Positions 1 through 38,711 of a stretch of 38,711 nt of DNA are shown here, one piece after another (the first letter of the stretch is position 1; each line of letters starts with the position of its first letter). The DNA is taken from contig JAFGNN010000080.1 of assembly GCA_016926955.1 (NCBI GenBank), positions 76,483-115,193 on the forward strand, in the 5' to 3' direction. Under the pieces are notes generated by a model, which made no database searches, had not been told where the DNA came from, and saw nothing but the letters and a program-made list of their open reading frames with translations. The position numbers and the translations under genes are program-made. Source of the stretch: Spirochaetales bacterium (GTDB taxonomy: Bacteria > Spirochaetota > Spirochaetia > Treponematales > UBA12059).

Positions 1-1
1 G

Positions 2-79
2 GACCGGCTCGCCGTCCGCATGCTCGAGCGGCTCGACGAAGGACTCGCGCGCGCCGAAGGCAAGGGGCAGCGCCCTTGA
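2..79 (+). CDS. C-terminal fragment of an unidentified protein
   Basis: An open frame enters from the left edge and ends at the TGA at 77-79. The 25 visible residues (ending ARAEGKGQRP) are charged and helical-looking, rich in Arg, Leu and Glu. No family can be recognised from so short a tail. In many bacteria the gene before rpoZ is gmk, but nothing in these residues proves that here. Its stop codon lies inside the -35 box of the rpoZ promoter. Confidence 0.45.
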   Translation, partial: DRLAVRMLERLDEGLARAEGKGQRP

Positions 80-104
80 TGCTCGCCTTCTGATCCGCTA
101 TAAT
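76..104 (+). promoter_or_regulatory. Sigma-70-type promoter of rpoZ-miaA
   Basis: TTGATG at 76-81 and a perfect TATAAT at 99-104 are separated by 17 bases. Transcription should begin near 111, giving a leader of about 38 nt before the rpoZ ATG. The -35 box overlaps the stop codon of the preceding gene, so this promoter makes rpoZ-miaA a separate unit. Confidence 0.8.
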
Positions 105-148
105 TCCTGACCAGCCACGTCGCCACCGCGACGCATCGGAGCCCATCG

Positions 149-337
149 ATGTCCATGCCCCTCGACCAGCTTCTCGAATACTCCGACAACGCCTACGAGT
201 TCACCGTCGCCGTCACGCGCCGCGCGTACCAGCTCGCCGTGCTCCGCACGCCCGAGGTGGAGAAGAACAACGGCAAGGTGGTGAGCCTCTCCATGCGCCA
301 GATCTTCACCAAGGCCGTCGAGTATCGCTTCGAATAA
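149..337 (+). CDS. rpoZ: RNA polymerase omega subunit
   Basis: This 62-aa protein is a short omega subunit, which helps fold and assemble the beta-prime subunit of RNA polymerase. The central RRAYQLAVLRTPEVEKNNGK stretch resembles the conserved omega core (basic RAYQL followed by an acidic/Asn segment). The C-terminus is FTKAVEYRFE. It is shorter than the 70-90 residues of many omega proteins, as far as I recall also the case in other spirochaetes. The ATG at 149 has GGAG at 138-141 as ribosome-binding site. A second in-frame ATG lies two codons on. It sits directly downstream of a strong promoter, and its 3' end overlaps or abuts miaA. Confidence 0.8.
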   Translation: MSMPLDQLLEYSDNAYEFTVAVTRRAYQLAVLRTPEVEKNNGKVVSLSMRQIFTKAVEYRFE

Positions 338-1277
338 GGTACTCGTCCTGTACGGCCCCACGGGGTCGGGCAAGACGGCGCTCATCGAACGGACCTTTCT
401 CGAAAAGCCGGAGCCGGGCCTGCGCCCGGCTTTCGTCGTCTCGGCGGACTCGATGCAGGTCTACCGCGGCATGGACCTCGGCACCGCCAAGCCGTCGGCC
501 GGGCTCCGCGCGCGCCTGCCGCACGCCCTCGTGGACGTCCGCGACCCCTCCGAGAGCTTTTCGGTCGGCGATTTCGCGCGCCTGGCCGACGAGGCCTGCG
601 AGGCCGCCCTGGATTCCGGCCGCCTGCCCGTGGTCTCCGGCGGCACGGGCTTCTATATCCGGAACTTCGTGCTCGGCCTCTCCGCCGCGCCGGAGGCCGA
701 CCCCGCCATCCGGGAATCCGTCTCGAGGCAGCTCGCGGAGGAAGGCCCGACGGCCCTGCGCGCGGAACTGGAGGCGGGCGATCCCGTCTCCGCCGCCCGC
801 ATCGCCGCCGCCGACCATTACCGCCTCGCGCGCGCGGTCGAGGTGCTCAGGTCCACGGGCCGGCCGCTTTCCTCTTTCGAGCGCCCCGCGGCGCCGCGAA
901 CGCGCTGGGACTTCGTCCTCGTGGAACTCGTCGTGCCGAGGGCCGAGCTCTACGCGCGCATCGACGCCCGGGCGGAGGCCATGTTCGCCGCAGGGCTCCC
1001 CGCGGAAGTGGACACCCTCGTACGCGCGGGCTACGGCCCGGCCGCTCCGGGACTCAGGGCCATCGGTTACCGGGAATTCCTCGAGAACCCGCGCGCTCCG
1101 GACGAGGACGAGGCGGAGTGGCTCGATCGGGTGCTCGAGCTCGTGAAACGGAACTCGCGGCGCTACGCCAAGCGCCAACTCACCTTCTTCTCGGGGCTGC
1201 CCGGGGCGACGCGCGTCGCCGCCGGCGACGAGGCGACCTTCCGCGCGCTGCTCCGCGAGCGCTTCGCGGACTCCTGA
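324..1277 (+). CDS. miaA: tRNA dimethylallyltransferase, non-canonical start
   Basis: MiaA transfers a dimethylallyl group to N6 of A37 in tRNAs that read UNN codons. The frame shows KVLVLY followed by the P-loop GPTGSGKT (bases 354-377), SADSMQVYRGMDLGTAKPS, the GGTGFYIRN motif and a C-terminal KRNSRRYAKRQLTFF motif, all diagnostic. The first ATG (453) would remove the P-loop, so the true start must lie upstream. Between the in-frame stop at 282-284 and the P-loop there is no ATG, GTG or TTG. ATC at 324, giving M-ASNKVLVLYGPTG, is the most natural N-terminus; CTG at 348 would delete strand beta-1. With ATC the protein is 317 aa, normal for the family. It overlaps the 3' end of rpoZ, so coupled initiation or a sequence error is possible. 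Confidence 0.85.
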   Translation: MASNKVLVLYGPTGSGKTALIERTFLEKPEPGLRPAFVVSADSMQVYRGMDLGTAKPSAGLRARLPHALVDVRDPSESFSVGDFARLADEACEAALDSGRLPVVSGGTGFYIRNFVLGLSAAPEADPAIRESVSRQLAEEGPTALRAELEAGDPVSAARIAAADHYRLARAVEVLRSTGRPLSSFERPAAPRTRWDFVLVELVVPRAELYARIDARAEAMFAAGLPAEVDTLVRAGYGPAAPGLRAIGYREFLENPRAPDEDEAEWLDRVLELVKRNSRRYAKRQLTFFSGLPGATRVAAGDEATFRALLRERFADS

Positions 1278-1329
1278 CTTTCCCTCCCGCCGCCGCGCGC
1301 AAGTCCTTCCCGTCCGGCCGCCGCTTCGG

Positions 1330-1335
1330 TATACT
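1330..1335 (+). promoter_or_regulatory. -10 box next to start codon of the following gene
   Basis: TATACT lies 9 nt upstream of the ATG at 1345, preceded 17 nt upstream by a weak TTCCCG. Transcription would start within a few bases of the ATG, so the mRNA may be leaderless. No ribosome-binding site is visible in the 9 nt. Confidence 0.45.
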
Positions 1336-1344
1336 CGGCCTCCG

Positions 1345-1824
1345 ATGAACCTCCACGACATCCTCTTCACCGCCCTGCTCTCGTTGACGCCGATTTCCGA
1401 ACTGCGCGGCGCCATTCCCTTCGCGGTCGCCCGCGGCGCCACCGTCCTCGAAGCTTTCGCCGTCGCCGTGCCCGTCAACGCGCTCGCGGGCCCGCTCGCC
1501 TTCGTCTTCCTGGCGAGCTTCCACAAGCTTTTCTACAAGTGGGGCGCCTACGCCCGCTTCTTCGACCGCTTCGTCGAACGCGCGCGCGCGAAGGTGCATC
1601 CGGCGGTCGAGAAATACGGCTACTGGGGCCTCCTGGTCTTCGTCGCCATTCCCTTCCCGCTGACCGGGGCCTGGACCGGCGTCCTCGGCGCCTGGATGCT
1701 CGGCATGTCGAAGCGGAAGGCCATGCTCATGGTGGCGCTCGGCGTGCTCGTGGCGGGCGCCGTCGTCTCGCTCGTCGTGCACTTCGGCGTCGGCGCCCTC
1801 GACTTCGTGTTGAAGCGCGTCTAG
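1345..1824 (+). CDS. Small multidrug export-family membrane protein (COG2426-like)
   Basis: This 159-aa integral membrane protein has the features of the COG2426/PF06695 small multi-drug export family: an N-terminal TPISELRGAIPFA motif, then hydrophobic segments at about residues 27-55, 88-112 and 122-155. The SELRGAIP and PFPLTGAWTG re-entrant-like motifs are characteristic. The family name is historical; the transported substrate is not established, and the fold is related to the DedA/SNARE-associated proteins. The gene stands between miaA and a helicase, with 21 nt to the next start, so it may be co-transcribed with the helicase. Confidence 0.75.
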   Translation: MNLHDILFTALLSLTPISELRGAIPFAVARGATVLEAFAVAVPVNALAGPLAFVFLASFHKLFYKWGAYARFFDRFVERARAKVHPAVEKYGYWGLLVFVAIPFPLTGAWTGVLGAWMLGMSKRKAMLMVALGVLVAGAVVSLVVHFGVGALDFVLKRV

Positions 1825-1845
1825 CGGAGCCGGATTCCCCGAAGC

Positions 1846-3861
1846 ATGCACATAGATTTCGAAGCCGAGCTCAACCCCGAGCAGTACGAGGCCGTCACCG
1901 CGATGGACGGCCCGGTCCTCATCATCGCGGGCGCGGGTTCGGGGAAGACCCGCGTCATCACCTACCGCATGGCCTACATGCTCGAGAAGGGCGTGCCGCA
2001 GTCGGCCATCCTCGCGCTCACCTTCACCAACAAGGCTGCCCGCGAGATGGCCGAGCGCGTCAAGTCGCTGACCAAGCGCAAGCTCCAGAACCTGACCGTC
2101 TCCACCTTCCACGCCTTCGGCGTCAAGATCCTCCGCAAGGAGATCGAGCGCCTCGGCTGGCGCGAGAACTTTTCCATATATGACGAATCCGACCGGAACC
2201 AGCTGATCAAGGACTGCGCGCGCGAGCTCGGCTTCAAGCTCGAGACCTTCGACGTGCAGGCCGCGGGCAAGGTTTTTTCCGACGTCAAGACGCGACGTGT
2301 CGCGTGGACGGGCGAGGACGCGTACGAGAAGGTCTACCGGGAATACGAGGCCTCGCTCAAGGCCTTCAACTCGGTCGACTTCGACGACCTCATCGTCAAG
2401 CCCATCGAGGTGTTCGAGCGCTTCCCCGAGGCGCGCGCGGCATGGCGCGATCACTACCGCTACGTCATGATCGACGAGTTTCAGGACACCTCGCACATAC
2501 AGTACGAACTGATGCGCCACCTCTCGGACGACAACGTCTGCGCGGTAGGGGACGACGACCAGTCCATCTACTCCTGGCGCGGCGCCAACTACGAGAACAT
2601 CGTCCGCTTCGAGAAGGACTGGCCGCGGGTGCGCGAGATCAAGCTCGAGCGCAACTACCGCTCCACCGGCACCATACTCGAGGCGGCCAACGCGGTCATC
2701 GCCAACAACTCCAACCGCAAGGAGAAGGCGCTCTGGTCGCCGACCGGCATCGAGGGCGCGCCCATCCAGCTCTTCCGTCCCGAGGACGAGGTGGCGGAGG
2801 GCGAGTTCATCGCGCGCTCAATAAAGGAACAAAAGCTCAAGGAACGCCTCGCGTACTCCGATTTCGGGGTGCTGATCCGCACGAACGCGCTTACGCGCTG
2901 GGTGGAGGAGGGGCTGCTCGCGGAGAACGTGCCGTACAAGGTCACCGGCGGCACGAGCTTCTTCCAGCGCAAGGAGATCAAGGACATCATCTCCTACCTC
3001 CGCGTCATCGCGAACCCCGAGGACGACGTCAACTTCATCCGCATCGTCAACGTGCCGCGGCGCGGCATCGGAAGGCGCACGCTCGAGCGCCTCGGGGAGC
3101 TGGCCAAGGAGCGGGGACTCTCGCTGCACAAGACTGCCGAGCTCGTGCGCGCCAACCCCGCCATGGAGCTGCCTGAAAAGGCGCGCGGCGACCTGGAGGA
3201 ATTCCTCGAGCTCGTCGAGAGCTTCCGGGCGGAGATGCTCGGAAGGCGGAACCTGGCGGCGAAGGTCCGCGCCCTGCTCGAGGCCATCGACTACCGCGCC
3301 TGGCTCGTCGCCGACAACCTGCACAACGAAAAAGCCGCCAAGTGGAAGCTCCTCAACGTCGAGAGCCTGGTGAACGGCATCGACGTGTGGGAGAAGGACC
3401 CGGACAACCACGACCCGACCCTGTTCTCCTGGCTCAACCGCATCTCGCTCATCACGCGCGACGACATGGACGACGAGGAGGACTCGGGCAAGGTCAACCT
3501 GATGACCGTGCATGCCGCCAAGGGGCTCGAGTTCGAGATGGTCTACATCGCGGGCTGCGAGGACGGCATCATGCCGCACGCGCGCAGCCTCGAGGAGGGC
3601 GAGGGGAACCTCGAGGAGGAGCGGCGCCTCTTCTACGTGGCCGTTACGCGCGCGCGGCGCCGGCTGCACATCTCGGCGGCCATGCGCCGCCGCCGCAATT
3701 CCATGCCCGTGGACTGCGCGCCTTCGCCCTTCCTCGCGGAAATTCCCGAGAAGCTCGTCACCTGGTACGAGGGCGAGGGCGACCTGGCTCCCGACGACGC
3801 CGAGGACTTCTTCGCGAAAATGAACGCCATGTTCCCGGGAGAAGCCAAAGAGGAAGAGTAA
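1846..3861 (+). CDS. UvrD/Rep/PcrA-type 3'-5' DNA helicase
   Basis: This 671-aa superfamily 1A helicase unwinds DNA in replication restart or repair. Motifs appear in order: Q-motif LNPEQYEAV (9-17), Walker A AGAGSGKT (28-35), TFTNKAAREM (motif Ia), Walker B DEFQDTS (from 210), motif III QSIYSWRGAN (from 239), motif IV-like RNYRST, motif V TVHAAKGLEFE (from about 554) and motif VI VAVTRARRRL. At 671 aa it is the length of Rep and shorter than typical UvrD or PcrA (about 720 aa), with no recognisable C-terminal Tudor-like tail. Whether it acts as UvrD, PcrA or Rep cannot be told from the sequence. The gene ends right at the left edge of a palindromic repeat that separates it from a convergent gene. 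Confidence 0.93.
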   Translation: MHIDFEAELNPEQYEAVTAMDGPVLIIAGAGSGKTRVITYRMAYMLEKGVPQSAILALTFTNKAAREMAERVKSLTKRKLQNLTVSTFHAFGVKILRKEIERLGWRENFSIYDESDRNQLIKDCARELGFKLETFDVQAAGKVFSDVKTRRVAWTGEDAYEKVYREYEASLKAFNSVDFDDLIVKPIEVFERFPEARAAWRDHYRYVMIDEFQDTSHIQYELMRHLSDDNVCAVGDDDQSIYSWRGANYENIVRFEKDWPRVREIKLERNYRSTGTILEAANAVIANNSNRKEKALWSPTGIEGAPIQLFRPEDEVAEGEFIARSIKEQKLKERLAYSDFGVLIRTNALTRWVEEGLLAENVPYKVTGGTSFFQRKEIKDIISYLRVIANPEDDVNFIRIVNVPRRGIGRRTLERLGELAKERGLSLHKTAELVRANPAMELPEKARGDLEEFLELVESFRAEMLGRRNLAAKVRALLEAIDYRAWLVADNLHNEKAAKWKLLNVESLVNGIDVWEKDPDNHDPTLFSWLNRISLITRDDMDDEEDSGKVNLMTVHAAKGLEFEMVYIAGCEDGIMPHARSLEEGEGNLEEERRLFYVAVTRARRRLHISAAMRRRRNSMPVDCAPSPFLAEIPEKLVTWYEGEGDLAPDDAEDFFAKMNAMFPGEAKEEE

Positions 3862-3990
3862 CCACGGAGACACTGAGGCACGGAGAAGGGAAGGAGAATA
3901 ATACTTAAGGAAAGAAAAATGATTCGTTCCTTATAATTCCTCCCCGGTTTCCTTCTTCCTCTTCACTCCGTGTCTCTGTGCCTCTGTGGT
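3861..3990. repeat. NCACGGAG palindromic repeat, copy 1
   Basis: The left arm (3862-3885) holds three 8-bp units CCACGGAG, ACACTGAG and GCACGGAG, followed by a polypurine run. The right arm (3942-3990) is polypyrimidine and ends in CTCCGTGT, CTCTGTGC, CTCTGTGG. The arms are complementary and would form a long hairpin with an A/T-rich loop around 3899-3940. It lies between the convergent helicase and methyltransferase genes, touching the helicase stop codon, and could end transcription from both sides. Confidence 0.85.
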
Positions 3991-4000
3991 TTTCTCCCGT

Positions 4001-4921
4001 TCAGCGGATCAGCAGCCAGGTGAGCTCGTGCTTGTTGTGCCATAGATGGAGCACGCGCGAACCGGGGATGGCGGCGAAGCGGTCGGCGGTCGCCTTGTCG
4101 AAGTCGGCGCCCTGCATCTTGATGGTGCAGACGAAGTTCCGGCCGAGTCCCGATTCGAGCCAGCGTTCCACCCATTCGAGAAGCCGCGGCGGGTAGCAGA
4201 TGACGTCGGAGCAGACCCAGTCCATCGGGCCGACATCATCGGGCTTCATCGCGAGGGCGTCCCCGATCCGGTGCTCGACGCCCGGCATGGCGGCCACGCG
4301 CGGATCGAGCTCCGCGCGGTCGACGGAAACCACCGTCGCGCCGAGGCCGGCGAGCGCCCAGGTCCAGCCGCCGGGCGCGCTGCCCGCGTCCAGGCAGCGC
4401 TCGCCCGCCTTTGGCAGCCGCCCCGCGAACACGAGGGCTTCCCAGATCTTGCGGTAGGCGCGGCTCGGCGGGCCTTCCCTGTCCTCCACGAATTTGAACT
4501 CGCCGTTCGGAAAGGGATTCGAACACTCCGCGCTGCCGAGGAGCAGGTGTTCGTCGACCAGCTGAAAGGTGCCCATCGGGGCCATCGGCAGCTCGAAGGG
4601 GAAGGCCTTGGGCTTTGTCGGCACGTGCGGCAGCTTTTCGGCGATCAATGCGGTGCGCCGGTGGAGGCGGGTCGGGAGCGGCGCCCAGTTGCGCTGCAGG
4701 CCCTTGAGCGCGCGGACGGCGTCGCCGATGGAGCCGAACTCGAGCAGGAAGGGCGCCCGCCAGACATTGCGCGTCCAGTAAGCCCGGCGTTCGGGTCCCG
4801 GCGCGAGCACGAGCTCGCCGTCGACGCGTTCCACCTCGCCAAGCTCGTCGAGCAGGTGGCCGAGGAAGCCGGGAGCCGCGTGGTAAGCCCTGGCGTCCAG
4901 GAAGCGGGGTTCGGCGCTCAC
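4001..4921 (-). CDS. RlmM/FtsJ-like SAM-dependent 2'-O-methyltransferase
   Basis: This 306-aa protein has a C-terminal Rossmann methyltransferase domain with the SAM motif CLDAGSAPGGWTWAL, then VVSVDRAELD, an acidic DWVCSDVICYPPRLLEW segment and a late lysine (CTIKMQGADFDK). This matches the K-D-K-E type arrangement of FtsJ/RlmM enzymes that methylate ribose 2'-OH, in RlmM at C2498 of 23S rRNA. The N-terminal half (about 1-150) would correspond to the RNA-binding region. I chose GTG at 4921, which overlaps the TGA of the upstream gene (GTGA), rather than an ATG at 4966 that would overlap it by 49 nt. The exact rRNA target is inferred. The stop codon is 10 nt from repeat copy 1. Confidence 0.8.
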   Translation of the reverse strand: MSAEPRFLDARAYHAAPGFLGHLLDELGEVERVDGELVLAPGPERRAYWTRNVWRAPFLLEFGSIGDAVRALKGLQRNWAPLPTRLHRRTALIAEKLPHVPTKPKAFPFELPMAPMGTFQLVDEHLLLGSAECSNPFPNGEFKFVEDREGPPSRAYRKIWEALVFAGRLPKAGERCLDAGSAPGGWTWALAGLGATVVSVDRAELDPRVAAMPGVEHRIGDALAMKPDDVGPMDWVCSDVICYPPRLLEWVERWLESGLGRNFVCTIKMQGADFDKATADRFAAIPGSRVLHLWHNKHELTWLLIR

Positions 4922-7806
4922 AGGAATTTGTACCGCTTGGCGGCTTCGAGGATGCCGCGGTTCCACGGATCCCGTTCGAGGAAGGAGGCCTTGACCGCCG
5001 GATCGTCGATGCGGCCGGCCCGTTCCTGCAGGTACTTGAAGCTGCGCGAAAGCATCGAGTGCTTGTCGAGGGGCGCGTCGGGCCGGTCCTCGAGCAGCAG
5101 GTAGCAGTAGTAGAAGTAGCGAATGAACTCCGGGCTCTCGTCCGAGATGCGCGATTCCCGCGTCATGGCGTGGATCTCGACGGCGGGAGTCGGGTCGTCC
5201 TCGGCCATGCCGCGCGCGAACAGGGCGAAGGCCCGCAGGAAGTCCTGGTCGGCGCTCCGTCCGTCACCGAAGCCGACACCCCTTCCTTCCAGCTGGCGGA
5301 ATCCGGAATCCCAGAAGATGGCGTCGCAGCCGCGATACTCGGCGTTCGGGAGGGCGGTGGCGCTCGCGGCGAGCTCGGTGGCCTCCCTGTGGCGCCCCTC
5401 CAGGAGCTCGAGCTCCGCGAGGAACCAGGCGGCTTCCGCGTCGCCCGCGTGCCGCGCTATCACCTCGCGGGCTTCCGGGCCCCGTCCGGCCCAAGCCAGG
5501 GCTCGTCCGGTCCAAATTTCAGCGCGCGCGGCGCAGCCGTCGAGCGAATACCTCGCGCCTATGAACGCGGCCCGCCGGTAGCGGAGCGTCGCCAGCTCGT
5601 AGCGGCCGAGCGCGAAATTCGCCCGACCCGCCGCGAACTCGAGCCAGGCTTCGTGGTCCTTGCGGAAGAGGGCGCGCGCGTGAGCCAAGCCCGAGTCCGC
5701 GGCCCTCAGCGCGCGCCACGCGTCGCCGGTGGTGAAGTTGGCGGCGACGGTTCCTTCCAATGCGGCCATGATCTCGAAATCGTCGTTCGAGCCTTCCGCA
5801 AGTTCGAGGGCGTTCCGGAGGTAGTCCAGGCCTTCCACCACCCGGCCCTGGCCGAGCGAGGCGAGTCCGAGCGCGCGGTGCGCCCGCGATTCGGCCTTCG
5901 GGCCGCAGGACCCGCGGGCGGCTATGAGCGCCCCTTTCGCCTTGATGGCGGCTTCCTTCGGATTGCGGAGGGCGTTCTGGTGCTCGGCCTCCATGAGTTC
6001 GAGAACTCCGTCGCCGATGCCCGCCCGGCCGAGGTCCCTGTAGGCGGCGAGCGCGGCCTGGGCGTTTTCGCGGTCGCCGAGGGCCTGCGCGGTCGCGAAG
6101 GCGCCGAGCAGGATGGCGGGGGCGAACGCGCCGCGGAGGGGCGGCGCGCGGCCCGGACGGTCGCGCTGGGCTTCGCCGTACGCGCACTCGAGGGGAAGGC
6201 CGCGGCGACCCGACTTTGCGGCGGACGCCGGCGAGAGGCTTTCGAGTGCGGCCAGGAAGCCGAGGTCCGCGGCCAGCCGGCCCCGACTATTGAGGAAAAT
6301 CAAGCGTTCCGCGAAAAGCTCGCGTATGCGGGCCGCGGGGCTTTCCGTCTCCTCCGTCGGCCCGCGGGCCGCCCGTTCGATATCGGAAGCCGTCATGTCC
6401 CCCGATATCCCGCCGTCCGCGTCGAGGAAGCCGAGGTCGAGGAGTATGCGGCGGACCAGGTTTCCCGCTTCCTCGTGCAGGCCGGCCCCCTCGAGGAACT
6501 CGTCGACTTCGCCCGGTCGCAGTATCCCCTCCGCGAGCGCGTACGCGTACAGGACCAGCGCGGCTTCGCGGGGCAGGAGCGAGAGGAGGGCGAAGGCCGC
6601 GCGTTCGTGACGCGGCGAGACCGCGGCCGGGTGGTTCCGCAAGGCGAGCGCCGCCCTGTGCCCGAGGGAGCGCAAGTCGCCCCGGGTCGCCCGGGCCAAT
6701 GCCTCCGCGTCCGCGATTCCGGCTTCCCCGATTTTCCGGGCGATCTCGTCCTCAGGCTCGGGCGCTAGCTCGACGACGGAGACCCGGGCGCGGCTCCAGA
6801 CTTCGGGAGGATCGCCCGATATGGTGCAGACGACGAGGGCCCGGCCCCGCTCGGCCAGGCTTCCCATGGCCTCGATCGCTTGAGGCGAGCACTTGTCAGC
6901 GTCGCGGAGGACCATGAGCGGCGGCAGGCCCGCCTCCGCGAGCGACGCGGCCAGGGCTTCGAGCGAAGCGCCGATCGAGGCCCCGAGCCCGGTCGTGAGC
7001 GTTTCGGAAAACATGGCCCTGAAAGGCGAAGCCAAGGCCGCCGCGCCGGCCTCCGCGAGCGTTTCGAGTTCGACGCGCTCGTCCTCCGTACCGGCGTCCA
7101 AGGCCTCGGGCGAGGCCGGCAGGGCTGCGAGGGGCAGGAGCGGCGCGAAGGGTCGGTCGGAACCGCGCCCGCGCCAGGCTGGAAAGGATGAGGGATCGTG
7201 GCCCAGCGAAGCGAGCGCGGCCTGGACGGCGGCGCCGCGACCGGATCCGGGCGGCCCCTTGAACGCGAGGATTCCGACGTCCGAGGCCAGGGCTTTCCGC
7301 AGGGCTTCGGCGGCGGCTTTCGTCGCCCCCGGGCGGGAGAGCAGCGCGCCGGCCTTCACGTTTTCGGGATTGTCGCGGTACGCGGGACCGACGACATGCC
7401 TGGGCGCCTCGCCCTCCCTGGTGGCGAGGTGGGCCGCGAGGGAAGGCAAGCCCTCAGCCGTGACGCGGACGCCGCCGGGCCCTTCGCTCGTAGCCCAGGC
7501 GCGGCGCAGTTCGCGGAAGCCGCGCTCCTCGTCGTCAGCCCGGTGGAGCAGGATCATGTAATCGTCGATGCCCCATGCGTCGTCCTCGAGGGTATCGCGG
7601 ATCCTGAAAGCCGCCTCCGCGGCCTGGATGCGCCAGAACAAGCCCTCCTCGTCAAAGACGAGCGCGAAAGGATCTTCGCGGGACAAGGCCTTTCCGGCGA
7701 AAGCCTCGCCGGCGGCACGGAGACGGGCCTGGAGCGCGGCCGCGCGACGCGGATCGACGCGCTTGTACTGCTGCCAGAAATCGATTTTGACGTAGACTAT
7801 GACCAT
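4918..7806 (-). CDS. Large degenerate ATPase with TPR-like C-terminal half
   Basis: This 962-aa protein is of unknown function. Residues 1-150 open with the strand VIVYVKIDFWQQY and later show RIRDTLEDDAWGIDDYMILLHRA and GVRVTAEGLPSLAAHLATRE, a layout faintly like a class III nucleotide cyclase domain without catalytic residues (inference). At about 180-400 is a P-loop NTPase-like domain with GPPGSGRGA in the Walker A position, lacking the invariant Lys and Ser/Thr, and LMVLRDADKCS as a possible Walker B. A helical region follows. From about residue 560 there are many Ala/Leu-rich helix pairs (KAESRAHRALGLASLGQGR, LEFAAGRANFALGRYELA) typical of TPRs. The overall shape resembles STAND-type signalling proteins. 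It is coupled to the methyltransferase gene by a 4-nt overlap. A clear signal peptide or membrane segment is absent. Confidence 0.7.
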   Translation of the reverse strand: MVIVYVKIDFWQQYKRVDPRRAAALQARLRAAGEAFAGKALSREDPFALVFDEEGLFWRIQAAEAAFRIRDTLEDDAWGIDDYMILLHRADDEERGFRELRRAWATSEGPGGVRVTAEGLPSLAAHLATREGEAPRHVVGPAYRDNPENVKAGALLSRPGATKAAAEALRKALASDVGILAFKGPPGSGRGAAVQAALASLGHDPSSFPAWRGRGSDRPFAPLLPLAALPASPEALDAGTEDERVELETLAEAGAAALASPFRAMFSETLTTGLGASIGASLEALAASLAEAGLPPLMVLRDADKCSPQAIEAMGSLAERGRALVVCTISGDPPEVWSRARVSVVELAPEPEDEIARKIGEAGIADAEALARATRGDLRSLGHRAALALRNHPAAVSPRHERAAFALLSLLPREAALVLYAYALAEGILRPGEVDEFLEGAGLHEEAGNLVRRILLDLGFLDADGGISGDMTASDIERAARGPTEETESPAARIRELFAERLIFLNSRGRLAADLGFLAALESLSPASAAKSGRRGLPLECAYGEAQRDRPGRAPPLRGAFAPAILLGAFATAQALGDRENAQAALAAYRDLGRAGIGDGVLELMEAEHQNALRNPKEAAIKAKGALIAARGSCGPKAESRAHRALGLASLGQGRVVEGLDYLRNALELAEGSNDDFEIMAALEGTVAANFTTGDAWRALRAADSGLAHARALFRKDHEAWLEFAAGRANFALGRYELATLRYRRAAFIGARYSLDGCAARAEIWTGRALAWAGRGPEAREVIARHAGDAEAAWFLAELELLEGRHREATELAASATALPNAEYRGCDAIFWDSGFRQLEGRGVGFGDGRSADQDFLRAFALFARGMAEDDPTPAVEIHAMTRESRISDESPEFIRYFYYCYLLLEDRPDAPLDKHSMLSRSFKYLQERAGRIDDPAVKASFLERDPWNRGILEAAKRYKFL

Positions 7807-7921
7807 GGCACGACCGGACCTGCGGGGATGCCGGGAACTCTTTCCCGTCTCGCTTCAATATCGATAAGTTCCGGTGAAAACATGAATTCCGCGCCTTATC
7901 GGCGGCCCGCCGGGAAATTCC

Positions 7922-7950
7922 TTGACGCGCATTTTTGCCGATGCTATCCT
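7922..7950 (+). promoter_or_regulatory. Promoter of the partner-switching operon
   Basis: TTGACG at 7922-7927 and TATCCT at 7945-7950 are spaced by exactly 17 bases. Transcription from about 7957 means that the upstream ATG at 7935 would not be in the mRNA. This fixes the phosphatase start at the ATG at 8025. Confidence 0.7.
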
Positions 7951-8024
7951 TTGCGGCGTTACCCGGGGCAGGCGGTCGCTGTCGGCGCGCGCGCATCCCT
8001 CACCATGCGTTCCGAAGGTTGGGC

Positions 8025-9965
8025 ATGACGATTCAGGACATCGCGAATCTCGTCCAGACCCCGCTGGCCGCCACGTTGTTCCTACACGTGGCGGTTCTCG
8101 CGCTTTTCCTCTATCTGCGCGGACGCGATACCGAAGGTTTCTCCACCGGGTTCATCGTCGCCATCGGCGTCTCGGCCCTGAGGGAGCTGCTTTTCGCCCT
8201 GCTGCCCGACCCTTCGCTGCTGTTCGTGTCCGATGTCGTGCTCTACTCGCTCACCATCCTGGTTTTCCTTGCTCCATACGGATCCTGGGCGACCATAATC
8301 CTCGCCTTGTCCCTCAACCTGCTTTTCGCCGGCTTCCGGATGGCCGATGCCCTGCTCGGCCTGGTGCCGTCCTTCCCGCACTGGGCTTGGCGCGGCCTGC
8401 TCCTTCTGGACGTAGCCGTTATCGTGGCCTTCGCGGCCATCAGGTCGCGGGACAGGGACACGGTCGGCAGGCAGGCCGTCCAGGCCTCGTGGCCCTGGGC
8501 CGCGGGCATCCTGTCCGCGTACGCGATCCTGTCCATGGTGCTCGACCCCGTCGGTCCCTGGTTCCGCAACCTTGTCTCGCCGATCCTGCTCGGCGCTTGG
8601 GGAGCCTTCGCGTTCGGGGCCGCGGCGATCTTCGAACGCCAAATCGTGCAGGCTCTCGACTACTACGAGGAATCCATCGATTCCCTCTACAACGTGTTCA
8701 TGAGCACCGCCTCCGAACTCAAGGAGAGCTTTTCGATGGACCGCATCCTCGACGCGATGTCGAGGACCATCACCTCGGAGACCGGGGCCGACGGCGGCAT
8801 GATCTTCCTGGTCGACGAGTTCGACGACGTCATCGTCGCGCGCGCATACTCCGGAAGCTTCCCGCCACCCTTCCCCCTGCCGGACAGCCTGCCCCGCAAG
8901 AGCCACCGGGTCGAATCCTACATGAAGCACGTCCAGTTCAAGCTGGGCGAGACCCTTTTCGGCGAGGTCGCGCGCACCGCCAAGCAGGTCTTCATCCCCG
9001 TGGCCGCGCTCGACGAGCGCGTCGCGAGGAACGGCGACGAGGATTTCCTCAGGCTCGCCAGCCTGATCGCCCTGCCGCTGCAGGTCGAGGACCGCGTCAT
9101 CGGCGTGCTTGCGCTCAGCCGCTCGGAACGTCCCTTCACGGAGCGCGACTTCGACCGCGCGAAACTCCTGGCCAACTTCGGCACCCTGTCCATCACGAAC
9201 TTCTTCGCCTTCATGGAGGCGCGCGAGAAAGGCGAGATCGAACGCGCGGCCGACATCGCCGCGGAGATACAGCGCGCCATCGTGCCGCGCAAGCTGCCCG
9301 ATTTCGCGGGAGCCTCGTTCGGCGCCTTCACCATCCCGGCCAAGGGCGTCTCCGGCGACTACTACGACGTCATCCAGACCCGGAGCGACAAGGTGGTCAT
9401 CGCCGTCGGCGATGTCGCCGGCAAGGGCGTGGCCGCCGGCCTGGTCATGGTGATGATCCGCTCGATCCTCCACCTGGTGACCAACACCAACCGCGACATT
9501 TCCACGGTGCTCACCTGGGTCAACCGGGGCATCACCGGAAAGATCGACATGGACCACTACGCGACGGTCAGCCTCGCGTCCGTGGACCTTTCGACGGGCG
9601 AGGTGGACTACGCGAACGCGGGCCACCAGCCCATGCTGGTCTACCGCAAGGCATCGGACGCCATCGAGACGCTCGAGATCAAGAGCGTGCCGCTCGGGGT
9701 CGAGCGCGTGACGGACTACCCGCAGCGGCGCGCGACGCTCGGGGATGGAGACATCGTGGTGCTCTACACCGACGGCCTCGTCGAGGCCATGAACGCGCAG
9801 GGCAAGCAATACGGCCGCAAGAATCTCGGCTCGATAGTCATGCGCAACCACGAACACCCGGCGAGGGAGATCGCGAACCGGATACAGCAGGACCTCGCGA
9901 ATTTCGTCGGGGCCGCGCGGCAGCATGACGACCAGACCGTACTCGTGATGAAGATGAAGCGATAG
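8025..9965 (+). CDS. Membrane-bound PP2C/SpoIIE-type serine phosphatase with GAF domain
   Basis: This 646-aa RsbU-like protein dephosphorylates an anti-sigma antagonist of the STAS family. About six to seven hydrophobic segments cover residues 15-210 and form a sensor-like membrane domain. A GAF-like domain follows at about 235-400 (DRILDAMSRTITSETGADGG onward). The PPM/SpoIIE catalytic domain is at about 420-645, with AAEIQRAIVPRKLP, the metal-binding SGDYYDV and GDVAGKG motifs, YANAGHQPMLVY, LYTDGLVEAMN and DDQTVLVMKMK. The ATG at 8025 has GAAGG at 8014-8018. The next two genes encode its likely substrate and the kinase. The signal sensed by the membrane part is unknown. Confidence 0.9.
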   Translation: MTIQDIANLVQTPLAATLFLHVAVLALFLYLRGRDTEGFSTGFIVAIGVSALRELLFALLPDPSLLFVSDVVLYSLTILVFLAPYGSWATIILALSLNLLFAGFRMADALLGLVPSFPHWAWRGLLLLDVAVIVAFAAIRSRDRDTVGRQAVQASWPWAAGILSAYAILSMVLDPVGPWFRNLVSPILLGAWGAFAFGAAAIFERQIVQALDYYEESIDSLYNVFMSTASELKESFSMDRILDAMSRTITSETGADGGMIFLVDEFDDVIVARAYSGSFPPPFPLPDSLPRKSHRVESYMKHVQFKLGETLFGEVARTAKQVFIPVAALDERVARNGDEDFLRLASLIALPLQVEDRVIGVLALSRSERPFTERDFDRAKLLANFGTLSITNFFAFMEAREKGEIERAADIAAEIQRAIVPRKLPDFAGASFGAFTIPAKGVSGDYYDVIQTRSDKVVIAVGDVAGKGVAAGLVMVMIRSILHLVTNTNRDISTVLTWVNRGITGKIDMDHYATVSLASVDLSTGEVDYANAGHQPMLVYRKASDAIETLEIKSVPLGVERVTDYPQRRATLGDGDIVVLYTDGLVEAMNAQGKQYGRKNLGSIVMRNHEHPAREIANRIQQDLANFVGAARQHDDQTVLVMKMKR

Positions 9966-9982
9966 GGGAGGAGCGTGGGCCC

Positions 9983-10321
9983 ATGGAACTGAAGATCCGG
10001 AAGAACGGCGAGAACTATATCATCGACGTCAACGGGGAGATGGACCTCTACAACTCCTACAAGCTCAAGGAACTGGTCATGAAGATGCTCGAGAAAAAGG
10101 TCGAGCGCTTCATCATCAACCTCGAGAACGTTGACTACATCGATTCGAGCGGCATCGGCGCACTGATCTACATCTGCTCGACCATCAAGAAGATGAGCAT
10201 GAAGCTGATCATCACCAACATCCACGGATCGGTGAAGAAGGTCATCGAGCTGACCAAGCTGATGGGATACTTCCCGATCACCAACAGCATCGAGGAAGCC
10301 ATCCAGCAGATGGACGAGTGA
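9983..10321 (+). CDS. STAS-domain anti-sigma factor antagonist (RsbV/SpoIIAA-like)
   Basis: This 112-aa single STAS domain carries the phosphorylation loop IDSSGIGALIYI, with Ser55/Ser56 as candidate acceptors. Unphosphorylated protein of this class binds the GHKL kinase and frees that kinase's client. The phosphatase encoded 18 nt upstream and the kinase encoded immediately downstream should set its phosphorylation state. Compared with its neighbours it is richer in Lys and Ile, which fits a small soluble protein under codon constraint rather than transfer. No sigma factor gene follows. Confidence 0.9.
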   Translation: MELKIRKNGENYIIDVNGEMDLYNSYKLKELVMKMLEKKVERFIINLENVDYIDSSGIGALIYICSTIKKMSMKLIITNIHGSVKKVIELTKLMGYFPITNSIEEAIQQMDE

Positions 10322-10890
10322 GGCCCGCCGTGGAAAACACCTACCTCTCGGAGCTCAAGGAAATCAAGGTCGACGAGGGCAGCCCGCTCTTCGACAAGAC
10401 CAACATGTTCTACAAGGAATTCCCCTCGGACTTCCGGCAGATCCGCTACTTCACGCTGCTGATCGTCCAGACCGCGCCGCTCGAGATCAAGGAGATCAAC
10501 CTTCTCGAGCAGCAGATCTCGGAGATCATCAAGAACGCGGTCAAGCACGGCAACAAGTGCGACCCCGAGCGCAAGGTCCGCGTCTGGTATTCGTTCAGTC
10601 CCCAGCACGCCCATCTCGTGGTCCAGGACGAGGGCGACGGCTTCAAGGACCTCGAGAAGTGGAACGACTTCAACCGCAAGCGGCTTGAGCTCCTTTCCCG
10701 CCACGATTTCGAGAACCTTCAGGACTTCGTTTCCTACCGGACGCAGCTCTCCGACGACAACGACGGCGGCAACGCCCTCTTCGCGGCGCTCGAGTACTGG
10801 AACGGCGGCTTCGTGTTCAACACCAAGCGCAACGCCGTCGCCATGCTCAAGAAATACCCCCAGAAGCGCCAGGGCATCTCGGTGGAGTGA
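10318..10890 (+). CDS. GHKL-type serine kinase / anti-sigma-like protein (RsbW-like)
   Basis: This 190-aa protein has the HATPase_c_2 layout: an N-box QQISEIIKNAVKHGNK, a G1-box VVQDEGDGF and a late Gly-rich DNDGGNALFAAL segment. RsbW/SpoIIAB proteins phosphorylate STAS antagonists and sequester a partner. Here the N-terminus is about 50 residues longer than in classical RsbW, and the region between the G1 and G2 boxes holds an extra charged insertion. GTG at 10318 overlaps the TGA of the STAS gene. GTG at 10330 (M-ENTYLSELK), with TGAGG just upstream, is an equally good start. The client is not encoded next door. Confidence 0.8.
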   Translation: MRPAVENTYLSELKEIKVDEGSPLFDKTNMFYKEFPSDFRQIRYFTLLIVQTAPLEIKEINLLEQQISEIIKNAVKHGNKCDPERKVRVWYSFSPQHAHLVVQDEGDGFKDLEKWNDFNRKRLELLSRHDFENLQDFVSYRTQLSDDNDGGNALFAALEYWNGGFVFNTKRNAVAMLKKYPQKRQGISVE

Positions 10891-10907
10891 GCCTCTCGAA
10901 AAATCGA

Positions 10908-11018
10908 ACTACGGAGGCACGGAGCCACGGAGCAAAGAGGGAGAAAAATCGGGACTTTAAAAGTACCGGATATCCTCCCTCTTTCCTCCCGGTCTCCGTG
11001 CCTCCGTGGTTTCTTTTT
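10908..11018. repeat. NCACGGAG palindromic repeat, copy 2
   Basis: The left arm (from about 10909) has CTACGGAG, GCACGGAG, CCACGGAG and then a polypurine tract. The right arm (10976-11018) is polypyrimidine and ends CTCCGTGC, CTCCGTGG, TTTCTTTTT. It separates the convergent kinase and PilZ genes. The right end supplies the PilZ TAA stop codon. Confidence 0.85.
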
Positions 11019-12261
11019 ATCGTAATGGCGGGGGGAGGCCTTCGACGAGGTCGGCGTCGTTGTCGGTGAAGGGCCGGCCGTAGAGCAGCTCGAAGAGAAA
11101 GCGGAAATCCTCCGGTCCCATGTCGATGAATTCGAGACCGTAGAAGTCGTCGCCGCGTTCCCGTATCCGCCGCTTGACGGCTGCCCCGGTCCGGATGGTC
11201 CTGCGGGCGGTGGACAGCTCCACCTGGATGTAGGAATCCTCCGCGAGTGCGCGGGCGAGGATGGGATCGCGGCTGGCGAAGAGTACGCCGCCCGCGGAAA
11301 GGTCGACCACCTCCGCCTTGTAGCCTCCCGCGCGCTTGGGGGCGCCGCGGAAGTAGCCGGAGTTGTTGAGCGACCACGCGAACACGCGGGTGAACTGGAT
11401 CCAGGTGTCCAACACGCCCAGGTCGTATGGCGCCCGTCCCGCCTGCCGGTTCGTCAGACGCACCGAACCGATCACGTACTCCTGGAAGACAATGGGCGCG
11501 AGTATCTCCGAGAGTATGCCGGCGTTGCGCTTCTGCCGCTCGAAACGCGTCAGTTCCTCCTCGACGAAGTCGGGATCCGCTCCTTCCGCGGCGAAAAACT
11601 CGCGGAAGTCGTCGCGCACGAGGATGCGGGGCCTCGGGAACGGGTCGATCTCGGGAACGCCCGAGTAGGGAGTCGGCAGGAAGAAGGCCCGACCGGTGCG
11701 TATCGCCGCCCGCTCCTCGATCGTGGAGGGTTCGCGGTCCTTGTACATGACGATGGAACGATCGCTCGCGATCTCCGAGGCGCGGCGCTCGAAGTCCTTG
11801 ACGAGGCCGCGAAGGTCCGCCGGATCGAAGTCTTTGGAGAGAACCGGTTCCGCGACGGGGTCGAAGGCCTGGGTGGTCGGAAAATCGAGGGCGTAGCGTT
11901 CGCCTCCGAAGCTCAGGGCGGCCTTGAGGCCGGGCGGAGCCGAGGCGCGGGCGAAGCGCCGGCTCAGGTTCTTCCACACCTCCTCCGGGACGGCGAGCGT
12001 GAAGGCGCCGGCCTTCGCGAGGGAAACCGTGGACCGAAAGGCTACGGTCTGGCCGCGCGCGACGAAGCGGACCGAGCATTCCTCGCCCTTCCGGAGGACG
12101 CGGCGCGCTGGATCGACACTGAAGGACACGCTTCGGTCGTCGTAGGCGGCCAGGCGCGCCTCGAACTCGCCGTCGGCGGCGTTGATCGAGATGGGCGCCC
12201 TCTCCGAGATGGCCGATTCGAGGAGGATGTCCCGTTCGACCAGCTTGACTGCGAAAGCCAT
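11017..12261 (-). CDS. PilZ-domain protein, probable c-di-GMP effector
   Basis: This 414-aa soluble protein has a C-terminal PilZ-like domain at about residues 300-405: PKRAGGYKAEVVDLSAGGVL, then a hydrophobic strand pattern and RERGDDFYGLEFIDM. PilZ domains bind c-di-GMP through RxxxR and (D/N)xSxxG motifs. The second motif (DLSAGG) is intact, while the first appears as R-AGGY-K, so binding could be weakened. The N-terminal 110 residues form a beta-rich domain comparable to the YcgR/PilZ-N type (inference). The middle part is unassigned. A TAGGAT -10-like box lies 6 nt upstream of the ATG. It is preceded on the same strand by a lipoprotein gene 23 nt away. Confidence 0.75.
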   Translation of the reverse strand: MAFAVKLVERDILLESAISERAPISINAADGEFEARLAAYDDRSVSFSVDPARRVLRKGEECSVRFVARGQTVAFRSTVSLAKAGAFTLAVPEEVWKNLSRRFARASAPPGLKAALSFGGERYALDFPTTQAFDPVAEPVLSKDFDPADLRGLVKDFERRASEIASDRSIVMYKDREPSTIEERAAIRTGRAFFLPTPYSGVPEIDPFPRPRILVRDDFREFFAAEGADPDFVEEELTRFERQKRNAGILSEILAPIVFQEYVIGSVRLTNRQAGRAPYDLGVLDTWIQFTRVFAWSLNNSGYFRGAPKRAGGYKAEVVDLSAGGVLFASRDPILARALAEDSYIQVELSTARRTIRTGAAVKRRIRERGDDFYGLEFIDMGPEDFRFLFELLYGRPFTDNDADLVEGLPPPLR

Positions 12262-12267
12262 TTTCCT

Positions 12268-12273
12268 ATCCTA
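12268..12273 (-). promoter_or_regulatory. Possible -10 box immediately before the PilZ gene
   Basis: On the minus strand TAGGAT is followed by six bases (AGGAAA) and the ATG at 12261. No good -35 hexamer stands 17 bases upstream. This is either a weak start-proximal promoter or chance; AGGA might instead act as a close ribosome-binding site. Confidence 0.3.
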
Positions 12274-12275
12274 AC

Positions 12276-12294
12276 GCCGGACTGTCAGTCCGGC
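12276..12294. terminator. Perfect palindrome over the lipoprotein stop codon
   Basis: GCCGGACTGTCAGTCCGGC is a perfect inverted repeat centred on base 12285, forming an 8-bp stem with a 3-nt loop. It covers the TGA of the lipoprotein gene and lies just before the PilZ start on the same strand. There is no run of T after it, so it is either an inefficient terminator/attenuator or an operator. Confidence 0.5.
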
Positions 12295-13040
12295 CAGTCA
12301 TATCGTTCCGGATCGAAGGATCCATCCGCGAGCGGAGGCGAGAAGGCCGCCGTCGAAAAATCGCCTTCGAGTCCGGCGAGCAGCCAGCCCTCGCCGTCGG
12401 GGTAGAACCTGGCGCTCCCTTCCGCGCGTCCCGGGGGACCGATCAAGGCGAAGGGGTAGGTCAAGGAACCGTCGGGACCCTCCACGGCGACGCCGCAGCG
12501 GAAGGAGAGCCCGTCCGGCAGCGCTTCGATGGACTCGCGGTGGAGAAGCCTGAAGGTCTGCTCCCAGGCCGGGTCCACGGCAAACCCCTCAACCCGGGCG
12601 GAGGCTATGTTGCGGAGGAAGTTCCTCGCCGCCGGCAGGGCGGCGCTCGAGTCGGCTGCTGAGGCGAGCCGGCCGATCGCGAAATCGACCGGGAGCCGGA
12701 GCCCGAAGGGGCGTTCCGCCAGCAGGCGCTCCGAGAAGGGGGGCGGCGGGGCGGCGGACTTGACGGCTGACGGGCCGGATGGGGCGGCCGCGCCGGTCGC
12801 GGGGCGTTCGGCCATGACGGGCCGAGGCGATGCGGCCCCTTCGACCGATCCGGCTGCCGGGGCGGCGACGGGCGAGCCGTCCGGGGACGCTTCGACAGGC
12901 CCCGAGGCGGGGCGGCCTTTGCAGGACGCGAGCGGCAGGGCGAGGACCAGGACGAGGCACGAGGCCGTTGCGCGAAAAAAAAGCGCGGCGCTCGTGCCGC
13001 GCGCCGCGCCGCGCGGCGCGTTGAGATTAGGAACGCTCAC
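12285..13040 (-). CDS. Predicted lipoprotein of unknown function
   Basis: With GTG at 13040 this is a 251-aa protein. It has a basic N-terminus, a hydrophobic stretch (ATASCLVLVLALPLASC) and a lipobox LASC at about residues 36-39, so it should be lipidated and exported. After the cysteine comes a Pro/Ala/Ser/Gly-rich linker of about 60 residues, then a compact C-terminal region of about 150 residues rich in aromatic and acidic residues, ending ERYDWPD. An earlier TTG at 13076 coincides with the -35 box and is not used. I recognise no domain family. Confidence 0.7.
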   Translation of the reverse strand: MSVPNLNAPRGAARGTSAALFFRATASCLVLVLALPLASCKGRPASGPVEASPDGSPVAAPAAGSVEGAASPRPVMAERPATGAAAPSGPSAVKSAAPPPPFSERLLAERPFGLRLPVDFAIGRLASAADSSAALPAARNFLRNIASARVEGFAVDPAWEQTFRLLHRESIEALPDGLSFRCGVAVEGPDGSLTYPFALIGPPGRAEGSARFYPDGEGWLLAGLEGDFSTAAFSPPLADGSFDPERYDWPD

Positions 13041-13047
13041 GGGTATA

Positions 13048-13076
13048 GTAGTAGCGCGTCCGCGCGTTTCGGTCAA
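13048..13076 (-). promoter_or_regulatory. Promoter of the lipoprotein gene, possibly leaderless
   Basis: On the minus strand TTGACC (13076-13071) is followed after 17 bases by TACTAC (13053-13048), with an overlapping TACTAT three bases further on. The GTG start at 13040 begins 4-7 nt after these -10 candidates, so the transcript should begin at or next to the start codon. No ribosome-binding site fits. Confidence 0.6.
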
Positions 13077-13102
13077 ATGGCGGGCGAAGCAAGGAGCCGT
13101 TC

Positions 13103-14347
13103 GTGCCGCCCATCCCCGCAGCGCTTGCCATCGATCTCTCCGATCCTGTCCGCGACCCGATCTGGCATCACATCTACCTGCCGCGGGGGTTCAGGGCCGT
13201 CATCGAAGCCCCCGATTTCATGAAGCTCGCCGGCATCCGGCAGCTCGGTCCGGCCTGGCTCGCCTATCCGGGCGCCACGCATACGCGCTACAGCCATTCC
13301 CTCGGCGTCCTCGAGATGGCGCGCCGCCTGCTGTCGAGCCTGGCGGGCCGGGTCGAGCTCGATTTCCTCACGGACGAAGGCGTCAGATCCTTTCTCGTCG
13401 CGTCGCTCTGCCACGACGTCGGCCACTTTCCCTGGGCGCACTCGCTGAAGGAGCTGCCGCTCGTCGACCACGAGGTCCTGACGGGCCGGGCGCTCGGAGA
13501 AGGAGAGCTGCGCGAAGCGGTCCTGGCCGCGGGCGCCGACCCCGATCGGGCGGCGGCGATCGTCGACTCGGAGCGTGGCGGCGCGGACCGGGAGACCCTG
13601 TTCTACCGGGGCCTCCTCTCGGGCGTGCTGGACCCGGACAAGCTCGACTACCTGAACCGCGACGCCTACTTCTGCGGCGTGCCCTACGGCCTCCAGGACG
13701 CCGATTTCGCCCTTTCCCGCCTGGCCCTGGCGCCCGGCGACCGGCTCGCCGTCGACGCGCGCGGCGTCATGTCGGTCGAAGCCGTGCTTTTCTCGAAGTA
13801 CCTCATGTACCGCGCCGTGTACTGGCACCGAACCGTCCGGTCGGCAACCGCCATGGTCAAGAAGGCGGTCTCGGGCGCACTGGCGGCAGGGCGACTGCCC
13901 GCAGAAGGTCTCTACGGTCTCGATGACGCCGGTTTCGTCAGGCTCGCGCTCTCCATCGGCGGCGCGGAGGCGGCCCTCGTCGAGCGGGTGGTGGAGGGCC
14001 GTCCCTATCGCGCCATCTTCGACGAGCCTTTCGACGCTGACTCGCCGGCGTCGCCGCGCCTGCTCGACCTGGCGCGACGCGCGGAGTTCGAGGAGGACTT
14101 GTCGCGGCGGCTCTCCACGGCGACGCGGCGGATGCGACCCGAGGATGTCGTCGTTGACGTGCCCGAGCCCGTGAGCTTCGAGACCGAGCTGCCCGTGGTC
14201 GGTGACAGCCGCGAGGCCGGCACCGTGTTCGGACCCGACGCGTCGAAAGCCTTCTCGCGTTCGCTCCGGCGCATCCGCGTGCTGGCGCGCGAGGGGGATG
14301 ACGGCGACGAGGCCGCTGTCAGGGCCGCTCTCGAAACGCTCGCGTGA
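13103..14347 (+). CDS. HD-superfamily phosphohydrolase (COG1078-like)
   Basis: This 414-aa protein shows the metal-binding pattern of HD-domain dNTPase-like enzymes: an early TRYSHSLGVLEMARRL segment, the HD pair in LCHDVGHFPWAHSLK, then DHEVLTGRAL and a late LDYLNRDAYFCGVPYGL motif. This arrangement is typical of the COG1078 group related to SAMHD1 and bacterial dGTPases. The substrate is most likely a nucleotide but is not fixed by sequence. The GTG start at 13103 is preceded by AAGGAG (13091-13096). The gene diverges from the lipoprotein gene and overlaps the next gene by 4 nt. Confidence 0.88.
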   Translation: MPPIPAALAIDLSDPVRDPIWHHIYLPRGFRAVIEAPDFMKLAGIRQLGPAWLAYPGATHTRYSHSLGVLEMARRLLSSLAGRVELDFLTDEGVRSFLVASLCHDVGHFPWAHSLKELPLVDHEVLTGRALGEGELREAVLAAGADPDRAAAIVDSERGGADRETLFYRGLLSGVLDPDKLDYLNRDAYFCGVPYGLQDADFALSRLALAPGDRLAVDARGVMSVEAVLFSKYLMYRAVYWHRTVRSATAMVKKAVSGALAAGRLPAEGLYGLDDAGFVRLALSIGGAEAALVERVVEGRPYRAIFDEPFDADSPASPRLLDLARRAEFEEDLSRRLSTATRRMRPEDVVVDVPEPVSFETELPVVGDSREAGTVFGPDASKAFSRSLRRIRVLAREGDDGDEAAVRAALETLA

Positions 14348-15144
14348 GCGCCTTCGAGCCGAACGACGCCCTGCGCGCGGCCCTGGACGGGAAGCTCGAG
14401 CCCTGGCTCATGCGCTCGCTCGGACGCCTCGGCGCCGCCGTCGGCCGATTCGGTCTGGTACGCGACGGGGACGCCGTTCTGGTCGGCATCTCAGGAGGCA
14501 AGGATTCGCTTGCGCTCGCGCTCCTGCTCGAACTTCGCCGCCGCCGCGTGAAGGACCGCTACCGTCTCGGAGCCGCCATGGCGCTCTGGGACGAGTTTCC
14601 CTTCCCTGACGCCTACCTTGAAACGCTCGAAGGTTTTTTTCGACTGATCGGCGTGCCGTTCTCGACCGTGCGCGGCTCGATCTACGGCGAGCGCGGAAGC
14701 GCGGGCTTCTCGTGCTACCGCTGCTCGCGCCAGCGAAGGCGGCTGGTCTTCGGCGAGGCGCTGCGCAGGGGCTTCCCCGTTGTCGCCTTCGGCCACCACC
14801 TCGACGACTTCGCGCAGACCGCCCTCTCAAACCTGGCCGAGCGCGGGGTGCTCGAGACCATGCCGCCCCGACGCTCCTGGCTGGACGGGAGCGTCGAGGT
14901 GGTCCGTCCGCTCATGATGCTCCGGGAGGCCTCGATCCGGACCGCAGCCGCGAGGCTCGGCCTTCCGGTGCTGGACGCCGAGTGCCCGTTCAAGGAGGAC
15001 AACCGTCGCCTCGAACTCGCGCCGATCGTTGCGAACCTGTCAAAAATGCATAGACTTGCGAGGGAGAAGATCGTTGAGGCGGCCCTTTCCGTAACCGTGT
15101 CGGGCGAGGGCGCCGGGGAGAGCGCATGGAAATCCGCAACCTGA
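14344..15144 (+). CDS. TtcA-like tRNA thiolation ATPase
   Basis: This 266-aa PP-loop ATP pyrophosphatase has the signature SGGKDSLALALLLE near residue 50. It also has a CYRC motif (FSCYRCSRQRRR) about 75 residues later, the FGHHLDDFAQTALSNL segment, and a further conserved cysteine in ECPFKEDNRR. This set matches TtcA/TtuA-type enzymes, which use an Fe-S cluster to thiolate tRNA, in TtcA at C32. Assignment as TtcA itself is likely but not certain. GTG at 14344 overlaps the upstream TGA. The 3' end overlaps the ComFB gene by 19 nt. Confidence 0.85.
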   Translation: MSAFEPNDALRAALDGKLEPWLMRSLGRLGAAVGRFGLVRDGDAVLVGISGGKDSLALALLLELRRRRVKDRYRLGAAMALWDEFPFPDAYLETLEGFFRLIGVPFSTVRGSIYGERGSAGFSCYRCSRQRRRLVFGEALRRGFPVVAFGHHLDDFAQTALSNLAERGVLETMPPRRSWLDGSVEVVRPLMMLREASIRTAAARLGLPVLDAECPFKEDNRRLELAPIVANLSKMHRLAREKIVEAALSVTVSGEGAGESAWKSAT

Positions 15145-15821
15145 TGGAAGACGTCGTCCGCCAGGCGGTCGACGAACTCTTCGACGCCGAGGAAAAGAAC
15201 CGCGCCCTCGGATTCTGCACCTGCTACCAGTGCCGCCTCGACGTCGCCTGTTACGCGCTGAACCGGACACGGGCCGAGTACGTCATATCGTCGAGAGGCG
15301 TAGCCCATCGGGATTCGGTCTACGTGGACAAGCTCCAGAAGCAGGCCGATGTCATGATACTCGTGCGCGAAGGCTGGGAACGGATCAATTCCTCCAAGCG
15401 TCCGCATTTCGAGCACGCGTCGGGATCCGGCGCCCCGGAGCCCATCGCCGGACCGGCGTGGAACTTTCCCGCCATTATCGGACGTCTCTTCAACGGCTCA
15501 AACTTCGAGCCGTTGGCGGAGGTGCTGATATCGCTGGGCGGGGACGGCGGACCGGTCCCCATGGTCGACCCGAACTGGCAGAATCCCTGCCGGATCGTCG
15601 GGGGCACCTCGGGCACCTTCATTTTCTACCCGGCTCCGAGCAAGGCCGACGCTCCGGGCATCAGGAAAGCCTTCCGCTTCTCCCTCGAAGCCTCGATCGA
15701 CGGTTTCGAGCCCTTGGCGCACCACTTCGACCTGGAGCTGGTGTCCGACTCGAGCGCCGTCGAGGCTCTGAGCATGCAGCGCGTCCACAAGATCCCCGAT
15801 TTGTACCTCTTCCCGAAATAA
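15126..15821 (+). CDS. ComFB-domain protein with unknown C-terminal domain
   Basis: This 231-aa protein begins with a ComFB-type domain (MEIRNLMEDVVRQAVDELF, then the cysteine cluster CTCYQCRLDVACYALN and AEYVISSRGVAHRD) over about residues 1-95. ComFB domains occur in late-competence operons and, in cyanobacteria, have been described as c-di-GMP receptors. The remaining 130 residues include NFPAIIGRLFNGSNFEPLAE, a Gly-rich stretch and a beta-rich end; I do not recognise this part. The ATG lies within the thiolation gene with GGGAG upstream, so the two are translationally coupled. A link between the two activities is not evident. Confidence 0.75.
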   Translation: MEIRNLMEDVVRQAVDELFDAEEKNRALGFCTCYQCRLDVACYALNRTRAEYVISSRGVAHRDSVYVDKLQKQADVMILVREGWERINSSKRPHFEHASGSGAPEPIAGPAWNFPAIIGRLFNGSNFEPLAEVLISLGGDGGPVPMVDPNWQNPCRIVGGTSGTFIFYPAPSKADAPGIRKAFRFSLEASIDGFEPLAHHFDLELVSDSSAVEALSMQRVHKIPDLYLFPK

Positions 15822-15832
15822 GTTCCCCGACC

Positions 15833-16040
15833 AAGAAGACCACGGATGAGGTCGCCCGCCCATGGCGGGCACGACGATCGTTTCCTCGCCGAGAACGCCC
15901 GTAGGGCGCAGGCACGGAGGAGGGGAGCCAGGAGGGAGGAAATAAGAGAGTCAAGAAAAAGCCTTAACATATATCTTCCCTTTTCTTCTCTTCCTCCCTC
16001 TTCCCTTGAACCCTCCGTGCCTCCGTGGTTTCTTTTCTTT
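15833..16040. repeat. NCACGGAG palindromic repeat, copy 3, interrupted
   Basis: The left end AAGAAGACCACGGATGAGG (15833-15851) and the right end CTCCGTGCCTCCGTGGTTTC (16013-16032) are inverted copies. The left arm resumes at about 15910 (GGCACGGAGG plus a polypurine tract). About 58 bases with their own hairpins interrupt it. The element lies between the convergent ComFB gene and the small minus-strand gene. Confidence 0.8.
15852..15909. repeat. Hairpin module nested inside repeat copy 3
   Basis: GCCCGCC (15854-15860), CAT and GGCGGGC (15864-15870) form a 7-bp stem. CGCCC/GGGCG at 15896-15908 forms a second small stem with a GTA loop. The segment replaces the junction between the first and second 8-bp units of the host repeat, as if it had been inserted there. 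Confidence 0.5.
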
Positions 16041-16041
16041 G

Positions 16042-16281
16042 TTACAGGTATTCCGCTAGGTCGAAGGCGGGGACCAGCTCCACTCTATGGAAGTTGTCGA
16101 GCGAGCCCCGCTCCTCCTTCCTGCGGATGCCGACCACCCGGTACGCGATCATGCGCGCCGTCGGGAGGGGCAGGGGGAGCGGCCGGCCGTTGAGATCGAC
16201 CAGTTGCCCCATTCGCAAGGGGGCTTGGATCTCCTGGGTCTCGCCTTCGGGGAAGACGATCCAGTTCGTCTCTATCGTCAT
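16042..16281 (-). CDS. Small protein of unknown function, 79 aa
   Basis: This short frame encodes a soluble, beta-rich looking protein starting TIETNWIVFPEGETQEIQ and ending VELVPAFDLAEYL. It has its own start-proximal promoter, and its stop codon lies immediately beside a repeat, as in the other convergent genes here, which argues for a real gene. The middle RPLPLPLPTARMIAYRVVGI resembles a small binding or adaptor fold, but no family is recognised. It is divergent from mraZ. Confidence 0.6.
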   Translation of the reverse strand: MTIETNWIVFPEGETQEIQAPLRMGQLVDLNGRPLPLPLPTARMIAYRVVGIRRKEERGSLDNFHRVELVPAFDLAEYL

Positions 16282-16287
16282 GGGCGC

Positions 16288-16317
16288 AGTCTATCCTCGC
16301 GCGGCCAAACCTGTCGA
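16288..16317 (-). promoter_or_regulatory. Start-proximal promoter of the 79-aa gene
   Basis: On the minus strand TCGACA (16317-16312), an 18-base spacer and TAGACT (16293-16288) precede the ATG at 16281 by only six bases. The transcript would begin at or within a base or two of the ATG. No ribosome-binding site is present. Confidence 0.5.
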
Positions 16318-16441
16318 CTCCGGCGGTCCCTGAGCGCGCGAGCGGCTTGCCGCAAGCCCGGGATCGACCGACAGCTAAACAACGGTGTAGCGGTTCCCGG
16401 AAAATTTCGAATTCTGTCCCCCTTTTGCTTCGCCGGTTTCG

Positions 16442-16472
16442 TTGACAAAGTGGGTCTCGGGGGTAGTATATG
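16442..16472 (+). promoter_or_regulatory. Promoter of the mraZ division cluster
   Basis: A consensus TTGACA at 16442-16447 is followed by TAGTATATG (16464-16472), which offers -10 hexamers TAGTAT (spacer 16) or TATATG (spacer 19). It is the only strong promoter seen ahead of the division cluster and lies in a locally A/T-richer stretch. Confidence 0.7.
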
Positions 16473-16481
16473 AGTCGATCG

Positions 16482-16516
16482 TGGGAGAAAGTGGGAAAAA
16501 CTAGGAATTGGTGGAA
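16482..16516 (+). promoter_or_regulatory. MraZ operator: TGGGA boxes at 10-bp spacing
   Basis: TGGGA at 16482, TGGGA at 16492, TAGGA at 16502 and TGGAA at 16512 repeat at exactly 10 bp up to the mraZ ATG. In E. coli, MraZ binds TGGGN repeats separated by 5 nt, i.e. the same period. Binding here would cover the transcript start and the ribosome-binding site and repress the whole cluster. Confidence 0.8.
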
Positions 16517-16959
16517 TGGAACTACTGACGGGTGAGTTCAGGAACACGCTCGACGAGAAGGGCCGGCTTTCGGTCCCCGCGAAACTGCGCGGGGAGCTGG
16601 AGGTCGGCACCTTCACGCTCACCCAGGGCGTCGACAAGTGCCTGTGGCTCTTCCCGCCGGCCGAATGGAAAAACCTCTCCGAGAAGCTCCTGTCCGAGAC
16701 CAGCCTCTTTCACGCCCGCGCCCGGCTGATCCAGCGCCGCATCCTGGCCCCCTCGCAGGAAGTGGAGCTCGACAAGGCGGGGCGCATCGCCATTCCTCAA
16801 TCGCTCCGCGAGTACGCGGGGCTGAGCAAGGACTGCGTGATCCTCGGGATCAGCAAATACGTCGAGATATGGGACGCCGAAGCGTACCGCCAGTACCTGG
16901 CGGAGCACGAGTCGGAATTCCTCGAGGCCGCCGAGGAACTCGGCGAGCTCACACTCTAG
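16516..16959 (+). CDS. mraZ: Transcriptional regulator MraZ
   Basis: This 147-aa protein has two SpoVT/AbrB-like half-domains, each with the DxxGR signature: TLDEKGRLSVPAKLR near the N-terminus and ELDKAGRIAIPQSLREYAG in the second half. MraZ forms a ring-shaped oligomer that binds repeats in its own promoter and represses the division and cell-wall cluster. Those boxes are visible just upstream. Length is normal. rsmH follows after 9 nt. Confidence 0.96.
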   Translation: MELLTGEFRNTLDEKGRLSVPAKLRGELEVGTFTLTQGVDKCLWLFPPAEWKNLSEKLLSETSLFHARARLIQRRILAPSQEVELDKAGRIAIPQSLREYAGLSKDCVILGISKYVEIWDAEAYRQYLAEHESEFLEAAEELGELTL

Positions 16960-16968
16960 GAGGCGGGC

Positions 16969-18006
16969 ATGGAAGTTGCCCATGTTCCCGTCCTCCTCGA
17001 CGAATGCCTCGAGCTCCTCGCCCCGCCCGGTCCCGATGCCCTCATGGTGGACCTTAACCTCGGCGAAGGCGGGCACGCGGAGGCCTTCCTGGATCGCTTC
17101 CCCCGCCTTCGCTACATCGGCGTGGACGCCGACGCTTCAATCCAGGAGCGCGCCCGCGTCCGCCTGGCCCGCTTCGGAGCCAGGGTCCGATATGTCCGCG
17201 CGTTCTCCGACGAAGCGCTCATCCAGCTCAAGGAAGAAGGCGTCCGGCCGGACGTCGCCTTCTTCGACCTCGGCGTTTCCATGTTCCACTTCCGGGACGC
17301 GAGGCGGGGATTCAGCTTCATGCAGGACGAAGTCCTCGACATGAGGCTGGACCCGTCGACTGGGAGGTCCGCCTCCGTCCTGATCGCGGAAGCGACCGAA
17401 GACGAACTCGCCGGGCTCCTCGCCGAATACGGTGAGGAGCCCTACGCCCGGCGCGTCGCGGCGGCCCTGGTGAAAGCGCGCGGCGAGAAGCCGATCGACT
17501 CCAGCGCGCGCCTGGCCGAACTCGTGCGCGCCGCGGTGCCGGCCCCCGCTCGACATGGCAGGATCCACCCCGCCACGAGGACCTTCCAGGCCCTGCGCGT
17601 CGCCGTGAACGACGAGCTCGGCCGCGCGGGGCGGGCCTTCGCACTTGCCGCGGAAATTCTCGCGCCGGGCGGTGTTCTCGGCATCATCACCTTCCACTCG
17701 CTCGAGGACGGCCTGGCAAAGCGCTTCATGCGGGAGGCGGCTTCCGGCAGCACCGACGCGAAGGCCCTGGACGGGCGCGCGCGCTACCTTTTGAGGAAGG
17801 GCCGGCGCGCCGCCGACGACGCGGCTCCCGCCGGAGACGGAACGGTTCAGGCGGCGGACTCGGGAAGGGCGGGAATGCTCGAACCCGTCGGCCGCAAACC
17901 CGTCGAGCCCTCCGCGGCCGAGATCGCGCGGAATCCAGCTTCGCGCAGCGCGAAGCTCAGGGTCGCCCGCAAGCCCGCGGCCCTCTCGGGCGGAGGCGCG
18001 GCATGA
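16969..18006 (+). CDS. rsmH: 16S rRNA (cytosine1402-N4)-methyltransferase
   Basis: RsmH methylates N4 of C1402 in the ribosomal P site. The 345-aa protein starts MEVAHVPVLLDECLELL, has the SAM-binding VDLNLGEGGHAEAFL (motif I, slightly different from the usual DxTxGxGGHS), FFDLGVSMFHF, and the C-terminal ATRTFQALRVAVNDEL and GGVLGIITFHSLED motifs, with SRSAKLRVARK near the end. Between about residues 260 and 320 is an Ala/Gly/Asp-rich insertion. The ATG has AGGAGG about 6 nt upstream. Its stop overlaps ftsL. Confidence 0.95.
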   Translation: MEVAHVPVLLDECLELLAPPGPDALMVDLNLGEGGHAEAFLDRFPRLRYIGVDADASIQERARVRLARFGARVRYVRAFSDEALIQLKEEGVRPDVAFFDLGVSMFHFRDARRGFSFMQDEVLDMRLDPSTGRSASVLIAEATEDELAGLLAEYGEEPYARRVAAALVKARGEKPIDSSARLAELVRAAVPAPARHGRIHPATRTFQALRVAVNDELGRAGRAFALAAEILAPGGVLGIITFHSLEDGLAKRFMREAASGSTDAKALDGRARYLLRKGRRAADDAAPAGDGTVQAADSGRAGMLEPVGRKPVEPSAAEIARNPASRSAKLRVARKPAALSGGGAA

Positions 18007-18290
18007 AGCGCTTTCTCGTCGGTGTCGCGATAGTCCTGGTCCCGCTCGCCCTCATCGCGGCAGTCGCGCAGGCACGGGCCTTCGACGCGCTGCGCAGGGA
18101 GGCGCTGGACCTCGAGGAGCGCCAGAAAGAGCTGATCGAGGAGAACCGCAAGCTGGTGGCCGCCCTGGCGGCCCTTTCGTCGCGCGAGCGCGTCGGCGAG
18201 GCCGCCGGGATCGACCCTGCTCTCGCGCCGTTTGCCCCGGAGGCTACCCTCCAGATCGTGGTGGTTCCGGAAGGGGGGCGCGATGATTGA
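18003..18290 (+). CDS. ftsL: Cell division protein FtsL-like
   Basis: This 95-aa bitopic protein has one membrane segment (about residues 4-24, FLVGVAIVLVPLALIAAVAQ) and a heptad-like coiled coil (REALDLEERQKELIEENRKL). These features and the position after rsmH identify FtsL, which pairs with FtsB and FtsQ at the septum. FtsL is poorly conserved in sequence, so the call rests on architecture and context. No ftsI (PBP3) follows; the next gene is murF, which it overlaps by 8 nt. Confidence 0.8.
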   Translation: MKRFLVGVAIVLVPLALIAAVAQARAFDALRREALDLEERQKELIEENRKLVAALAALSSRERVGEAAGIDPALAPFAPEATLQIVVVPEGGRDD

Positions 18291-19725
18291 CGAATCCCTG
18301 CCCGTCGAGGCTTCATGGCTCGCCGCGACGCTCGGCGCCCCGCTCTCGGGCGACGCGACGGCTCGCGCGGGCCGTTGCGAGACCGACTCGCGGAACGCCG
18401 GCGCCGGTTCCGTCTTTGTCGCCTTGAGGGGCGAGCGCGTCGACGGCCACGACTTCATAGAAACCGCGATCAAGGCGGGCTCGCGCATCGTCCTGGCCGG
18501 CGAGACCTCGTGGCGGGAGCGCGCGTCGAGGCTCAATCCGGCTCTCGCGGCGGTCGGGGCCGCCGCGGTCCTGGTGCCCGATCCGCTCGCGGCCCTGCAG
18601 AAGGCGGGCGCCGCCTGGCGCGGACGCTTCCCGGGCCTGGAGCGCGTCGGCGTCACGGGCTCCAGCGGGAAGACCACCACCAAGGAATGCCTTGCGTCGA
18701 TCATGTCCCGCTTCCGGCGCACGGTCTGGAATCCGGGCAACCTCAACTCCGAGATCGGGCTGCCCGCGTCGATGTTCCTGCTGCGCGAAAGCCACGAGGT
18801 CGGCGTTTTCGAGATGGGCATCAACCACCCGGGAGAGATGGAAGCGCTCGCCGCCGTATGGGCGCCGCGCGTAGTCGCCGTGACGAACATCGGGACCGCC
18901 CATATCGGAATTCTCGGCTCGCGCCAGCGCATCGCCGAGGAAAAAAAGCGCGCCTTCTCGAAATTCGGCGCCGACGGTCTGGCCCTGGTCTGGGAGGACG
19001 ACGATTTCCGCGACTTCCTCGCGAAGGATGTCCCGGGAACGGTCGCGTTTTTCGGGCCCCGTTCGTCGGCCGGATTCGATGGCGCGACCGAGCTCGGACT
19101 CGAAGGCTGGCGCATCTCGTGGCGCGGCGTCGGGTTCCGCTTCCCGCTGCCGGGACGGCACAACCTGCTCGACGCCGTCGCCGCGGCCGAAGCCGCCGAG
19201 CGGCTCGGGGCCGCGCCCGCGGATATCGCGGAGGGGCTCGCGTCGGTCAAGCCGCTCTTCGGCCGCTCCGAGATCGTCCGCGGAACGAGTACCGTACTCG
19301 TCGATTGCTACAACTCGAACCCCGACTCCGCCGTCAAGGCCATGGAGCTCTGCGACGGCGTGGAATGGAAGGGGCGCCGGGTCTACGTGCTCGGCGCCAT
19401 GCTCGAGCTCGGCGAAGGAAGCGCCGAGGCCCACCGCGCCGTCGGCTTCGCGGCTGCCCGGTCGAAGGCCGACGCCATCCTCGTTTTCGGCGAGGAGGCC
19501 CGTCCGATCTACGACGCGGCCCGCGAGGCCGGGTTTGGCGGAGCGCTCGAGTTCGCCGAACGCTTCGACGAGCTCGAGGCCGCCGCGCGCCGCAGTTCCC
19601 GCGAGGGCGACCTCGTGCTGCTCAAGGCATCGAGGGGCATGGCCCTCGAGCGCCTCGTTCCCGTCATAGCCCCCGGCTCGCCCTCGCGGGCGGGACACGG
19701 CCAGGAGGACCGGCATGTTCCTTGA
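18283..19725 (+). CDS. murF: UDP-MurNAc-tripeptide-D-Ala-D-Ala ligase
   Basis: MurF adds D-Ala-D-Ala to the UDP-MurNAc-tripeptide, finishing the cytoplasmic peptidoglycan precursor. The 480-aa protein has the ATP-binding GVTGSSGKTTTKE (P-loop at about 126-132), NLNSEIGLP, EMGINHPGEM, VTNIGTAHIG, GRHNLLDAVAA and DCYNSNPDS motifs of Mur ligases. I use the ATG at 18283, which overlaps the ftsL stop (ATGATTGA) and has GGGGGG upstream; a longer frame from 18232 has no support. murE and murD are not in this cluster. Confidence 0.95.
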   Translation: MIDESLPVEASWLAATLGAPLSGDATARAGRCETDSRNAGAGSVFVALRGERVDGHDFIETAIKAGSRIVLAGETSWRERASRLNPALAAVGAAAVLVPDPLAALQKAGAAWRGRFPGLERVGVTGSSGKTTTKECLASIMSRFRRTVWNPGNLNSEIGLPASMFLLRESHEVGVFEMGINHPGEMEALAAVWAPRVVAVTNIGTAHIGILGSRQRIAEEKKRAFSKFGADGLALVWEDDDFRDFLAKDVPGTVAFFGPRSSAGFDGATELGLEGWRISWRGVGFRFPLPGRHNLLDAVAAAEAAERLGAAPADIAEGLASVKPLFGRSEIVRGTSTVLVDCYNSNPDSAVKAMELCDGVEWKGRRVYVLGAMLELGEGSAEAHRAVGFAAARSKADAILVFGEEARPIYDAAREAGFGGALEFAERFDELEAAARRSSREGDLVLLKASRGMALERLVPVIAPGSPSRAGHGQEDRHVP

Positions 19726-20797
19726 ATGGATCTATCCGCTCGTAGAATTCTTCACGCCGCTCAACGTCTTCCGCTACCTGACCTTCCGGTCGGCGTACGC
19801 GGCGGTGACGGCCCTCCTCATCGCCTTCATGGCGGCGCCCGCCATCATCGAGAAGCTCCGCGTGCTCAAATTCGGGCAATCGGTCCGGCAGGACGGTCCC
19901 GAGTCGCACCTGGCCAAGACGGGCACGCCGACGATGGGCGGAGTCTTCCTCCTCGTGTCGTCGGCGGTCTCGGTGCTGCTCTGGACGGATCTGCACAACG
20001 TCTACGTCTGGATCAGCCTCGGCGCCCTGCTCGGTTTCGGCGCCATCGGCTTCCTGGACGACTGGCTCAAGATCAAGTACCGCAACTCCGACGGGGTCTC
20101 GGCGAAGGCCAAGTTCCTCCTGCAGACCCTCGTCTCGCTGGCCGTGGTTCTCGCGCTCTACTTCCTCGGCGAGGACGGGCAGACCGAGCTCTACCTGCCC
20201 TTCTTCAAGAACCCCGTGGTCGATCTCGACTGGGCCTGGATTCCGTTGGCCACGATATTCCTCGTGTGGTGGTCGAACGCGGTCAACCTGACCGACGGGC
20301 TCGACGGCCTGGCCTCGGGCCTCGTGATCATGGCGCTGATCGCGATAACCATACTGACCTATCTGTCCGGCCGCGCCGACTGGTCCGAGTACCTCGGCAT
20401 CCCCTTCGTGCGCGGCACGGGCGAGTTGTCGGTGTTCACCCTCGCGCTCATCGGAGCTACGGTGGGCTTCCTCTGGTTCAACGCTCATCCGGCCGAGGTG
20501 TTCATGGGCGACGTCGGCTCGCTCGCGCTCGGGGGAGTGATCGGTACGCTCGCGCTCTGCGTCAAGAAGGAGATCCTGCTTTTCATCGTGGGCGGGGTCT
20601 TCATGCTCGAAGCCCTGTCGGTGGTCATCCAGGTTATCTGGTTCCGCCTCTCCGGCGGGAAGCGGGTGTTCCGCATGGCGCCCCTGCACCATCATTTCGA
20701 GCTCAAGGGATGGAAGGAAACGAAGGTCGTGGTCCGGTTCTGGATCCTCGGCGCGCTTTTCGCCATCGTCGCCCTTTCCACCCTGAAGATCCAGTAG
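19715..20797 (+). CDS. mraY: Phospho-N-acetylmuramoyl-pentapeptide transferase
   Basis: MraY makes lipid I by joining phospho-MurNAc-pentapeptide to undecaprenyl phosphate. The 360-aa polytopic protein (about ten membrane segments) carries KTGTPTMGG, the Asp-rich GFLDDWLKIKYRNSDG, NAVNLTDGLDGLASG, and the late APLHHHFELKGWKE with its His triad. Length is typical. The start overlaps the end of murF by 11 nt. Confidence 0.97.
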   Translation: MFLEWIYPLVEFFTPLNVFRYLTFRSAYAAVTALLIAFMAAPAIIEKLRVLKFGQSVRQDGPESHLAKTGTPTMGGVFLLVSSAVSVLLWTDLHNVYVWISLGALLGFGAIGFLDDWLKIKYRNSDGVSAKAKFLLQTLVSLAVVLALYFLGEDGQTELYLPFFKNPVVDLDWAWIPLATIFLVWWSNAVNLTDGLDGLASGLVIMALIAITILTYLSGRADWSEYLGIPFVRGTGELSVFTLALIGATVGFLWFNAHPAEVFMGDVGSLALGGVIGTLALCVKKEILLFIVGGVFMLEALSVVIQVIWFRLSGGKRVFRMAPLHHHFELKGWKETKVVVRFWILGALFAIVALSTLKIQ

Positions 20798-20807
20798 GAA
20801 GCGAGCG

Positions 20808-21995
20808 GTGCCCTTCGACGTGGAACGCGCGCCTCGCCCTGCCCGGGGCGACGCCCAGATCCTGGCGGCCATCTTCCTCCTCGCGGGTACCGGCATCGCC
20901 GCGCTCTACTCGGCCTCGTACGGCTACGCACAGGCGCTCGGCAAGGCGCCAGAGCACTTCGTCATGCGCCAGGCGGTCTTCGCCCTCGCCGCGCTGTTCG
21001 TGTTCCTCGTGTCGGCCCGCGTCCCCCTCGCATGGCTGCGCTCCGCCGGCGCGGTGATCACCATCGCCGGACTCGTCCTCCTCGCGCTTCCCTTCATCCC
21101 CGGCATCGGCGTGCGCCGGAACGGCGCCTCGCGCTGGTTCCAGGTGGCAGGCCAGACCTTCCAGCCCTCGGAGGCGTGGAAGCTCATCTCGATCCTTTAC
21201 CTGGCGCACATCTTCGACAAGAAGTCGGGACGCATGGGCGACACGGTCAACGCCGCGCTCCCGCCCCTCCTCGTCATCGCGCTCGGCACCGGCCTGGTCT
21301 ACGCCCAGAACGATTTTTCCACAGCCGTCCTGGTAGGCGTTTCCGCCCTGGCTGTCTTCTGGGCGGCCGGCACGCCCGCCCGCTTCTTCGCCGCGTTGGC
21401 GAGCATCGCCGCGCCGCTCGCGGCCCTGTCGGTGCTCACCAGCGATTTCCGCCTGAAGCGCATCCTCTCCTTCGTCTTCCCGACCCACCAGAGCGAGAGC
21501 ATCGGCTACCAGGTCGCGGCCTCGACGCGGGCCATCGCTTCCGGCGGCTTCCTCGGCAAAGGCATCGGCCTGGGCACGCTCAAGTCCTCGAGCGTGCCGG
21601 AGATTCACTCCGACTTCATCGTGGCTGCTCTCGGCGAGGAGGCCGGCTTCCTTGGCGTGCTCGCGCTCGCCGCCCTCTGGACCTGGTTCGCGTGGCGCGG
21701 ATTCCGTGTGGCCTTCCGCTCGACGGGGCGCTACGAGTCCCTGCTGTCCTTCGGGCTGACCGCGTCGCTCGCCCTGCAGGCCCTCGTGAACGTCGCGGTG
21801 GCCTCCGGCTCCGTACCAGCCACGGGCGTGCCCCTGCCGTTTTTCTCCGCCGGCGGCTCCTCCCTGCTCGCGAGCGCGTGCGCGGCGGGCCTGCTCTACA
21901 ATCTCTCGCGCTGCGTCGCGGCGCTCCCCGAAGAAGGAAACGCCACGAGCGGCGTCCCCTCTTTCGACCTCGACACGGAGGCTTTCCGTGGCTGA
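20808..21995 (+). CDS. ftsW: SEDS-family septal glycosyltransferase FtsW
   Basis: This 395-aa SEDS protein (about ten membrane segments) polymerises lipid II at the septum with a class B PBP. Motifs include GVRRNGASRWFQVAGQTFQPSE, AQNDFSTAVLVG, HSDFIVAALGEEAGFLG and GVPLPFFSAGGSSLLAS. SEDS proteins FtsW and RodA cannot be separated by motif alone; the place between mraY and ftsQ supports FtsW. Its usual partner FtsI is not encoded in the window. GTG at 20808 is the start. It overlaps ftsQ by 8 nt. Confidence 0.92.
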   Translation: MPFDVERAPRPARGDAQILAAIFLLAGTGIAALYSASYGYAQALGKAPEHFVMRQAVFALAALFVFLVSARVPLAWLRSAGAVITIAGLVLLALPFIPGIGVRRNGASRWFQVAGQTFQPSEAWKLISILYLAHIFDKKSGRMGDTVNAALPPLLVIALGTGLVYAQNDFSTAVLVGVSALAVFWAAGTPARFFAALASIAAPLAALSVLTSDFRLKRILSFVFPTHQSESIGYQVAASTRAIASGGFLGKGIGLGTLKSSSVPEIHSDFIVAALGEEAGFLGVLALAALWTWFAWRGFRVAFRSTGRYESLLSFGLTASLALQALVNVAVASGSVPATGVPLPFFSAGGSSLLASACAAGLLYNLSRCVAALPEEGNATSGVPSFDLDTEAFRG

Positions 21996-22920
21996 GTACG
22001 CGATGGGGCCTTCGTGGGCGGCCCGGGATTGGGCCCGCGACGAAACTCCGGACACAAAGCGGCGCGACGCGTCCGCGTACCGCGCCATCGGCTCGGGCGT
22101 ACGCGGCTCGGATCGCGCGGGGACCCGCGCCTCCCGTCCCCGCCGTTCCACCGGACCGGGTGAACGGGGGCTCCAGACCGTTCTCGCCATGCTGATAATC
22201 GCGCTCCTGGCCCTCTCCGCGGCGGGGCTCCTCCTGGCACCGACCATGCGCGTCCGCTCCGTCCGCGTGGAGGGTGCGCTCGCCCCGATCGCGTCCGAGC
22301 TGGCCGCGCTCGCAGGGCTTGGCGACGAACCCTGGCTCTTCGCGGTCGACCTCGAGGCCGTCGAGGCCTCGGTCGCTTCGCATCCCCGCGTCCGGAACGT
22401 CGACGCCGAGCGCCGGCTTCCTTCGACCGTCGCCCTCTCCGTGGAGACCCGAGTCGGCGTGGCCCTCGCGCTGGCCGAACTCGAGGGCCGGACGCGGGCC
22501 TTCCTCGTCGACGCGGAAGGCGTGGTCTTCGCGGAGGCGAACCAGGCCGAGGCGTCGACCCTGCCGATCGTATCGGGCATCCGTTTCGAGGATTTCCGCT
22601 TCGGGGTCCGCCTTCCCGCCGAGACCCTGCCCCTGCTGGAAGGGCTCGCTCTGCTCAAGGCGGAGGCGCCGGAGCTGCTCGCCGCGCTCTCGGAGCTCCG
22701 CCTGGTCCGGCGCGCTTCGGGAGTCTTCGAGCTTCTCGTCTACACCATGGACTACGTGACTCCCGCCCGGACGGGCGCTTCCCTGAGCGGGGAACTCCTC
22801 CGCTCCATCCTGCTCGTGCTCGACGTCATTGAGGCCCGCGGCGACGCGGACCCGGACGCCGAGCTCGATTTCCGCACGGGTACGGTCGTCTACCGCACCA
22901 AGGGGGGACTCCCTGGCTGA
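21988..22920 (+). CDS. ftsQ: Cell division protein FtsQ/DivIB
   Basis: This 310-aa bitopic protein has an unusually long, basic cytoplasmic tail (residues 1-60, rich in Arg, Ser, Gly), one membrane segment (about 62-84) and a POTRA domain (MRVRSVRVEGAL, then HPRVRNVDAERRLPSTVALS). The C-terminal beta domain follows. FtsQ scaffolds FtsL and FtsB and connects them to FtsW and FtsI. The GTG start overlaps ftsW. Confidence 0.88.
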   Translation: MAEYAMGPSWAARDWARDETPDTKRRDASAYRAIGSGVRGSDRAGTRASRPRRSTGPGERGLQTVLAMLIIALLALSAAGLLLAPTMRVRSVRVEGALAPIASELAALAGLGDEPWLFAVDLEAVEASVASHPRVRNVDAERRLPSTVALSVETRVGVALALAELEGRTRAFLVDAEGVVFAEANQAEASTLPIVSGIRFEDFRFGVRLPAETLPLLEGLALLKAEAPELLAALSELRLVRRASGVFELLVYTMDYVTPARTGASLSGELLRSILLVLDVIEARGDADPDAELDFRTGTVVYRTKGGLPG

Positions 22921-24148
22921 GAACCTGATCGTCGGCCTCGATGTGGGCACCGCCAAGACCTGCGCGGTCATCGGGGAATTCAACGAGAACGGGGTGCTCG
23001 AGATCACCGGCGTCGGCGCCGCTCCCTCCACGGGCTTGCGCCGGGGCGTCGTGGTGAACATCGAGGCTACCCTGAAATCGGTCGCCCAGGCGGTGGAAGC
23101 CGCCGAGCTCATGTCCGGCCGCGAGGTGCGCGAATTGCGCGTAGGCGTGTCGGGCGCCAATATCGAGGGCGTCAACTCCCGCGGCGTGGTCGCCGTTACG
23201 GGCAAAGGCCGCGAGATCGGGCGCGAGGACGTGGCGCGCGTCATCGAGGCGGCGCGCGCGGTGGCGGTGCCCATGGACCGCGAAATACTCCACGTGATCC
23301 CGCAGAGCTACATCGTGGACGACCAGAAGGGCATTCGCGATCCGCTCGACATGATCGGCGTCCGCCTCGAGGCCGAGGTGCACATCATCACGGGCTCGGT
23401 GACCACCGCGCAGAACCTGGTGCGCTGCGTGAACCGCGCGGGCTTCAAGGTGGATGCACTGGTCCTCCAGAGCCTCGCCGCCTCGAGGGCCGTGCTGACC
23501 GCCGACGAACGCGAGCTCGGCTGCCTGGTCGTGGACCTCGGCGCGGGCACCACCGACATCCTGGTCTGGGACGAGGGAGCTCCCTACTACACGGCGGTGG
23601 TTCCTGTCGGCCAGGCCCAGGTGACCAACGACCTGTCGATCATGCTGAGCGTGCCGATGGAAGCCGCGGAGCGGCTCAAGCTGGAGTCGGGTTCGTGCTG
23701 GATGCCCCAGGTCGAGACGGACGAGACGGTCATCATTCCTGGACTCGGCGGCAGGCCGCCCCAGGAAGTGCCGCGGGCCCGGGTCGCGGCGGTGATCCAG
23801 CCGCGCATGGAGGAGATATTCCGCCTCGCCCGGACCAGGGTGGAGGAGCGCGGCTTCTGGAACAGGGTAAAGGGCGGCGTGGTGCTCGTCGGCGGAGGCG
23901 CGCTCATGCCGGGCGCCTGCGAGCTGGCGCAGGACCTGCTCGGCCTGCCCGCCCGCGTCGGCTTTCCGGTCGGCTCGGGCGGCCTCGTGGACGAGTTCAG
24001 GAGCCCGGCGTACGCCACGGCCGTAGGCCTCGTGCTGCTCGGCGCCGAGTCCGCGCCGCCCGAAGCGCGCGAGGGGCGCGAGCCGGAACGGGAGCGCCGC
24101 TCGCCGCTTTCGCGCCTTTTCGACTGGGTGCGCAGGGAATTCTTCTGA
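22913..24148 (+). CDS. ftsA: Cell division actin-like protein FtsA, CTG start
   Basis: FtsA tethers FtsZ to the membrane. The 411-aa protein has the phosphate-1 motif VGLDVGTAKTCAVIGE, the 1C domain (GVVVNIEATLKSVAQAVEAA), the phosphate-2 motif VVDLGAGTTDILVW, the adenosine motif VVLVGGGALMPG and a C-terminal amphipathic membrane helix LSRLFDWVRREFF. No ATG, GTG or TTG fits the N-terminus. CTG at 22913 gives M-AENLIVGLDVGTAK and has a run AGGGGGG five bases upstream. A TTG at 22829 would extend the protein 28 residues into ftsQ and is unlikely. Confidence 0.92.
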   Translation: MAENLIVGLDVGTAKTCAVIGEFNENGVLEITGVGAAPSTGLRRGVVVNIEATLKSVAQAVEAAELMSGREVRELRVGVSGANIEGVNSRGVVAVTGKGREIGREDVARVIEAARAVAVPMDREILHVIPQSYIVDDQKGIRDPLDMIGVRLEAEVHIITGSVTTAQNLVRCVNRAGFKVDALVLQSLAASRAVLTADERELGCLVVDLGAGTTDILVWDEGAPYYTAVVPVGQAQVTNDLSIMLSVPMEAAERLKLESGSCWMPQVETDETVIIPGLGGRPPQEVPRARVAAVIQPRMEEIFRLARTRVEERGFWNRVKGGVVLVGGGALMPGACELAQDLLGLPARVGFPVGSGGLVDEFRSPAYATAVGLVLLGAESAPPEAREGREPERERRSPLSRLFDWVRREFF

Positions 24149-24182
24149 CATTGACGGGTAGCGGAAACAAAAGGGGGGGAGC

Positions 24183-25361
24183 ATGAATATCGAAGTGGTG
24201 GAGGAACGGGACACGAGTCCCACGGTCATAAAGGTGATCGGGGCGGGCGGCGGCGGCTCGAACGCGGTCAACCGCATGATCGCGGCCGGGGTGCAGAACG
24301 TCGATTTCATCGTCGCGAACACCGACCTGCAGGCGCTCGAGCTCTCGGTCGCTCCGACCCGGCTCGGCCTCGGACAGAAGGTGACCCACGGCCTCGGCGC
24401 GGGCGGCAAGCCCGAGATCGGCGAGAAGGCAGCGCTCGAGGATCGCGACGCCATCGCCGCCGCGCTCAAGGGCGCCGACATGGTGTTCGTCACCGCGGGC
24501 ATGGGCGGCGGCACCGGCACAGGGTCCGCGCCCGTCATCGCCGCGGTGGCGCGCGAGCTCGGCGCGCTGACTGTCGGCGTCGTGACGCGGCCTTTCGATT
24601 TCGAGGGCCGCGTCAAGACGCGACTTGCTGACGAGGGAATACGGAAACTGCGCGAGGCGGTGGACACCCTCATCGTCATTCCCAACCAGCACCTTCTCAA
24701 GATCGTGGAGCGGCGGACCCCGATCCGCGAGGCCTTCCGCCTGGCTGACGACGTCCTGCGCCAGGGCGTGCAGGGCATTTCCGACCTGATAACCGTGCCC
24801 GGCGAGATCAACATCGATTTCGCCGACGTGCGCACCGTCATGGAAGGCCGCGGCGACGCCATCATGGGCATCGGCTCCGGCTCGGGGGACAACCGCGCGG
24901 TCGAGGCTGCGGAAAAGGCCATATCCAACCCCCTGCTGGAAGACGCCCGGATAGAGGGCGCCCGCAACATCCTCGTCAACGTCACGGGGGGCGAGGACCT
25001 TTCGCTCACCGAGTTCCAGGAGATCGTCCAGATCATCACCGAGAGCTGCGACCGCGAGGCGCTGATCATTCCCGGCATCGTCCACGACGAAACCTTGAGC
25101 GACGAAGTCCTCGTGACGGTGATCGCCACCGGCTTCGAGCGCGGCGCCGTCCGCGAGGAACCGGTCGCCGCCGCTCCCGCGCGCGAGAGCCAGCGCAAGG
25201 GGCTCGAGGACTACCTGTCGATGGACGAATGGCGCCGCATAGCCGAACCGGCGCCGAGCGCCAAGCAGTACCTGCTCGGCCGCAACGAGGTCGCCGACGA
25301 GCTCGACATTCCGGCGGTACTCCGCGACCGCCGCTTCGTCCAGGAAAGGACCGAGGCGTAG
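24183..25361 (+). CDS. ftsZ: Cell division GTPase FtsZ
   Basis: FtsZ polymerises into the Z-ring. The 392-aa protein has the nucleotide-binding [15 protein letters not shown], the tubulin signature [10 protein letters not shown], and the T7 loop with NIDFADV that completes GTP hydrolysis in the neighbouring subunit. The C-terminal peptide [11 protein letters not shown] binds FtsA and other partners; it is followed by eight more residues. The linker between the GTPase core (ending about 325) and this peptide is only about 45 residues. AGGGGGGAG precedes the ATG. Confidence 0.98.
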
Positions 25362-25366
25362 CTACG

Positions 25367-26245
25367 ATGGACGACGTCCTCGAGCGCTACGGCGCCTGGC
25401 TCCTGACCGGCAAGCGCCGCTCGCCCCTCACCCACGAGGCCTACCTCCGCGAGGCGCGCTCGCTCGAGCGCTGGCTCTCCGGGCGCGGCGCTGGCCTCGT
25501 CGACGCGACGCAGCGCGACGTGCTCGAGTACCTCGTCTCCCGACGCGGCGTCGGCCTCTCGGCCACCACGATGGCGCGCATCGTCTCGGGCCTGCGCGGC
25601 CTGTTCCGCTTTCTCAGGCTCTCGGGACTCCGCGAGGACGATCCGGCAGCCCTCGTCGAGACGCCGCGGAAGGAGAAGACCCTGCCGGACGTGCTCGCCC
25701 TCGAGGAGGTCGACCGCTTCCTGGACGCCATCGACGATCCGGGTCCGCGGGGCCTCCGCGACCGGGCGCTGTTCGAGCTGATATACTCCTGCGGGCTCCG
25801 CATCTCCGAGGCGGCGGGGCTTACCTTCGACGGGCTTTTCCTGTCGGAGCGCGCCATCCGGGTGCTCGGCAAGCGGCGGAAGGAGCGGATCATACCCTTC
25901 GGCGAGGAAGCGGCCGCGCGGCTTGCGGAATACCTGGAGAAGGGCCGGCCCGCGCTGGCGAAGGGACGCAGTTCCAATCGGGTCTTCCTGAACCAGGCGG
26001 GCAAGGGAATTTCGCGCAAGGGCGTCTGGAAACGTTTCGCGCGTTTCCGCGACGCTTCGGGCATCGACGCGAAGGTGCACTCGCTCAGGCACTCGTTCGC
26101 CACGCACCTGCTCGAAGGAGGGGCCGACCTCCGGACCGTGCAGGAGCTGCTCGGGCATTCGGACATCGCGACGACGCAGATCTACACGCACGTGGAATCG
26201 GGCACTCTCGGCGACGCGCACCGGGAATACTTTCCCCGGCGTTGA
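25367..26245 (+). CDS. Site-specific tyrosine recombinase, XerD-like
   Basis: This 292-aa Xer recombinase has an N-terminal SAM-like core-binding domain (about 1-85) and a catalytic domain with Arg in CGLRISEAAGL, Lys in LGKRRKERIIPF, HSLRHSFATHLLEGG, LLGHSDIATTQIYTH with His, and the nucleophile Tyr. XerC/XerD resolve chromosome dimers at dif. The tail LGDAHREYFPRR looks more like XerD than XerC. The ATG at 25367 lies 5 nt after the ftsZ stop, so it is coupled to division genes. Confidence 0.9.
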   Translation: MDDVLERYGAWLLTGKRRSPLTHEAYLREARSLERWLSGRGAGLVDATQRDVLEYLVSRRGVGLSATTMARIVSGLRGLFRFLRLSGLREDDPAALVETPRKEKTLPDVLALEEVDRFLDAIDDPGPRGLRDRALFELIYSCGLRISEAAGLTFDGLFLSERAIRVLGKRRKERIIPFGEEAAARLAEYLEKGRPALAKGRSSNRVFLNQAGKGISRKGVWKRFARFRDASGIDAKVHSLRHSFATHLLEGGADLRTVQELLGHSDIATTQIYTHVESGTLGDAHREYFPRR

Positions 26246-26316
26246 GCCGGGAGCGGGAAGGGCTGCGCGCAAGCGCCGCGACCCTTCGAGGCGATGGGAA
26301 CGCAAGGAGGCAGGCA

Positions 26317-27126
26317 ATGACGGAAAGTGGTATCGATGGCGCGCCCGCGAAGGGCAGCCGCCGCGCGGATTCCGCTCCTTCCCCCCGCGCGCGTCATGCG
26401 CTCCGCGGCGCCGCGGCGTCGCTCGTCCTCGTCCTCGTCCTTTCCTCGTGCGAAGGCGGCATCGGCAGCTACTTCACCTACGAGGGCCGCATGGACCGGG
26501 CCAGTCCGCCCGACACCGTCGAGGAGCTCGAGGCGGCCATTGCGGAATATGGCGCCGAGGTCGACGAGGTCGTGGAAAAGCGCCGCAAGATCGGCGTCTA
26601 CCAGCGCATGCTCGCCAACCGCTACCTGCAGGAAGGCCTCTACGGCCCCTCCTATGAAGCCGCCCTCGAAGGACTCGGATCCTTCCCCCAGGACGTCCAC
26701 CTCCACTATGCGCTGGCCGTTTCCGCGTCGTGGCTGGCCGAGGTCGCCGCCCTGGAGCAAGGTGAGGCGTCCCCGCGGCGCATGGAGCTGCTCGCCGTGT
26801 CCGAGCGCTCGTGGCGGCGCATGCTCGAGCTCGAACCGCGTTCGACGCGCGCCCTCTACGGCCTCGCGGTCCTGCTCGACTTCGAGCTCGGCCGCCCGGA
26901 CGAAGCCCTGCCGCTCGTCGACACCCTGCTTTCAATCGAAACCAGGAACATCGACGCCCTTTTCCTCAGGGCGCGCCTGCGCTACCAGGTCGGCGACGCC
27001 GAGGGGGCGGCGAACGACTACGAGCAGATCGTCGATTCGAAGGCGAGCGATGACCGCAGGGCCCAGGCCGCCGAGAACCTCCGGGCCATCGAGGAGTCCC
27101 TTTATGGGACCGACGGAAGACCGTAG
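26317..27126 (+). CDS. TPR-containing lipoprotein
   Basis: This 269-aa protein has a long basic N-terminus, a hydrophobic stretch and a lipobox LSSC with the lipidated Cys at residue 45. TPR-like helix pairs follow (YQRMLANRYLQEGLYGPSYE, PRSTRALYGLAVLLDFELGR, NIDALFLRARLRYQVGDAEG). It probably sits in the periplasm as a protein-interaction scaffold. A lipoprotein of this kind lies between ftsZ and dprA in Borrelia, as I recall. AGGAGG at 26305-26310 fixes the ATG at 26317. Its end overlaps dprA by 23 nt. Confidence 0.82.
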   Translation: MTESGIDGAPAKGSRRADSAPSPRARHALRGAAASLVLVLVLSSCEGGIGSYFTYEGRMDRASPPDTVEELEAAIAEYGAEVDEVVEKRRKIGVYQRMLANRYLQEGLYGPSYEAALEGLGSFPQDVHLHYALAVSASWLAEVAALEQGEASPRRMELLAVSERSWRRMLELEPRSTRALYGLAVLLDFELGRPDEALPLVDTLLSIETRNIDALFLRARLRYQVGDAEGAANDYEQIVDSKASDDRRAQAAENLRAIEESLYGTDGRP

Positions 27127-28036
27127 GCTGCTCCGCCTCGCCCTGGAACGGCTGCCCGGCCTCCGGGCGGCCGATCGGACGCTCCTCGACGCGGTCCTTG
27201 ACGGGCCGCGCGCGCTTTCGCTACTTTCGCCGCGTTCCATCGAAGAAATACTGGGCCGTCGCCTCGACGGACGGCTCGGCCGCGTGGAGGAAGCCCTTCG
27301 GGCCGCGGAGCGGGACCGGACCTTCATGGAGTCACGAGGCATCCGCGCCCTCGTCCTGGCCGACGCCGAGTACCCGCCGGTGCTGCGCGAGACCGCCCGG
27401 CCGCCCTCCACGCTCTACGTCCGCGGCAGCCTTCCCGATCCCTGGCTGCCGGCCCTCGCCGTTGTCGGCACCCGCTACCCGAGCGGGGCGGGGCTCGAGG
27501 CGGCGTACGCCTTCGGAGCGGAGGCCGCGGCGTTGGGCATCCCGGTGGTTTCGGGGCTCGCGCGCGGCATCGACTCGGCGGCGCACCGCGGGGCGGCGGA
27601 CGCCCCGGGGCGCACCTGGGCGGTGCTCGGCTGCGGCACCGACTCGCCGTATCCGGCGCGGAACCGCGATCTGGCCGCGCGCATCCTCGATCGGGGGGGC
27701 GGACTTATCTCGGAATACCCTCCGGGCACCGAGCCGAGGCCCTTCCGCTTCCCCGAGCGGAACCGCATAATCGCGGGACTCTGCCGCGCAGTGCTGGTGG
27801 TCGAAGCCCCCGAGGGCTCAGGGGCGCTGATCAGCGCCCAGTTCGCCCTCGACGAGGGGCGGGACGTGGCTGTGGCCCGGGTCCGGGGCGCGCCCTTGGG
27901 CGCGGGGTGCCGGGCGCTCGCGGCTGACGGGGCCCGCGAGGTCGGGGCCGTCCTCGAACTCGCGCTTGAATGGAACGGAACTTACACGAACGAGGCGACG
28001 GAGCCCAGGCTCGCGTACGCCGGGAAGGAACCCTGA
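27104..28036 (+). CDS. dprA: DNA-processing protein DprA/Smf
   Basis: DprA binds incoming single-stranded DNA and loads RecA during natural transformation. The 310-aa protein has an N-terminal SAM-like helical region (about 1-80) and the Rossmann-like DprA domain with LAVVGTRYPSGAG, VSGLARGIDSAAHRGA, VLGCGTDSPYPARN, ISEYPPGTEP, FPERNRIIAGL and GSGALISAQFALDEGRDV. The C-terminal winged helix found in many DprA proteins seems short or absent. The ATG at 27104 lies inside the lipoprotein gene; a much longer upstream frame is not coding. Confidence 0.93.
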   Translation: MGPTEDRRLLRLALERLPGLRAADRTLLDAVLDGPRALSLLSPRSIEEILGRRLDGRLGRVEEALRAAERDRTFMESRGIRALVLADAEYPPVLRETARPPSTLYVRGSLPDPWLPALAVVGTRYPSGAGLEAAYAFGAEAAALGIPVVSGLARGIDSAAHRGAADAPGRTWAVLGCGTDSPYPARNRDLAARILDRGGGLISEYPPGTEPRPFRFPERNRIIAGLCRAVLVVEAPEGSGALISAQFALDEGRDVAVARVRGAPLGAGCRALAADGAREVGAVLELALEWNGTYTNEATEPRLAYAGKEP

Positions 28037-30369
28037 TGGCTGCAGCGAAAAAGGAAGCGGACGCAGGCGCGGACGCGATGGCGGATACCGCGGTGGCGGC
28101 TGGTAGCGAGGCTAGGTCGAAGACGAAAGCGAAGCCCGAGGGCGCCACGAAGGCGACGAAGGCCAAGACCGCCAAGCCGAAGGCGACGAAAGCGAAGCCG
28201 AAAGCCGCCGGGTCGGCCAAAGGCCACGGCACCCTGGTCATCGTCGAGTCGCCGGCAAAGGCGAAGACGATAGAGAAGTACCTCGGATCGCACTACCAGG
28301 TCCTGGCCTCGATGGGCCACCTCATCGACCTGCCGAAGTCGCGCACCGGCGTCGACACCGAGCACGACTTCGAGCCCGAATACCTGACCATACGCGGCAA
28401 GGCCAAGCTGCTCAAGGAGCTCCAGAAGGCGGCCAAGAAGGCCGGCAAGGTGCTGCTCGCGAGCGACCCCGACCGCGAGGGCGAGGCCATCTCGTGGCAT
28501 CTGCGCAAGGCCCTGCTCGACAAGGATCCGGGACTCGACATCCACCGCATCGAGTTCAACGAGATCACCCCGCAGGCCATCCGCGACGCGGTCAAGCATC
28601 CCCGCGACATCGAGGAGCAGAAGGTCGACGCCCAGAAGGCCCGCCGCGTTCTCGACAGGCTCGTGGGCTACAACCTCTCGCCCCTGCTCTGGAAAAAGGT
28701 CAAGAACGGCCTCTCCGCCGGCCGTGTGCAGTCGGTCGCCCTCCGCCTGATCTGCGAGCGCGAGAAGGAAGTGGAATCGTTCATCCCCGAGGAGTACTGG
28801 ACCGTCGAGGCCGATTTCCGCCGCGGGCGCTCCACCTTCCGGGGCGAGCTCGTGCAGTGGGCGGGCGGCAAGCCCGAGTTCCGTTCGGGCTCCGAGAGCG
28901 CGGCGGCTGTCACGGCGCTCGAGGGCACGGAAGCGACGGTCCGCGACGTCCGCCAGAGCGAGAAGACGGTGCGTCCGAAGCCGCCCTTCACCACGTCCAA
29001 GCTGCAGCAGGCAGCGGCCAACCGTCTCGGCTTCACCAGCAAGAAGACCATGCAGGTGGCGCAGCAGCTCTATGAGGGCGTCAACGTCGGCTCGACCCGC
29101 ATCGGCCTCATCACCTACATGCGAACCGACTCCACCCGCATCAGCGCCACGGCCCTCGAAGAGGTGCGGAAGCTCATCGGCGCGCGCTGGCCGGCGGAAC
29201 TGCCGCCCGAGGCTTTGGTGTGGACCGCGGACGGCAAGGCCCAGGATGCCCATGAGGCAATCCGGCCGACCATGATCGAGTACGACCCCGAGAAGCTCAA
29301 GGAGCACCTGACCAAGGACCAGCTCAAGCTGTATTCGATCATCTGGGAGCGTTTCGTCTCGAGCCAGATGACGAACGCGAAGATCCGCACCACCACCATG
29401 GAGCTCGGCGTCGCGGCGCGCGACGGCAGCGAGGGGCTCTTCCGCGTCAATTCGGGCAAGATGGTCGAGAAGGGCTTCTACAAGGCCATCAAGCTGCTCG
29501 GCACGCGCGAGGAGAAGGAGACCCTGCTTCCCGACATCCCGGTGGGCGAGAAGGTGAAGGTGGAGAAGATCCACAGCGAGCAGCACTTCACCCAGGGGCC
29601 GGCCCGCTTCACCGACGCGTCCATCATCAAGGCGCTCGAGGAACAAGGCATCGGCCGGCCTTCCACCTACGCCCCCATCATCTCCGTCCTGCTCGAGCGC
29701 TACTACGTCACCCGAGAGAACCGCCAGCTCGCGCCGACCACGCTCGGCCGCATGATCAACGAGATCCTCGTGGAATACTTCCCGGCCGTGATCGACGCGG
29801 GCTTCACCGCTCTCATGGAAACCCGGCTCGACGGCGTCGAGGAAGGCAGCCAGGAGTGGGTGCACGTCATCCGCGAATTCTGGGGACCTTTCAAGACGCG
29901 GGTGGACGAGGTCATGGAAACCCTCGAGTCGTTCAGGGGCCGGCTCGACGAGCCGACCGACCTGGTCTGCGAGAAATGCGGCAGTCCCATGGTCAAGAAG
30001 CTCGGCCGCTTCGGCTTCTTCCTGGCCTGCTCGGCCTTCCCGGCCTGCCGCAACACGCGCTCGATCCCCCTCGCAAAGTGTCCCCGCCCGGGCTGTACGG
30101 GCGAGATCGTCGCGCGTCGCAAGCTGAAGGGCCGCGGCAGGGAGTTCTACGGCTGTTCGAACTATCCGGAGTGCGACTTCATCACCTATTACAAGCCGAG
30201 CGCCTCGAACTGCCCGAAATGCGGTTGGTTCCTCGTGGAAAAGTACGACAAGAAGCGGGGCGCCTGGAAGGCTTGCATCAATCCCGCCTGCGACTACCTC
30301 CACTCGCAGGAGGACGAGGCCGAACACGAGCACGAACACGCGCCGCAGAGGGACGAGTCCGATGACTGA
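28036..30369 (+). CDS. topA: DNA topoisomerase I with lysine-rich N-terminal tail
   Basis: TopA relaxes negative supercoils by single-strand cleavage. The 777-aa protein has the Toprim domain from about residue 66 ([20 protein letters not shown], then SDPDREGEA), the catalytic Tyr361 in [11 protein letters not shown], and three C-terminal four-Cys zinc modules (CEKCGSPM...[15 protein letters not shown]...CSNYPEC, CPKCGWF...CINPAC). Residues 1-65 form an unusual Ala/Lys/Pro/Thr-rich tail ([19 protein letters not shown]) like a histone H1 tail. The start overlaps dprA's TGA (TGATG) and has GGAAGGA upstream. Confidence 0.96.
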
Positions 30370-31348
30370 GCATGCCGGGGCTTTCCTCGCCTACATCGCG
30401 GCCGTCCGCTCGCTCTCCGCTCGGACCGTGGAAGCCTATGGCGAGGACCTTTCGCGCTGGGAGGCCTTCCTCGCGGCCCGGGGCGTCGCTCCGGAAGCGG
30501 CCGCCGAGGCCGACGTGCGCGAGTTCGCCGCCTCGCTGCTGCGTTCCGGACTCGCCGACGCGTCCATCAACCGCGCGCTCTCGACGCTCCGGGGTTTCGG
30601 CCGCTACCTGGTGCGCTTCGGTATCGCGGAGAAGAACCCCGCGGCCGACGTCGAAGGTTTCGGATCGAGGCGCGGACTGCCTTCCTTCCTGTTCGAGGCC
30701 GAGGCCGAGGCGCTCGTGGAGGAACCCCGGAGTCCCGCGCGACGCGAAGGCGTCCGGATATCCGCGGGCGGCGGACCGAAGCGGGCTTCCGCGGCCTTCA
30801 TCGCCGCGCGCGACTCGGCCCTGCTGGAAACCCTGTACTCAAGCGGAGCCCGCGTTTCCGAGATCGCCGGCATGAGGACGCGCGAGCTGCGTCTGGACCC
30901 GGGGACGGTCCGCGTCATGGGCAAGGGGGCGAAGGAGCGGGTGGTGTTCCTGAACGAGGCGGCTAAGGGCGCGATCAGGGCATATCTGCCGTACCGCGCC
31001 GCGCGCGTCGGAGCGGCCGCCGATCACGGCTTCCTCTTCGTCAACGCGCGCGGCCTGCCGATCACGACCCGGGGCATCGCCCTGATCGTCGAGGCTCGCG
31101 CCAGAGGCGCCGGCATACGCAAGCGGGTGAGCCCGCACACGCTCAGGCACAGTTTCGCCACCTCCCTCGTGGCGGGAGGCGCGGACCTCCGTACGGTGCA
31201 GGAGCTGCTCGGTCACGCCAACATCTCGACCACGCAGATATACACGCACGTGGACCTCGAGCGCCTGCGCTCGGTCTACGAACGCGCGCACCCGCACGGG
31301 GAGGGCGACCGGCGACACGGACCGGACCGCCCGGGAGGCTCGAAATGA
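30362..31348 (+). CDS. xerC: Site-specific tyrosine recombinase, XerC-like
   Basis: This 328-aa recombinase has the core-binding N-terminal domain, [12 protein letters not shown] (Arg I), [12 protein letters not shown] (Lys), [15 protein letters not shown] (His-Arg), [18 protein letters not shown] (His, Tyr) and the XerC-like tail [11 protein letters not shown]. An Arg/Gly/Ala-rich insertion of about 25 residues precedes the first catalytic Arg. Its place between topA and hslV matches codV in Bacillus subtilis. It starts within the last codons of topA and overlaps hslV by 4 nt. Confidence 0.9.
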
Positions 31349-31878
31349 GGATACGAAGCACGACCATCATCGCGGTGCGACGCGGCGGGAAGGTGGCCAT
31401 GGCCGGCGACGGCCAGGTCACCATGGGCCAGACCGTCATGAAGGGCAACGCGCGCAAGGTGCGCCGCCTCCACGACGGCACTGTCCTCGCAGGCTTCGCG
31501 GGGGCCACCGCCGACGCCTTCACCCTGCTGGAGCACTTCGAGCAGAAGCTCAAGGAGCGGGAAGGGGACCTGACCCGCGCCGCGGTCGAACTCGCGAAGG
31601 ACTGGCGCACCGACAAGCTGCTCCGCAAGCTCGAAGCCCTGCTCCTCGTCGCCGACCGCGAGAAGACCCTGCTGCTCTCCGGCACGGGCGATGTCATCGA
31701 GCCGGAAGACGACGCGATCGCCATCGGCTCCGGCGGGCCCTACGCCTACGCGGCCGCGCTCGCATACCTGGACGCCTCCGAGCTCGGCGCCGCGGAGATC
31801 GCCCGGCGCAGCCTCGAGAAGGCGGGCAAGATCTGCATCTACACCAACGAGCGCGTCCTCGTGGAGGAACTCGAGTGA
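31345..31878 (+). CDS. hslV: HslV protease subunit
   Basis: HslV is the proteolytic core of the HslUV (ClpYQ) protease. The 177-aa protein begins [13 protein letters not shown]; the active-site Thr is the first of the TT pair, so a five-residue propeptide has to be removed. Conserved [48 protein letters not shown] and [14 protein letters not shown] segments are present. ATGA overlap with xerC and GTGA overlap with hslU indicate coupled expression. Confidence 0.96.
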
Positions 31879-33242
31879 ACGGCGGCGCTCGTACCGACGA
31901 TTTCGACGTCCTGACCCCCGCGCGCATCGTCGAGGAGCTCGACCGCTACGTGGTGGGCCAGACGAAGGCCAAGCGCGCGGTCGCCGTGGCCCTCCGCAAC
32001 CGCGCGCGCAGGAAGCGCCTGCCGGCGGAACTGCGCGAGGAGGTGGCGCCGAAGAACATCCTGATGATCGGTCCCACGGGCGTCGGCAAGACCGAGATAG
32101 CCCGCCGCCTCGCGAAGCTCTGCGCCTCTCCCTTCGTCAAGGTCGAGGCCACCAAGTACACCGAGGTCGGCTATGTCGGCCGCGACGTCGAGAGCATGAT
32201 CCGGGACCTGATGGCCGCAGGCCACCAGATGGTCCGGGACGAGCGGCGCGCCGCGGTGGCGGCCGAGGCTTCGACCCGCGCGGAGGAACGCCTGCTCGAC
32301 CTCCTGCTGCCCGGGCTCAAGGCTGACGACGCCCGCATCACCGTGGTCGATCCGGGCTCCGGCGACACCCGCGAGAAATTCCGCGGCCTGCTCCGATCCG
32401 GAAAACTGGACGAGCGCGAAGTCGAGGTGACCGTGAGCGAGCAGGGGCCGACCCCGCTCGGCGTCATCGGGGGCCCCTCGATGGACGAGCTCGAGGGCGC
32501 GCTCAAGGGACTGGCCGGCATGTTCGGCGGCCGCAAGAAGAAGAAATCGGTCCGCGTCGGGGAGGCGCGCCGCATCCTCGAGGAGGAGGAGGCCGACAAG
32601 CTCGTGGACGACGAACGGCTCGTCGAGGAGGCCCGCAAGCGCGTCGAGCAGGACGGCATCGTCTTCATCGACGAGTTCGACAAGATCGCGGTGCGCGAGG
32701 GCGCGCGCGCGGGTGGCCCCGACGTTTCGCGGGAGGGCGTCCAGCGCGACATCCTGCCCATCGTGGAAGGTTCGAAGGTGACGACCAAGTGGGGCGTCGT
32801 CGACACGACGCACGTCCTGTTCATCGCGGCGGGAGCCTTCAACGTCGCGCGCCCGCAGGACCTGATACCGGAGCTGCAGGGACGCTTCCCCATCCGCGTC
32901 GAACTGGAAAGCCTCGGCGCCGACGATTTCGAGCGCATCCTCTCGGAACCCGAGAACGCCCTGGTGCGCCAGTACAGGGCCCTGCTCGCCACGGAGGAGC
33001 TCGAGCTCGAGTTCGCGCCCGGCGCCGTGCGCGCCCTGGCCGAGGTGGCCGCCCGCGCCAACGCCGCCGCAGAGGACATCGGCGCCCGTCGCCTGCATAC
33101 CGTCATGGAGCGCCTGCTCGAGGAGGTCTCCTTCGACGCGCCGAACCTGAAGGGCACGAAGGTGACCGTGGACGCCGCCTTCGTCGAGGAGCGCTTCCGC
33201 GACGTCTGGAAGCGCGACGACCTCGCCAAGTACATCCTTTAG
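31875..33242 (+). CDS. hslU: HslU ATPase subunit
   Basis: HslU is the AAA+ unfoldase that feeds HslV. The 455-aa protein has [20 protein letters not shown], Walker [17 protein letters not shown], the pore motif [11 protein letters not shown], Walker [25 protein letters not shown] (sensor/Arg finger region) and the C-terminal LAKYIL that docks into HslV. The I-domain (about 110-230) is normal. GTG at 31875 overlaps the hslV stop, with GGAGGAA upstream. Confidence 0.97.
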
Positions 33243-33253
33243 GAGGAATCGCA

Positions 33254-33418
33254 GATGCCCGGACCCCGACTGTCGCCAGCGCCCGCTTCCTCATCACTTT
33301 CCCTTTCCTCTTCTTCCCTCCCTCCTGTCTCCGTGCCTCCGTGCCTCCGTGTTTCTTCTGTTCTTATATCCCTCCTTCGATCCGTCGAGAATCGTAGGGT
33401 AGGAGAACGCAATGCTTG
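33254..33418 (+). pseudogene. Orphan ribosome-binding site and ATG read into a repeat
   Basis: AGGAGG (33241-33246) and an ATG at 33254 form a textbook initiation site right after hslU. The frame that follows (MPGPRLSPAPASS...) soon becomes low-complexity Ser/Leu/Pro because it translates repeat copy 4, and it stops at 33416-33418 inside flgB. It may be the 5' remnant of a gene truncated when the repeat arrived. A functional 54-aa peptide is unlikely. Confidence 0.3.
33296..33360. repeat. NCACGGAG repeat, copy 4, right arm only
   Basis: A polypyrimidine tract is followed by CTCCGTGC, CTCCGTGC, CTCCGTGT and TTCTTCTG. This matches the right arm of the other copies, but no NCACGGAG left arm exists between it and the hslU stop. 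It lies just upstream of flgB. The rest of the hslU-flgB gap shows no clear promoter. Confidence 0.75.
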
Positions 33419-33831
33419 AATCGACGACTTTCGGCAAGACCGTGGAGCTCCTCAAGCGCTCAATGGACGTCACGGTCTTGAGGCGCGACGTGATCGCCAA
33501 CAACATTGCCAACGCGGGCGTCCCGAACTACAAGCGCTCGGAGATCAATTTCGAGTCGTCCCTGAAGCGGGCCCTCGAGAGCGAGACGATGAAGCCTGCC
33601 CTCGACCTGGCCACCACCGACGAAAGGCACATGCCGCTCTGGCGGCCGGCCGACTGGCGGACCGTGCAGCCGCGCCGCGTCCTCGACTACCTGACCCAGT
33701 CGAAGAACAACGGCAACAACGTGGACGCCGAGCAGGAAATGATGGACAGCCTGGAGAACCAGCTCATGTACACCCTGATGAGCCAGGCCGCCGCCTTCGA
33801 ATTCAACCAGGTCAATCAGGCCCTGAAGTAA
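33412..33831 (+). CDS. flgB: Flagellar proximal rod protein FlgB
   Basis: FlgB forms part of the proximal rod of the periplasmic flagellum. The 139-aa protein has the conserved N-terminal rod motif DVIANNIANAGVPNYKRSEI and a C-terminal helix QLMYTLMSQAAAFEFNQVNQ with heptad spacing. The central NNVDAEQEMMDSLEN segment is typical. AGGAG (33401-33405) lies 6 nt before the ATG. Two repeat elements flank this gene. Confidence 0.95.
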   Translation: MLESTTFGKTVELLKRSMDVTVLRRDVIANNIANAGVPNYKRSEINFESSLKRALESETMKPALDLATTDERHMPLWRPADWRTVQPRRVLDYLTQSKNNGNNVDAEQEMMDSLENQLMYTLMSQAAAFEFNQVNQALK

Positions 33832-33843
33832 TGGAAACGGAAT

Positions 33844-33986
33844 ACCACGGAGCCACGGAGATGGGGAGGAAGAAAGGGAGTGAGGAACTTGGCATGACGG
33901 GAGAGGTCCGAATCTCTGTATCCTCGATCCTTCCCCTTTCCCCTGTTTTTCTCCCTCTTCACTCCGTGCCTCCGTGCCTCCGTGGT
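33844..33986. repeat. NCACGGAG palindromic repeat, copy 5, inside the flagellar operon
   Basis: The left arm is CCACGGAG CCACGGAG plus a polypurine run (33845-33879). The right arm is polypyrimidine and ends CTCCGTGC, CTCCGTGC, CTCCGTGG (to 33986). It fills the flgB-flgC gap, leaving the flgC ribosome-binding site (GGAG at 33995) free. A long hairpin here could reduce read-through or protect the flgB mRNA end. Confidence 0.85.
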
Positions 33987-34004
33987 TCGTCATTGGAGTA
34001 AGCC

Positions 34005-34460
34005 ATGGGACTTTTTAGCGCCATCAATATCGCGGCGACGGGGATGAGCGCGGAGCGGCTCCGCACCGACGTCATCGCCGACAACATCGCCAACGCCTCC
34101 ACCACGCGCACGCCCGAGGGCGGGCCTTTCAAGCGCTCGCGCGTGGTGTTGCGGCCCATCGTGGACACGCCCTACTTCCGCCTGCCCTTCCTTCCGAAGC
34201 AGTGGGACGACGGGGCGGGCAGGGGCGTGCGAGTCGTCGAGGTCGGCAAGGACGAGAGCCCCTCGCGGCTCGTGTACGATCCGACGCACCCCGACGCCAT
34301 CAAGAGCGGCCCGAACGAGGGCTACGTCGAGATGCCGAACGTCAACATCGTCACCGAGATGGTGGACATGATCGCGGCCTCTCGCGCCTACGAGGCGAAC
34401 TCGGCCATCGTCAACGGGTCCAAGGCCATGTTCCTCAAGGCCCTCGAGATCGGGAGGTAA
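34005..34460 (+). CDS. flgC: Flagellar proximal rod protein FlgC
   Basis: This 151-aa rod protein has the N-terminal AINIAATGMSAERLRTDVIA and DNIANASTTRTPEGGPFKRS motif and the C-terminal EMVDMIAASRAYEANSAIVN helix that are hallmarks of FlgC. It polymerises on FlgB in the proximal rod. Gene fliE follows after 4 nt. Confidence 0.96.
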   Translation: MGLFSAINIAATGMSAERLRTDVIADNIANASTTRTPEGGPFKRSRVVLRPIVDTPYFRLPFLPKQWDDGAGRGVRVVEVGKDESPSRLVYDPTHPDAIKSGPNEGYVEMPNVNIVTEMVDMIAASRAYEANSAIVNGSKAMFLKALEIGR

Positions 34461-34464
34461 GTAG

Positions 34465-34800
34465 ATGAACACCCTTTTGCCGGTCGACATCGCCTCGGGC
34501 GACGTGATCAGGATGCTCCGCACCTCGCCGAACCACTTCACCACGAACGGACAGCTCGGCGGCGCCGAGGCGGAGAAGGCCCCCAGCTTCGAGAGCGCGA
34601 TGCTCAAGGCGCTCGACGGCGTCAACGCCAGCCAGCAGGAAAGCTCGAACCTGGTCCAGCAAATGCTCGTTGACCCCGACTCGGTGGACGCCCACGAGGT
34701 GACCATCGCCATGAGCGAGGCCAGCATGACGCTCAATATCGCCCGGACCGTCCTCGACCGCGTCGTGCGGGCCTGGAAGGAAGTCCTGAACACCAGGTAA
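34465..34800 (+). CDS. fliE: MS-ring/rod junction protein FliE
   Basis: FliE joins the MS ring to the rod. The 111-aa protein has the conserved C-terminal half DPDSVDAHEVTIAMSEASMT and ARTVLDRVVRAWKEVLNT; the first 40 residues are less conserved. GGGAGG upstream of the ATG gives a good ribosome-binding site. Confidence 0.94.
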   Translation: MNTLLPVDIASGDVIRMLRTSPNHFTTNGQLGGAEAEKAPSFESAMLKALDGVNASQQESSNLVQQMLVDPDSVDAHEVTIAMSEASMTLNIARTVLDRVVRAWKEVLNTR

Positions 34801-34807
34801 GGCGTTT

Positions 34808-34829
34808 CGCCATCGCTAGCGCGATGGCG
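34808..34829. repeat. Short palindrome between fliE and fliF
   Basis: CGCCATCGC (34808-34816), a TAGC loop and GCGATGGCG (34821-34829) form a 9-bp perfect stem. It lies 8 nt after the fliE stop. The adjoining 13 bases CGATGGCGGACGC (34822-34834) recur in inverted form after fliG (37662-37674). Confidence 0.6.
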
Positions 34830-34863
34830 GACGCGTTGCTTCGTTCTGCCTTGGGAGGGGATC

Positions 34864-36570
34864 ATGAACGAATGGATCAAGAAGACGCTCGACCAGCTCA
34901 AGGCCCTCTGGGGCCGTTGGTCCGTCGTCCAGAAGCTCGTGCTCGCGGGCATCGTCGTCGCGGCAATCGTCGGCGTGGTGCTGCTCTTCACCCTGTCGGC
35001 CTCTCCGACCCAGGTCAGGCTCATCTCGACCCCCATCCGCGACGACGACGAGCTCCGGCGCATCACGGGCCGCCTCGACGAGGAAGGCATCGAGGTCACC
35101 GTCGGCGAAGACAACATCATCTACGTGGCCGACCAGGAAACCCGCACCCGGGCAAACTCGCTCCTGATGCGCGAGGACCTGATCCCCAAGGGCACCGACC
35201 TCTGGTCGGTCTTCTCGATCGACCGCTTCACGGTCACCGACTTCGAACGCAACGTGAACCTCCGCAGGGCCATCACCCAGGAGGTCACGCGCCACATCGA
35301 GGGCATCGCCGACATCGACAAGGCCAACGTGGTCATCGAGATACCCGAGGACGAGCTTTTCGCCGCCGACCAGAAGCCGGTGACGGCGAGCGTCATCCTC
35401 TTCCCGAAGCCCGGATCCGACATCGTCACGAACAGGGCCAAGCTCGAGGGCATCCAGAAGATCATCAAATTCGCCGTCTCGGGTCTCGCGGACGAGAACA
35501 TCGTCATCACCGACCAGAACGGCGTCATCCTCAACGACTTCGCCGGCATGGCCGAGTTCGACCGCCTCGAGCAGACCAAGCGCGAGCAGCAGCTCATCCA
35601 GCGCCTCGAGGTCCAGTACCGCGCCGCCGTGCTCAAGGCCCTCCAGCAGATCTACACCGCCGACCGGGTGCGCGACCTCAACATCAAGATCGACATGGAC
35701 ATGAGCAAGAAGGCGGTGGCGACCGAGGAATTCTTCCCCTTCACGCTCAGGCCGGACAATCCGACCACGCCCTACGACGACTCAGAGATAGTCCCTTCCG
35801 TGACGCGCTCGAGCTCCGAGACCACCTCCGACTACCAGGGCACGGGCTTCAACCCCGAGGGCCCGGCGGGCGTCGAAGGCCAGACCGCCCCGGCGTACAA
35901 GGACCTCCAGAACATGGTGGGCAAGGCGACCCAGACCTCGACCATCGTCAACGAGGAGATCAACCGTCGCGAAACCGCCGAGGAGCGCTCGCCGACCATC
36001 GACCGCGTCACGGTCTCGGTCAACATAGACGGCGTCTGGAAGCGTAAATTCGACGACAAGGGCCGCATGGTCATCGCGCCGGACGGCACGATCGAGCGCG
36101 CCTACGCGCCCGTGCCCGAGGACGAGCTCAAGTCGGCCGAGGCCCTGGTCCGCGACGCCGTCGGCTACGACAGGGCTCGGGGAGACTCGGTGACGGTCAG
36201 GAACATCGCCTTCGACCGGAGCCAGCAGTTCGCCGCGGAGGACGCCGACTGGCTCAGGCGCCAGAACGTCAACGCGATACTGCTCTGGTCGCTGGCGGGA
36301 TTGGCCGCCCTCATGGTATCCTTCATCGTGTTCCGCCTGATCAGCCGCGAGCTCGAGCGCAAGCGGCGTCTCGCGGAGGAGAAGCGCGCCCTCGAGCAGC
36401 AGATGCTCCGGGAAAACGCCATCCGCCAGGCCGAGGAACAGAACATCGAGGTGTCCATGTCCGTCGAGGAGCGCAAGCGACTCGAGCTCCAGGAACACGC
36501 CATCAACCTGGCCAAGGAGCATCCGGAGGACGTGGCCCAGCTCATCCGGACCTGGCTCCGGGAGGAGTAG
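34864..36570 (+). CDS. fliF: Flagellar MS-ring protein FliF
   Basis: FliF forms the MS ring in the inner membrane. The 568-aa protein has a first membrane segment at about 20-42, ring-building motifs (LRRAITQEVTRHIEGIADI, DKANVVIEIP), an acidic/Ser-rich periplasmic region with the SSETTSDYQGTGFNPEGPAG segment, a second membrane segment at about 475-500 (ILLWSLAGLAALMVSFIVF), and the FliG-binding C-terminus EDVAQLIRTWLREE. GGGAGGGG precedes the ATG. Confidence 0.97.
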   Translation: MNEWIKKTLDQLKALWGRWSVVQKLVLAGIVVAAIVGVVLLFTLSASPTQVRLISTPIRDDDELRRITGRLDEEGIEVTVGEDNIIYVADQETRTRANSLLMREDLIPKGTDLWSVFSIDRFTVTDFERNVNLRRAITQEVTRHIEGIADIDKANVVIEIPEDELFAADQKPVTASVILFPKPGSDIVTNRAKLEGIQKIIKFAVSGLADENIVITDQNGVILNDFAGMAEFDRLEQTKREQQLIQRLEVQYRAAVLKALQQIYTADRVRDLNIKIDMDMSKKAVATEEFFPFTLRPDNPTTPYDDSEIVPSVTRSSSETTSDYQGTGFNPEGPAGVEGQTAPAYKDLQNMVGKATQTSTIVNEEINRRETAEERSPTIDRVTVSVNIDGVWKRKFDDKGRMVIAPDGTIERAYAPVPEDELKSAEALVRDAVGYDRARGDSVTVRNIAFDRSQQFAAEDADWLRRQNVNAILLWSLAGLAALMVSFIVFRLISRELERKRRLAEEKRALEQQMLRENAIRQAEEQNIEVSMSVEERKRLELQEHAINLAKEHPEDVAQLIRTWLREE

Positions 36571-36573
36571 CGA

Positions 36574-37662
36574 ATGGCGTCGCAGCCGGCCCGGACCCAG
36601 TCCCGGCCTTCGGAGAAGGATCCCCCCCCAAAGGCTTCCGGCGGGAAGAAGGGGGCCAAGGGCAAGGAGCTCTCTGGCCGACAGAAGGCCGCCATCTTCC
36701 TCGTCTCGCTCGGCTCGGAGATTTCCGCCGAAATATTCAAGCACCTGCGCGAGGACGAGATCGAGACCCTGACCTTCGAGATCGCGCGGCTCGACGCCAT
36801 CGAGCCGGAGCAGAAGGACGCCGTCCTCATGGAGTTCCAGGAACTCATGATGGCCGCCGACTTCATCACCTCCGGCGGCATCGATTACGCGCGCGAGCTT
36901 CTGGAGAAGGCGCTCGGCTCGCAGAAGGCCATCGACATCATCAACCGCCTGACCTCGAGCCTCCAGGTCAGGCCCTTCGACTTCATCCGGCGCACGGATC
37001 CGGCGCACCTCCTGAACTTCATCCAGCAGGAGCACCCGCAGACCATCGCCCTGATCCTGGCCTACCTCGAGCCGAACAAGGCCGGCTACATACTCCAGAA
37101 GCTGCCCCACGAGGCGCAGTCTGATGTGGCCCGGCGCATCGCGACCATGGACCGGACCAGCCCGGAGGTCCTCCGCGAGGTGGAACGAGTCCTCGAGAAG
37201 AAGCTCTCCACCCTGTCGAGCGAGGACTTCACGGCCGCCGGCGGCGTCGACTCCATCGTCGAGATACTCAACCTGGTGGACCGCACCACGGAGAAGGGCA
37301 TCATCGAGAGCCTCGAGGAGGAGAACCCCGAGCTCGCCGAGGAGATCAAGAAGAAGATGTTCGTCTTCGAGGACATCGTCCTTCTCGACGACCGCTCCAT
37401 ACAGAAGCTCATCCGCGAGGTCGACTCGGCGGAGCTCGCCAAGGCGCTCAAGGGCGTCGATCCCGAGGTCGCCGAGAAGATCTACAAGAACCAGTCGAAG
37501 CGCGCGGCGGCCATGCTCAAGGAAGACATGGAGTACATGGGGCCTGTGCGCCTCAAAGACGTCGAGGAAGCCCAGCAGAAGATCGTATCCATCATCCGCC
37601 ACCTCGAGGAGACCGGCGACATCGTCATCTCCCGCGGGGAGGGCGACGAGCTCGTGCAATAG
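36574..37662 (+). CDS. fliG: Flagellar motor switch protein FliG
   Basis: FliG transmits torque between the stator and the rotor. The 362-aa protein has a Lys/Gly/Pro-rich N-terminal tail (about 1-35), the FliF-binding N domain, the EHPQTIALILAYLEPNKAG motif of the middle domain, and the C-terminal LLDDRSIQKLIREVDSAELA charged ridge, followed by KNQSKRAAAMLKEDMEYMGP. It starts 3 nt after fliF. Many spirochaetes have two fliG genes; this one occupies the canonical flg/fli operon place. Confidence 0.97.
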   Translation: MASQPARTQSRPSEKDPPPKASGGKKGAKGKELSGRQKAAIFLVSLGSEISAEIFKHLREDEIETLTFEIARLDAIEPEQKDAVLMEFQELMMAADFITSGGIDYARELLEKALGSQKAIDIINRLTSSLQVRPFDFIRRTDPAHLLNFIQQEHPQTIALILAYLEPNKAGYILQKLPHEAQSDVARRIATMDRTSPEVLREVERVLEKKLSTLSSEDFTAAGGVDSIVEILNLVDRTTEKGIIESLEEENPELAEEIKKKMFVFEDIVLLDDRSIQKLIREVDSAELAKALKGVDPEVAEKIYKNQSKRAAAMLKEDMEYMGPVRLKDVEEAQQKIVSIIRHLEETGDIVISRGEGDELVQ

Positions 37663-37674
37663 CGTCCGCCATCG
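37662..37674 (-). repeat. 13-bp inverted match to the fliE-fliF palindrome
   Basis: GCGTCCGCCATCG begins at the last base of the fliG stop codon. It is the exact reverse complement of bases 34822-34834. The full 9-bp stem is not reproduced here, so this may be half of the same element or chance. Confidence 0.35.
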
Positions 37675-37697
37675 GGCGCGGCCAGGGAAGGTAAGGC

Positions 37698-38615
37698 ATG
37701 GCGAAGACGGTGTTCAGGCCCGCGGAGATCGTCCACCTCGGTACGAAGTACCTGATCGAGGCTCCCGAGGGAGAAGTCGACGAGGCGGTCGCGGAGCCCG
37801 AGCCTTTCGAGGAATACTCGGGTCCCACCGCGGACGACCTTCGCCGCGAGGCCGAGGCCTTCAAGGCCGACTGGGAGCGCGAGAAGGAAGCCATGGCCTC
37901 GGCCGCGCGCGCAGAGGCCGAGGAGATCATCCGCCGCGCCGAGTCGGCCGCCTTCGAGGACGTAAAGCGCAAGACCGACCAGGCGCAGAAGCTCCGCCGC
38001 GAGGCGGAGGAGGAGACCGCGCGCCTGCTCGCGGAAGCCGAATCGAAGGTAAAGCAGCTCGAGGCCGAGGCGCTGGCCCGCGTCGACGCGGTGCAGAAGG
38101 ACGCTTTCAAGAAAGGCTTCGAGCAGGGGCGCGAGGAAGGCTACAAGGAAGGGGTGCGCGAAGTCGAGCGCCTCGTCGACAGGCTCCATATCGTCATCGA
38201 CCGCGCCCTCGACAAGCGCAACGAGATCCTCGAGAAGACAGAGGGGCAGATCGTCGAGCTCGTGCTCCTTGTCGCCCGCAAGGTGGTCAAGGTCATCAGC
38301 GAGAACCAGAAGAACGTGGTGGTTTCGAACATCGCCCAGGCCCTGCGCAAGCTCAAGGCCCGGAGCGAGGTGACCATCAAGGTCAACCTGGCCGACCTCC
38401 AGCTGGCGAGCGACCATCTCAAGGATTTCATCGCGATGGCGGAAAACGCCAAGAACCTGGTCGTCGTCGAGGACACCTCCATCGACCGCGGCGGCTGCGT
38501 CATCGAGACGGACTTCGGAGAGATCGACGCGCGCATCCAGAGCCAGCTGCACGAGCTCGAGGAGAAGATCCTCGACATCTCGCCCATCAAGGCGCGGGGC
38601 AAGGTCCAGTCTTGA
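37698..38615 (+). CDS. fliH: Flagellar export regulator FliH
   Basis: FliH binds and regulates the export ATPase FliI. The 305-aa protein has a short N-terminal region, a long Glu/Ala/Arg/Lys-rich coiled coil (about 45-150) with a Gly-rich GFEQGREEGYKEGVRE patch typical of FliH, and a C-terminal V-ATPase subunit E-like domain (VELVLLVARKVVKVISENQK onward, then SIDRGGCVIETDFGEIDARI). GGAAGGTAAGG precedes the ATG. Confidence 0.93.
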   Translation: MAKTVFRPAEIVHLGTKYLIEAPEGEVDEAVAEPEPFEEYSGPTADDLRREAEAFKADWEREKEAMASAARAEAEEIIRRAESAAFEDVKRKTDQAQKLRREAEEETARLLAEAESKVKQLEAEALARVDAVQKDAFKKGFEQGREEGYKEGVREVERLVDRLHIVIDRALDKRNEILEKTEGQIVELVLLVARKVVKVISENQKNVVVSNIAQALRKLKARSEVTIKVNLADLQLASDHLKDFIAMAENAKNLVVVEDTSIDRGGCVIETDFGEIDARIQSQLHELEEKILDISPIKARGKVQS

Positions 38616-38711
38616 GCCTCGACCTGATCGGCAAGTACCTGGACGCGGTCGACTCCGCTGATCCCATCAAGTACGCGGGGCGCGTCACGCGAGTCCAGGG
38701 CCTGCTCGTGG
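38612..38711 (+). CDS. fliI: Flagellum-specific ATPase FliI, N-terminal fragment
   Basis: The frame runs off the right edge after 33 codons. It starts at TTG 38612, which overlaps the fliH TGA, and reads MSLDLIGKYLDAVDSADPIK then YAGRVTRVQGLLV. The GRVTRVQGLLV beta-barrel segment is the usual N-terminal signature of FliI and related rotary-type ATPases. The catalytic part lies outside the window. Confidence 0.88.
   Translation, partial: MSLDLIGKYLDAVDSADPIKYAGRVTRVQGLLV

Follow-up and report, generated by a model that had tools for sequence, protein, structure and literature searches.

The window analysed here, a 38,711-nucleotide stretch of a Spirochaetales contig, encodes a 962-residue protein in which a degenerate class III cyclase domain is followed by a degenerate P-loop NTPase domain and a TPR half (Table 1). 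Based on the evidence below, we consider it reasonably likely that this protein descends from a soluble-adenylyl-cyclase-type ancestor, that its cyclase catalytic residues were lost and its P-loop repeatedly lost, and that it now serves as a conserved scaffold; for brevity we call it the scaffold protein.

A protein family distributed across the Spirochaetia

The scaffold family was found in 110 of 295 Spirochaetia genomes, four of which (G035, G040, G204, G297) match only at E values above 1e-5. The 88 aligned members (30 order-level and 58 class-level loci, including the close relatives L032 and L040) represent a part of these 110 genomes; one locus with an in-frame TGA (L101) and two further members of family f3 (L034, L036) were left out. 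One member lies at 143133-145565 of a genome of 1,139,633 bp, the size of the T. pallidum genome.

The reading frame proposed in the first-pass annotation is real and lies on the minus strand, with its ATG at 7806 and its TGA stop codon at 4920-4918. The annotated start is supported by the invariance of M1 in a 25-row alignment of relatives and, as previously stated, overlaps nothing upstream; the divergent neighbouring gene begins at an ATG (8025) after a gap of 218 bp.

Table 1. Coordinates of the scaffold gene, its domains and its neighbours in the window.
Feature	Position	Strand	Basis
FtsJ/RlmM-like methyltransferase, GTG start in scaffold stop codon	4001..4921	-	FtsJ match above cut-off (E 4.4e-7)
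Pseudo-cyclase / degenerate P-loop / TPR protein, 962 aa	4918..7806	-	ORF, translation; class-wide family; dN/dS<1 in all parts
TPR half with most conserved C-terminal block, residues 561-962	4918..6126	-	Pfam TPR in relatives; conservation
P-loop NTPase (AAA_16/STAND-like), residues 161-410, approximate bounds	6577..7326	-	AAA_16 matches
Degenerate class III cyclase domain, residues 1-165	7312..7806	-	hhalign vs class III cyclase domains
GAF + SpoIIE phosphatase, divergent from scaffold gene	8025..9965	+	Pfam on ORF 7935-9965
STAS domain protein	9983..10321	+	Pfam
HATPase_c_2 (RsbW-like) protein	10318..10890	+	Pfam
PilZ protein, YcgR-GAZ kind	11017..12261	-	PilZ E 3e-6, over cut-off
HD/HD_assoc_2 phosphohydrolase	13103..14347	+	Pfam

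By profile comparison, the N-terminus is a degenerate cyclase domain

A decayed cyclase fold had been suspected at the N-terminus, and profile-profile comparison with hhalign supports this assignment. Against 30 class III cyclase domains, the N-terminal profile reached 79.8% (E 1.5e-5), while the reversed cyclase control gave 0.3% and the NTPase and TPR regions of the scaffold 0.3-1.3%. This control belongs to the 30-domain comparison. When the cyclase–AAA_16 proteins L219 and L221 were added, a full-length comparison with 32 cyclase domains gave 84.6% in local mode (E 6.8e-6, 161 columns) and 71.5% in global mode. A first hhalign round had kept 12 of 30 cyclases and 23 of 30 GGDEF domains, with shuffles on those, and a second used 30 of each. 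GGDEF domains scored 53.5%, and the N-terminus can therefore also be read as a member of the wider palm-cyclase superfamily. The homology is visible at the profile level: Pfam did not detect a cyclase domain in the single window sequence, and single-sequence phmmer searches with L219 and L221 did not find the scaffold family at E 1e-3. AlphaFold2, run on a three-sequence alignment (window protein, L031, L032), gave no confident model for either the full window protein (pLDDT 41.9, pTM 0.23) or residues 1-165 (pLDDT 42.3, pTM 0.31).

The metal-binding Asp pair and the Asn/Arg transition-state residues of class III cyclases are not retained as a set. At the first metal position, Asp occurs in three and Glu in 32 of the 88 aligned members, and the window protein has Lys; at the second, Asp is found in 17, including the window protein. 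Six members combine an acidic residue at the first position with Asp at 44 or 45, and the GDxxNxASR-type motif (N or A allowed) was found in 0/88 members versus 30/32 cyclases.

The P-loop has decayed in most of the family

For the middle region, a STAND-like domain with a degenerate P-loop had been proposed. AAA_16 matches the window protein below its Pfam cut-off (residues 165-322, E 0.016), exceeds the gathering score in two relatives (L097, L113), which supports homology to AAA_16/STAND P-loop domains, and is found at E<=0.01 in 11 of 38 members; nSTAND3 lies marginally above its cut-off in L119. The profile alignment with AAA_16 proteins continues past the NTPase through a putative winged-helix region.

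As the first-pass annotation noted, the Walker A Lys and Ser/Thr are replaced in the window protein, which reads GPPGSGRGA at residues 184-192 (7231..7257, minus strand). This is not a sequencing error, because both same-genus scaffold sequences read GPAGSGRGAA. The corresponding Walker B stretch, LMVLRDAD (residues 297-304), also departs from hhhhD[DE], and an acidic pair occurs here in 12/88 members. Among the 88 members, 61 have not even a GxxxxG[KR] frame and seven have GR; the Lys persists in 20, of which 14 have GK without the Ser/Thr and six an intact GxxxxGK[ST]. Relatives with an intact P-loop thus exist, and they had been named as a possible sign of recent loss only. A simple recent loss did not hold up, since members with different P-loop states are intermingled on the tree, which implies 11 or more changes (a 'quick' tree of 86 rows with flagged long branches, from which L038 and L060 were dropped as short). 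The P-loop appears instead to have been lost repeatedly across the Spirochaetia, and its residues suggest that ATP hydrolysis was lost.

It seems unlikely that the protein is still a nucleotide switch, that is, a locked or slow-exchanging STAND protein whose degenerate P-loop binds ATP or ADP without the Lys and which has lost hydrolysis alone. The joint retention of GKT and an hhhDD Walker B in L113, L119 and L133, the GxxGTGK[EK] motif in genus g9 of the window's own family and purifying selection on the NTPase part would fit such a switch; the 61 members without the P-loop frame speak against it, as does the NTPase domain of L056, within which an 18-bp unit is repeated perfectly 7.5 times.

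The TPR half is the most conserved part

The proposed TPR-like half is backed by Pfam matches in relatives: at E<=1, 18 of 25 members match TPR_2, 16 match TPR_12 and 13 match TPR_MalT, while matches of the window protein itself stay under the cut-off. TPR_12 was found at E<=0.01 in 28 of 38 members, which corresponds to the C-terminal superstructure repeats of AAA_16/STAND proteins. A PDB profile search returned dynein docking subunit 4 and five other matches at E<0.01, each named either TPR protein 29 or Rap phosphatase F; Rap phosphatase F is itself a TPR protein. Elp5 matches in the same search were weak (E 0.76 and above) and were set aside.

Purifying selection acts on every part of the protein, least strongly on the NTPase part. 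In three pairs, the TPR part gave dN/dS values of 0.13-0.14 and the NTPase part values of 0.25-0.41, with 0.14-0.28 elsewhere, the pseudo-cyclase included; in one pair the N-terminus (0.135) was on a par with the TPR part (0.143). These values bear on the idea that the protein is simply a TPR adaptor and its first 400 residues are functionless, decaying baggage. Such an adaptor would account for the NTPase part exceeding the other three parts in dN/dS in 3/3 pairs and tolerating a repeat insertion, but we regard it as improbable given the constraint on both N-terminal domains and the retention of Q13 of the pseudo-cyclase in 81/88 members.

The methyltransferase is a lineage-specific neighbour

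Downstream, the GTG start of the methyltransferase gene (4921-4919) overlaps the scaffold TGA as GTGA, as the first-pass annotation had observed. Its product matches the RlmM structure 4atn (E 1.5e-4) and reaches 65.8 bits with the RlmM family NF008734, below the curated cut-off of 176, and is thus RlmM-like rather than an RlmM by that model. The junction stands; the coupling inferred from it does not hold generally. Of 88 loci, 21 have the methyltransferase adjoining the scaffold downstream, and each of these belongs either to f1, the family of the window, or to f4. Across 295 genomes (methyltransferase presence at E<1e-40) the two genes co-occur at random: 27 genomes have both, 138 have neither, 83 have the scaffold alone and 47 the methyltransferase alone (odds ratio 0.96, Fisher p 0.89). 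The partnership is therefore rejected as a general rule, and the operon is a lineage-specific arrangement. That the scaffold and this enzyme form one functional unit, in which a state sensed by the scaffold governs 23S rRNA 2'-O-methylation, is, despite the GTGA overlap and the f1/f4 adjacency, the least probable of the alternatives, given the random co-occurrence, the 83 of 110 scaffold genomes without a strong methyltransferase match, the large distance between both genes on one contig in two f5 genomes (G034, G031), and the identity of 52-69% for the methyltransferase (in f4 and in f1 outside the window's genus) versus 20-35% for the scaffold.

A PilZ protein and a partner switch lie upstream

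The upstream neighbourhood recurs more widely, and many relatives' regions stop at contig ends. The SpoIIE, STAS, HATPase and HD/HD_assoc_2 genes lie upstream on the opposite strand in 30/31, 36/37, 41/42 and 35/36 of the loci having them, respectively. A PilZ gene is found near the scaffold in 40 of 88 loci, always upstream and on the same strand (40/40). This neighbour carries the RxxxR and [DN]xSxxG c-di-GMP motifs of YcgR-GAZ proteins; in an alignment of 20 rows, R101, R105, S322 and G325 do not vary and D320 is kept in at least 90%. DUF1577, the GAF-like insertion, was detected in L091 (25.8 bits, cut-off 25) and was not reported for the window PilZ protein at E<=0.01. The PilZ, SpoIIE, STAS and HATPase neighbours had gone unmentioned in the first-pass annotation.

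Of the 295 genomes, 66 have both a PilZ and a scaffold gene, an association with an odds ratio of 26 (p 1.7e-25, uncorrected for kinship); the two genes adjoin each other in 42 of these 66 (compiled by eye). With PilZ presence defined at E<=1e-20, 44 of 110 scaffold genomes have no PilZ gene and ten PilZ genomes no scaffold. At 20/88 loci, including all four f3 and nine f5 loci, none of the searched neighbours was found. In 5/9 f5 loci, the gene adjoining the scaffold resembles, by its sequence, an ornithine carbamoyltransferase gene.

Proposed function

Under the descent favoured here, the ancestor would have been a signalling protein made up, in this order, of a class III cyclase, an AAA_16/STAND NTPase carrying a winged helix, and TPRs. 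Loss of the cyclase catalytic residues across the Spirochaetia and repeated loss of the P-loop would have left a conserved scaffold, with the TPR half as its most conserved part. The TPR half and the invariant C-terminal block may hold a fixed partner, the pseudo-cyclase may act as a dimerising or ligand-sensing lid, and nucleotide binding may be optional. Because of the gene neighbours, we propose that the scaffold passes the state of a c-di-GMP receptor, the YcgR-GAZ-like PilZ protein, to the adjacent SpoIIE–STAS–HATPase partner switch, or that signalling runs the other way. That this makes the doubly inactivated protein a Spirochaetia-wide hub coupling c-di-GMP reception to the partner switch is a tentative suggestion; with cAMP synthesis gone and ATP binding mostly gone, a receptor enzyme would have been turned into a cross-messenger scaffold.

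If true, a soluble-adenylyl-cyclase-type protein would have been retained throughout a bacterial class after failure of both enzyme domains, with intact-P-loop relatives available for comparison, and c-di-GMP would be tied, in a way open to testing, to the regulation of spirochaetes by partner switches. A hypothesis would also be at hand for an unnamed TPR protein that apparently reaches the reduced T. pallidum genome: in PMC2217670, tp0123 is described as a 'hypothetical protein containing TPR domains', and the family member in the 1,139,633-bp genome may be this protein.

Comparison with known systems

The resemblance to the YcgR-GAZ family, as outlined in the accessible part of PMC11800159, concerns the upstream neighbour and not the scaffold, with PilZ in the window and PilZ plus DUF1577 in L091. 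In that part, flagellar genes are described as rare around YcgR-GAZ members, and no scaffold-type neighbour is mentioned.

Like STAND and AAA_16–TPR NTPases (MalT/LAL, kinase–AAA_16 proteins), the scaffold has an AAA_16 domain upstream of TPRs, with a possible winged helix between them, and kinase–AAA_16 proteins match both its NTPase and the stretch behind it; unlike them, it has a pseudo-cyclase N-terminus, and Walker A is absent in most members.

The closest architectural counterpart is the soluble adenylyl cyclase ADCY10, which is organised as class III cyclase – AAA_16/P-loop – TPR. L219 and L221, which belong to the best-scoring matches from outside the Spirochaetia (five of the six outside loci were scanned with Pfam, L222 without a match), share this domain order with the scaffold, whose profile aligns over 118-561 with L219, from the cyclase end through GEAGIGKT into the region after the NTPase. 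Both proteins have the two metal Asp residues, with Ala replacing the catalytic Asn, and an intact P-loop, whereas the scaffold has neither the metal Asp nor the Asn/Arg residues of soluble adenylyl cyclases, has mostly lost its P-loop and carries a class-specific C-terminal block of its own.

Architecture of the proposed scaffold gene

The 962-aa window protein, here called the scaffold after its proposed role, is a cyclase–AAA_16–TPR derivative whose two enzyme sites are both degenerate, which is kept by selection and whose gene neighbourhood recurs across loci. At the Walker A position (residues 184–192) it reads GPPGSGRGA, as the first-pass annotation described, and both same-genus sequences carry GPAGSGRGAA at this position. 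A divergent SpoIIE gene lies 218 bp upstream, and the intergenic stretch contains a single promoter-like match (one versus a mean of 0.1 in shuffles), oriented toward the SpoIIE gene. This element, at window positions 7922–7950, has the form TTGACG-17-TATCCT with a TG preceding the second hexamer. Downstream, the GTG start of an FtsJ/RlmM-like methyltransferase gene (4001–4921), which scores under the RlmM cut-off, is located at 4921 within a GTGA overlap.

Scaffold gene and the genes beyond the methyltransferase in the window
Feature	Coordinates	Strand	Remarks
Scaffold gene	7806 to 4918	minus	962 aa
IPP transferase (MiaA-like)	453–1277	opposite to methyltransferase	beyond methyltransferase
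UvrD/Rep helicase	1846–3861	opposite to methyltransferase	beyond methyltransferase

Distribution and conservation of the family

The scaffold family was detected in 32 of 39 relatives by single-sequence search, counting the window's own genome, and in 110/295 Spirochaetia genomes by profile search (94/273 for the high-quality genomes). Phylum-wide, a broader profile gave some match at E ≤ 0.001 in 55/149 genomes; since the matches in the 37 of these genomes outside the class were partial only (best E 2.5e-13), the full family looks confined to Spirochaetia within this sample.

Three same-genus sequences, compared in all three pairings, gave dN/dS values of 0.13–0.14 for the TPR part, 0.25–0.41 for the NTPase, 0.15–0.26 for residues 351–560 and 0.14–0.28 for the N-terminus. 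These values are rough, since the relatives differ from the window by a dS of 0.68–1.05. The TPR part was lowest in both window pairs; in the third pair, the N-terminus was equally low. Within the C-terminal block, S920, Q927, W948 and A956 were invariant in 25 rows.

State of the P-loop

Of 38 members drawn from the whole class, 11 matched AAA_16 at E ≤ 0.01. The gathering score of AAA_16 was reached in L097 and L113. Among 88 aligned family members, GxxxxGK[ST] is retained in six, GxxxxGK in 14 and GxxxxGR in seven, while 61 show none of these, so that some homologues do keep the GKS/GKT that the first-pass annotation had proposed looking for. GKT together with hhhDD is kept in three members (L113, L119, L133). 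Mapped on a quick-method tree built from 86 rows of the C-terminal half, the presence of GK changed at least 11 times and that of GK[ST] at least four times, a count blind to direction in which gain and loss are indistinguishable. Repeated loss is the likelier reading because of the homology to intact AAA_16 proteins. In one member (L056:7816–7950, genome G004), the NTPase region contains an 18-bp unit repeated in tandem 7.5 times at 100% identity and translated as TASTLG repeats, so an insertion is tolerated there.

Origin of the N-terminal domain

In family scans, no cyclase family was among the best 25 of 27 families at E ≤ 1 (25 members) or the best 25 of 29 at E ≤ 0.01 (38 members). When residues 1–165 (87 rows) were compared profile to profile, 30 domains of class III cyclases from within Spirochaetia scored 79.8% (E 1.5e-5) and 30 GGDEF domains 53.5%, with reversed controls at 0.3% and 5.1%, respectively. 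Against the cyclases, the family's own NTPase and TPR regions stayed at or below 1.3%. For an initial set of 12 cyclases the score was 68.6%, with ten column-shuffled controls at ≤ 0.5%.

Six out-of-class matches were followed up, five of them by Pfam scan. Two proteins of 1068 and 1045 aa (L219, L221) carry Guanylate_cyc over the cut-off plus AAA_16, the latter scoring slightly below the cut-off in L219 and above it in L221; both metal Asp are present, with Ala in place of the catalytic Asn. Single-sequence phmmer of these two against the scaffold family gave no match at E 1e-3. For L219, the profile alignment starts in the closing stretch of the cyclase, takes in GEAGIGKT and continues past the NTPase, and adding both proteins to the cyclase set aligned 161 columns at 84.6% (E 6.8e-6; 71.5% in global mode). 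One further match had no Pfam hit at E 1e-4. Two more were kinase–AAA_16 proteins, L220 and L224, and because these align from profile positions 157 and 165 onward, respectively, the NTPase plus the following region is a generic STAND-like unit. The N-terminus, by contrast, indicates the cyclase type.

L220 and L224, from other Spirochaetota classes, are protein kinase–AAA_16 proteins with GAF (L220 at least 1604 aa, truncated where the fetched sequence stops; L224 1763 aa). L220 additionally carries TPR and PAS, and L224 ends in SpoIIE, the same output domain thus being found fused to a STAND-type NTPase.

The catalytic positions are degenerate. Position 7 corresponds to the first metal-binding Asp (FADIxGF) and is D in 3/88 and E in 32/88 members (K in the window), and position 45, aligned with the second, is D in 17 of 88 including the window; D or E at 7 plus D at 44 or 45 occurs in six of 88. 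A loose search for the GDxxNxASR-type motif found it in 0/88 members versus 30/32 cyclases.

Recurrent neighbours

Neighbours were counted at the 88 loci, many of which end at contig ends. At 40 of them, spread over 16 family codes with the window assigned to f1, a PilZ gene is present, invariably upstream and in the same orientation. Upstream and opposite are 41 of 42 HATPase, 36 of 37 STAS, 30 of 31 SpoIIE and 35 of 36 HD genes, as well as all 17 small PilZ genes. Frequent layouts place PilZ immediately ahead of the scaffold or, as in the window, a divergent SpoIIE–STAS–HATPase set between the two. None of the searched neighbours was found at 20/88 loci, including all four f3 and nine f5 loci. 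In two f5 genomes (G031:C1, G298:C1), a same-strand PilZ lies 8–11 kb upstream, beyond the stretches counted. At L113 (f38, P-loop intact), SpoIIE, STAS and HATPase are downstream on the same strand, not upstream and divergent.

The methyltransferase occurs in 21/88 loci, every time downstream on the same strand, and adjoins the scaffold only in f1, the window's family, and f4. Three f1 loci lack it (L038, L055, L060), and all of these are truncated by a contig end. Its identity is 52–69% in f1 outside the window's genus and f4, about twice the 20–35% of the scaffold. Co-occurrence in 295 genomes was counted from heuristic first-look searches, uncorrected for kinship. PilZ and scaffold occurred together in 66 genomes, scaffold only in 44, PilZ only in 10 and neither in 175 (odds ratio 26); the methyltransferase accompanied the scaffold in 27 genomes and occurred without it in 47, while 83 had just the scaffold and 138 had neither (odds ratio 0.96). 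The earlier proposal that scaffold and methyltransferase are coupled holds for the window's lineage, yet this coupling is local and does not extend to a general link.

Comparison with known proteins

Among the papers listed from an open-licence library with few subscription papers (12 of 77 and 8 of 73 for two of the listings), titles and abstract openings pointed to none on the scaffold family or locus. In a passage of PMC2217670, tp0123 is described as a hypothetical protein with TPR domains. The upstream PilZ is YcgR-GAZ-like; all 20 sequences in its alignment have R101, R105, S322 and G325, and at least 90% of them have D320. The main text of the YcgR-GAZ study (PMC11800159) does not contain the words SpoIIE, STAS or tetratricopeptide, and a figure legend there describes flagellar genes as rare around YcgR-GAZ genes. 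According to passages of the same source, YcgR-GAZ are PilZ proteins of spirochaetes, and one from Leptospira binds c-di-GMP. From the gene neighbours of the window protein, we infer that it is a scaffold that would join the PilZ c-di-GMP receptor to the SpoIIE–STAS–HATPase partner switch.
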